Below are positions 1 to 40,859 of a DNA stretch of 40,859 nucleotides, piece after piece; position 1 is the stretch's first letter, and each line of letters starts with the position of its first letter. The notes under the pieces are model-generated. The model was not told the DNA's origin. It worked only from the letters and a program-made list of their open reading frames with translations, and did not search any database. This stretch comes from a virus: IMG/VR virus record IMGVR_UViG_3300014720_000063, positions 1 to 40,859 of that record; one strand, given 5' to 3'. Position numbers and translations under genes: made by a program.

Positions 1-75
1 AATAAGCCGTGCTCTATATAATTCTTCTTTAAGAATTTGTATGTGTCTAGGGTTTTTGAAATCAAAAATTTTCAT
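1..75 (-). CDS. Partial ORF, N-terminal 25 residues only
   Basis: The ATG at 73-75 overlaps the TGA of the upstream Dps-like gene by 4 nt (ATGA), which indicates translational coupling. The frame stays open to the window edge. The visible residues begin MKIFDFKNPRHIQILKEEL and are charged and helical looking. I do not recognise the family from this fragment. The coupling suggests it belongs to the same virion-type operon. Confidence 0.6.
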   Translation of the reverse strand, partial: MKIFDFKNPRHIQILKEELYRARLI

Positions 76-446
76 GATAAGTTTTCCAATTTATATATTG
101 TTGAATAAATTAAATCTTTAAATGCATCTAACTGATTGATAATATTTGTATCTTCTTTTGGAATTTTTGCATATGCTCGTTCAACAAACATTGCCAATGC
201 TTTAAAATATTTAAGTGCGCCATCCGGAGTATATTCATCAAATCGTTCTGCAGGTTCATATCCCATAACAATTCCATGTTTTCCTTGATGCGTTTCAACA
301 AGCGTATCAATCATATTTGGTATAGCATCATAATATGCATTCAAAGCCATGTGTGCAGCAAATGATCCAGGACCGGTAGTTTGCCAATGAAATATATGCG
401 CTTGATCTCTAGATGCCATTAATGTAGAAATTAATTTTTCAAACAT
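72..446 (-). CDS. Dps/ferritin-like small protein (DUF5856-like)
   Basis: This is a 124-residue, all-helical protein. Residues 17-55 carry the pattern H-x2-HW...F..H.A...YY..I..MID.LVE, which resembles the first helix pair of Dps/ferritin-like proteins, where His, Asp and Glu sit near a metal site. Many T4-like phages carry a related short protein of unknown role (DUF5856). Metal binding or DNA protection is inferred from fold resemblance only. It lies just downstream of the large peptidoglycan hydrolase gene (23-nt gap) and overlaps the next gene by 4 nt. The start is preceded by an AAAAAGGAT stretch. Confidence 0.6.
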   Translation of the reverse strand: MFEKLISTLMASRDQAHIFHWQTTGPGSFAAHMALNAYYDAIPNMIDTLVETHQGKHGIVMGYEPAERFDEYTPDGALKYFKALAMFVERAYAKIPKEDTNIINQLDAFKDLIYSTIYKLENLS

Positions 447-469
447 TCATATCCTTTTTATAATAATTA

Positions 470-2383
470 TTACATTCCATTGATATACGATATATTTTTA
501 GTATCAAATTGTTTTTTTAAATTTACATTCACTACTCCAACATGTACGTGATCATAATGATTTCCTCCAACATTTGATTGCCAAATAATTTGTACACGAT
601 ATCCATCCGATGTATAAACATTCAAATATTTTCCTATATACGGTGCCCACGAATCAATATTAGATCCAGCATTTTTTGCTATAGCAATTGCAAATTTAGT
701 AGCCGCTACATTATCGCCATTAAATGTACTATCCACAAAAAAATCTGCAGCATACGAAATAATATTATTATTATAATGTTCAGAAACGCCGCCGCTTTTT
801 GTAGTTTTACGTGCACGTTTTTGTGATCGTGCAATCCAATTTCCTGCAGGAAGTATGGAAATTAATTTAGGTAATGAACCGCCCCAGTCGCCATTATATC
901 CTCCGCCGCTTGTGCTTTGTAATCTTCCGCCGGAAGAAAAATAATCATCTGCAGCGCTTAGCGTAACTGCACCTAATAACGCTAAACGACCAATATCTTT
1001 GACGGGTTCAGTTACAACATCTTTACCTTTATTAATTAAATTAAAAACATCCTCTCCTGATCTAGACGTATATTTATTTAAATCATAGTCTTCAATAAGT
1101 TTAATTAACGTATCGGCATAACTATTAGATACCCCCGCATATCCTCCATCTTGTATTGCAATTGCCCAATTTTTGTAATCACTAATAGGGTAGTTAAATG
1201 CATCTGCATACCTAGATGATTTTAATACTTTAGAATGATCTTCAAAACTATCTAATATATCATCATATACGCGCCACGTTGCAGGTTTACCATCAGATGC
1301 TATTAATTCTATACAATTGCTAAATCTGCCACATTTAACTCCAAAATAGTTATTATATTTATAAGCTAATTCAGATTTACCCCAACCACTTTCTAATGCT
1401 GCTTGTGCCATGGTTATACTAGCAGGAATTCCGTGAGTTGTTTCCTGATCCTTTGCTGGCTTGGCAATAAGATTAAAAAATTCCTGAACTGATCTTGGTA
1501 TTTTTTTATACTTATTTTGTTTTTTATTGAATGATGATGAACTTGTTATATCAACTTTAGCTTTTTGTAATGCAACTAAAGTTTGCTGATCTACAATATC
1601 ATTTGCATTTAATCCGGTTTTCATCTTGAATGTACTGAGTGCAATAACTGTAGTTTTTCCGAACTTTCTATTAGATATTTCGTTTTGATTTATATCATAT
1701 CCTAATTCAACTAGTTTGCTTTGTATTGCAGCTACATGGCGATTTGAATCACCCGGTTTCAATAAAATTTTAGTGTTACGATCATCTTCAATACGATCTT
1801 CTTCGGAATCAATGCTAATAGATGGATCAATTTCTTTAATTATCTGAAGCATTTGATTGTATAAAACTTTATGAGCTTCTCTATCTAAAGTTATACCGCT
1901 ACTATCAAAATATGTATCATCTAATAATTGATCTGCATTTAATATATAATCCGAATGTCTTCGTAACCAATTATTAACTGATACTATATTAAAGTGTGGA
2001 CGATTAATTTGTTTTTCAAATTTAGTATCGATAAATTTATTTGTTGGCAACGTTGATATTACGACTGGTATATCGTATTGATGACATTGATCAATTATTT
2101 TTCGATATGCTGTAACAACATCATCTAATCCAACATTTTTAATTTCATACAAACCTCGCGATATTATAACAACCAAATCATAATATGTTGAGATTGATGC
2201 ATTTGCTAATTCTTGTAATTCATATATAGAACCTTTGTCTGCACTGTATATATCACCAGTACAAATTCTACGAGATATTAATTCTCTAGCAAATCCAATA
2301 CGGCGGTGACGATTATCATCAGTAATAAACAAAATATTAAGTAATGATTCGTTACCTTCTAATATTTGTTTTAATCGTATCAT
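470..2383 (-). CDS. Multidomain peptidoglycan hydrolase with head-targeting-like leader
   Basis: This 637-residue protein appears to have four parts. Residues 13-185 look like an SGNH/GDSL-type hydrolase fold, ending in a D-x-x-H element at 168-171. Residues 205-275 form a peptidoglycan-binding module (PGDSNRHVAAIQSKL). Residues 298-440 are a GH73-type glucosaminidase, with the likely catalytic Glu331 in QAALESGWG and the FGVKC element. Residues 485-620 contain SEH...AAD and HYDHVHV, which resembles the metal site of LAS/M15 peptidases, although His-Asp spacing is longer than usual. The N-terminus MIRLKQILE|G matches the leader shared by other proteins here and an (L/I)-x-E prohead-protease site. 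It could cut the cell wall during entry or lysis; packaging in the head is inferred. Confidence 0.8.
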   Translation of the reverse strand: MIRLKQILEGNESLLNILFITDDNRHRRIGFARELISRRICTGDIYSADKGSIYELQELANASISTYYDLVVIISRGLYEIKNVGLDDVVTAYRKIIDQCHQYDIPVVISTLPTNKFIDTKFEKQINRPHFNIVSVNNWLRRHSDYILNADQLLDDTYFDSSGITLDREAHKVLYNQMLQIIKEIDPSISIDSEEDRIEDDRNTKILLKPGDSNRHVAAIQSKLVELGYDINQNEISNRKFGKTTVIALSTFKMKTGLNANDIVDQQTLVALQKAKVDITSSSSFNKKQNKYKKIPRSVQEFFNLIAKPAKDQETTHGIPASITMAQAALESGWGKSELAYKYNNYFGVKCGRFSNCIELIASDGKPATWRVYDDILDSFEDHSKVLKSSRYADAFNYPISDYKNWAIAIQDGGYAGVSNSYADTLIKLIEDYDLNKYTSRSGEDVFNLINKGKDVVTEPVKDIGRLALLGAVTLSAADDYFSSGGRLQSTSGGGYNGDWGGSLPKLISILPAGNWIARSQKRARKTTKSGGVSEHYNNNIISYAADFFVDSTFNGDNVAATKFAIAIAKNAGSNIDSWAPYIGKYLNVYTSDGYRVQIIWQSNVGGNHYDHVHVGVVNVNLKKQFDTKNISYINGM

Positions 2384-2438
2384 TTTTTATCCATTATATG
2401 ATTTAATTTGTTAGCTAACAAATTGTAACATTCGCATT

Positions 2439-2447
2439 AATAAATAT
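2439..2447 (-). promoter_or_regulatory. Late-promoter-like box ATATTTATT
   Basis: The coding strand reads ATATTTATT, 55 nt before the start of the 637-residue hydrolase. It is one of 13 such boxes ahead of virion-type genes. Confidence 0.4.
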
Positions 2448-2466
2448 TGTTAATACGTTTTTACAG

Positions 2467-2492
2467 TAAAAAAGTGCGCCCGGAGACGCACT
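2467..2492 (-). terminator. Rho-independent terminator
   Basis: On the minus strand AGTGCG-TCTCCGGG-CGCACT is followed by TTTTTT and then ACTGT. It lies downstream of the EF-hand-like gene. The U6-ACUGU tail recurs at two other terminators in this window. Confidence 0.85.
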
Positions 2493-2495
2493 CTT

Positions 2496-2517
2496 AAACA
2501 TTTGCCTTGAAATGTTT
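2496..2517 (-). other. Second stem-loop ahead of the terminator
   Basis: AAACATTT and AAATGTTT form a perfect 8-bp stem with a 6-nt loop, directly upstream of the terminator at 2467-2492. It may protect the 3' end or reinforce termination. Confidence 0.5.
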
Positions 2518-2536
2518 CGCCTAAGGTAGCAGGCAT

Positions 2537-2974
2537 CTATTTGCGAAATGCTTCGCGAAGTATGTATTCGTGTCCATGCAGATTGCCATTCACCCGTTTC
2601 CAAAAAGATTCAGTCATTGCATCTTTAGGTTTATTGTATGCAGCATCATATGGTTCAACGCCTGTTTCCGAGACATGAATTGAATGTGTTTCATTATCGC
2701 CATATTCATTGACATCTTCTGGCTCATACCATTTACCATCACCATCCGAATCTTGCCATCTAGGTTCATCTTCTTCATTCATATCACGTGCTGCAGATTT
2801 CATTGGTTCTTTCGTATCACCATCGTTATCTAGATCTAGAAAATCAGGCTTAGCAGCCTTAGCAGCTTCATTGCGTAGGTATTCGGCTTGCACCTCAGCT
2901 AATGTAGGTAAAGGTTTACCTGGACGTCGTTCCCACGCATATCCTTCCGATAATATATCTTTAAGCTTTTTCAT
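2537..2974 (-). CDS. EF-hand-like acidic protein with head-targeting-like leader
   Basis: The protein has 145 residues. Its N-terminus MKKLKDILSE|G fits the shared leader and an L-x-E cleavage site. Two Asp-rich loops are visible: DLDNDGDTKEPM near residues 47-58, and DSDGDGKWYEPED near 75-87. The second has the D-x-D-x-D-G spacing and terminal acidic residue of an EF-hand calcium loop. Similar FLDLDxDGD...EPM stretches occur in phage proteins of unknown function. The C-terminus is basic and aromatic. Ca2+ binding and virion location are inferred. The gene ends at a strong terminator. Confidence 0.7.
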   Translation of the reverse strand: MKKLKDILSEGYAWERRPGKPLPTLAEVQAEYLRNEAAKAAKPDFLDLDNDGDTKEPMKSAARDMNEEDEPRWQDSDGDGKWYEPEDVNEYGDNETHSIHVSETGVEPYDAAYNKPKDAMTESFWKRVNGNLHGHEYILREAFRK

Positions 2975-2986
2975 AGTTATCTTTTT

Positions 2987-3484
2987 CTAATAAATATCGG
3001 TTGCTTCATAAAAGAAACAAACCAAACTATAACGCGTTCCGGACTGTACTGGTAAAACTCGATGCACAACGTCACGTGTAGAAAACACAGCCAAATCAAT
3101 TTCTGGTTTAACATGTTTTAAGTGCACATTGGTATCATATTCTATATATTCAAATTCTCCACCTGTAAATGCATCATTTAAATACAATACCATGGTCAAA
3201 TCACTATTATCACGATGATAATGATCATCTCGATTTGTTTCGCACGTAACTTTATTGATCCACATATCACGCAATTCATATGCATATCCAACACGTTCCG
3301 CAACATAGCGAATTGCATTAACAGCAAACACAGGATATTGACTTGCTGCAATGCAGCGTCGCTCATAAAAATTCTTGCGTGTCAAATCCGGCGTTTCCGT
3401 AACAACAAAATCATCAAGCAATTGATGTATAGCAACATGTTCCGCAGCATCAAATAAATTTAATTTTTTTTCAATCCAAATCAT
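2987..3484 (-). CDS. 2-oxoglutarate/Fe(II)-dependent oxygenase (prolyl 4-hydroxylase-like)
   Basis: The protein has 165 residues. It shows the double-stranded beta-helix ligand set: H90-x-D92 in HYHRDNSD, the distal H141 in VVHRVLPV, and Arg151 in GTRYSLVCFF, which would bind 2-oxoglutarate. The FTGGEFEY strand is typical of phage and bacterial P4H-like enzymes. Such enzymes hydroxylate protein or nucleic-acid side chains with O2 and 2-oxoglutarate; the substrate cannot be read here. It lies 12 nt upstream of the EF-hand-like gene, and a late-type box at 2989-2997 lies inside its 3' end. Confidence 0.85.
   Translation of the reverse strand: MIWIEKKLNLFDAAEHVAIHQLLDDFVVTETPDLTRKNFYERRCIAASQYPVFAVNAIRYVAERVGYAYELRDMWINKVTCETNRDDHYHRDNSDLTMVLYLNDAFTGGEFEYIEYDTNVHLKHVKPEIDLAVFSTRDVVHRVLPVQSGTRYSLVCFFYEATDIY
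2989..2997 (-). promoter_or_regulatory. Late-promoter-like box ATATTTATT
   Basis: The coding strand reads ATATTTATT, 14 nt before the start at 2974. It overlaps the end of the upstream oxygenase gene. Confidence 0.45.
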
Positions 3485-3532
3485 ATTAGTACGTTAGTAC
3501 GCCCGTTTATGTTATTGTTATATAGCGTCCTT

Positions 3533-4663
3533 TCAGGACTCCTTTCGTGTAGCGATGCCGGTGCGCACCAACCAAAGACCCGCCGGCCGATCCAGCACCC
3601 GATATCCCGCAGTGGCAATACGAGACATATTTGCTGCTAACAAGGCGCGATATATGCGTGTCTTTTGTTGCTCTTTCGCCCCGCTGCTAGTGTCTGACCC
3701 CGTTATGTCGATTGAGGCAGGTTGCCATTGTGTTGCAAAGTCTAAGAGGGCTTCCAGCACGGTGCTCATGAGACGCAGGTAATTGACTTGCCCCGCTGCC
3801 GCGCTACGTGAATGCGCCACAGTATGGCCTTGACCGTCTTGGGTAGGCGTCAGCATGGCAAATGCCCATTGTTGGTGTCCTTGGTCCACCATTGCTAGTG
3901 TGATGCGTTGCCCATCTGCTTGGAATTGAGTTTCTCGGTGTCCTTCGTCATGCAGCTTCCATGCAAATTGTGTGGCATAAGGTGTCACCCCGCCTAAAGT
4001 TATTTCTGTTAAAATGGGTTTCAATTTAATTGCATGTTCGGATGGTCCATTACTTGGAAGATCTTCCCAATCTTGCATGTTGCTCATGTCGGGCCCGGGA
4101 AATGCTGTGGAATCTATAGGCAGCGTATAACACACCATCCATTCCATAATGTTACCCGGGTCAACCTTAAGGCGAACGGGCCCTTGCAGATTGGGCTTGT
4201 CTTTCGTGTGTTTAAGAATGATATTTGGGCCCGGAGTCCCGCCCATACTGCCTCTACGATCGATCTGCCAACGCTTAGCGTCATCAGCTTCTGCAAGCAT
4301 TGGTATTGTGATTGTTACATCGTACGTACCTTTGTTGACTCGACTAGTAATTGCAACGTTGGCAATGTCGGGTCGCAGCGGTTGATCCTTTAGCCATGGA
4401 TTGCATTCGCATATCAACACGTTGAATATTTGATGCAAGGTATCTCCACTGCCGCGATCCGCATGCGATATAGCCCATCCGCTGGCTGGACCTGTATATG
4501 CAAGTCGAAATGCAGCATTAGATTTTTCAATATCGATTTTGGGACGTACGCGACCATCGGCCGTTTTTCCCCCATCCCAATTGGCTTTGGTTTCCGCCCA
4601 ATGTGCACAGGATTTCCAAGATTCACCCGTCCATTCCATCAACAATTGCTTTAATCGTATCAT
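3533..4663 (-). CDS. Unknown 376-residue protein with head-targeting-like leader
   Basis: I chose the ATG at 4663 rather than an upstream in-frame start. It gives MIRLKQLLME|W, matching the shared leader, and sits 3 nt behind an ATATTTATT box. The protein is about 376 residues. I recognise no family. It is rich in Trp, His, Thr and Gln and looks mixed alpha/beta, with a helical C-terminus (KEQQKTRIYRALLAANM). The last third of the gene is visibly more GC-rich than its AT-rich neighbours, which suggests separate acquisition. Packaging in the head is inferred from the leader only. Confidence 0.65.
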   Translation of the reverse strand: MIRLKQLLMEWTGESWKSCAHWAETKANWDGGKTADGRVRPKIDIEKSNAAFRLAYTGPASGWAISHADRGSGDTLHQIFNVLICECNPWLKDQPLRPDIANVAITSRVNKGTYDVTITIPMLAEADDAKRWQIDRRGSMGGTPGPNIILKHTKDKPNLQGPVRLKVDPGNIMEWMVCYTLPIDSTAFPGPDMSNMQDWEDLPSNGPSEHAIKLKPILTEITLGGVTPYATQFAWKLHDEGHRETQFQADGQRITLAMVDQGHQQWAFAMLTPTQDGQGHTVAHSRSAAAGQVNYLRLMSTVLEALLDFATQWQPASIDITGSDTSSGAKEQQKTRIYRALLAANMSRIATAGYRVLDRPAGLWLVRTGIATRKES

Positions 4664-4666
4664 ACT

Positions 4667-4675
4667 AATAAATAT
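4667..4675 (-). promoter_or_regulatory. Late-promoter-like box ATATTTATT
   Basis: The coding strand reads ATATTTATT with only 3 nt before the ATG at 4663. If this is a -10 box, the transcript would be leaderless or nearly so. The same arrangement occurs at 34106 and 36996. Confidence 0.5.
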
Positions 4676-4725
4676 CGGTTTCCGTAACTTTACGATCGTA
4701 AAGCTCCTGGAAACGAGACGATTCG

Positions 4726-5172
4726 TTATTTTCGTACATAGGGTTTCAATAAATCCTCTATAGTTCGTTGTTTGGATGCATCCCAATCTGCTGCTTTGAT
4801 GGTAGAATTTACCATATCGCCGGTCTTGGCTCGTACTCCAGCACCATAAACTCGCACTTCGACCACATTGTTTTCTGGTTGTTCATAATCCGTTAATATT
4901 GTAATTCGTACTTGATGTGTTAATGATTCCGGAAATTTCGCCTTCCATCCTTCCCCATATGACCAAATTTGGAATGTTGGATCATCATATGTCCCAACAA
5001 CAGCATCCTGTGGTTTTCTTCTTGTGCTACTTTGTAGTTCGAGCTTGTGTGTTTTAACATAATTGCGTGCCCATTGGTCGAGCTCCAGGCCTTGTTTTTG
5101 AATGGGGTCTGTTGGAAGATCTCCATTTTCTGTTAAATATTGTTTCCAGAGTGTTAGGTATGTTCTTTGCAT
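4726..5172 (-). CDS. Unknown 148-residue protein with a possible L-T-E leader site
   Basis: The protein begins MQRTYLTLWKQYLTE|NG. The YLTE end resembles the T4 internal-protein leader and an L-x-E cleavage site, although the residues differ from the M-I-R-L-K group. The remainder is mixed alpha/beta, with a basic stretch (KLELQSSTRRKP) and a C-terminal RTIEDLLKPYVRK helix. I do not recognise a family. A late-type box lies 44 nt upstream. It may be another head-packaged protein. Confidence 0.6.
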   Translation of the reverse strand: MQRTYLTLWKQYLTENGDLPTDPIQKQGLELDQWARNYVKTHKLELQSSTRRKPQDAVVGTYDDPTFQIWSYGEGWKAKFPESLTHQVRITILTDYEQPENNVVEVRVYGAGVRAKTGDMVNSTIKAADWDASKQRTIEDLLKPYVRK

Positions 5173-5216
5173 TATTGTTCCTATATTATAGATTATCTAA
5201 TAATAGATATACTAAT

Positions 5217-5225
5217 AATAAATAT
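5217..5225 (-). promoter_or_regulatory. Late-promoter-like box ATATTTATT
   Basis: The coding strand reads ATATTTATT, 44 nt before the start at 5172, at the low-coordinate edge of the G-rich intergenic tract. Confidence 0.4.
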
Positions 5226-5301
5226 ATGACACCGTCATATTCAATAAAGAGCACCTATATAGCAAAAAATCTCCCCGTGCGAGAAAAACATATATAACCT
5301 C

Positions 5302-5400
5302 CCTCATCTAGATGGGGGTGCCCTACCCCTTTAACGAAACCCTCCCCACCCCCCCTATTTGACCCCTATTCACCCCCCGTTTACACCCCCCCATGCCCCC
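5302..5400 (-). other. G-rich intergenic tract (C-rich on the + strand)
   Basis: The 5173-5447 interval holds no gene that I can support. On the minus strand it has a series of G runs of 3 to 7 nt separated by short A/T-rich loops, in the pattern expected of G-quadruplex DNA or RNA. The tract follows directly after the terminator at 5403-5428 and precedes the late-type box at 5217. It contrasts sharply with the AT-rich surroundings. Confidence 0.7.
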
Positions 5401-5402
5401 AT

Positions 5403-5428
5403 AAAAAAAGGGGGGCTATTGCCCCCCC
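5403..5428 (-). terminator. Rho-independent terminator with G6/C6 stem
   Basis: On the minus strand a run of G, then CAATAG, then CCCCCC is followed by TTTTTTT. It ends the small gene at 5448-5681. Confidence 0.85.
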
Positions 5429-5447
5429 TTGTCGACCCCTTGGTTCT

Positions 5448-5681
5448 TTATACCGACTCGCGTAATGCTTCGCGTATCTCTGTGGCAGCTACATTGTCTG
5501 GATGACTTAAGTCGGACTTAATGCTTAGGGCTTCCATCAATTGATATATGCCTGCCCACTTACCTCTTAGACGATCGGTTAATGTATCTGCTTCGCCATA
5601 CCATTTTGCAGCCAGCATGTAACTTAAATATGCTTGGGCTTCTCGGTTTTGGATCTCTTGGATCATGTTCTTCTTTGTCAT
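5448..5681 (-). CDS. Small unknown helical protein, 77 residues
   Basis: The protein is predicted to be mostly helical and mildly acidic overall (KNMIQEIQNREAQAYLSYMLAAKW). It has no recognisable family. It has its own promoter of the TTGGAT class (variant TAGGAT) at 5710-5738 and an AGAGAGAGACA leader before the ATG, as in the other small genes up to 10.8 kb. It ends at a strong terminator, so it is probably a single-gene transcript. Confidence 0.75.
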   Translation of the reverse strand: MTKKNMIQEIQNREAQAYLSYMLAAKWYGEADTLTDRLRGKWAGIYQLMEALSIKSDLSHPDNVAATEIREALRESV

Positions 5682-5709
5682 TGTCTCTCTCTTTTAATTA
5701 ATAATAATA

Positions 5710-5738
5710 AAGATAAGAAATATATTTCAATTATCCTA
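5710..5738 (-). promoter_or_regulatory. Early-type promoter (TAGGAT-N17-TATCTT)
   Basis: The -35 is TAGGAT (5733-5738) and the -10 is TATCTT (5710-5715), with 17 nt between. It is a variant of the TTGGAT family, with A-tracts just upstream. Confidence 0.65.
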
Positions 5739-5767
5739 ATCTTTTGGTAACTTTTTTTACAGCAGAA

Positions 5768-5791
5768 ATCCGACGCCTTTCGACGCCGGAT
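5768..5791 (-). terminator. Stem-loop with GAAA tetraloop after the AAA ATPase gene
   Basis: ATCCGGCGTC-GAAA-GGCGTCGGAT forms a 10-bp stem (two G-U pairs) and is followed by TTCTG. The U-run is weak, so this could be a terminator or a 3'-protecting hairpin. Confidence 0.55.
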
Positions 5792-5813
5792 CCTGGTTTG
5801 AGAGATATACGTT

Positions 5814-6764
5814 CTAAGCCGGGATGATTTGTTCTGCAATCATCATCTTGGGATTCTCAAAGCCCATTGCACATATGCGGGCTGCCTTGATAAAGCTACG
5901 GAGGTTAATCTCTACTCCATCAAACTCTTCATCGAGCTCCTTCATCAACTGCATTGCCTGCTCCTTAGCTGGCATCGGGATGCGACGCTCCATTGTCGCC
6001 ATCAGCTGTTCCATTCTAATAAACATCTGGTTTGTTGACAAGGCAACATCACTTACAAAGCTGCGTGAGCGAATTGCTTCATCAAGTTTGCTTTGGTTGA
6101 TGTTGGAGATAAAGATGATGCGCCCGGTAAACTCAAAGTGACGTGGCACTTCATTGCCATACTCATCCTTGAGCGTCTTTGTGGAGATGTAACTAATCTT
6201 GCGGGTGTCATATGAATCCAAAGCCGCTTTGAGGATATTCACTGCATCATCGTCTTTGAATATGGAGTCGCAATCATCCAACACAATAACCTTGTCGCTA
6301 TTCTCATACAGCGTAATAAACAATCCGGCCGGGGTAGCACGACCCTTGAAGTGAACAAAGTCGCTAGACTCCCTAAGGCCCAATGACTCCAATGTACTCT
6401 TAACCAAATGCGTCTTGCCGGTACCTGCGCCTCCGGTAATAACAAGTGACGGTTGAATACCACGCCCTACCATTTTAGTCAGCCGCTCAATGTTTGCAAA
6501 CATCTCCTCCGGGTCTTGTTGCTCTTTAGCATGCATAAAGGACATCCTGGCTACTGGTGGTGGAGTCAATGCAACACCCATATCCATTGCTGGTACTCGA
6601 GTCACTCGGCCCGTTGTGGATACTACTAATACCTCACGGTTCTTCTCAGCATTCAATAGCTGGATGTGTCGGATGGTGTCTTTAGGCGCTATGCTACCTG
6701 TGGTTGTGTTCTTGGCAAACAACTTGCCTTTAATTCTAACTGGTTCAAAAACATTACTCGTCAT
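5814..6764 (-). CDS. AAA+ ATPase
   Basis: The protein has 316 residues. Walker A is GGAGTGKT at 111-118 and Walker B is VIVLDD at 159-164. A sensor-1-like strand RIIFISN is at 215-221 and RSRSF follows near 232-236. The first 95 residues form a small beta-rich N-terminal part of unknown role, followed by the ATPase core and a helical lid. Phage AAA proteins of this size remodel DNA or protein complexes; the target cannot be read here. The gene has its own early-type promoter and an AAAAAGAGAGATAT leader. Its position among small, individually promoted genes suggests early expression. Confidence 0.85.
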   Translation of the reverse strand: MTSNVFEPVRIKGKLFAKNTTTGSIAPKDTIRHIQLLNAEKNREVLVVSTTGRVTRVPAMDMGVALTPPPVARMSFMHAKEQQDPEEMFANIERLTKMVGRGIQPSLVITGGAGTGKTHLVKSTLESLGLRESSDFVHFKGRATPAGLFITLYENSDKVIVLDDCDSIFKDDDAVNILKAALDSYDTRKISYISTKTLKDEYGNEVPRHFEFTGRIIFISNINQSKLDEAIRSRSFVSDVALSTNQMFIRMEQLMATMERRIPMPAKEQAMQLMKELDEEFDGVEINLRSFIKAARICAMGFENPKMMIAEQIIPA

Positions 6765-6788
6765 ATATCTCTCTTTTTAATTTATATA

Positions 6789-6817
6789 AAGATAAGGAAT
6801 AAATCAATGCGATCCAA
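6789..6817 (-). promoter_or_regulatory. Early-type promoter (TTGGAT-N17-TATCTT)
   Basis: TTGGAT lies at 6812-6817 and TATCTT at 6789-6794. GGTTGGATCGCATTGAT is shared with the other early promoters. An A-rich tract with phased A runs lies upstream (6820-6855). Confidence 0.75.
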
Positions 6818-6856
6818 CCGAATCGCAAACTTTTTTAAAAATTTTTTTGGATTTTT

Positions 6857-7084
6857 TTACTTGCTATAAACTTCCTCATAGAAGCTCCGAAGCATCTTGC
6901 CATGCTCGGTACGCACATAGTCTCTGCGCAATTTGAATAGATACTGTAAGCACCTGTTATAGGTCCAAAACTTCTCTACCGATTTGTTGGTGTTGGTGTT
7001 ATAGAATCCTTTTGGGTTCTCGCCATATTCTGCTTGGAGTGCTTGAACAATCTCCAACTTGCTATTAAATACTTCTTGTAACAT
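6857..7084 (-). CDS. Small unknown basic protein, 75 residues
   Basis: I chose the ATG at 7084 because it follows AAAAAGAGAGCAT, the leader seen before most genes here. Longer in-frame starts would run through the hairpin at 7108-7129. The protein (MLQEVFNSKLEIVQALQAEYG...) is helical and basic toward the C-terminus (KLRRDYVR). No family is recognised. It has no TTGGAT promoter of its own and is probably cotranscribed with the gene at 7149-7523. Confidence 0.65.
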   Translation of the reverse strand: MLQEVFNSKLEIVQALQAEYGENPKGFYNTNTNKSVEKFWTYNRCLQYLFKLRRDYVRTEHGKMLRSFYEEVYSK

Positions 7085-7107
7085 ATGCTCTCTTTTTACG
7101 TCCTTAA

Positions 7108-7129
7108 GGGCCGACATTTCTGCCGACCC
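7108..7129 (-). other. Intercistronic stem-loop with GAAA tetraloop
   Basis: GGGTCGGCA-GAAA-TGTCGGCCC forms a 9-bp stem with two G-U pairs. No U-run follows, so it is more likely an RNA-processing or stabilising element than a terminator. The core GGCAGAAATGTCG recurs in the terminator at 29736-29760. Confidence 0.55.
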
Positions 7130-7148
7130 TGGACTGAGAGATATATCT

Positions 7149-7523
7149 TTATTGATCCTCGGAGCTGTCATCGCTCGCATCCTCATCCGCTGTCTCCTCA
7201 AATATGTTTTCCAATTCCTCGCGTATGTTATTAACTATACTATCCGTGTCGATACGCACATCCACCAATTCGACGGTGTTGTTGTAATTCAATTCAAACT
7301 CTGCATCGTCAAAATCAACTATGTCGCGGGTGCGCAAATTGCAAATTGCATTATCAACAATGTCCATTACCTTGCCAAACGACTCCTCATTTAATAGGAA
7401 CGTCTTGCTTTCGACTTGCTCCGCCTCCAACTGCTGGATAAGGGCAATCACTTTGTCAATGTCAACTTGTGAAGATAACGTCTTTGCTGCTTCTAACTGT
7501 GCTACTAATTCTACTTTTTTCAT
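7149..7523 (-). CDS. Acidic coiled-coil-like protein, 124 residues
   Basis: The protein begins MKKVELVAQLEAAKTL and is rich in Glu, Asp and Val. Its last 20 residues are strongly acidic (EETADEDASDDSSEDQ). The first half is probably helical or coiled coil. An acidic tail of this kind can mimic nucleic acid or bind basic partners, but no family is recognised. Its promoter is at 7575-7603, and the transcript would carry an unusually long A-rich leader of about 50 nt. Confidence 0.7.
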   Translation of the reverse strand: MKKVELVAQLEAAKTLSSQVDIDKVIALIQQLEAEQVESKTFLLNEESFGKVMDIVDNAICNLRTRDIVDFDDAEFELNYNNTVELVDVRIDTDSIVNNIREELENIFEETADEDASDDSSEDQ

Positions 7524-7574
7524 CTCTCTTTTTTTTTTGGTTTTGTGGGACTATTCCCTTTTTAATTATACTTA

Positions 7575-7603
7575 AATTTAAGAAAAAAATCAATGCGATC
7601 CAA
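7575..7603 (-). promoter_or_regulatory. Early-type promoter (TTGGAT-N17-TAAATT)
   Basis: TTGGAT lies at 7598-7603 and TAAATT(TA) at 7575-7580. It drives the 124-residue acidic protein. Confidence 0.75.
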
Positions 7604-7635
7604 ATCTTTTTGCAACTTTTTTGCAAAAAAGTTAT

Positions 7636-7845
7636 TCACAATTGCGATTCAAGAAATTCGAGTATTGCATCATATAAGCCTGGATCATCACTTAAATCAT
7701 TGCCATCTTCATCTCGAAATACCGTATCAATCACTTTGCCACTCTCATTCAGATAATCAATTACGTATACTGTGTTACCTGCTGTCAATTCAATTTCGAA
7801 GGTTTCGGTAATTACGGCGCTAGTTGTTTTGCTAATCAATTTCAT
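7636..7845 (-). CDS. Small unknown acidic protein, 69 residues
   Basis: The protein is predicted to be beta-rich and acidic (MKLISKTTSAVITETFEIEL, then FRDEDGNDLSDDPGLYDAI). It has no recognised family. Its promoter is at 7871-7899 and the ATG follows AAAAAGAGAGAAAA. The short size and individual promoter are typical of early phage proteins acting on the host, but this is an inference from context. Confidence 0.7.
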   Translation of the reverse strand: MKLISKTTSAVITETFEIELTAGNTVYVIDYLNESGKVIDTVFRDEDGNDLSDDPGLYDAILEFLESQL

Positions 7846-7870
7846 TTTTCTCTCTTTTTAATTATACTTA

Positions 7871-7899
7871 AAGATAAGGAAAAAAAGAATGCGATCCAA
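7871..7899 (-). promoter_or_regulatory. Early-type promoter (TTGGAT-N17-TATCTT)
   Basis: TTGGAT lies at 7894-7899 and TATCTT at 7871-7876. Two A-tracts 11 nt apart (AAAAAAAGTTTGAAAAAAG) lie upstream. Confidence 0.75.
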
Positions 7900-7928
7900 C
7901 CGAATCGCAAACTTTTTTCAAACTTTTT

Positions 7929-8084
7929 TTAATCTATCTTATTCAGCGTATCTACAATGGTATCGCATAACGCGGCTACTAAATTATTGTAATCTGCGCC
8001 TTCCATTGCTTCATCAATTCCGAATCCTTCTAAGATACATAATACGTTTTCCTGTAACTGTTCTTTTGCTTCTGCTTTAGTCAT
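7929..8084 (-). CDS. Small acidic helical protein, 51 residues
   Basis: The ATG at 8084 follows AAAAAAAAAGAGAT, and the frame reads MTKAEAKEQLQENVLCILEG and ends in DTLNKID. It is an amphipathic, acidic helical peptide with no recognised family. It is the last gene of the unit that starts at 8332: the stop of the upstream 29-residue peptide is 12 nt before this start. Confidence 0.65.
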   Translation of the reverse strand: MTKAEAKEQLQENVLCILEGFGIDEAMEGADYNNLVAALCDTIVDTLNKID

Positions 8085-8096
8085 ATCTCTTTTTTT

Positions 8097-8186
8097 TTAT
8101 TTACTACTTTTTTTGCTGCGGCTAATCAACATCATAATTAGCACCACGATGAGCAACAAGCTCATATATACTATGTCGCCTATCAT
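8097..8186 (-). CDS. Single-span membrane micropeptide, 29 residues
   Basis: The ATG at 8186 overlaps the TGA of the upstream gene (ATGA). The peptide has one hydrophobic span (MSLLLIVVLIMMLI) followed by a basic tail SRSKKSSK, so the C-terminus should face the cytoplasm. No family is recognised. Coupling to another small membrane protein suggests the two work together in the inner membrane. Confidence 0.65.
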   Translation of the reverse strand: MIGDIVYMSLLLIVVLIMMLISRSKKSSK

Positions 8187-8332
8187 ACTCCGATATTTAC
8201 GGACCCTGCGGTACCAGATGATAACTTGTAAATAATAAAGGCAATACCAAATACCAATAACCCGGTGCATGCTACTGCTAATGCTTTAAGGGTAACTTCT
8301 ACTACGTTCTCGATGCTAAACACTTTTTTCAT
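8183..8332 (-). CDS. Single-span membrane protein, 49 residues
   Basis: I chose the ATG at 8332 (MKKVFSIENVVEVTL) because it follows AAAAAAGAGAGATAT; an upstream in-frame start lies inside the promoter. One transmembrane span (ALAVACTGLLVFGIAFIIY) is predicted, with a short polar tail. It overlaps the next gene by 4 nt. The function is unknown. Confidence 0.7.
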   Translation of the reverse strand: MKKVFSIENVVEVTLKALAVACTGLLVFGIAFIIYKLSSGTAGSVNIGV

Positions 8333-8358
8333 ATATCTCTCTTTTTTAATTATACTTA

Positions 8359-8387
8359 AATTTAAGGAATTAATCAATGCGATCCAA
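8359..8387 (-). promoter_or_regulatory. Early-type promoter (TTGGAT-N17-TAAATT)
   Basis: TTGGAT lies at 8382-8387 and TAAATT(TA) at 8359-8364. It drives the three small genes from 8332 down to 7929. Confidence 0.75.
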
Positions 8388-8419
8388 CCTTTTTGGTAAC
8401 TTTTTTTAACTTTTTTTTT

Positions 8420-8692
8420 CTAGTTGCCTATGCCATCAAACGTGTTGACGATGTGATTGATTGCGGATCCGCCTTGCTTGGCAGCGTTCTTCTGAGCCGC
8501 TGCATCTGACAATACCCGGGCAAAGTCTAGGAGGTCACCTTTTGCTTTTGCAACAAGCAACATTTCCATTAACATGCCCAACAACATGAAGTCTTCATCG
8601 TCTGTCATTAATGCTAATGCCTCAGCATTGATTTGAGCATCTGTTACGTTCTGGATTAAGTCCCTAGCTAACTGTTCTTGCATTTTGTTCAT
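8420..8692 (-). CDS. Small helical acidic protein, 90 residues
   Basis: The sequence begins MNKMQEQLARDLIQNVTDAQ and is helical, rich in Met, Leu and Asp (EDFMLLGMLMEMLLVAKAKG). No family is recognised. The gene has its own promoter at 8718-8746 and an AAGAGAG leader. Confidence 0.7.
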   Translation of the reverse strand: MNKMQEQLARDLIQNVTDAQINAEALALMTDDEDFMLLGMLMEMLLVAKAKGDLLDFARVLSDAAAQKNAAKQGGSAINHIVNTFDGIGN

Positions 8693-8717
8693 CTCTCTTA
8701 TTTTTTAATGATACTTA

Positions 8718-8746
8718 AAGATAAGAATAATATCAATGCGATCCAA
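8718..8746 (-). promoter_or_regulatory. Early-type promoter (TTGGAT-N17-TATCTT)
   Basis: TTGGAT lies at 8741-8746 and TATCTT at 8718-8723. Phased A-tracts of the AAAAAAAGTTTGAAAAAAG type lie just upstream. Confidence 0.75.
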
Positions 8747-8775
8747 CCGAATCACAAACTTTTTTCAAACTTTTT

Positions 8776-8877
8776 TTAAAGCATGCAACTAATGATATAT
8801 AGCATCAACAAGGGCATGATAATGTACATGGCTACGCGGCCGAAGAGATCGTTAAGATCTGGATCATTCTGTTTCAT
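8776..8877 (-). CDS. Single-span membrane micropeptide, 33 residues
   Basis: The ATG at 8877 lies 3 nt after the stop of the sigma factor gene, so it is probably cotranscribed and coupled. The peptide reads MKQNDPDLNDLFGRVAMYII and then a hydrophobic run MPLLMLYIISCML. The N-terminus is polar and acidic, with one membrane span at the end. Its function is unknown; its position suggests a role tied to the sigma factor, for example membrane tethering, but that is speculative. Confidence 0.6.
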   Translation of the reverse strand: MKQNDPDLNDLFGRVAMYIIMPLLMLYIISCML

Positions 8878-8880
8878 ATG

Positions 8881-9618
8881 TTATAGGTATTGCTCAAGTA
8901 ACTTAATTCCTGGAAGTGCTGCTAATGCCTCTTCAGCTTGACGAACCAATTGTCGTGCACGCTCATTTGTGATACCCATCTCCTCACCAATTTGCTCCAT
9001 GCTCTGTGCATACTCAACACCTAAGCCATAATTGCGTCGCAATGCCTCTTCTTGCTTAGGCTTCAATTGTGCCAATGCTCTATCAATGTCAAACTTCAGG
9101 TCCGCGCGGTCTCTGCTGCTGCGCACCTCATCGGCTGCCAAGTATCGATCTGCATATGTCTCTTTGTTCTCATCATCACCCACCGGAGTGGAAATGCTCT
9201 TTGTGGAGTACTCCTCAGTAGCCGTACGGTGTGATGGGATCCTTACTGTGCGGGATAAATCATTGAGGGCCTTCTGCAACTCGGCACGGATATACCATAC
9301 TGCAAACGTTATGAATTTAACATTCTTGCTGGTATCAAAACGATCCACAGCCTCAAACAATCCAATGTTGGCAAATGCTATAAGGTCCTCCATCTCCAAG
9401 CCCATGCCCTGGTACTGTCGTGCCACTTGCACTGCAAACCTCAGGTTGCTTTCTATTATGACGTTGCGTGCCTTAAGGGAGCCTGCCTGTGCATCAAGGA
9501 TTAACTGCGTCTCTGCCTCCCGGCTTATGACCTGAGCCTTCTTTATCTCGGCTACGTAACGCTTTGTGGATTCGGCGCCTACTATTGCACCATTTGTAAC
9601 ATTGATTCTTCTTTTCAT
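8881..9618 (-). CDS. Sigma-70 family RNA polymerase sigma factor
   Basis: The protein has 245 residues. Region 2 spans about 52-125 (NLRFAVQVARQYQGMGLEMEDLI, then RFDTSKNVKFITFAVWYIR), which is the core-binding and -10 recognition helix. Region 4 spans about 178-232, with the helix-turn-helix SMEQIGEEMGITNERARQLV. Region 1.1 is absent and region 3 is shortened. The region 2 and 4 motifs resemble primary sigma factors rather than ECF or T4 gp55 types. It could direct host polymerase to one of the two promoter classes seen here. It does not itself have the TTGGAT promoter; instead TTTGGTTATATATAA lies upstream. Confidence 0.93.
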   Translation of the reverse strand: MKRRINVTNGAIVGAESTKRYVAEIKKAQVISREAETQLILDAQAGSLKARNVIIESNLRFAVQVARQYQGMGLEMEDLIAFANIGLFEAVDRFDTSKNVKFITFAVWYIRAELQKALNDLSRTVRIPSHRTATEEYSTKSISTPVGDDENKETYADRYLAADEVRSSRDRADLKFDIDRALAQLKPKQEEALRRNYGLGVEYAQSMEQIGEEMGITNERARQLVRQAEEALAALPGIKLLEQYL

Positions 9619-9703
9619 AACTCTTATTTCTTTTTATATATAACCAAATTTTTGCAAAGGGTTACCCTTTTTTTCAAACTTTTTTGAAACTTTTTTAGCC
9701 CGC

Positions 9704-9889
9704 TTATTTGATAAAGCGGGGTTTCTGTAATGCTGCTCGAGCTTCTCGGTATATGCGGTTGCGTTCTGCTTGTGCCATTGCTTGCTTCACTGCCGCATTT
9801 AATTGTTGTGGACGTTTTGCATCTGCCATCATGCGGGCTGCTACTGCGTCTTGCTTGAAAAATCCTGAATTCTTTTTGCCTACTGCCAT
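9704..9889 (-). CDS. Small basic alanine-rich protein, 61 residues
   Basis: The protein is MAVGKKNSGFFKQDAVAARM and continues with Ala-, Gln- and Arg-rich helix to RAALQKPRFIK. It is strongly basic and probably one or two helices, so nucleic-acid binding is possible. The last codons overlap a GC-rich inverted repeat at about 9699-9721. Its promoter is at 9915-9943. Confidence 0.7.
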   Translation of the reverse strand: MAVGKKNSGFFKQDAVAARMMADAKRPQQLNAAVKQAMAQAERNRIYREARAALQKPRFIK

Positions 9890-9914
9890 ATCTCTTATTT
9901 TTTAATTATACTTA

Positions 9915-9943
9915 AATTTAAGGAAAAAATCAATGCGATCCAA
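9915..9943 (-). promoter_or_regulatory. Early-type promoter (TTGGAT-N17-TAAATT)
   Basis: TTGGAT lies at 9938-9943 and TAAATT(TA) at 9915-9920. It drives the 61-residue basic protein and possibly the sigma gene downstream. Confidence 0.75.
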
Positions 9944-9948
9944 GCATT

Positions 9949-10353
9949 TTAAGAAAAAAGTTTGGAAAAAGTTTTGGCTGTCTTAAGAGGACCTTTAAAG
10001 TTATTTTCGCGTCCCCATATCTCGGCCGAGCCACTATGTCCACACTTAGGAATTACCGTAAACATTACATTGCCCGTCTCGATATTGCATATACGAAAAT
10101 CATCATACAATGGGCCGTTCATCGGACAATTATTCTTAAAGAACACATAGTGCGTCAATAAATCAATTTGCGGGTTATGCCGGAGGAATGTCTTTACCTG
10201 CTTCATCAGCTTCCAGGATTTGTTTCGTAAACTGGAATCTTTGCAGAACCAATCATAAAAGTTATAACATGCATCGTTCTGTCCCTGTGAGTCAATAATT
10301 AAGCCGTTGGCTTGTGCATTCAATTGATCTGCTAAATTTGCTGTCTTTGTCAT
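9949..10353 (-). CDS. Unknown 134-residue protein
   Basis: The sequence begins MTKTANLADQLNAQANGLII and has a mixed alpha/beta look, with several Cys and His residues (YDWFCKD, NNCPMNG, RICNIE, PKCGHSG). The CGH and two further Cys could bind a metal, but the spacing matches no motif that I know. Its promoter is at 10378-10406 and the leader AAAAAGAGAGATAT is standard for this block. Confidence 0.7.
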   Translation of the reverse strand: MTKTANLADQLNAQANGLIIDSQGQNDACYNFYDWFCKDSSLRNKSWKLMKQVKTFLRHNPQIDLLTHYVFFKNNCPMNGPLYDDFRICNIETGNVMFTVIPKCGHSGSAEIWGRENNFKGPLKTAKTFSKLFS

Positions 10354-10377
10354 ATATCTCTCTTTTTAATTTATATA

Positions 10378-10406
10378 AAGATAAGAAAAAAATCAATGCG
10401 ATCCAA
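10378..10406 (-). promoter_or_regulatory. Early-type promoter (TTGGAT-N17-TATCTT)
   Basis: TTGGAT lies at 10401-10406 and TATCTT(TA) at 10378-10383. Confidence 0.75.
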
Positions 10407-10444
10407 ATCTTTTTACAGAAAAGTTACAAAAAAGTTTGCTGGCT

Positions 10445-10807
10445 CTAAAAGCCAACAAACCCTACTTTGAGTGATAACTCTAAATCTTCTGCTATTTCCT
10501 TTAAGCGATAGTAAGGAGCATCTTCTATTTCTTCTTCAACGCGTCTGGCAACATCTGCTACGCTAAATCCATGGCCAAATCCATAACACAATACAGCCTT
10601 TTGAATTTTAATCATCTCCGGCAATGCATAATCCAGCCATTCCGAATCAGACCCAAACATTTCTACATCCATATCGCATGCAGCGGTCCACATTTCAAAC
10701 ACTTTTACTTTAACGGCTTCGGCAACCTGATCATTATGGTCATACATTGCCTTGCTCCAAGGCTTAACGATCTCAATTCCGTACTGGACTTTTTTTGCTT
10801 TTTTCAT
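10445..10807 (-). CDS. Unknown acidic helical protein, 120 residues
   Basis: I chose the ATG at 10807 (MKKAKKVQYGIEIVKPWSK) because it follows AAAAAGAGAGAAT; the longer in-frame start lies inside the promoter. The protein is mainly helical and acidic (VARRVEEEIEDAPYY, KEIAEDLELSL). No family is recognised. It is the first of the block of individually promoted genes after the 0.9-kb gene-free region and two micro-ORFs. Confidence 0.7.
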   Translation of the reverse strand: MKKAKKVQYGIEIVKPWSKAMYDHNDQVAEAVKVKVFEMWTAACDMDVEMFGSDSEWLDYALPEMIKIQKAVLCYGFGHGFSVADVARRVEEEIEDAPYYRLKEIAEDLELSLKVGFVGF

Positions 10808-10830
10808 ATTCTCTCTTTTTAATTTATATA

Positions 10831-10859
10831 AAGATAAGTAAAATAATAATGCGATCCAA
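10831..10859 (-). promoter_or_regulatory. Early-type promoter (TTGGAT-N17-TATCTT)
   Basis: TTGGAT lies at 10854-10859 and TATCTT(TA) at 10831-10836. Here the upstream tracts are T runs on the coding strand. Confidence 0.75.
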
Positions 10860-10895
10860 CCTTTTCGCAAAAAAAGTTTAAAAAAAGTTATTCAC

Positions 10896-10920
10896 AAAAA
10901 AAGGGCGACCGAAGCCGCCC
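10896..10920 (-). terminator. Rho-independent terminator with TTCG tetraloop
   Basis: GGGCGGC-TTCG-GTCGCCC is followed by TTTTTTT on the minus strand. It ends the short transcript that starts at the promoter at 11224-11252. Confidence 0.9.
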
Positions 10921-11013
10921 GTGGTACACGCCTGGGAATAAGAGAGAGAAACCCGTTGGTCATGGTACCCAATGTGGGACGGGATCGATGTGTTGGGGAC
11001 TAGGTCCTTGTGG
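10921..11013 (-). ncRNA. Transcribed non-coding stretch, possible structured RNA
   Basis: Between the micro-ORFs and the TTCG terminator I see no convincing gene. The adjoining region repeats GGATCG-type words and contains the perfect palindrome TCGTTATAACGA (near 11060-11071) and a TCGAT/ATCGA stem. A promoter lies upstream and a strong terminator follows, so this could be the 3' part of a small RNA of about 300 nt. Confidence 0.3.
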
Positions 11014-11100
11014 TTACGATCCCGCCAAGTGTGAAGGTCGATCCAATGAATCGATCCCTTCGTTATAACGATCCGCCAGGTGCGTCTGGTAGGAGCACAT
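11014..11100 (-). CDS. Possible micro-ORF, 28 residues
   Basis: The frame reads MCSYQTHLADRYNEGIDSLD and then RPSHLAGS. It follows the 27-residue membrane peptide in the same predicted transcript and has GGGAACA just before the ATG. The sequence is hydrophilic with no recognised family. It could equally be part of a structured RNA, because the same bases form inverted repeats. Confidence 0.3.
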   Translation of the reverse strand: MCSYQTHLADRYNEGIDSLDRPSHLAGS

Positions 11101-11118
11101 TGTTCCCGGACCCCGTCG

Positions 11119-11202
11119 TTATTTTCGTCTACGTTCTCGGATTACGATAGCCGCAATCAATGCTAGCAACGTTACCATCCAAGCTATAAATACTATCATC
11201 AT
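11119..11202 (-). CDS. Single-span membrane micropeptide, 27 residues
   Basis: The peptide is MMIVFIAWMVTLLALIAAIV followed by IRERRRK. A continuous hydrophobic span is followed by a strongly basic tail, so the C-terminus should stay in the cytoplasm. AGAAAG precedes the ATG and a well-formed promoter lies 22 nt upstream at 11224-11252. The function is unknown. Confidence 0.6.
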   Translation of the reverse strand: MMIVFIAWMVTLLALIAAIVIRERRRK

Positions 11203-11223
11203 CTTTCTGCTTATTACGCTTAT

Positions 11224-11252
11224 ATAATATGAAATACGCGCACAACATCCAA
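11224..11252 (-). promoter_or_regulatory. Promoter (TTGGAT-N17-TATTAT)
   Basis: TTGGAT lies at 11247-11252 and TATTAT(AT) at 11224-11229 with 17 nt between. The -10 matches those of the MoxR-like and VWA genes. Confidence 0.75.
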
Positions 11253-11324
11253 CCGAAAAGTAAAAAAAGTTTACGCTGTATAGCTAGAGAACCAAATAAA
11301 ACCGGGTCTAAAACCTGGTTTTGG

Positions 11325-11841
11325 TCTAAAAATAGGACACCATTGGACTAAAAATCAAACGGGTATTGCTCTAAAAATGGCCTAAAAATAGGGCATATTG
11401 GTCTAAAAATAACGGGAGGGTGCGGATATTGCTCTAAAAATAAACTGTTCAGATCACTAGCTATAACGACACGCATAATGCATCTAAAAATAATGTGGGT
11501 ATTGGATTCACTATATATAGAGCGCACAATGGACTAAAAATAACCTTCACTCGGACTAAAAATAAACAGGGAGATGATGCCATGATTCATCTAAAAATCG
11601 CGCATATCGGTCTAAAAATAGGTGCATCATGATTGCGGCTCATACAGTTCGTTTAAGAACATTGTAGCCCTTTTGGAGTCTAGATACCAGGTCGACCACA
11701 ATAAAGACGCTATGCCCCGCCAAAACAAGTAGGACCGGCAGGGAGATATCTAATCTACCTTGCTGGATGCTACTACACACTAAAACTACAATTCATTCTA
11801 AAAATGCGTCTAGAATAATTACGTGTACTCGTCTAAAAATA
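11325..11841 (+). repeat. Array of 13 direct YCTAAAAATR repeats
   Basis: Copies start at 11325, 11347, 11370, 11381, 11402, 11433, 11483, 11533, 11555, 11590, 11611, 11797 and 11832. All point the same way and nine end in CTAAAAATA. Most are preceded by GG(T/A), GC or CA. Steps in the first eleven are mostly 11, 21-23, 31, 35 or 50 nt, mostly near multiples of one helical turn, so the A5 tracts fall largely on one face of the DNA. Confidence 0.85.
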
Positions 11842-12021
11842 ACAAGGCATCGGGAGCCATACTAGACTCTGATACGGTTACGCCAGTACCAGTAACGTAC
11901 CGGGGAAACCTGGGTACGAGGGGAGTCATGAGCTTATATGCATATATACTTATTGCATACTCGTCTCTTATACTTGCATATGCTCGTGCTTTCGTCGTAT
12001 ACTAATTATTCGTCTTCAGTA

Positions 12022-12064
12022 TCCGTAAACATTGCATTGCTACGGCTACTTGTTAGTTTACGGA
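12022..12064. repeat. Inverted repeat TCCGTAAAC / GTTTACGGA
   Basis: A perfect 9-bp inverted repeat has arms at 12022-12030 and 12056-12064, with a 25-nt spacer. It abuts the terminator of the gene at 12110 and could be a protein-binding site or a cruciform. Confidence 0.5.
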
Positions 12065-12068
12065 CAGT

Positions 12069-12091
12069 AAAAAAGGAAGCTAGTGCCTCTT
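12069..12091 (-). terminator. Probable rho-independent terminator
   Basis: A short imperfect stem (AGAGGC / GCTTCCT) is followed by TTTTTTACTGT on the minus strand. The stem is weak, but the tail matches those of the terminators at 2467 and 21887. Confidence 0.5.
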
Positions 12092-12109
12092 TTCCGTTAA
12101 CGTATTTTT

Positions 12110-12466
12110 TTAAAAGTTAGGGTTAGAAAGCCAGTTTGAAAATGTAATCGTATTGAATTTTCCTAAATATTTATCGCCATAATTAACATAAAAAGATTGT
12201 GGGCGCTGAAACCATGTTAATCTAAGAGTCTTACCATAAAACTTTTTGGTAGCTATTGTATAGGTTGAGTTAAACGCAAATCCACTTAACCCCAGTTGGT
12301 AGCTACTAATAGCTTTATTGCTAGTTAAATGTGGTTTATTCATTACATTAAATATGTCGGGCCCTAAATCTTTAAAACTACCATTATCTGCAGGTTCTGG
12401 TTGTTCCATAATCAATGGGTTAACATTCTCAAGTTGTGATTGTAATAATTGATTTAAACGTATCAT
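12110..12466 (-). CDS. Unknown 118-residue protein with head-targeting-like leader
   Basis: The protein begins MIRLNQLLQSQLE|N, close to the shared leader, and LIME|Q at residues 19-22 gives an I-x-E site. The body is Asn/Ser/Phe/Tyr-rich and probably beta (FAFNSTYTIATKKFYGKTL, RPQSFYVNYGDKYLG). No family is recognised. A late-type box lies 25 nt upstream. It borders the repeat region. Confidence 0.6.
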   Translation of the reverse strand: MIRLNQLLQSQLENVNPLIMEQPEPADNGSFKDLGPDIFNVMNKPHLTSNKAISSYQLGLSGFAFNSTYTIATKKFYGKTLRLTWFQRPQSFYVNYGDKYLGKFNTITFSNWLSNPNF

Positions 12467-12491
12467 GATTTATAGTCCTTATCTATATGAT

Positions 12492-12500
12492 AATAAATAT
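12492..12500 (-). promoter_or_regulatory. Late-promoter-like box ATATTTATT
   Basis: The coding strand reads ATATTTATT, 25 nt before the start at 12466. Confidence 0.45.
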
Positions 12501-12513
12501 GATACTACGTAGT

Positions 12514-12924
12514 TTACCGCGTTACAATTTCATAACCGGATTCGCCTTGCAATGGAATAAACTTTGTAACCATTTTGCCTTTGAAGCTTTCATGAAACCA
12601 TCCCATGTCCTGGCCAGCTGCGATGTAAGGTCCTCCTGATGGATCTACCATATCAATTGATTCGGTATCACTGTATACTAAATGCATATACGTTTTTGCA
12701 AACTCTGTCCATGTGCTTGCTTCCGTGTCCCATTCGTGTACACGCGTCTTGAATACTAATTCACTATCCGTACCACCATCGGCTACATACTGAGCGTATG
12801 CATCTTTGTATACATTGGGCCAACCACAGCGATGCCATTCAAAGTTTCCGGTCCATTTAATGTTACCATTTGGTTGCAATTCAAAATGGTAATCTTCTCC
12901 GTATCTGTTTGTGTAGTTTATCAT
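12514..12924 (-). CDS. Unknown 136-residue aromatic-rich protein
   Basis: The protein begins MINYTNRYGEDYHFELQPNG and is rich in Trp, Tyr, Asp and Gly. It looks like an acidic alpha/beta protein. No motif is recognised. It follows the SWIM zinc-finger gene by 7 nt, so the two are probably cotranscribed. Confidence 0.65.
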   Translation of the reverse strand: MINYTNRYGEDYHFELQPNGNIKWTGNFEWHRCGWPNVYKDAYAQYVADGGTDSELVFKTRVHEWDTEASTWTEFAKTYMHLVYSDTESIDMVDPSGGPYIAAGQDMGWFHESFKGKMVTKFIPLQGESGYEIVTR

Positions 12925-12931
12925 ATTATTC

Positions 12932-13282
12932 TCAATTTAATTGTTTTGCTTGATCAACATGTTTGCAACGCTTCCTAAACCCAAAGCCGGAGCATGTACA
13001 TGACCATTGCTTAAAGCGAACGGTAACGGTGTATGCAGTACCCGTTGAGCCTTTAATTGTGAATTGTTTACGATCCGTTGGAATGTCACGTTGCTTTGCT
13101 TGATAGCGAACCCATATATGAGATGCATCTTCGTAAGTAACATTTTCAGCAATGCGTATGCTACCGCCTTCGGCATCGTGAAACAACATGGTGCGACCTG
13201 ATAACAAATTTGCAATTACTGGCGCATACAAGGAAGGTCCTCTACGCATTGCTCTAACTTCTTGCTTGGTGTATACTTTCAT
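12932..13282 (-). CDS. SWIM-type zinc-finger protein
   Basis: The protein has 116 residues. Near the C-terminus WSCTCSGFGFRKRCKHV gives C-x-C-x(n)-C-x-H, the SWIM zinc-binding pattern, which is associated with DNA or protein binding. The N-terminal 90 residues are beta-rich and basic, without a recognised domain. The partner is unknown. It stands upstream of the 136-residue gene. Confidence 0.8.
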   Translation of the reverse strand: MKVYTKQEVRAMRRGPSLYAPVIANLLSGRTMLFHDAEGGSIRIAENVTYEDASHIWVRYQAKQRDIPTDRKQFTIKGSTGTAYTVTVRFKQWSCTCSGFGFRKRCKHVDQAKQLN

Positions 13283-13328
13283 TCTGCTTATCTTATAACA
13301 TTAATATAAGAAAACAATTTCAAAAATC

Positions 13329-13811
13329 CTAATTGTTACGATACTTTTTTCTCAAAATGATATCATAGTAATCGGTTCGAGTCTCCATTACTCCATCTTT
13401 GCTTTTGATCCATACGCATGGAAACTCTTCGCGACATTGTGCTATGCGTTCTGTTTTCGATTTGGTTTTATCAGTAAATAATTCATAATACAACCAACAT
13501 TCCCAATAATGATCTTGTTCTGGAGCTTTCCATATTACGGCTATTTGATATCCAAAGAATACAAATGACCAAATAGGAGCCCATTCAAAACGTATATCTT
13601 TTGATGTCCATTTCGATTTCCATCCCAATCCAACAAAATCAAATCCAATTCGTTTAGGAACAAATTTCATCTGACCCGGTTTATCGGGATCGTTAACGAC
13701 TTTACGTGGATAAAAGTACGGTGTTCCTATAGCAGTTTTTCCAATGTAAACGTTAGGTCGTATAGGACGAAATGGTGACCATATGGTCTTAAGGTAACTA
13801 AATGTTTTCAT
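13329..13811 (-). CDS. Unknown 160-residue Trp-rich protein
   Basis: I chose the ATG at 13811 (MKTFSYLKTIWSPFRPIRPN), which overlaps the previous gene by 14 nt; longer in-frame starts would run far into that gene. The protein contains many Trp, Phe and Tyr residues (FEWAPIWSFVFFGYQIAVIW), which suggests a compact beta-sandwich or membrane-surface protein. No family is recognised. Confidence 0.65.
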   Translation of the reverse strand: MKTFSYLKTIWSPFRPIRPNVYIGKTAIGTPYFYPRKVVNDPDKPGQMKFVPKRIGFDFVGLGWKSKWTSKDIRFEWAPIWSFVFFGYQIAVIWKAPEQDHYWECWLYYELFTDKTKSKTERIAQCREEFPCVWIKSKDGVMETRTDYYDIILRKKYRNN

Positions 13812-14157
13812 TGATTCTAAATAATTCGTAAACGCTATTGGTTGTTTTAAATTTAACGTAATCATCCCGTTGTTCCATGATCTCGGTAACAACTGTAGTT
13901 TGCCATGTAAAGAAATCATTAAATGGGGACATGATAAGTGAGCGACCAATATCTGGACTTGTATGCTTTGCTTTAAGCCGACCTTCAAAATTCCATTCAA
14001 GCCACATCACTTCTTTAGATTGATTAGTTAATCCATCTCGTTCTCTAACAAGTTTCCAATTGAATTCGTTTTCAATAACTCCTTGTTCGAGTGCAATCTT
14101 CAATACATTATCTTCCGTTAATGTCATTGGTATTTTGTCTTGTTTAATTTTGCTCAT
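13798..14157 (-). CDS. Unknown 119-residue protein
   Basis: The protein begins MSKIKQDKIPMTLTEDNVLK and is mixed alpha/beta. It overlaps both neighbours by 14 nt. No domain is recognised. Confidence 0.65.
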   Translation of the reverse strand: MSKIKQDKIPMTLTEDNVLKIALEQGVIENEFNWKLVRERDGLTNQSKEVMWLEWNFEGRLKAKHTSPDIGRSLIMSPFNDFFTWQTTVVTEIMEQRDDYVKFKTTNSVYELFRINENI

Positions 14158-14455
14158 CTTTAATCTTGTTACGTAAAGAATCGCTAAACTTCAAACCCCA
14201 CATCAAACTTATCATGGCCATTTCGCGTTCTGCCCAGCGAGCTGGCAATCTAAGATTCTTTTGTAAATACTTCTTGCCCCATGCTTGCCAGCAATCATTT
14301 TGTTCTACTGTCATCGTCCATTCTTGGAACCAGTTATCCTTTCGATCCTTTATGTCATCATAGGTTACTTCATGCCCAGCAATGCGGAACATTTCGTTAA
14401 TCATATCGACAAGCATCTTTTCTTGTTTTTCTCGTCTTGTTAATCTCTTTGCCAT
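14144..14455 (-). CDS. Unknown 103-residue basic helical protein
   Basis: The protein begins MAKRLTRREKQEKMLVDMIN and is helical, basic and Trp-rich (NDCWQAWGKKYLQK, RWAEREMAMISLMWG). It overlaps its neighbours by 14 and 16 nt. No family is recognised. Confidence 0.65.
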   Translation of the reverse strand: MAKRLTRREKQEKMLVDMINEMFRIAGHEVTYDDIKDRKDNWFQEWTMTVEQNDCWQAWGKKYLQKNLRLPARWAEREMAMISLMWGLKFSDSLRNKIKDEQN

Positions 14456-14631
14456 TTTTCTTGTTTTAATAATGCATTTTCAGCTATCTTGATATGTCGT
14501 TCTAACATTTCAATATGTTTATCTCGTTTTTCAATGTCCGATTTAAATCCTTCGATTACCTGTTGCAATTCAACAATCATTGCTCTTAAATCATCTAAAT
14601 ACGTTGTAATTTGTTGCATCGGATCTTTCAT
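14440..14631 (-). CDS. Coiled-coil protein, 63 residues
   Basis: Almost the whole length shows a heptad pattern (ITTYLDDLRAMIVELQQVIEG, then KHIEMLERHIKIAENALL). It should form a long parallel or antiparallel coiled coil. It could be an oligomerisation or scaffold peptide. No family is recognised. Confidence 0.65.
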   Translation of the reverse strand: MKDPMQQITTYLDDLRAMIVELQQVIEGFKSDIEKRDKHIEMLERHIKIAENALLKQEKWQRD

Positions 14632-14665
14632 AACTTATAATATAAAATTTATAATACATTTCCAA

Positions 14666-15181
14666 TCAATCCCACCATGTTTTTATTCCGCTACCATCAA
14701 ACCAAGTCTCATATTCATCATGATAATTTTTTAACGTTAACTTTTCATGCATCATTTGAAATTCTACATAACGTTGACCTTGCAGTATTCGCCATAACTC
14801 CGTCCAATCTGCTTCTGCCATTTTTTCTGCCAAATCTATGATTTTACGTAGTTTGTCTACATGATATTCTATTGCAAGGTCAAATTCTACCGTCTCGCCT
14901 AATTCGGCTTCGGCTAATGCAAAGTAATCATCTGCATGTATACGATCTATCAAATCAATGCAACGTTGAATCTTAGCAACCTTTTTGAGACGAGTTACTT
15001 CAACTTCACTGCCCGTTTGAATTGCATCGCGTAATGGTATGAGTGATGCTCTCCAAAGCTGTAACTGATACGCATAATCATATGGTTTGAATCTCCATAT
15101 GACACGCCAAAACGTTTTGATGTTTTTGCATCCTTGTTTGAAATCAAACCACCACCACCTTAAACTTCTTACAGACCACAT
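14666..15181 (-). CDS. Unknown 171-residue helical protein
   Basis: The N-terminus is Trp-, Arg- and Lys-rich (MWSVRSLRWWWFDFKQGCKN), which could sit on a membrane. The remainder is acidic and helical (DDYFALAEAELGETVEFDLA, EKMAEADWTELWRIL). No family is recognised. It overlaps the upstream small membrane protein gene by 13 nt. Confidence 0.65.
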   Translation of the reverse strand: MWSVRSLRWWWFDFKQGCKNIKTFWRVIWRFKPYDYAYQLQLWRASLIPLRDAIQTGSEVEVTRLKKVAKIQRCIDLIDRIHADDYFALAEAELGETVEFDLAIEYHVDKLRKIIDLAEKMAEADWTELWRILQGQRYVEFQMMHEKLTLKNYHDEYETWFDGSGIKTWWD

Positions 15182-15384
15182 CCTTCTATCTCAATTGGTT
15201 GTTGTGTTGTGTCGGGACGATATGGGTCTTGTTGTTCAAACAACATTTCTCGAAGCATTCTGTTTTCATTTTCCAAATGCTTGCAAGTTTCAAATCGTTT
15301 CATCAAATTCATAGCTACTACGTATCCCATTATGCATCCAATACACGTACCTACTATTGCTGCATATAATTTACTCCGCTCCAT
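15169..15384 (-). CDS. Small membrane protein with coiled-coil segment, 71 residues
   Basis: One transmembrane span lies near residues 7-26 (YAAIVGTCIGCIMGYVVAMN), followed by a short helix (RFETCKHLENENRMLREML) and a polar Pro/Gln tail. A membrane anchor plus coiled coil is also the shape of inner-membrane spanins, but no partner lipoprotein is adjacent. It overlaps its neighbours by 13 and 14 nt. Confidence 0.6.
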   Translation of the reverse strand: MERSKLYAAIVGTCIGCIMGYVVAMNLMKRFETCKHLENENRMLREMLFEQQDPYRPDTTQQPIEIEGCGL

Positions 15385-15634
15385 TTTCTACATCTTTTTG
15401 TTTTGATAATTCATATTCATATCGTTCTGCAATCAACTTGCGTTGCGTACTGCTACGTTCCGATGTTTTGTCTTGAACCATATCATATTCTTGTTTCAAA
15501 GTATCCATATCCATTCTGGCTATTTCGCGTACTGACGGAGGAAGATAATCAGTTGGGTCAATACTTTTCATAAATTGTTGCAAGAACTGATTGTATTGTT
15601 CTTGTTCTTCGGGCGTTAAATTTTCTAAATTCAT
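15371..15634 (-). CDS. Acidic helical protein, 87 residues
   Basis: The protein begins MNLENLTPEEQEQYNQFLQQ and is Glu/Gln-rich and helical, with a C-terminal charged helix. No family is recognised. Its stop overlaps the start of the small membrane protein gene by 14 nt. Confidence 0.65.
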   Translation of the reverse strand: MNLENLTPEEQEQYNQFLQQFMKSIDPTDYLPPSVREIARMDMDTLKQEYDMVQDKTSERSSTQRKLIAERYEYELSKQKDVENGAE

Positions 15635-15635
15635 G

Positions 15636-15800
15636 TTATGATACTATATTAATTAATAACCAAATTGCACATGACCATCCTGCCGTTCCTATAAACAACA
15701 TGGATTCTGTAAACAAATTTGGTTGCGGTTCCTCTAATCCTTTTATCAATCTAATCACACAGGCTGTTGCCAATGGAATTCCAAAAAATGCTAATGTCAT
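15636..15800 (-). CDS. Two-span membrane protein, 54 residues
   Basis: The ATG at 15800 follows AAAAAATAAGAGTT, and the frame starts MTLAFFGIPLATACVIRLIK. A second span FIGTAGWSCAIWLLINIVS follows a short polar loop. The hairpin topology and size fit a small holin or an early membrane protein; the sequence does not decide. It ends one nucleotide before the next gene begins. Confidence 0.65.
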   Translation of the reverse strand: MTLAFFGIPLATACVIRLIKGLEEPQPNLFTESMLFIGTAGWSCAIWLLINIVS

Positions 15801-15805
15801 AACTC

Positions 15806-16150
15806 TTATTTTTTATTGTTACACGTTTTACTCAAAAAATCGTTAAGTGAATGTCCGCAGACACATGTTTGCGAAGACACGTCAAAGTTACAACCTGGCT
15901 TTGATATTTTTTTATCTGATAAAAATGCACCAACTTCTGATTGCAATGAATTCGTATTAACAGGAACTGCATCGATAGGCCCATCATACTTAGTTATGCT
16001 ACCATCGGCATGAATTGTCATTGCAATGTTTAATTTTCTTGGTTCTGGTTTAGACCGATTAAATACTAGATCAAACTCGCTATTATTAGCTTCAAATAAA
16101 AATTTTCGTACTTTGTTTGTTGTTGTAACAATAAATTGTAATCGTTTCAT
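15806..16150 (-). CDS. Unknown 114-residue protein
   Basis: The protein begins MKRLQFIVTTTNKVRKFLFE. It is beta-rich in the first half and has Cys residues in the last third (PGCNFDVSSQTCVCGHSLND). The C-x-C-G-H group could bind zinc. No family is recognised. A promoter lies at 16165-16193. Confidence 0.65.
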   Translation of the reverse strand: MKRLQFIVTTTNKVRKFLFEANNSEFDLVFNRSKPEPRKLNIAMTIHADGSITKYDGPIDAVPVNTNSLQSEVGAFLSDKKISKPGCNFDVSSQTCVCGHSLNDFLSKTCNNKK

Positions 16151-16164
16151 AACTCTTTTTCTAT

Positions 16165-16193
16165 AATATAGAAAAGAATCAACGATAATCCAA
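16165..16193 (-). promoter_or_regulatory. Promoter (TTGGAT-N17-TATATT)
   Basis: TTGGAT lies at 16188-16193 and TATATT at 16165-16170. It drives the chain of small overlapping genes from 16150 downwards. Confidence 0.7.
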
Positions 16194-16213
16194 CCGATAC
16201 GGAAGAAACTTTG

Positions 16214-16594
16214 TTATCCTTTAATTAATTTTTTATCTTCTTTATTTAAACAAAATTTTGGATCTGACAACAATTTATCAAATCGACGATCAACGTATGA
16301 ATTTAATTCATCAATTCGTCGATGCGTTGACTCTCCGCGATGACTAATTTCGTAATGTATTTGTTTGAATTGTTCTTGCATATCGCGCAATTTATCATCA
16401 AATCTTCTATGTAAACTATCTTCAATTTGACCATTGCTTCGATATAAATTAGTAATTGAATCGTTTAATGAACGATCTGCAACTTCGAAGCTTTTTTTTA
16501 ATTTCAATACCTTCGCAGTACTATATACAGCAATAGCAGCAATCACCACCAATACCATTGTTAGTACTCCAAAAGCAAACATTAATGTTTCCAT
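16214..16594 (-). CDS. Membrane-anchored coiled-coil protein, candidate i-spanin
   Basis: I chose the ATG at 16594 because GGAGG, one of the few true Shine-Dalgarno sequences here, lies just upstream. The 126-residue protein starts METLMFAFGVLTMVLVVIAA, an N-terminal membrane anchor, followed by a long charged coiled coil (residues about 35-105) that would extend into the periplasm. It lies 41 nt after a 32-residue lipoprotein gene. This fits an inner-membrane spanin paired with an outer-membrane lipoprotein that fuses the two membranes at lysis. No sequence family is recognised, so the role rests on architecture and context. Confidence 0.55.
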   Translation of the reverse strand: METLMFAFGVLTMVLVVIAAIAVYSTAKVLKLKKSFEVADRSLNDSITNLYRSNGQIEDSLHRRFDDKLRDMQEQFKQIHYEISHRGESTHRRIDELNSYVDRRFDKLLSDPKFCLNKEDKKLIKG

Positions 16595-16635
16595 AATTTT
16601 CCTCCGTATGTCAAAGAACTCCCATATCGGGTTGG

Positions 16636-16734
16636 TTATCGTACTTGCGAATATGCATCGCAAGAAGTTTTTGTTGAGCGACAAGCTGTAAGCGTGCAAC
16701 ACAATGCAATAAGTATCATAGCAACTAGTTTCAT
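16636..16734 (-). CDS. Small lipoprotein, 32 residues, candidate o-spanin
   Basis: The peptide is MKLVAMILIALCCTLTACRS followed by TKTSCDAYSQVR. A lipobox LTAC is visible, with the lipidated Cys at residue 18 and 14 residues after it. Such tiny lipoproteins are typical outer-membrane spanins or exclusion lipoproteins. Its ATG overlaps the stop of the 70-residue gene by 4 nt. Confidence 0.65.
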   Translation of the reverse strand: MKLVAMILIALCCTLTACRSTKTSCDAYSQVR

Positions 16735-16943
16735 ATTGGTGTTCCTGTTATGTTTTCGTGATTAACGTATTTTACTATTGCCTCATCATAATCTTCTCTA
16801 GGAAATGCAATTCGAACATTATCAATATAAGCAAATACTTCCCGCGGAAAAGCAACAACATCAGAAAGTTTATGAAAGTCAATTAATTGAAGTTTGTAGT
16901 AACTTCCTGATTCTGCCAATCTCGTAAGTATTTCTATTTTCAT
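16731..16943 (-). CDS. Unknown 70-residue protein
   Basis: The protein begins MKIEILTRLAESGSYYKLQL and looks beta-rich. No family is recognised. It overlaps the lipoprotein gene by 4 nt, and a late-type box lies 39 nt upstream. Confidence 0.6.
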   Translation of the reverse strand: MKIEILTRLAESGSYYKLQLIDFHKLSDVVAFPREVFAYIDNVRIAFPREDYDEAIVKYVNHENITGTPI

Positions 16944-16982
16944 AACTGGTCCTACATGATCATGTTTTTATAACTTATATGA

Positions 16983-16991
16983 TATAAATAT
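16983..16991 (-). promoter_or_regulatory. Late-promoter-like box ATATTTATA
   Basis: The coding strand reads ATATTTATA, 39 nt before the start at 16943, between the secreted-protein genes and the lysis-type genes. Confidence 0.4.
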
Positions 16992-17016
16992 ATGTAAAAT
17001 AAATTTAATATCCAAA

Positions 17017-19335
17017 TCATTTGATTGTTTTGATTACTTCACCATTTTCGAGTACTTCTATAACAATGCCGGTAGCATTTTCATCAATAGTTTGTCCTAG
17101 CAGATTAGTTCGTCGAGCCACAATGCGTATACTGGTTTTATTGTTGATTACAATTGGATCAAAAGTTTCGTAAGCACCATCAGTGTCATACTGAGTTAGT
17201 CTGTAGTAATTGTATACAGGTTTAACGGCATTGTCTGTAACATCGTAATGAAGCTCTTGAGTTGAATTACCTGCTGCAGCAACCGTTCCCAACTCGGACC
17301 ATGTAATTCCATTTTCACTTTTTTCTACTACAAAATGTGTCGTGTTGTGTTCCGTAGCAGTTGCCCAATAAATAAAGTTGCTTTTGTCTACTGGCTTACC
17401 ACTGAAGTAAAGCAACTCAACGGGTAAAGCTCCCATTGTTATTATCAGGTACTGCTGGGTTTGAGTATTGCATCCAGACGCATTGGATACTGTTACACGA
17501 ACTGCTCCATTTGTTGTTGTTTGTGGCCATGTAAACGTTGTTGTAGGTGAGTTTGAGTTTGGTATGTTAACCCATAGTGGTGCAGAAACAGTTTGAGTAT
17601 AAGCCCATACATAACTTGCTCCTATAATCGGAGTGATTGAGTATGTTTCAGCAGTACCAGCAATGATATTGTTGTTGCCTGATACAGTGCTTACTAGAGG
17701 TAAACTAGGATTAACGTTTACTGTTGTTGATGTTGATGCATTGCAACCGTTTGATGATACGGAAACTGTATAAGATTGTGTTGTTGATGGTGAAGCGTAT
17801 GGACTTGGTGCCGATGGATTAGTTAATCCTGTCGATGGTGTCCAACTATATGTTGGTGTTGATCCAGCAGCAAGCCCCGAAACGGTGGTAACAAGTTGAG
17901 TTGATGATCCATTACAAATAGTGTTTGTTACCGGAGTTACACTAATACTTGGTGTTGGGTTTACTGTAATAGTTGTAAATACACAATTTGTACTAAATAA
18001 ACTCCCGTTAAAATTTCTTGCGTAATACGTTGTTGTTGATGTAGGAGTAACACTAATCGAATTACCAGTTGCAATCTGACCTATACCACATCCACTAGTA
18101 AACCAATAAACAGTTCCATTTGCTCCATTTGCTGTTAACGTTGTTGATTGGCCAACACAAATTGTGTTAGAAGTTGCTGATATAGAAGTTGGGTTTGGTG
18201 GTGGAGGATTGGTGCATGTTAACCCCAATTGAAACGCACTACTACTACTATAACCATGCACGAGGATATAATAATTTAATCCAGCACTAGAAGCCCAACT
18301 CAGGGAGGCTGAGGTACCACCACAAACTGGACCATTATCATCGTTACCACCCGCGCACGAGAGGGAAGAACAATTTGGTCCGCTAAAAACAGAAATCTTG
18401 CTATCCCACGCGGTGCCGCAAAGCGAGGCTGACATGTTTTGTCCATTCCCTGCAACCACATACCACACTCCGGGTTGTGTTTGAGAAACCCCGCAACTTC
18501 CAGCTTCTCCAGTACCGCTATTTGTAGCATTTACAGTCGTGCCACTCAAGGTTTGGCCACAAGAAATTCCAGTAGCATTACAGACCAAATCGTTAGCGGG
18601 TGCGACGGCTGCAGCGCAAGACAAACACTGTATCGTCGACGTTCCACAAGAAGAAGCGGTACCGCAACAATTATTCGTGTTATAATGAATATAATAAGTT
18701 CCTGAAACAGGTGCTGTCCAAGTTAAAGGTGTTGCGCCGGTTGCTACAACTGTTCCGCCCGGGGAGGTGTGACGCACGGTAATCCAACCACCTAAATTAT
18801 AGGTTGATCGATACTGCCTTCCGGCAACTACCGCCGAAACGGTGTTATACTCCGACTGATACGTACAAGAGCTAATCGTAAGGATTCCAGGCGCAGCAGG
18901 AGCGATCGCTGACCCCCAAGCAAAACTATTGGTGCAATTTCCCACGCAACCACCTCCACCGCCACCACCACACTGCGCAGTTCCGATAGATCCGCCTGAA
19001 GTTGGACTACCAGGTTGCATGGTTTGTAGAGCAATAACCGTTGCGCCAGTGCTACTCGTTACACGTATTTTACACTCATTTGACCAACTACCGGTCGTAG
19101 AACGCCATACTCGAATTGTTTGTCCAGCCGCAGCATTAAAATTAACTGTCACAGGTCCGTATCCACTGTTAAAGGTTACATTAGATACTACAATGACTCC
19201 GTTTACTGAAACCGATGCACGGTTCCCATTCCAACCATCACCATATGTATCGGTCATGTGAAGTGTGTGAGTGCAGGATTGAGAAAATGAGATTGCTGAT
19301 AGCAACAATGTAAATGCAAGTAATAGTTTCTTCAT
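17017..19335 (-). CDS. Secreted multi-domain surface protein of Bacteroidetes type
   Basis: The protein has 772 residues. A signal peptide is clear (MKKLLLAFTLLLSAISFSQS). Residues about 20-115 include YGDGWNG, a motif of a domain common in type IX-secreted proteins. Cys-rich and Ig-like repeats follow (CVGQSTTLTANG, CNGSSTQLVTTVSG), then a PVELLYFSGK...YYRLTQYD region and a short C-terminal end (NLLGQTIDENATGIVIEVLE) that resembles a shortened type A sorting domain. It is probably an adhesin-like protein exported by the host type IX system or displayed on the cell or virion. It lies just downstream of the second such gene. Confidence 0.8.
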   Translation of the reverse strand: MKKLLLAFTLLLSAISFSQSCTHTLHMTDTYGDGWNGNRASVSVNGVIVVSNVTFNSGYGPVTVNFNAAAGQTIRVWRSTTGSWSNECKIRVTSSTGATVIALQTMQPGSPTSGGSIGTAQCGGGGGGGCVGNCTNSFAWGSAIAPAAPGILTISSCTYQSEYNTVSAVVAGRQYRSTYNLGGWITVRHTSPGGTVVATGATPLTWTAPVSGTYYIHYNTNNCCGTASSCGTSTIQCLSCAAAVAPANDLVCNATGISCGQTLSGTTVNATNSGTGEAGSCGVSQTQPGVWYVVAGNGQNMSASLCGTAWDSKISVFSGPNCSSLSCAGGNDDNGPVCGGTSASLSWASSAGLNYYILVHGYSSSSAFQLGLTCTNPPPPNPTSISATSNTICVGQSTTLTANGANGTVYWFTSGCGIGQIATGNSISVTPTSTTTYYARNFNGSLFSTNCVFTTITVNPTPSISVTPVTNTICNGSSTQLVTTVSGLAAGSTPTYSWTPSTGLTNPSAPSPYASPSTTQSYTVSVSSNGCNASTSTTVNVNPSLPLVSTVSGNNNIIAGTAETYSITPIIGASYVWAYTQTVSAPLWVNIPNSNSPTTTFTWPQTTTNGAVRVTVSNASGCNTQTQQYLIITMGALPVELLYFSGKPVDKSNFIYWATATEHNTTHFVVEKSENGITWSELGTVAAAGNSTQELHYDVTDNAVKPVYNYYRLTQYDTDGAYETFDPIVINNKTSIRIVARRTNLLGQTIDENATGIVIEVLENGEVIKTIK

Positions 19336-19382
19336 ACGGTATCCTTTTTACGATACTCACTTGAAGAATCTTTTTAGAAACC

Positions 19383-19397
19383 CCCATCTACCATGGG
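19383..19397 (-). terminator. Weak hairpin between the two secreted-protein genes
   Basis: CCCAT-GGTAG-ATGGG is followed by GGTTTCT on the minus strand. It is a short stem with a poor U-run, so it may be a partial terminator only. Confidence 0.25.
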
Positions 19398-19411
19398 CCG
19401 GTCGAGTCAAT

Positions 19412-19420
19412 TATAAATAT
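19412..19420 (-). promoter_or_regulatory. Late-promoter-like box ATATTTATA
   Basis: The coding strand reads ATATTTATA, 76 nt before the start at 19335, touching the end of the upstream gene. Confidence 0.4.
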
Positions 19421-21858
19421 CAACGAATCAAAATTATATGACCGGTAACAGTATATTTTGCATCTGTATTTTTATCACCAAACCAAATCTTATATGTATA
19501 TACGCCATCTGCACATAATGCATTGTTATATGTACCATCCCAAGCTGCTTCTGCCCAATAAGATTCCCATACCATTTCTCCCCAACGATTGAATACCGTT
19601 AAATGAAATTCTGCAGGATCAAACCCTGAGGTAAACACCGGGCGCCATGTTTGATTGTGTTGGTTACCATCTGGCGTAAATGTATTTGGTACATAATACA
19701 ACATCTGTGGACAACGAGATACCGTTACCGTTGTGGTTGTAGGTTCTGAAACACATCCATCGACTGTATGCGTTGCTTGTATCACATACATTCCGGCATT
19801 GTTCCATGATACTGTTAGTGTCGGAGATTGTGTTACGTTGCCTAACAACGTCCATTCTGTTATGCCTGGTGCAGTAACTGCGGCTGCATATGATGATACG
19901 ACTGAATCGCCTTCGCAAATTTGTATGAATTCATCATTTGGAGTAATTGCTAATACTTCAGGCTGTGGATATACTGTTACGGTTGTGTAAGATGTAAATG
20001 CACAATTGCTCTGTGTATATGTATATGATATGCTATTTGTTCCAATTGCATTGGTTGGGTCTAACGTATTACCAGTAACACCCAATCCAGCAAACACGCC
20101 ACCCGCAGGAATTGCTGTGAGTGTTGCATTTGCATCATATACGCAGAATGGACCAATGGTATCGATTGTTGGAACAATATTTAATATGAACACATTAACC
20201 GTAACAGGTGCACTTAGGCAACCAAACTGATTTGCTGCTACTACTTGAACGGCTCCGCCTACTAATCCTGCGTTTAATGCACTACAATCTACCGTGATGG
20301 CACTTGTTCCTTGCCCCGATGTAATTGTTCCTGGTGTTGTCCACGCGTATGTATAACCTGGTTGCGTTGGCACCGAATATGTTGCAGCAGTCTCTCCTAG
20401 GCATACGGTATCAAGTGATGCAATAGGACCAGTAATTACCGGAGGCGGATCAATCAACGTGATGGTGTTAGATGAAGTACATCCATTAGCATCAGTTACC
20501 ACTACAGCATATGTACCTTGACACAACGTTGTAGCTGTTTGAGTGATTTGTCCATTGCTCCAAGCATAAGTATACGGAGCTACGCCATCAACCGGATTAG
20601 CAGTTGCAGTGCCATTACAATCTCCAACACATACGGGATTGGTTGAAGTTATCAGCGGATCTTGTAGTGGGGCTGGATCGATCAATGTAGCAGATGTAGT
20701 TATGTTGCAACCATTGATATCGGAAACGGTTACTGTATATGTTCCTGCACAAAGACCTGTTAATGAATTTGTTGTTTGACCCGTTGTCCATGTATACGTA
20801 TAAGGTGCAGTACCATTAGTTGGAGTAACAACTAAAGTACCATCGCACGCAGCATTACATAATGGATCTGTTATAACAAAGTTAGGTTGATTGAGTACTG
20901 GAGGACCTGGTACTACTTGCACCGTATCTGGACCTAAGCCTACTCCTGCATTACATGTTGACCATCCTGCATTGCAAGCCGGATACTCTAGATGACAAGT
21001 ATAATAAGCTCCACCGGCTGGAGGTGTTACAGTGATCTGATTAACGTTTTGTGCAATAGGCACTGGGTTTCCTACTTGATACCACACTAAGGTTGGTAGC
21101 ACAGCAGCACCGTTAGGAGTGTATCTTCTAGCATCTTGCTGAGCAGTCCATTGTGTTGAGTTTCTACCGAGTACAGTGACCGCCTGTGTTCCCGCTGCGT
21201 TATGGATTCCTTGCACTGCAGTGCCTCCCGCCCATTGCGGGCAGTTTGGTTTAACGGCAATATGGTTTTCAATGTAATTGGTTGATTCATAAATTACTAT
21301 ATGAAATGTACCCTGTGTGCTAGTACACAAAAACATAGGCATGTTAATCCAACTTACAACCAACTTTCTGCAAGGAGCAGTACCCTGAACTTGATATCTA
21401 ATTTGACCACCAACACCAGGATGCCAATCCTGCCAAGGGCCCATAATGCAATTCTTTGGTACCGCAGCATTCATCGAAGGTATTGCTATTGATGCAAATG
21501 TTGTTGGCTGCACTCCCGCACCTAATGATATCCAACCATTGGATCCTATTCGAAACTGGGTATAGGTTTGTCCATAAAAGCAAAACGTAAAACCAATGTT
21601 AAACGTACCCGATTGTGAATCATCTGACAGCTGTACCAATGTACCCGTATTGGTCTGCATAACATATGGTATTGTTGAAACCGCATATGAAGTGGTTTGA
21701 TTGGGATTGCTTCCTGCTCCGCATTGAGATAGGTCCGCTGTCAATGTAGTTGAGTTTACTCCGCAAGGAAGAATTTGATCTGGCCCTAATGCGGGACAAT
21801 ACTGAGAATAAGATATGGTGCTAACTAGCATCCAAATAAGTGCGTATACGTGCTTCAT
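19420..21858 (-). CDS. Secreted SprB-repeat protein with gliding-motility type C-terminal domain
   Basis: The protein has 812 residues. The N-terminal signal peptide ends near Ser18 (MKHVYALIWMLVSTISYS). Residues about 85-250 form a large beta domain of the kind seen in Bacteroidetes surface proteins. Two tandem SprB-type repeats follow at about 325-470 (GTAPYTYTWTTGQTT, GVAPYTYAWSNGQIT, each ending in TVSDINGC or VVTDANGC). The last 90 residues (YVPNTFTPDGNQHNQTWRP, FNRWGEMVWES, GVYTYKIWF) are a textbook CHU_C/type B sorting domain used by the type IX secretion system. It is presumably exported through the host system. Its role in the phage is open: adhesion, receptor masking or altered gliding. 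Confidence 0.85.
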   Translation of the reverse strand: MKHVYALIWMLVSTISYSQYCPALGPDQILPCGVNSTTLTADLSQCGAGSNPNQTTSYAVSTIPYVMQTNTGTLVQLSDDSQSGTFNIGFTFCFYGQTYTQFRIGSNGWISLGAGVQPTTFASIAIPSMNAAVPKNCIMGPWQDWHPGVGGQIRYQVQGTAPCRKLVVSWINMPMFLCTSTQGTFHIVIYESTNYIENHIAVKPNCPQWAGGTAVQGIHNAAGTQAVTVLGRNSTQWTAQQDARRYTPNGAAVLPTLVWYQVGNPVPIAQNVNQITVTPPAGGAYYTCHLEYPACNAGWSTCNAGVGLGPDTVQVVPGPPVLNQPNFVITDPLCNAACDGTLVVTPTNGTAPYTYTWTTGQTTNSLTGLCAGTYTVTVSDINGCNITTSATLIDPAPLQDPLITSTNPVCVGDCNGTATANPVDGVAPYTYAWSNGQITQTATTLCQGTYAVVVTDANGCTSSNTITLIDPPPVITGPIASLDTVCLGETAATYSVPTQPGYTYAWTTPGTITSGQGTSAITVDCSALNAGLVGGAVQVVAANQFGCLSAPVTVNVFILNIVPTIDTIGPFCVYDANATLTAIPAGGVFAGLGVTGNTLDPTNAIGTNSISYTYTQSNCAFTSYTTVTVYPQPEVLAITPNDEFIQICEGDSVVSSYAAAVTAPGITEWTLLGNVTQSPTLTVSWNNAGMYVIQATHTVDGCVSEPTTTTVTVSRCPQMLYYVPNTFTPDGNQHNQTWRPVFTSGFDPAEFHLTVFNRWGEMVWESYWAEAAWDGTYNNALCADGVYTYKIWFGDKNTDAKYTVTGHIILIR

Positions 21859-21871
21859 AACTGGCCTTTAA

Positions 21872-21880
21872 TATAAATAT
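21872..21880 (-). promoter_or_regulatory. Late-promoter-like box ATATTTATA
   Basis: The coding strand reads ATATTTATA, 13 nt before the start of the SprB-repeat protein gene. Confidence 0.45.
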
Positions 21881-21886
21881 GTACAG

Positions 21887-21913
21887 TAAAAAACCCAAGC
21901 AGTCTTACTTGGG
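21887..21913 (-). terminator. Rho-independent terminator after tRNA-Glu
   Basis: CCCAAG-TAAGACTG-CTTGGG is followed by TTTTTTACTGT on the minus strand. It separates the tRNA from the SprB-repeat gene. Confidence 0.9.
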
Positions 21914-21922
21914 TGCTTTTTG

Positions 21923-21994
21923 TAGTCGGTACGGGATTCGAACCCGTGTGACAAGAATGAAAATCTTGTATCCTAACCCCTAGATGAACCGACC
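21923..21994 (-). tRNA. tRNA-Glu (anticodon TTC)
   Basis: The cloverleaf is complete. The acceptor arm GGTCGGT pairs with ACCGACT (G1-U72 wobble), the anticodon stem CAAGA/TCTTG encloses TTTTCAT with anticodon TTC, and the T arm is ACGGG-TTCGAAT-CCCGT. The CCA end is not encoded. From memory, the G1-U72 pair resembles tRNA-Glu of Bacteroidetes, suggesting a host origin. It lies 4 nt after a small gene and directly before a terminator. Confidence 0.95.
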
Positions 21995-21998
21995 ATCA

Positions 21999-22169
21999 TT
22001 AAAAATCTCCTAATCGCAAATGGAATTGATATGCCGCCTGATCTTCATAATAAGTCATATCAGCTAATCGCATTACGCATTCATCATGCGTACCCGTTAA
22101 TAGGACTTCACCTTGAGCATTTACAAGTTGAAATACGTCCTTCTTTGAATTTACACAAACAATATCCAT
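21999..22169 (-). CDS. Small unknown protein, 56 residues
   Basis: The frame starts MDIVCVNSKKDVFQLVNAQG and ends QFHLRLGDF. It is a mildly acidic alpha/beta protein with no recognised family. The promoter at 22185-22213 lies just upstream and the tRNA follows within 4 nt, so the mRNA and tRNA are probably one transcript. Confidence 0.65.
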   Translation of the reverse strand: MDIVCVNSKKDVFQLVNAQGEVLLTGTHDECVMRLADMTYYEDQAAYQFHLRLGDF

Positions 22170-22184
22170 ATACTTTTTTTTTAT

Positions 22185-22213
22185 AAATTATGAAATTGTT
22201 TTAAACATTCCAA
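22185..22213 (-). promoter_or_regulatory. Promoter (TTGGAA-N17-TAATTT)
   Basis: TTGGAA lies at 22208-22213 and TAATTT(AT) at 22185-22190. It drives the 56-residue gene and tRNA-Glu. Confidence 0.7.
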
Positions 22214-22218
22214 CCGGA

Positions 22219-22536
22219 TTAGATAAATTGTAGTAAAAAATAACTTAATTTGTATCCTGCAAATGCTCCCAATGCTGATGGTATAGGAAATACAATCAAT
22301 TTACCTAACTCAGTAACATACTTGGGACGATTCACAATTCTACCCATGAATGCATAATATGCTAAATAACCAAGCAATACGGCTAAGTCCGTACGGGTCG
22401 CAATAAACACTACTAGTATTGCACCCAGAAAGCCAAAGGTAAAATTGTCTCTAACGCCTTCCCATATCTCGCGAGTGCTTGCATTTTTATATTCAACATA
22501 GATACGTTTATAACGTGATGGTTTTTTAGTTTTCAT
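22219..22536 (-). CDS. Integral membrane protein, 105 residues
   Basis: The N-terminus is basic and cytoplasmic in character (MKTKKPSRYKRIYVEYKNAS). Two or three spans follow (FGFLGAILVVFIATRTDLAV, YLAYYAFMG, FPIPSALGAFAGYKLSYF). No family is recognised. Its start overlaps the stop of the GNAT gene by 4 nt. Confidence 0.65.
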   Translation of the reverse strand: MKTKKPSRYKRIYVEYKNASTREIWEGVRDNFTFGFLGAILVVFIATRTDLAVLLGYLAYYAFMGRIVNRPKYVTELGKLIVFPIPSALGAFAGYKLSYFLLQFI

Positions 22537-22868
22537 TCAATTGTTTTTTCTACATAAGTACATGTTTCTCCAGCATCAAATCCTTTTTCTAGGAGTAATG
22601 GCAATGATGCTGGTTTGCACCAAGCATATACTTTGTATCCTTTGTAGCGTTGTTGTGCATAGTCCCAACGCATCTCCCATAGTGTTCTGTATATTCCTTT
22701 GCGACGATACTCTTCATGTACCCAAGCATCAAGGAATTTGATTTTGCGATCATCTTCCCGCTCCATGTAGATGTGTCCTACTATCTCTCCGTTGATCATA
22801 GCAATCCAAGTTTCAAGTCGTTGTGCATTGCTTTTGAGATGTACTATTTTAATATCGTCTGTTGTCAT
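22533..22868 (-). CDS. GNAT-family N-acetyltransferase
   Basis: I chose the ATG at 22868 because it overlaps the previous stop by 4 nt (ATGA) and gives a normal GNAT length of 111 residues. The central strand-loop-helix KFLDAWVHEEYRRKGIYRTL holds the acetyl-CoA-binding R-R-x-G-x-Y element. The C-terminal GYKVYAWCKPASLPLLLEKG is typical of the family's last strand and helix. It would transfer an acetyl group to an amine; the substrate is unknown. Confidence 0.8.
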   Translation of the reverse strand: MTTDDIKIVHLKSNAQRLETWIAMINGEIVGHIYMEREDDRKIKFLDAWVHEEYRRKGIYRTLWEMRWDYAQQRYKGYKVYAWCKPASLPLLLEKGFDAGETCTYVEKTIE

Positions 22869-23125
22869 AAATTTCCTAAATAAACTGTTAATGCACCTAT
22901 CGTATAACCTACAGCAGATGCTAACGCCATATGAAATCGTTCTGGCCATGTTTTTGATTCAACCATATAACCTACAAAAGGAAGGCTTAGGAATGGTCCA
23001 ATGAATGCCCAAAACATCATTGTGATGCTACGATCTGCTACCGTTGCAATATACATAGTTGATGCTGTTTCTAGAATAAACGCAGCAAATGCTATGATAA
23101 AATATTTTTTTAAACTTTTATCCAT
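22865..23125 (-). CDS. Three-span membrane protein, 86 residues
   Basis: The sequence begins MDKSLKKYFIIAFAAFILET with spans near residues 8-26, 36-54 and 66-84. Glu and Lys residues border the spans. No family is recognised. It overlaps both neighbouring genes (16 nt upstream, 4 nt downstream). Confidence 0.65.
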   Translation of the reverse strand: MDKSLKKYFIIAFAAFILETASTMYIATVADRSITMMFWAFIGPFLSLPFVGYMVESKTWPERFHMALASAVGYTIGALTVYLGNL

Positions 23126-23487
23126 TTATTATCGTAATTGTATTTAAAACTTGCTATATAATTTTGTGTCCATCTATTTGACTCAATTAAGGATAAAAAC
23201 AATTCGCCGTTGTCTCTACTATACAAATGGTATATTTCGTTGATTACCGGTTCAAAGCTAAACTTTGACTTATACACAAGATCATTCCATTTATATTCGT
23301 CGATCAGTTTTTGGTATTCTTGTTTAAGTTCATCAAACTTAGATAAAAATTGCTTATTGACATTAGCAACGCGAGTTTGCCTCCAATGCTTAATATCGTC
23401 TACTATGATAGCAGGTGCACCAACATTGCTGGCATATGGTAGCAATCCTGGATTATCGGCAACGTTGTCTGATTTTTTCATAACCAT
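23110..23487 (-). CDS. DUF2452-like phage protein, 125 residues
   Basis: The motif NPGLLPYASNVGAPAI near residues 12-27 and the C-terminal FSFEPVINEIYHLY...FLSLI...WIKV recall a conserved phage and bacterial family of unknown function (DUF2452). The middle is a charged helix (FDELKQEYQKLIDEYKWNDL). Its start overlaps the stop of the zinc-ribbon gene by one nucleotide. Confidence 0.65.
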   Translation of the reverse strand: MVMKKSDNVADNPGLLPYASNVGAPAIIVDDIKHWRQTRVANVNKQFLSKFDELKQEYQKLIDEYKWNDLVYKSKFSFEPVINEIYHLYSRDNGELFLSLIESNRWTQNYIASFKYNYDNKWIKV

Positions 23488-23873
23488 TAGATACCAATAA
23501 CAACTTCCTCTGTAATGATATCGCCATCAATCAATCTACTTATCTGTGCAAATTCAACATGATCTTGATATTCTAGTTTCATTTCTGCTCGAAACCGATC
23601 TGCATCTTCTAGTGTTTCTAATGAACCACACACCGTTGCAACTTCACCCGCCATTTTATAACGGTATGCACCATATGGATTTTTTAGTTCAGAAATTTCC
23701 CAATCTGATTTTGTTAGCTCCGTAAGCTTTTTATTTCTATTTTTAATAGTTGCTGAATAATGATATCCGCAGTTATTGCAGTTAACGTATTCTTCGCCTG
23801 TTTTGTAATAAAAGTCACTATATGCTTCTGTTTTGCAATTAGGACATGCAATGTAATCTATAACTGATCCCAT
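23487..23873 (-). CDS. Zinc-ribbon protein, 128 residues
   Basis: The N-terminus holds two Cys pairs, CPNCKT (10-15) and CNNCGYH (32-38), which should bind one zinc ion. The remainder is acidic alpha/beta with no recognised catalytic motif. Zinc ribbons of this kind act in nucleic-acid or protein contacts. It lies directly downstream of thymidylate synthase (12-nt gap). Confidence 0.75.
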   Translation of the reverse strand: MGSVIDYIACPNCKTEAYSDFYYKTGEEYVNCNNCGYHYSATIKNRNKKLTELTKSDWEISELKNPYGAYRYKMAGEVATVCGSLETLEDADRFRAEMKLEYQDHVEFAQISRLIDGDIITEEVVIGI

Positions 23874-23885
23874 AACTTATATTTT

Positions 23886-24983
23886 TTAATTTGATAAAGG
23901 TGCTTTAATTGTTGGGTGTGATTGATAGTTGCTTAACTGAATGTCTTCTTCTAACAAACATTTACAGAAGTTGACATCCTTAAATCCATTAAACACGGCC
24001 GTTGCATCTAATGGACCTTCTCCACATTCGCCACTCTCCGTTGGCCACCATTCCGTATTAATGTTAAGTTTCGGTAGTGGATACAGCTCTCGATGCATTT
24101 GTTCTTTAGCTTGCTCTATGTGATTCAAATACAAATGGGCATCGCCGATATTGCCAATCAACTCATCAGGTACCATACCAACTGCTTTAGCAATGATTTC
24201 AAGCAGCAGTCCGTAACTAGCTATATTGAATGGCAAACCTAAGAACATGTCTGCAGAACGTTGATTCCACATTAGAGAGATTGCTCTGGTTGGGGCATTA
24301 AAATTTTCAAGAACTTCAGCAACATTACCTTCCCATCCTAATCTATCAAAAAACTTAGGCATTTGTTGACTTCTATTTTTGATGACCCAATTTCTACGTT
24401 CACCACTACATAACTCTCTCGTATAAACTTGAAATCCATAGTGACAAGGTGGTAGTGTCATTTGGTCTAATTCACCTACATTCCAAGCTGAGACCATTAG
24501 TCGTCTTGAATCCGGATTTGTTTTAAGGTCGTTGATTAGGTTTTGTATTTGGTCTATTTCACCATTCCAATTACGCCAACCAGCCCCATACACAGGTCCG
24601 AGGTCGCCCCACTTCTTAGCAAACTCATCATTAGTTCTGATTTTGTTGATGAATTCTTCCATGGTATCTGGCCAATCACCTTTGTATTCATTTGTTTTAC
24701 TGATGTAATTCTTATAAGCATCTCCATCCCAAATATGACAATCATTATCAACAAGGAACTTAATGTTGGTATCACCGCGGAGGAACCACAATAACTCAGT
24801 TACAATTTGTTTCCACGCCATCTTCTTAGTTGTAAGTAAAGGAAATCCTTCACTCATATCATGGCGAATCTGTCTTCCAAACACAGAACGTGTTTTGCCA
24901 TTTCTGCCTTCCTTCAATTCTCCATTCTTAAACACATCGTATAGTAGTTTAAGATAATCGTGTTCAATATTATTCATTTCCAT
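23886..24983 (-). CDS. thyA: Thymidylate synthase
   Basis: The protein has 365 residues. The catalytic Cys180 lies in LPPCHYGFQVY, RSADMFLGLPFNIASY (242-257) binds substrate, and RRLMVSAWNV (160-169) is the phosphate-binding region. The enzyme makes dTMP from dUMP with methylene-tetrahydrofolate. It is about 100 residues longer than the E. coli enzyme, with insertions near residues 95-130 and 190-235, although the catalytic residues are intact. It supports the DNA-precursor demand of phage replication. The alternative start at residue 3 cannot be excluded. Confidence 0.97.
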   Translation of the reverse strand: MEMNNIEHDYLKLLYDVFKNGELKEGRNGKTRSVFGRQIRHDMSEGFPLLTTKKMAWKQIVTELLWFLRGDTNIKFLVDNDCHIWDGDAYKNYISKTNEYKGDWPDTMEEFINKIRTNDEFAKKWGDLGPVYGAGWRNWNGEIDQIQNLINDLKTNPDSRRLMVSAWNVGELDQMTLPPCHYGFQVYTRELCSGERRNWVIKNRSQQMPKFFDRLGWEGNVAEVLENFNAPTRAISLMWNQRSADMFLGLPFNIASYGLLLEIIAKAVGMVPDELIGNIGDAHLYLNHIEQAKEQMHRELYPLPKLNINTEWWPTESGECGEGPLDATAVFNGFKDVNFCKCLLEEDIQLSNYQSHPTIKAPLSN

Positions 24984-25161
24984 ATTTTTTTCTCAAGTAT
25001 TCTGCCCATGCAGATTGCTTACGTCCATTAACAAAGAACCAACCCAAATTCATTTCAAACCATTTGTTAATTTCATATGCCCAATAACATACAGCGTGCC
25101 AACACCACCATAACACGGATATGGTCCACGCACTAATTAACAGTATCAATAGCAGATTCAT
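24970..25161 (-). CDS. Small membrane protein, 63 residues
   Basis: An N-terminal span is clear (MNLLLILLISAWTISVLWWC), with further Trp-rich hydrophobic sequence and a basic tail (WAEYLRKKYGNE). No family is recognised. It overlaps the thymidylate synthase gene by 14 nt and the 80-residue gene by 29 nt. Confidence 0.55.
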   Translation of the reverse strand: MNLLLILLISAWTISVLWWCWHAVCYWAYEINKWFEMNLGWFFVNGRKQSAWAEYLRKKYGNE

Positions 25162-25375
25162 CTTCTATAATTTTTGCATCTTGTACGGTTTCACAAAATA
25201 TGAAATGGGTTTCGGATCGTAAAACATGATCTGCACCAACCCATTCCATATACAACTTAACATATTCCATATCAGGTTCATCTCCTATCTTACGAGCGAA
25301 CCCTGATACAGGTTTTTTCTTGATAACAATGTACATTGCATCACCATGGCGATATAATGATTTGATCAAATTCAT
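25133..25375 (-). CDS. Unknown 80-residue protein
   Basis: The protein begins MNLIKSLYRHGDAMYIVIKK and looks like a small alpha/beta protein (MEYVKLYMEWVGADHVLRSE). No family is recognised. It starts 3 nt after the end of GroEL, so it is probably translated from the same message. Confidence 0.6.
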   Translation of the reverse strand: MNLIKSLYRHGDAMYIVIKKKPVSGFARKIGDEPDMEYVKLYMEWVGADHVLRSETHFIFCETVQDAKIIEDESAIDTVN

Positions 25376-25378
25376 ATA

Positions 25379-27019
<1,641 letters not shown>

Positions 27020-27023
27020 TTAA

Positions 27024-27032
27024 TATAAATAT
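27024..27032 (-). promoter_or_regulatory. Late-promoter-like box ATATTTATA
   Basis: The coding strand reads ATATTTATA, 34 nt before the groL start and just after the GIY-YIG gene ends. Confidence 0.45.
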
Positions 27033-27593
27033 TTATCTATCGTGTTTCGTTTTAGATTTTCCTAACAATGATTGTGATATTTTCATTTTAGTTTCATCGC
27101 TACGAAGCTTCCCTGTATTTTTTAATGCTCTATTGCGAACTACATCTTCACTTTGTTTTCTACCTTTTAACTTTAACGAAGTATTAGGTCGTTTACACCG
27201 CATTTTTTGTTTGGTTTCTTCTGAATGTATAAATCCAGATAACCCTTTATTCCACGCAGGTCGTCCTTTTTTTAAATTCGACATATGTTGTCTTAACTCC
27301 TCTCCAGGATTAGTTAATCCTTCACCCCCATTAGTCATATTAACTAATATTCCCGTACCTAAATCTTTACGACCATATAATAAAATAAATTCTTGTTCTT
27401 TTTTACAAGCGCCTTCCCACGTTAAATCATCTAATATAATTTCTATTCGATATTGTACTTTATTTACAACATGAGTCCAATGTTTATTTCTACTTTTATT
27501 TGAATTAGCCCGTTCATATAATTCATCAGATCCTATACCAATATAAAATGGTTTATTCGTGTCTAACCTAATATGTCGATATACATATGCCAT
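27033..27593 (-). CDS. GIY-YIG homing endonuclease
   Basis: The protein has 186 residues. The GIY-YIG module shows YVY at 3-5, YIGIG at 17-21 and an Arg at 28. The C-terminal half has basic NUMOD3-type repeats (SEETKQKMRCKRPN, KQSEDVVRNR, SDETKMKISQSLLGKSK) that bind DNA. It is a free-standing mobile endonuclease lying between the VWA gene and groL. Its DNA is more AT-rich than its neighbours, which fits recent insertion. Confidence 0.9.
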   Translation of the reverse strand: MAYVYRHIRLDTNKPFYIGIGSDELYERANSNKSRNKHWTHVVNKVQYRIEIILDDLTWEGACKKEQEFILLYGRKDLGTGILVNMTNGGEGLTNPGEELRQHMSNLKKGRPAWNKGLSGFIHSEETKQKMRCKRPNTSLKLKGRKQSEDVVRNRALKNTGKLRSDETKMKISQSLLGKSKTKHDR

Positions 27594-27611
27594 ATATTAA
27601 TATATATAGAA

Positions 27612-29678
27612 TCATTTAGCAATTTCCAAGAACTTGGAATTCAATGTTCTTGCAACTTCTTGCATGTTCTTGGGATCGATAAATTTAGCATCAAGTCCGT
27701 ACATGGTATGGAATGGAGTCTTATCATAACTGTATCCGCCGCCGGTGATGAAATAACTAATAACATTGATACCTAATTCACGGAATCCATTAACAACTCT
27801 GCGAGTAAATTGAACGCCATCATATCGATGAGCAACACCTGATACATCGGTTGGATATCCATCTGAATAATTGATAAAGATGCATTCATCGCCTTTTGCA
27901 TCGCGCTTAATGTCTTGCTCAATGCTCTTGAATGCTAACCCTTCTGGAGTACACCCAAACGTATCTAGATATTTGAAATAGTTACGAATCTTACTCATTT
28001 TATCATGTGCCGAATCATATGCATAAACCGTAATTGCTTTTTCTTTACCACCCGTCGACGATTCGGTACCACGCAATGAAATTTGTACACGGATGCCAGT
28101 TGTCATAGAAGCAGCTTGTGCAATTGCAACGGCTGACATAATGGCATTTCGAAACTTTTCACCTGCCATCGATCCGGATGCATCAATTGAAATGTGAATA
28201 AAATAATTTTTGAACTGATCCGTTACAATGCGATGAAACACGTTAGCATTATCATAACCCAATTGGGAAATCAATCTGCGATCAATCTTACCAGCTTGCA
28301 AACGAGTGGTCTTCAAGGTACGATCCGAATTGCGAAGCTGCAATTTGCGCCCTAATGCCTTGCCTAAAATAATACCTTGCGTAATGTTTTGATCATTTTC
28401 AATGAGCGATTTAACGCGATATTGATTAGATGCTACATCGGCCGCATAATTTAACGTGCCTGCAACATAATCATTTGCTCTACTAGCAAATAAATGAGGC
28501 ATTGCTGCGATGATACCCGGAGTCAATTTTTTAATAACAATTGTATCAACAAAATCGGAAGTACCTGATTCATTTGTTGCTACTTGACGAACCTCAGTAC
28601 CCGATTCGCGGATAGCATTAACGATGCTTGCTTGCGTTTTATTCAGTCTACCTGTTTTCTTGTTGTCACCCTTAAGGAAATCTCGTTGCTTTTCAATTGC
28701 CTTTTCTAATTTCTTAAGGTCATTTGCTGACAATGAAGATCCACTATCAACGCCATTTTCGGTTGTATCATCCGAAGCTTCGCCCTCACCATCTTCATCA
28801 CCATCATCGCCCTCGCCATCGCCTTGACCCGTACCACCGTTGTCTTGCTGAGGGTCTCCGTATTGCGATTGCTCTTCAGCTGAATCGGTTTCTGCTTCTG
28901 CTTCTGCTACAGCATCCTTAACAAGCTTGTATACTTTGCATGCAACTAACAATGCATCTTCGGTAGATTGCAATCTTTGAATGTTTCGAAGATCAATCAC
29001 ATTCCAAATTTCTTGCAATGCTGCAAGTGCTTTCAAATTGCGGTTAGGATTAGTTAGATTGATGATATGAAACATATAATCCTCCCATGTCTCTTGACAC
29101 TTCTCATTAGCTACCAATGCCTTATCGATAACTTTGTCATTGAAATACTTATCATACATTGCCTCATAATACATACGATAACCTGGAGCACTAGTATAGA
29201 TATAAAAGTCAATGCGTCGATCTTCAATCCAATTCAATAAATCTTTGATGATCACAAAGTCTCGGTGTTGCATTGTCATGTCCGGATCAAGTCCATTCAT
29301 TCGAACAATTTGTGCCATTGGCGAATTTGCCAAGATGCCACCACCTTTAAACATGTTAAAGTCAGTCAATGCAATATGCGACCCTTCATGCAATGCTAAT
29401 CCAACAGCTGGATCAAAATTCTTATCATCAAGTTTGGTGCCAATCACAACGGATTCGCCATCGGTATAGCTTGCATCTGCGGACTGAAATACTACGGGAA
29501 TTGATTTGCCCGTTACAATGTTAACGAAATTAGCAATAGCCCGTTGCGTTGCAGCCAACTTGGTATAGTCAATACCATCACCTCGTTTGAAGTCTGTATC
29601 AAAATCATCACTTAACCAAAAGCTAGATACTGACCTTGAATAATATCGTTTGCCATCAAATTTACCTAAAATACTCAT
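27612..29678 (-). CDS. VWA-domain (CobT-like) protein with N-terminal HExxH motif
   Basis: The protein has 688 residues. Residues 92-105 contain GLALHEGSHIALTD, an HExxH metallopeptidase-like site (His97, His101). Residues 255-310 are an acidic, low-complexity linker. Residues 490-505 hold HISIDASGSMAGE, a MIDAS DxSxS motif of a von Willebrand A domain that binds Mg2+. This is the architecture of CobT-like partners of MoxR/CobS ATPases. In phages the pair is thought to remodel protein complexes, and the target is unknown. The partner ATPase gene lies immediately upstream. Its own promoter is at 29697-29725. Confidence 0.85.
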   Translation of the reverse strand: MSILGKFDGKRYYSRSVSSFWLSDDFDTDFKRGDGIDYTKLAATQRAIANFVNIVTGKSIPVVFQSADASYTDGESVVIGTKLDDKNFDPAVGLALHEGSHIALTDFNMFKGGGILANSPMAQIVRMNGLDPDMTMQHRDFVIIKDLLNWIEDRRIDFYIYTSAPGYRMYYEAMYDKYFNDKVIDKALVANEKCQETWEDYMFHIINLTNPNRNLKALAALQEIWNVIDLRNIQRLQSTEDALLVACKVYKLVKDAVAEAEAETDSAEEQSQYGDPQQDNGGTGQGDGEGDDGDEDGEGEASDDTTENGVDSGSSLSANDLKKLEKAIEKQRDFLKGDNKKTGRLNKTQASIVNAIRESGTEVRQVATNESGTSDFVDTIVIKKLTPGIIAAMPHLFASRANDYVAGTLNYAADVASNQYRVKSLIENDQNITQGIILGKALGRKLQLRNSDRTLKTTRLQAGKIDRRLISQLGYDNANVFHRIVTDQFKNYFIHISIDASGSMAGEKFRNAIMSAVAIAQAASMTTGIRVQISLRGTESSTGGKEKAITVYAYDSAHDKMSKIRNYFKYLDTFGCTPEGLAFKSIEQDIKRDAKGDECIFINYSDGYPTDVSGVAHRYDGVQFTRRVVNGFRELGINVISYFITGGGYSYDKTPFHTMYGLDAKFIDPKNMQEVARTLNSKFLEIAK

Positions 29679-29696
29679 ATGCTCTTTATTTTATAT

Positions 29697-29725
29697 ATAA
29701 TATGAAATTACTATTCAGTTTCCAA
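29697..29725 (-). promoter_or_regulatory. Promoter (TTGGAA-N17-TATTAT)
   Basis: TTGGAA lies at 29720-29725 and TATTAT(AT) at 29697-29702, just downstream of the ATPase terminator. Confidence 0.75.
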
Positions 29726-29735
29726 CCAAATACAG

Positions 29736-29760
29736 AAAAAAAGGCGACATTTCTGCCGCC
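29736..29760 (-). terminator. Rho-independent terminator with GAAA tetraloop
   Basis: GGCGGCA-GAAA-TGTCGCC is followed by TTTTTTT. It ends the MoxR-like gene and shares its core with the hairpin at 7108. Confidence 0.9.
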
Positions 29761-29779
29761 TCTTTTGAGCTATGAAAAA

Positions 29780-30940
29780 TTAGAATGGGTTTTCTTGGCC
29801 TTCGCCATCAACACCGGTATTGAAGATGTCCTTCATCTCGGTTGCCATATGCTTTTGGATAATTTGCTTAACAAAGGTTCTTTCAGAATCCGTACCGCCA
29901 GATGCATCAAAGAATGGAAGGATTGATACCTCAGCGGCTTCTGATAAAGAAAAGCCATCTGCCAACAATTCACATACGCGCACCGTCATACGAGTGGATA
30001 CCATTGTGGTAAGTTTACCATCTTCTGATCTCCATTCTTTACGAGTTGCATCTGCAATGTCTGCTACTGCATGAATCAAACTGCGGTTCACGGTTGGGAA
30101 TCGTTTTGTCAATAAATCTTCTTCTTGGGATAGTGACAAGATATCAACTTCAATGATTTCAAATCGATCCATTAATGCTCGGTCCAATACCCGAGTGGAT
30201 GTATATTCGGTACCAATGTTTGCCGTTGCAATAAATGATACGCCTGAAGCAACTCGAATGGTAGGTGAATTGATATCTTCATCCAATCGCAGATACCTTT
30301 GACCCTCATCTAATACTGTCATCAAGATGTTCCAAGCCTCGGGGTGCGCACGAGACAACTCATCCAATAGAATAACGGCATTCTCGGTTTGAATTGCCTT
30401 GACAAATGCCGATTCATCAAACGATGTTTGACCATCAACGAAATGCGTATTACCAATCAAGGTTGCTCGAGGGTCTTGCGTTGCACCCAAGTTAAAATAA
30501 TAGAAAGGTCGATTGGTTGCCACAGGAAGATCTTTTGCGGCTTGCGTCTTACCACAACCTGCAGGGCCAACCATCATGATGTTTTTACCGCGCACTGCAG
30601 ACCGAACCAAATATTTCCATTTGATGTCGGACATTTCCAATGTTGCAGGCTTAATTTTATAAGCATTCTGAATCAAACTAAGTACTACATCTTGTTCTTG
30701 TGGCATAGGTTGTGGTGTTGGTTGTGATTGTTTAATGTCTTCTAATTCAATACCGGACTTGTTCATGCGTTTGGCTCGGCCGGTTTCTTCATCAAACAAC
30801 AATATCTCATCATTATCAAATGCATGTTTAATCATGATAGGACGAAACAAGTTGGTAATGTCTTTGTTTGTACCAAACTCGATAATTTGCGGATTGCCAT
30901 TTACTAAGGTTGGCACACCAATAACTTTTTTGTTTTTCAT
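29780..30940 (-). CDS. MoxR/CobS-type AAA+ ATPase
   Basis: The protein has 386 residues. Walker A is GPAGCGKT at 125-132 and Walker B is VILLDELSRAHP at 189-200. Sensor and arginine-finger elements follow (SFIATANIG, TRVLDRALMDRFEI). The first 100 residues are a separate N-terminal part. ATPases of this type work with VWA proteins, and the downstream gene encodes one. Separate promoters and a terminator between them suggest that their ratio is set independently. Confidence 0.9.
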   Translation of the reverse strand: MKNKKVIGVPTLVNGNPQIIEFGTNKDITNLFRPIMIKHAFDNDEILLFDEETGRAKRMNKSGIELEDIKQSQPTPQPMPQEQDVVLSLIQNAYKIKPATLEMSDIKWKYLVRSAVRGKNIMMVGPAGCGKTQAAKDLPVATNRPFYYFNLGATQDPRATLIGNTHFVDGQTSFDESAFVKAIQTENAVILLDELSRAHPEAWNILMTVLDEGQRYLRLDEDINSPTIRVASGVSFIATANIGTEYTSTRVLDRALMDRFEIIEVDILSLSQEEDLLTKRFPTVNRSLIHAVADIADATRKEWRSEDGKLTTMVSTRMTVRVCELLADGFSLSEAAEVSILPFFDASGGTDSERTFVKQIIQKHMATEMKDIFNTGVDGEGQENPF

Positions 30941-30959
30941 AACTCTTTTTATTTTCTAT

Positions 30960-30988
30960 ATAATATGAAATAAAGAGTTACATTCCAA
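30960..30988 (-). promoter_or_regulatory. Promoter (TTGGAA-N17-TATTAT)
   Basis: TTGGAA lies at 30983-30988 and TATTAT(AT) at 30960-30965. The -35 box lies just after the stop codon of the upstream 37-residue gene. Confidence 0.75.
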
Positions 30989-30989
30989 C

Positions 30990-31103
30990 CTATTCGTCTT
31001 GTTTTTTATGTTTTTTCTTGCGAGTGTAAGTTTTTTTGCTCTTCTGTATGATTGGACGAGTTGCTTGCCAAATTTTCTGCATAGTTACTTCAATCTTTTC
31101 CAT
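30990..31103 (-). CDS. Small very basic protein, 37 residues
   Basis: The frame starts MEKIEVTMQKIWQATRPIIQ and ends in KSKKTYTRKKKHKKQDE. Nine of the last 17 residues are Lys or Arg, so nucleic-acid binding is likely. No family is recognised. It ends at the MoxR promoter. Confidence 0.55.
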   Translation of the reverse strand: MEKIEVTMQKIWQATRPIIQKSKKTYTRKKKHKKQDE

Positions 31104-31139
31104 GGCAAAAATATATGAAAATGTTTCGTGAAATCCAAA

Positions 31140-31502
31140 TTACCATTTTCTACAAGACCAATATCTTGCTGAGGTTCTGTCCTTGGCAGTATGACAACGG
31201 TGTCTTGCTCTAAATGAACGTCTACGTGCGGGATTGCTTTTACGTATTCGCATATTAGGGTCACCAAAGTTGACCTTTACAACGTTGCCTTTGGCATTTT
31301 TAACGTAGACTTTGAATTTCTTAACATCGCCGCGCATTGGTTTACCCAATTGCACTTTGCGGCCCTGATATTCGGCTTCATTGATTCCAGATTCCTTGAT
31401 GGTTACATATTCTGGATTTTCATCTGCAGATTTGATTGTTTCAATTAAGCATTCAGCACAATATGCTTCTGCTACTGGTATTTGCGATTCATGTAATGTC
31501 AT
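31140..31502 (-). CDS. Conserved phage protein with Arg/Cys-rich C-terminus, 120 residues
   Basis: The second half (VKKFKVYVKNAKGNVVKVNF, FGDPNM, RRRSFRARHRC, ARYWSCRKW) matches a small module that I recall from many T4-like and jumbo phages, of unknown function. It may bind zinc or nucleic acid through the paired Cys and His and the basic stretch. The first part is acidic and includes GINEAEYQGRKVQL. It lies 3 nt downstream of the LRR-like protein gene. Confidence 0.7.
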   Translation of the reverse strand: MTLHESQIPVAEAYCAECLIETIKSADENPEYVTIKESGINEAEYQGRKVQLGKPMRGDVKKFKVYVKNAKGNVVKVNFGDPNMRIRKSNPARRRSFRARHRCHTAKDRTSARYWSCRKW

Positions 31503-31505
31503 ATA

Positions 31506-33353
31506 TCACCTTAAGTATTCGTTTTTAATATTTAGTTGCAATTTGGCCTGAGCTAACCATGTTTCTCGACTATAACTTGACCAATGAGTTATGGTTGGAA
31601 GCTGATTTAATATGTCTATAACTACGCGTGCATATACAATTGGTATAACACTATCATCGTAATTTGTAAAATTTGGTTCTTTTTGCTGCATAAGTTTCCA
31701 TACATCAGCAGCCAATGGATCCGTTTTTGCGTATCGTTCAAGATTATATCCAGAATAAAAATCTGACCCCGGATATAATTCTGTAAGGCCGGTTGGTTTC
31801 GTTTCTCGAATTAATTTATCAACTGTCATTGGCGTTTTGCAATTGTTTAAATATAAAACGTTGACAGTTTGAGGCAATCCAGCAAACGATCTAACCTCAC
31901 TGTTTTGAATAGTTACATTAGAAGGTCCTGCCGGCAATCCTTTAAAACTTTCAATTGTGCAGTTTTTTAATTCTAATAGACCCGTAATGTTTGTCGACAA
32001 TGCTTCAAAAGAATCAATATCCATGTGTCGAAGTACTAAAGTATTTGCAATTCGCGGAAAATTTTCAAATGATGCTGGTTGCGGAGTTATATCAAATGTA
32101 TTAACTTGTTTAAATGCAATAGGCGAATATGGTATATCTACTTTGTATATGATGTTTAGATCTGGTGCAGATACATATAATTTATCTGATTCCTGAAATA
32201 TCATTTCGCTTTTTATTTTTTCTAAAAGATTGGATCCGCCTTGTACATAATGATATAAAATATATTTTACTTCATCGGTAGTCGTAGCTAAACGCCGGTC
32301 CTTAATCATTGCAGAAATTTTTTCTTGAATCTTTGGATCTGACCAACGCGTCACGGTATCTAACCCGGTATCACAATACAATGTATCTTTTAATTTGAAT
32401 ATGCCTTGTTTGTTTGTTTGTACTGCACCTAACAATCTATTAATTTCGTCTAAAAATCCAATTGGCGGCGTACCATATACTCTTTGTTCTGCTTGATACA
32501 ATACGTTGCTCGGATCTTCCAACGAAACAAACGGTTTGATTGCAACGCGTGCTACAGGATTTTTAATGTTCAAATCATCATTACGAACTAAATATGCAAC
32601 CAATGTTCCGGCTTTAACATCGTGTTGAACATAATGTGCATTGATTCCAGTATATAAATTCATGCAGCTTGTCCATCCACGACCCGTACTCATTCCTGCC
32701 ACATCGTATCGATGTTTTGAAAATACAATGTAAAACGATTTGGTTTTGTTTTCTCGATACAATTTAACTTCTGGAATTTCATTGTATTTGTCTATAAGCT
32801 TATTGATTTCTGTAACTGCTTTGTCTTTCAATTGTTTGCGAACATCTTCCATTGGACGCTCGCCCATCAACGTTTCTCGACCTTTTTCATCTTTCTCGAT
32901 GTAGTTTTCAAGTTCTTTTAATTTGTGTTGAATTTCAATTTTAGTAACAAGACCAGTAATCCATTTAGACACTTTTGTTTTGCGGCCATATTCATCTGCT
33001 ACCATCCCCGGTAACAAATCTTCCCAATTGGGCATACGCGTACTGTATTCTGGTTTACCATCTATACGGTCTACACGATTAACTAAGTCTCGCATTTCAT
33101 ACCAAAACCCAGTATATTCATCACTCAAATCGCTAATATCCATGCCAAATTCTTTGGTTTCATATGGTACGCCGATACGATCCAATCTACGTGATGATTT
33201 AGTATCTGGCAATGCTGCCAATGCACTCAACACTGCATCTTGTTGTTGTTCAATGTTTGGATTACGTTGCATGGAAACATATTCACGTGCTTTATCTAAG
33301 GGCAGTGCTTCTTTGATCAATTGAACTTCTAAAAGTGTTTTCAATTTAATCAC
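31506..33353 (-). CDS. Large protein with LRR-like repeats and head-targeting-like leader
   Basis: The protein has 615 residues. The start is GTG, overlapping the TAG of the HExxH gene by one nucleotide. The leader MIKLKTLLE|V gives an L-x-E site, and LIKE|A follows at 12-15. Residues 205-270 hold FYIVFSKHRYDVAGMS and TGRGWTSCMNLYTG, a conserved module that I recall from large phages but cannot name. Residues 425-520 form short leucine-rich-like repeats (LVLRHMDIDSFEAL, LELKNCTIESFKGLP, VTIQNSEVRSFAGLP, LYLNNCKT). LRRs bind proteins. I infer a packaged protein that meets a host target after injection. Confidence 0.7.
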   Translation of the reverse strand: MIKLKTLLEVQLIKEALPLDKAREYVSMQRNPNIEQQQDAVLSALAALPDTKSSRRLDRIGVPYETKEFGMDISDLSDEYTGFWYEMRDLVNRVDRIDGKPEYSTRMPNWEDLLPGMVADEYGRKTKVSKWITGLVTKIEIQHKLKELENYIEKDEKGRETLMGERPMEDVRKQLKDKAVTEINKLIDKYNEIPEVKLYRENKTKSFYIVFSKHRYDVAGMSTGRGWTSCMNLYTGINAHYVQHDVKAGTLVAYLVRNDDLNIKNPVARVAIKPFVSLEDPSNVLYQAEQRVYGTPPIGFLDEINRLLGAVQTNKQGIFKLKDTLYCDTGLDTVTRWSDPKIQEKISAMIKDRRLATTTDEVKYILYHYVQGGSNLLEKIKSEMIFQESDKLYVSAPDLNIIYKVDIPYSPIAFKQVNTFDITPQPASFENFPRIANTLVLRHMDIDSFEALSTNITGLLELKNCTIESFKGLPAGPSNVTIQNSEVRSFAGLPQTVNVLYLNNCKTPMTVDKLIRETKPTGLTELYPGSDFYSGYNLERYAKTDPLAADVWKLMQQKEPNFTNYDDSVIPIVYARVVIDILNQLPTITHWSSYSRETWLAQAKLQLNIKNEYLR

Positions 33354-34102
33354 TATAACTCCTGCCGAATTGCCAATTTAGGAAGATATGCTCTCCATGT
33401 AGTTAATATGTTTTCTCGTTCTTGTGGAGTAATTGTTTCATTTTCTACCCACATAGATAAATATTCATCAACTATCATTTTGAATGGTTGTTTGCTTTTC
33501 TTTGCCTTAAAATACAAACCTTGAAGCATTGCTGGTATTTCTTTTGGCAGTGTAAAATAACGAGCTGCAGGCAATTTACCTGATTCAATTTTATTTCTAA
33601 GTGCCGCATCTGATGAAATATATTTGCCATCAATTGTATTCCAACCCGATTGCGTAACATGTTCAATTTCATGCCGCAGTGTATCTCGAAGATTCATTGC
33701 AATGCTACTTAATACGCGAGGATATTCCGCCGGATCAATCTGGAACCGTACTTCAATTAAAGGTGGTTCATCTGCATTGCGTTTGGAATCATTGTATGCA
33801 TCGCCTCCAGATCGAAGATCATTCAAACCTTCAATCCATTGCACTTTGAGTTGCAAATAAAATTCTACCGGTATGGTTGTGTTCTCTACCTCTTCAAAAT
33901 ATATTTTAGGTTGAGTTTCATCATCTTCAATTTCAGGAACCGTTTCTCCTTGCTTGTAAAAGATCTTTACACTGCCATACCGGCCTGCAGGATCAGATGC
34001 TGCTGCGTAACTGTCTTTGATTATGCCAAGCAATTTATTTGATAATGTAGTCACTAAAGAATCATAGCGACCTTCTAAAAATAATTGCTTCATAGATATC
34101 AT
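33353..34102 (-). CDS. HExxH metallopeptidase-like protein with head-targeting-like leader
   Basis: The ATG at 34102 gives MISMKQLFLE|G, aligned with the shared leader, and lies 3 nt behind a late-type box; a GTG five codons upstream is less likely. The 249-residue protein carries LRDTLRHEIEHVTQSG, with HEIEH at 144-148, the zinc site of many metallopeptidases. A Glu in LPKEIPAML downstream could be the third ligand. Peptidase activity is inferred. Its stop is coupled to the start of the LRR-like protein gene, so both would be made together. Confidence 0.7.
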   Translation of the reverse strand: MISMKQLFLEGRYDSLVTTLSNKLLGIIKDSYAAASDPAGRYGSVKIFYKQGETVPEIEDDETQPKIYFEEVENTTIPVEFYLQLKVQWIEGLNDLRSGGDAYNDSKRNADEPPLIEVRFQIDPAEYPRVLSSIAMNLRDTLRHEIEHVTQSGWNTIDGKYISSDAALRNKIESGKLPAARYFTLPKEIPAMLQGLYFKAKKSKQPFKMIVDEYLSMWVENETITPQERENILTTWRAYLPKLAIRQEL

Positions 34103-34105
34103 ATT

Positions 34106-34114
34106 AATAAATAT
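34106..34114 (-). promoter_or_regulatory. Late-promoter-like box ATATTTATT
   Basis: The coding strand reads ATATTTATT with 3 nt before the ATG at 34102. It touches the end of the HNH gene. Confidence 0.5.
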
Positions 34115-34668
34115 CACTCAAGTAAATTGTAATTCCAATAACGTTCTTTGTCTTGATTAAATGGATTGCCTGTTTGTTGATAATAACAATTGATGCAAAG
34201 CATCTGCAGATTTTCTATGCAATGATTTGTTTCATCTCCATCAATATGGTCTAAAAGTAAAGGAACTGTATCATCAGTTATTCGGCGTTCTGCATACCCA
34301 CAGGAATTGCATTGTTCTGGAAGTATTGCCAATGCCAACAATCTATTGCGTAGCTTCCAGGTAGGATAGTTAGGATGCTTGCCTGTCAAGATATTATCAA
34401 TTGAATATATACCTTTATTGGCTTTGCAAACGTCTTTTGGTATGCCTACCCCAAATTGATTTTTATGTAGCTCATACAATGTCTTTTCAGTGGTTCGATC
34501 CACGTACATTCGAGCATACTTTTTATAAGTAGTAAATGATACTTTAAGAAAGCGAGCAGCTTCAGCATTAGATTTAGTGTTTTCCATGGCGTAGCGTATT
34601 TCGCTTTCTGGAATATCTAATGCCGTTTTGCCAATACCGTAAATGTATTTGTATTGCTTTTCTTCCAT
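34114..34668 (-). CDS. HNH homing endonuclease
   Basis: The protein has 184 residues. The N-terminal part (20-56) reads as a helix-turn-helix (SNAEAARFLKVSFTTYKKYA). The HNH site has C120-x2-C123, DHIDGDETNH (140-149) and C158-x2-C161, with zinc bound by the Cys pairs. This is a mobile endonuclease that cuts DNA. It sits between the HExxH gene and a gene of unknown function and overlaps the latter's stop by one nucleotide. Confidence 0.9.
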   Translation of the reverse strand: MEEKQYKYIYGIGKTALDIPESEIRYAMENTKSNAEAARFLKVSFTTYKKYARMYVDRTTEKTLYELHKNQFGVGIPKDVCKANKGIYSIDNILTGKHPNYPTWKLRNRLLALAILPEQCNSCGYAERRITDDTVPLLLDHIDGDETNHCIENLQMLCINCYYQQTGNPFNQDKERYWNYNLLE

Positions 34669-35054
34669 TAATACAAACCATGTGTTTTTAAAATATTAAC
34701 TGCGTCTTTCGGAAATGTTTTTGATGCATACATTTCCTTTACCATGTCCCCTAACTTGTTAATTTTCGATATGAAGAACGTTGGATGAACTTTGGATCGT
34801 TGTTTAACTTCGTCGAGCCAAAAGGAATATATTGGATACTTGTCATTGAAACGATCTGCATCCGTACGATTTTCCCAGTATTCAATTTGATCTTGCAATG
34901 GCCACATATGGATCGGAATGTTTGGATCTTTACGTATACCAGATAATACCGGCATATTTTCATTTCGTTTCAAGTTTTTAGTAATAAACTTGTCCATAAG
35001 TATCGCAGAACGATCTTTTGGAGACATTCCTGTGTGTGCTGATTTTTTACCCAT
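34668..35054 (-). CDS. Unknown 128-residue protein
   Basis: The protein begins MGKKSAHTGMSPKDRSAILM, is basic and helical, and ends KDAVNILKTHGLY. The middle is Trp/Asp-rich (WPLQDQIEYWENRTDADRF). No family is recognised. It overlaps neighbours by 8 nt upstream and 1 nt downstream. Confidence 0.65.
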   Translation of the reverse strand: MGKKSAHTGMSPKDRSAILMDKFITKNLKRNENMPVLSGIRKDPNIPIHMWPLQDQIEYWENRTDADRFNDKYPIYSFWLDEVKQRSKVHPTFFISKINKLGDMVKEMYASKTFPKDAVNILKTHGLY

Positions 35055-35244
35055 TTTGTTTTTGTTTTTCTGTTAATATAACTATTTTGCGCCATGCATC
35101 TTCTGCACGGTATGCATATGTTTTAAACTTAATGATATCAAGTTTTTTTCGAGCTGCTTCCATACGGCGCATATTGCGATGATAAGTTGCATGCAACAAT
35201 GCAATGTGGAAACGAATAATGTAATTACGAATTTTTCTTAACAT
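35047..35244 (-). CDS. Small basic helical protein, 65 residues
   Basis: The sequence MLRKIRNYIIRFHIALLHAT continues with Arg- and Lys-rich helix (RNMRRMEAARKKLDIIKFK). A basic amphipathic helix suggests nucleic-acid or membrane binding. It overlaps the ClpS-like gene by 20 nt. Confidence 0.55.
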   Translation of the reverse strand: MLRKIRNYIIRFHIALLHATYHRNMRRMEAARKKLDIIKFKTYAYRAEDAWRKIVILTEKQKQNG

Positions 35245-35500
35245 GTTTTTCTAGTGTTGCAGTTAAATTGCATTTAATAAAATATTCATATACGGCTTCG
35301 CAGGCATCATGAGTATCTATAAATACTGCACAACGGCCTACGTTATGCACAATTAATGCACATTGATGCGCTTGAAGTTCGTTGTGATCGCATGCATCCA
35401 TGATGCACCCTATTACGTGATCAAATGTATTGCGATTATCGTTGAGTAATACAACTTGATACTTGCCTCGTTTAGAGGGTTTCGATACTTTCTTTGACAT
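35225..35500 (-). CDS. clpS: ClpS-like adaptor protein
   Basis: I chose the ATG at 35500 (MSKKVSKPSKRGKYQVVLLN), which gives a normal ClpS length of 91 residues. The core YQVVLLNDNRNTFDHVIGCI matches ClpS, with Asn20-Asp21 of the substrate pocket and Asn in place of the third Asp. ALIVHNVGRCAVF carries the conserved His52. In bacteria ClpS delivers proteins with N-terminal Phe, Tyr, Trp or Leu to ClpAP or ClpCP. The NTFDHVI and QCALIVH pieces look like the Bacteroidetes type. It could redirect host Clp protease during infection. Confidence 0.85.
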   Translation of the reverse strand: MSKKVSKPSKRGKYQVVLLNDNRNTFDHVIGCIMDACDHNELQAHQCALIVHNVGRCAVFIDTHDACEAVYEYFIKCNLTATLEKHVKKNS

Positions 35501-35672
35501 CGCGTATAATTGCACATTGTTCATATAATTCTCGATCCGTAGCATATCGCAGCGATTCATTCAAAAAATGCAATCTGCGTTCTTTACTCCATTGTTCTGG
35601 CCACTCCCAATTGTTAGTTGCCATGGTGTTAATCGAATCAATAAATAATTGTTCTATAAAGTTTTGATTCAT
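35472..35672 (-). CDS. Small UVR-like helical protein, 66 residues
   Basis: The C-terminal helix pair (LRYATDRELYEQCAIIRDVK) resembles the UVR motif found in UvrB, UvrC and Clp partner proteins. UVR motifs in McsA and ClpC-like systems bind Clp chaperones. It lies directly upstream of clpS and overlaps it by 29 nt. I infer a possible Clp link, with moderate doubt. A promoter lies at 35678-35706. Confidence 0.55.
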   Translation of the reverse strand: MNQNFIEQLFIDSINTMATNNWEWPEQWSKERRLHFLNESLRYATDRELYEQCAIIRDVKESIETL

Positions 35673-35677
35673 AACTT

Positions 35678-35706
35678 AATATAATGAATAATATGTTTGT
35701 ATCCAA
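35678..35706 (-). promoter_or_regulatory. Promoter (TTGGAT-N17-TATATT)
   Basis: TTGGAT lies at 35701-35706 and TATATT at 35678-35683. It starts the UVR-like, clpS, HNH block. Confidence 0.7.
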
Positions 35707-35707
35707 A

Positions 35708-36265
35708 TTATGCAGTTAAAATGTCATATACTTTAGTTAAACTCGATACTTTAGGATATGTTGATTTTACGCCATCTATAATAGTTTTAATATAGTTTTT
35801 AGTATTATTTTCACTCGGGGGAGCATATGTATACATGAATTGTTTTATAGTCGGCTTTTCACCTTTCACGTATTTAGGTGTCATGTTTAAATTTGTACTA
35901 GTACTTGGCATATCACCACCTGCCCATTTTTTTATTTTCATATCAATTAGTGCCTTTGCCCCTAAAACTGGCGAAGAAAATTTAGCATATTTGCCATTAG
36001 TTTCTTGAACAACTTTTGGATCAATTGTTGTAAAACTATCTTGATACATTAAATTACCTGGATTGTTATTTCGATATGCTCTAGAACCTTTACCTGCATT
36101 TGCAGTTGCTAACCAACCTTCTTGTGTTCCTATTATTTTAGCTAAAATGTACTCCGCAGATGTTTTTGCATATCCGGTTTGATCTAATACAGATGTTAAA
36201 CTAGTTTTGTCATATGTTACTTCATTGTTATCAAATTCAACAAGCAATGATTTTAATCGCATCAT
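35708..36265 (-). CDS. Structural P5-like lysozyme with head-targeting-like leader
   Basis: The protein has 185 residues. The leader MMRLKSLLVE|F fits the group and an L-x-E site. The RNNNPGNLMYQ motif near residues 65-75, the later GAKALIDMKIKKWAGG, and IKQFMYTYAPPSENNTKNYI are typical of P5-like peptidoglycan-degrading enzymes of phages. It would cut cell-wall glycan during entry or release. It overlaps the next upstream gene by 4 nt (ATGA). Confidence 0.8.
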   Translation of the reverse strand: MMRLKSLLVEFDNNEVTYDKTSLTSVLDQTGYAKTSAEYILAKIIGTQEGWLATANAGKGSRAYRNNNPGNLMYQDSFTTIDPKVVQETNGKYAKFSSPVLGAKALIDMKIKKWAGGDMPSTSTNLNMTPKYVKGEKPTIKQFMYTYAPPSENNTKNYIKTIIDGVKSTYPKVSSLTKVYDILTA

Positions 36266-36663
36266 GATTTTTTACCCCAATTCTTTGCACCTTTCTTTCT
36301 ACAAGCTGATAGTGCTAATGATCCGTATGCCGATGGCCACGTTCCGCCGTTTTTAGTATATCTTCGTTTAACTTTGTAGTAGCAAGCATCACGCTTTGCT
36401 TTTTCTTCTTCAATAGCACCTTCAGCCTTAGGAGTACGTTTACCCATACCCACTCGGCGCTTTTGTGCAACTAACGCTTTCTTTTCTTTTTTATCAAATG
36501 AACTCCACGTTTTAGGAGTATCTTTGGAAACTCGTCGCGACGGACGACATTTCTTAACGCTTTTGGTTTCGTCGTTGCCACAAGGACGTCCATGTTGATC
36601 TGTCCATTTTTCCTTTACCCATCGGCGAAGGTCTTCTGACAATAAATCAACTAAACGTATCAT
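36262..36663 (-). CDS. DUF5872-like basic protein with head-targeting-like leader
   Basis: The protein has 133 residues. The leader is MIRLVDLLSE|D. A DUF5872-like part follows (RRWVKEKWTDQHGRPCG, CRPSRRVSKDTPKTW), and then a second known phage module near 90-130 (DACYYKVKRRY, WPSAYGSLALSACRKKGAKN). It is strongly basic, so binding to DNA or RNA in the head is plausible. It overlaps both neighbours by 4 nt, forming a three-gene set of leader proteins. Confidence 0.75.
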   Translation of the reverse strand: MIRLVDLLSEDLRRWVKEKWTDQHGRPCGNDETKSVKKCRPSRRVSKDTPKTWSSFDKKEKKALVAQKRRVGMGKRTPKAEGAIEEEKAKRDACYYKVKRRYTKNGGTWPSAYGSLALSACRKKGAKNWGKKS

Positions 36664-36992
36664 CGTCCACGTTCCTCTCGGATAATCAATTCGCCTAAGA
36701 CTTCTAAACGACCTACTTCACGTTGAAATTCAATTTGAGACATTGAAGTAGAAATCTTTTTATATGTAGCATCAAACTCTTGTTTAGCTTTTTCTAAATC
36801 AAATTTTCCGTTTGCTGCTCGTTTATAATAAGGCAATTTAACTTTGAAATGATGCCATGTTAATAAAGCCAATCCGCCTTTCTTATGAGCTGTAGTTGCA
36901 ATCTTCTCTGCCCCAGCTTCTCGGGTATCGGCAAATGTTTCAAAAGTCTCTTTTTTATCTTTTGATTCAAAAAGTAAATTCATTAGTTTCAT
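36660..36992 (-). CDS. Conserved phage protein with head-targeting-like leader, 110 residues
   Basis: The ATG at 36992 gives MKLMNLLFE|S, fitting the leader and an L-x-E site, 3 nt behind a late-type box; the longer in-frame start overlaps the SET gene. The body TFADTREAGAEKIATTAHKK, GLALLTWHHFKVKLPYYKRA and MSQIEFQREVGRLEVLGELI is a module that I recall from other large phages, of unknown function. It is helical and charged. Confidence 0.7.
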   Translation of the reverse strand: MKLMNLLFESKDKKETFETFADTREAGAEKIATTAHKKGGLALLTWHHFKVKLPYYKRAANGKFDLEKAKQEFDATYKKISTSMSQIEFQREVGRLEVLGELIIREERGR

Positions 36993-36995
36993 ATT

Positions 36996-37004
36996 AATAA
37001 ATAT
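36996..37004 (-). promoter_or_regulatory. Late-promoter-like box ATATTTATT
   Basis: The coding strand reads ATATTTATT with 3 nt before the ATG at 36992. It lies just after the SET-domain gene ends. Confidence 0.5.
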
Positions 37005-37006
37005 GT

Positions 37007-37408
37007 TTACCACATTTCTTCTTGAGTATACACACAAACTATTTCTTCACCCCGTTCAATATCTCGAATTGCCACAAATTCATCTAAATCTAAATCGTGA
37101 GTAACATTTGGAGAATCGGAATGATTTACAAAATAAGCTAAATTGATATTGTTTGGTGTACGAGACAAAAATATGCCATGTGCAGTTGAATTACACATCG
37201 TATTTAAATATGATTTTACATCTTCATGCAATCCAGACAATTCTGCCCAGCTAATAAATGTAGTATCTGCAGTAACATCTTTCATTAATACTTCTCCTTT
37301 TTTTATTGGGAGTATTGTAAACAAACCCACACCATCACAAACTTTAGATGGCTTCAAATGAAGATTAGTGTTATGAAGTATGTTTTGAATTATTGTTTGT
37401 TTTGTCAT
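37007..37408 (-). CDS. SET-domain protein
   Basis: The protein has 133 residues. It shows the SET signature: GVGLFTILPIKKGEVL (26-41), YFVNHSDSPNV (92-102) and IRDIERGEEIVCVYTQEEMW (114-133), with Tyr127 as the likely active-site Tyr. SET proteins methylate lysine using S-adenosylmethionine. This one is small and has no pre- or post-SET part. The substrate, host or phage, is not evident. It overlaps the next upstream gene by 38 nt. Confidence 0.8.
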   Translation of the reverse strand: MTKQTIIQNILHNTNLHLKPSKVCDGVGLFTILPIKKGEVLMKDVTADTTFISWAELSGLHEDVKSYLNTMCNSTAHGIFLSRTPNNINLAYFVNHSDSPNVTHDLDLDEFVAIRDIERGEEIVCVYTQEEMW

Positions 37409-38033
37409 CTTCTTTGGTAAAATTAGTTATGTAACTGTAATCAGTTTCAAAGCCCCCTTTGCCTTCAACGCTATATACCGTCATATCAATTCGATATCCA
37501 GGATTTTTATCAATTCGTTTAAATGTCCAAGCATTATCCATCCATATAATTCTATTATTTGGATAAATAAAAAAATTGCCGTTATCCATTTTAAATACGT
37601 GGCCGCATTTATGTTCTGGCGTTTCGGAGAAATTCGTATCAATTACATTTCGATTTTCATGCGACCAATCCAACGTAAACATGTAAACGCCTTGACGTTT
37701 GGTACCTGTTATTGAAATTAAATCTGCACGTAATCCTGCTAATCTTTCTCGTACTTGAACATCAATATATGAAGAAAAACAATCCCAATAAACATGTTCC
37801 GTTAATGGAAGAGTTTCTGCATCTTTACGCCATACAAATGCATGAATCGGCCGCCGTGTCCAATTAACACCATTTTCTAAGAATGCTTCAAATAATGGAG
37901 TACGTTTTTGAATTGATGCTATCGAATGTACATCTGCAGCAGTATACTCACCATGCCCTTGTTCATGATTGAATAAAAATTCATTCCTAATCCAACATGT
38001 AATTGTAGGAATGTTTGCATTTAAATATGCCAT
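37371..38033 (-). CDS. Conserved phage protein of unknown function, 220 residues
   Basis: The protein begins MAYLNANIPTITCWIRNEFL and contains EQGHGEYTAADVHSIASIQ and RPIHAFVWRK, which recall a family conserved in large T4-like phages. It is Trp/His-rich and probably beta. No function is known to me. It lies directly downstream of the 160-residue CTS-like gene (5-nt gap). Confidence 0.65.
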   Translation of the reverse strand: MAYLNANIPTITCWIRNEFLFNHEQGHGEYTAADVHSIASIQKRTPLFEAFLENGVNWTRRPIHAFVWRKDAETLPLTEHVYWDCFSSYIDVQVRERLAGLRADLISITGTKRQGVYMFTLDWSHENRNVIDTNFSETPEHKCGHVFKMDNGNFFIYPNNRIIWMDNAWTFKRIDKNPGYRIDMTVYSVEGKGGFETDYSYITNFTKEDDKTNNNSKHTS

Positions 38034-38038
38034 ATAAC

Positions 38039-38521
38039 TTATTTTCGACGTTTTGAAATTTCTATTGCTGCCAATTGTTTAAGTGCAGCCTTACGTGTTT
38101 TATGTGTTCCTAATCGCTTTCCGCCTTTAGATGGATATACTGCATATCCTCCTTTAACTTTGCGAACTGTTTCGTGCATTGCTTGTTTAAGTTGATCTTT
38201 AAATCCAACTGGAATGAATTGTGGTCGTGATACGTTTCCGCCGAAGCCTGACATCTCATTATCGTGATGCCCCACGGTGTTCATTAAGAAATCGCCAACT
38301 TCTTGAATATCATCTTTGGATGTAGCAATGTGATCGACTGCCCAATCATGGCCATTTGTTAAAATGTTTTGAATTTGATCTGGATCCATTTGCAACATGG
38401 CATCTACATATTTTTTGATTGTTTTTAAATTGCCAAAAAACATGTAATTGGTGTTTTCGGAATCTTGACATCCGCCTTTAGCTCCGCTGCAACCACAACC
38501 ACATTCATTCAATCGTTTCAT
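38039..38521 (-). CDS. Cys-rich N-terminus plus phage GKRLGTH module, 160 residues
   Basis: The N-terminus MKRLNE|CGCGCSGAKGGCQ is Cys-rich and could bind metal or form disulfides; the L-x-E site is present but the leader is shorter than in the other proteins. The C-terminal part (VKGGYAVYPSKGGKRLGTHK, TRKAALKQLAAIEISKRR) is a small basic module that I recall in several phage proteins. The function is unknown. Confidence 0.65.
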   Translation of the reverse strand: MKRLNECGCGCSGAKGGCQDSENTNYMFFGNLKTIKKYVDAMLQMDPDQIQNILTNGHDWAVDHIATSKDDIQEVGDFLMNTVGHHDNEMSGFGGNVSRPQFIPVGFKDQLKQAMHETVRKVKGGYAVYPSKGGKRLGTHKTRKAALKQLAAIEISKRRK

Positions 38522-38522
38522 A

Positions 38523-38693
38523 TTAAGCCTTTGCTAATACTGACCAAATAGTTCCGGTTAAAGTAATAACACCGCCAATGATTTCCGTAGCAGTTGCTTC
38601 ATCAATAAGTCCTTTGGCAATTAAAATACCACCTACAAATGTTAAGGTGTGTCGAAGAATTCCAAGTAATTGTTCTCGTGTTAAACGTTTCAT
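38523..38693 (-). CDS. Small holin-like protein (Pam3 gp28-like), 56 residues
   Basis: The frame reads MKRLTREQLLGILRHTLTFV, then GGILIAKGLIDEATATEIIG and GVITLTGTIWSVLAKA. The two hydrophobic segments around a short polar loop, and the EQLLGILRHTLTFVGG...KG.ID start, resemble the Pam3 gp28 family of putative holins. Holins make inner-membrane lesions that let lysins reach the wall. A late-type box lies 14 nt upstream. The family call is from memory. Confidence 0.65.
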   Translation of the reverse strand: MKRLTREQLLGILRHTLTFVGGILIAKGLIDEATATEIIGGVITLTGTIWSVLAKA

Positions 38694-38707
38694 ATGTTCC
38701 TTTTTTA

Positions 38708-38716
38708 TATAAATAT
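38708..38716 (-). promoter_or_regulatory. Late-promoter-like box ATATTTATA
   Basis: The coding strand reads ATATTTATA, 14 nt before the holin-like start. Confidence 0.45.
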
Positions 38717-38733
38717 GATGATTATAATATTAG

Positions 38734-39408
38734 TTAAGTTAATTGAACTCGTTTCCATAGGCCATTATTTGCATTGTATACATATAGGTATTCAGTGGCG
38801 TCATCCCAATATATTGAACCTGCAACTGGTTGATCTGGTCGATCATTTGGTAATACAAACTTTCCTGTAAACCCAGACCCGCCAAGTCCGGCCAAGTTTA
38901 TTATGCCATCTTTATTTGCAGTTAGGTTTGTATTCGTATCAAGTTGTCCAGCAAACCCAACGAGTGATCCAGATATAAATGTTGATCCAGTAATGGTTAG
39001 TGCATTTTGAGCGAATGGGGTGCCTATTCTTAACGACCCCGATACCGCTAATGAACCTGTAATGCCCATCGACCCTGTTACTTGAGCTGAACCTGTAAAC
39101 GGAAAGCCTACTCCCGAACCTCCACCTGCATTAAGAGCAAATGATGCCGTTACAGCGTATGATGAACTCAATGCCGATAAGGCATAACTTGCCGTTACGG
39201 GAACATTTCCTGCATAAGAAGCACTTAATGCAGTTGTAGCAAATGATGCCGTACCAGTTAATGCACCGATTAATGAGCCACTAAATGACCCCGATGCAAC
39301 GACTGTTGTGGTTGTGCTAGTTCCATCTAATGCATCAATGATATTTGTTATGTGCGTAGGTTGTATCGTTCCGCCGGGGGTGATACCCGTTCTACTTATT
39401 GTTCCCAT
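38734..39408 (-). CDS. Fibre-like protein with Ala/Ser/Gly repeats
   Basis: The protein has 224 residues. Residues about 40-170 are low-complexity repeats (TASFATTALSASYA, VTASYALSALSSSYAVTASF, TGSMGITGSLAVSGSLRI), a pattern common in phage tail or capsid fibres that fold as trimeric beta helices. The C-terminal end (GSIYWDDATEYLYVYNANNG, LWKRVQLT) is a compact cap. It is probably a virion decoration or fibre. It overlaps the next upstream gene by 17 nt. Confidence 0.7.
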   Translation of the reverse strand: MGTISRTGITPGGTIQPTHITNIIDALDGTSTTTTVVASGSFSGSLIGALTGTASFATTALSASYAGNVPVTASYALSALSSSYAVTASFALNAGGGSGVGFPFTGSAQVTGSMGITGSLAVSGSLRIGTPFAQNALTITGSTFISGSLVGFAGQLDTNTNLTANKDGIINLAGLGGSGFTGKFVLPNDRPDQPVAGSIYWDDATEYLYVYNANNGLWKRVQLT

Positions 39409-39589
39409 TTACGTCCTTGTTTCGTTTTTTGTATATTGGCCAATTCTTTGTTTTTTCGTTAAGCCATTCTTGTCGTTCATCACAACCGCAATCTTCATCT
39501 AAAAGTTTAGCAATTTGTTTTGCTAATTGATCTAAACGAGTTGCACTTGTTATGCGTTTAATATCATCTCCTAAGCCTTTACTTGACAT
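39392..39589 (-). CDS. Small conserved phage protein with Cys-Asp-Glu motif, 65 residues
   Basis: I chose the ATG at 39589 because GGAG lies 5 nt upstream. The start MSSKGLGDDIKRITSATRLD and the later DEDCGCDERQEWLN recall a small protein found near virion genes in other large phages. The CGC pair may bind metal. The function is unknown. Confidence 0.65.
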   Translation of the reverse strand: MSSKGLGDDIKRITSATRLDQLAKQIAKLLDEDCGCDERQEWLNEKTKNWPIYKKRNKDVNGNNK

Positions 39590-40616
39590 ATTTACTCCCA
39601 TTTCTTATTTTGTTTAATAATTGCATTATGGCCGTTTGCCATTGCGGCGTATGTGGTATTTCAAATACTCGAGTACCTGGATATGTATAAGATTGTTCAG
39701 GATGCATCAATTGCATATGTCCTGTATCATCAATACCTAATACTTTATATGGTACCCGTTGCATTGTAATTTGATTGCCTGGTATCATGGTACATCGTCC
39801 GGGATGTTTCCATTGTCCTTGCGAATCAGAAACGCCGCCGGTTTTTTTGATGATCATGTTCCATTCTGTTTCTGTAAGTATGCGTTCTTTATTAACATGT
39901 TGTGCTAACGCATCAGTTACATTTTCATCAATTATCAATTGATTAGCAGTTATGCGATGAAGCATTTCTTTTAGTCGATCAATTAATCCTTTGTTTCGCA
40001 GATATTTGAAAGCTAAATTTTCTATAGAATATTCGCCTACTGCATCTAATCCTGCCTGGCGCAAATTGCGAAGTTTAACTAGAATGCGTTTTATTTTTGT
40101 TTCTGCCGTTGAATCAGCTTCGTCAATGTTTTCAATTTCATATTCATATGGCTGAGCTTTCTGCCGAATCAAATCATCATCAATTGAAATTGTATCTGCA
40201 TCAGGTTTACGTATCCATTTATTTTTCATTACGGAAAATATACCAACCGATCCATGCAAACTTTCATTTGAATCTTGTGCATACAATTCAATGTTCATTC
40301 CTTTATATGTTAATGGATATTTTGAATTCCATATGCTTTTTTTGGCTTGTAGATATTGTTGAACTAAATACAAATTATCGCCAACATTCAAATAATTTAC
40401 AACAACGTGTAAATCTACATCGCTATGTTCTGTCCAATTATAGTTTGCATTGCTACCAATCAATATAACATCCAAAATAGGAGCATCAATTTCTAGAGAA
40501 TCATGAAATGCAGTTGCAATTTTCATAAAGCCAGCACGGAGCTTCTTAGACAAACATTGATCTGTTGTCCACAATTTTGGATTGAGTTGATGTTGTGTTT
40601 CGTATTCGTTCAGCAT
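39579..40616 (-). CDS. Nucleotidyltransferase-fold protein
   Basis: The protein has 345 residues. Residues 50-72 (VILIGSNANYNWTEHSDVDL) carry the GS-x(10)-D-x-D nucleotidyltransferase signature, with Gly54, Ser55, Asp66 and Asp68. Such enzymes transfer a nucleotide to RNA, protein or small molecules. A helical middle follows, and the C-terminal 80 residues form a separate part (GQWKHPGRCTMIPGNQITMQ, VFEIPHTPQWQTAIM). The target is unknown. A late-type box lies 4 nt upstream of the ATG. Confidence 0.8.
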   Translation of the reverse strand: MLNEYETQHQLNPKLWTTDQCLSKKLRAGFMKIATAFHDSLEIDAPILDVILIGSNANYNWTEHSDVDLHVVVNYLNVGDNLYLVQQYLQAKKSIWNSKYPLTYKGMNIELYAQDSNESLHGSVGIFSVMKNKWIRKPDADTISIDDDLIRQKAQPYEYEIENIDEADSTAETKIKRILVKLRNLRQAGLDAVGEYSIENLAFKYLRNKGLIDRLKEMLHRITANQLIIDENVTDALAQHVNKERILTETEWNMIIKKTGGVSDSQGQWKHPGRCTMIPGNQITMQRVPYKVLGIDDTGHMQLMHPEQSYTYPGTRVFEIPHTPQWQTAIMQLLNKIRNGSKYVK

Positions 40617-40620
40617 TTTA

Positions 40621-40629
40621 TATAAATAT
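40621..40629 (-). promoter_or_regulatory. Late-promoter-like box ATATTTATA
   Basis: The coding strand reads ATATTTATA, 4 nt before the nucleotidyltransferase ATG. Confidence 0.45.
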
Positions 40630-40631
40630 CA

Positions 40632-40859
40632 TTACTTCCAAAAGAGCTGTACTAAAATAAGTGACAGCGCTAACATTAATGATACTGCAGTTTTTAGATT
40701 GATTGCTTCACCTTTAAACATGTATGTCATTATGGTAAAAATAAAAATACCTGCTACAAATGATGTAAATCGGCCAGGCCAAAATTGTCCGCCAAATCCC
40801 GATACTGCATAGCGGGTGGCTTCCATGAACGCCCATGTTATAGGAACTCCTAAAAACAT
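40632..40859 (-). CDS. Membrane protein at the window edge, possibly partial
   Basis: The frame holds 75 residues up to the edge. An ATG lies exactly at the edge, but the true start may be outside. GFGGQFWPGRFTSFVAGIFI and MLALSLILVQLFWK are hydrophobic, giving two or three membrane spans with a GGQFWPGRF loop between them. No family is recognised. Confidence 0.6.
   Translation of the reverse strand: MFLGVPITWAFMEATRYAVSGFGGQFWPGRFTSFVAGIFIFTIMTYMFKGEAINLKTAVSLMLALSLILVQLFWK

Follow-up and report, generated by a model that had tools for sequence, protein, structure and literature searches.

What is the role of a cluster of short DNA elements, all pointing the same way, that lies between two genes of an uncultivated T4-like phage? 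The window, i.e. the whole stretch of DNA analysed, comprises the 40,859 bases of a virus record, which represents a fragment. The original prediction was that 13 same-direction elements within 517 bp of gene-free DNA mark a replication origin or a strong control region. The count is borne out. The octamer CTAAAAAT occurs exactly 13 times on the + strand at 11326–11840, and has no copies on the − strand in 10871–12109. The gap holding this array is 1.24 kb long and is flanked by genes at 10445–10870 and 12110–12466. With rates taken from the rest of the window, the chance expectation is 0.019 copies (about 0.02) per 517 bp on one strand, while dinucleotide shuffles of the gap gave a mean of 0.14 copies and a maximum of three. 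Among all 8-mers of the window, CTAAAAAT is the most clustered. Only three further copies were found in the remaining 40.3 kb (both strands), so that the claim of a local concentration stands. The decamer TCTAAAAATA is found exactly at six places and with at most one mismatch at 12 sites, and the thirteenth site (11347, ACTAAAAATC) has two mismatches to it; the invariant unit is the octamer rather than the decamer. The elements are as follows.

11325–11334, + strand, element 1, TCTAAAAATA
11347–11356, + strand, element 2, ACTAAAAATC
11370–11379, + strand, element 3, TCTAAAAATG
11381–11390, + strand, element 4, CCTAAAAATA
11402–11411, + strand, element 5, TCTAAAAATA
11433–11442, + strand, element 6, TCTAAAAATA
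11483–11492, + strand, element 7, TCTAAAAATA
11533–11542, + strand, element 8, ACTAAAAATA
11555–11564, + strand, element 9, ACTAAAAATA
11590–11599, + strand, element 10, TCTAAAAATC
11611–11620, + strand, element 11, TCTAAAAATA
11797–11806, + strand, element 12, TCTAAAAATG
11832–11841, + strand, element 13, TCTAAAAATA

Two parts of the original description need correction. The 517 bp are not evenly occupied, since they include an element-free stretch of 176 bp (11621–11796) with a separately conserved core. The array itself is gene-free, but a 27-aa membrane-peptide ORF lies just downstream of it, on the − strand.

Successive elements in the window are separated by steps of 22, 23, 11, 21, 31, 50, 50, 22, 35, 21, 186 and 35 bp. 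Rayleigh tests of phase, uncorrected for the periods tried, give p values of 0.033 at 10.5 bp and 0.0008 at 11.0 bp, and helical phasing is suggestive from the window alone. Across relatives it is firm. After removal of homologous spacers, 149 independent steps of up to 70 bp cluster at 11–12, 21–23 and 30–36 bp, with a best period of about 11.2 bp, and none of 5,000 jittered spacer sets was as strong. The earlier claim that phased A-tracts lie near one face of the helix is therefore upheld in that neighbouring elements tend to lie about 11 bp or a multiple of it apart, but a strict 10.5-bp phase is broken by steps of 34–36 and 50 bp. As these long steps blur the phase, permanent curvature is a weaker claim than was first made; the clustering near the helical repeat instead favours a DNA-bound protein repeating on one face. 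In a logo of 253 elements, the octamer widens to roughly WTTSGTCTAAAAATARM. The centre of the element, CTA-AAAA-TAG, comes close to a palindrome; nevertheless its reverse, CTATTTTTAG, is never present, which suggests that an asymmetric A-tract or a polar assembly matters.

Relatives were gathered by means of the window's sigma-factor gene, and several loci were recovered independently by the octamer pattern alone. No sigma-linked relative with sufficient sequence upstream lacks an array: 7–16 exact octamers lie upstream of sigma in 19 of the 22 loci carrying this gene, and in the remaining three the contig ends 0.6–2.5 kb upstream of it. More distant relatives, for example L018, L034, L041, L061 and L073, have arrays of 6–16 copies. 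Pattern matches in L016, L019 and L030 proved to be unrelated simple tandem repeats and were discarded. Over 27 loci there are 299 forward octamers and no reverse ones, and one-mismatch variants over 23 loci number 66 forward and one reverse. The array lies 1.7–4.9 kb upstream of sigma, in constant orientation, and the sigma–AAA block downstream of it is syntenic among relatives. Each long genome (records of ~160–170 kb from the same phage group) has one array cluster. In four of five pairwise comparisons the octamers change less than the spacers; for the two closest pairs the values are 2.9% against 12.8% and 1.0% against 8.8%. The exception, L126/L127 (octamers 33%, spacers 25%), probably reflects element turnover or misalignment, and this reversed comparison suggests that the array gains and loses copies. 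The presence of an array at the same place in related uncultured T4-like phages argues that it is a real control site. The two cultured relatives checked, Mel-JY01 and immuto, have no array, which indicates that such phages can replicate without one. DNA-level relatives in INPHARED gave only 23–25-bp matches.

The element-free stretch in the array often measures 183–189 bp, or 207–231 bp where a copy is missing, and contains a core of about 150 bp. A core-only pattern search of all viral contigs returned 19 stretches, of which seven lacked core context and are chance matches. All 12 true cores lie within an array of 8–16 forward and no reverse octamers. One strict pattern found no exact match to the core in host genomes. 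No RNA fold of the core received covariation support on either strand, and structured RNA in the array or core was rejected for want of covariation. The core and two further motifs lie in the gap as follows.

11650–11781, strand not assigned, conserved core between elements 11 and 12, with blocks CGTTTAAGAACAT, ATAAAGACGCTATGCCCCG, GGGAGATATCTAATC and CTACTACACACT
11274–11289, − strand, TAGCTATA-type palindromic motif upstream of promoter P1, identified by eye
12018–12050, strand not assigned, conserved hairpin AGTAGCCGTA..TACGGATACT at the far edge of the gap

The TAGCTATA motif, within about 25 conserved bases, recurs near P1 and inside the arrays of relatives (L128, L129 and L133), in either orientation.

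Next to the array in the gene sense (− strand) comes P1, an early-type promoter-like site consisting of GGTTGGA and TATTATAT at the constant early-promoter spacing, and then a short region with the following features.

11219–11254, − strand, P1, with GGTTGGA at 11248–11254 and TATTATATAAG at 11219–11229, 20 nt from TTG to TATTAT
11119–11202, − strand, tiny hydrophobic ORF of 27 aa, MMIVFIAWMVTLLALIAAIVIRERRRK
11070–11113, − strand, RNA domain D2, GGGTCCGGGA..GTGC..GCAC..CCTGGCGGATC
10979–11025, − strand, RNA domain D1, an 8-bp outer stem around loop strands AACCACA / AACAC
10896–10958, − strand, terminator hairpins, of which 10896–10920 is GGGCGGC-TTCG-GTCGCCC-T7

When relatives were scored with a family of patterns, a P1 match was found at the array edge (within ~110 bp) in 21 of 23 loci; in L129 some elements overlap P1. 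The same arrangement, GGTTGGATCGCATT with TATCTTTATATAAATT, precedes other window genes, as in the early promoter at 10821–10861. In G001 and G003, early promoters throughout pair GGTTGGATCGCATT with TATCTTTATA, and late promoters carry aTATTTATAttaaa, mostly 20–35 bp upstream of start codons. The P1 transcript is predicted to be short, to contain two structured RNA domains and to end at intrinsic terminators. The D1 stem shows two-sided changes at all eight pairs in nine sequences; 98.6% of cells are paired, and the covariation score is 1.0, compared with 0.32 for shuffled and at most 0.19 for slid alignments; the sequences were chosen by motif and the stem was laid out by hand, which somewhat favours the stem. 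The D1 model matches only beside these arrays in 1.05 Mb searched. D1/D2 domains are also found in L129, L136, L133, L128, L130, L009, L139, L140 and L073. No Rfam family matches the locus, D1 and D2 included, and a known RNA family was rejected on this basis. Downstream of P1, relatives variably have a hydrophobic ORF of 26–34 aa, another unrelated ORF, or structured RNA alone. As the P1 product varies while the array persists, the array is not linked to any single gene.

The sigma-linked relatives include records of 159,586 and 169,328 bp, the former probably complete in view of its 64-bp terminal repeat. It encodes a T4-type replication set (family B polymerase, clamp loader, DnaB-type helicase, RecA/UvsX and a fused gp46/47-like protein) and a T4-type terminase. 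The host probably belongs to the Bacteroidota, as judged from a T9SS sorting domain and from early promoters close to the flavobacterial type. The domain (T9SS type B, TIGR04131, E 1.5e-10) is in an 812-aa protein with a signal-peptide-like start at 19420–21858 (− strand). Many unrelated proteins share a MIRLKxLLxE N-terminus, with 9–11 such proteins per long relative; in the window they are encoded on the − strand at 470–2383, 2537–2974, 3533–4663, 35708–36265, 36262–36663 and 36660–36992. This start resembles a T4-type capsid-targeting propeptide and suggests a large set of head-packaged proteins. A phage homologue of the Clp protease adaptor ClpS is encoded at 35225–35560 (− strand). In L062, a weak tRNA match stretched to 112 nt (7145–7256, − strand) is possibly a tRNA with an insertion.

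The array may be an iteron-type protein-binding site at a replication origin, or an origin-like control site, comparable to T4 oriE. We hold this reading tentatively, and judge it the most likely one because the array persists as the P1 product changes, occurs once per genome, has polar, phased elements and accompanies a T4-type replisome. The 13 elements would be binding sites of a probably phage-encoded protein, which would load on them and line up along one side of the helix in a single direction. With the core and the adjacent P1, they would make up one origin-like locus that operates in the manner of T4 oriE: transcription from P1 through the short, structured, terminated RNA could assist duplex melting or provide the T4-type replisome with a primer. 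That a protein binds, that P1 is active and that replication starts at the array are all proposed here from sequence.

The main rival, which ranks next and is possible though less probable, is an operator or enhancer array: a phage regulator on the phased sites would switch P1 and its structured RNA on or off, and might do likewise for the early gene block behind P1 (g10445 to sigma to AAA). The proximity of P1 to the array edge, the elements overlapping P1 in L129 and the synteny of the downstream sigma–AAA block are all consistent with such a regulator. However, 10–16 sites over 0.5–0.9 kb, together with a core 400–550 bp away, are excessive for one promoter, the product transcribed from P1 is not conserved, and the terminators separate the P1 unit from the following gene, for which a separate early promoter is present. 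Alternatively, the elements might themselves be a battery of promoters, given that on the gene-sense strand they read TATTTTTAG, like the TAnnTTTA −7 box of the phage's early promoters, which TATTTTTA fits; the flavobacterial sigma-A −7 consensus is TAnnTTTG (PMC9723704). This is highly improbable. There is no TTG box at the 20-nt spacing of P1 and the early promoters and no TTG enrichment in the logo; the free positions of the −7 box are invariant in the elements, whereas its first T is present in only 78%; the late promoters (aTATTTATAttaaa, aTATTTATA) have a different motif; and a step of 11 bp is too short to accommodate RNA polymerase. Tandem promoters were accordingly rejected: the elements have no −33 box and fit neither the early nor the late promoter motif.

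The single site per genome, the polarity and the period close to 11 bp would also suit a centromere-like, packaging or DNA-organising site. There, as with ParR on parC, a protein filament would start from the polar sites spaced at about 11 bp and serve segregation, packaging or compaction. We consider this unlikely. A general scan of the proteins, rather than a dedicated one, revealed no partition gene, a partition site would be superfluous in a virulent T4-like headful phage, and P1 and its RNA would be left unexplained. Less likely still is a repeat acting at the RNA level, in which a long − strand transcript with UAUUUUUAGA copies would bind or sponge an RNA-binding protein. The adjoining D1 and D2 are clearly RNA on the − strand, but near-helical DNA spacing would be unexpected for RNA, the core lacks a covarying fold, and P1 is situated downstream of the array, so that its transcript excludes the array.

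The origin-like reading of the locus was examined further for features expected of iteron origins. The copies share one orientation at one locus and are in step with the helix, the strict 10.5-bp phase being partial. The GC content of the gap (0.416), the core (0.449) and the P1 transcript region (0.486) exceeds that of the window (0.381); there is thus no obvious AT-rich unwinding element, and AT-rich sequence is confined to the surroundings of P1. GC skew, proposed as a check, shows no switch here, which says little about an origin because almost all genes share a strand. No initiator gene was recognised: a Rep_3 search gave no match, and a RepA_N search, which likewise gave none, carries no weight because its control failed to match. 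The missing initiator gene, the GC content and the array-free cultured relatives speak against an origin. An AAA+ protein encoded at 5814–6764 (− strand) keeps about 70% identity among these phages and a syntenic position relative to sigma and the array. It has only weak Hda and Orc1/Cdc6 matches, and its structure model (pLDDT 74) matches generic AAA+ folds only; it is a possible partner (initiator) of the array. We regard as rather doubtful the further proposal of a phage origin of a class not yet described, which would combine a polar, semi-palindromic A-tract array and a putative initiator with a promoter whose D1/D2 RNA acts as a primer or protein-binding scaffold. Conservation, a single locus per genome, polarity and near-helical spacing agree with the original prediction of an origin or strong control region, which as an interpretation is only partly supported.

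Iteron arrays at origins are already known as a kind. The present array family, its element, its core and the D1/D2 RNA were absent from the papers, phage records and RNA families searched, which are partial collections. Like iteron plasmid origins, the array has several same-direction, protein-binding-like repeats in helix step beside an origin-like core; unlike them, it has no Rep_3 gene or evident AT-rich unwinding element, and accompanies a T4-type replisome. The ParR/parC centromere has direct repeats ~11 bp apart, whereas spacing in the array is mostly 21–23 bp with varied spacers, and the general protein scan showed no par operon. RepA_N iterons are semi-palindromic direct repeats around a poly-A tract (PMC7145576). 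The element CTA-AAAA-TAG resembles those of the staphylococcal plasmids pTZ2162 and pSK41 and of the PLE satellite of Vibrio cholerae, but its arms are just 3–4 bp, its copies are more numerous and its spacing is variable.

The closest arrangement is that of T4 oriE, a cluster of direct-repeat iterons that depends on an early promoter and has very small ORFs nearby; iterons also occur in syntenic regions of close T4 relatives, but oriE is one of several T4 origins, and what its iterons do is undefined (PMC3016281). The array shares with oriE the direct-repeat cluster in a T4-like phage, the very small ORFs nearby and, with an early-type P1 sequence at its edge in 21 of 23 loci, a predicted early promoter alongside. 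Where oriE has the repEA/repEB genes, some loci of the array carry a tiny membrane ORF. The likeness found is one of arrangement rather than of sequence, and the array is a putative origin. The oriE repeats are 12 nt long and evenly spaced, whereas the array consists of an octamer (a semi-palindrome of 10–12 bp) at uneven multiples of about 11 bp, and has in addition the 150-bp core and structured RNA domains. The array locus can serve as a marker for this phage group, which is uncultured and widespread. With one array per genome, strict polarity, fixed elements, fast spacer turnover and an association with a promoter and structured RNA, this family is a cleaner case than T4, in which the use of initiator-bound iterons by T4-like phages becomes directly testable.
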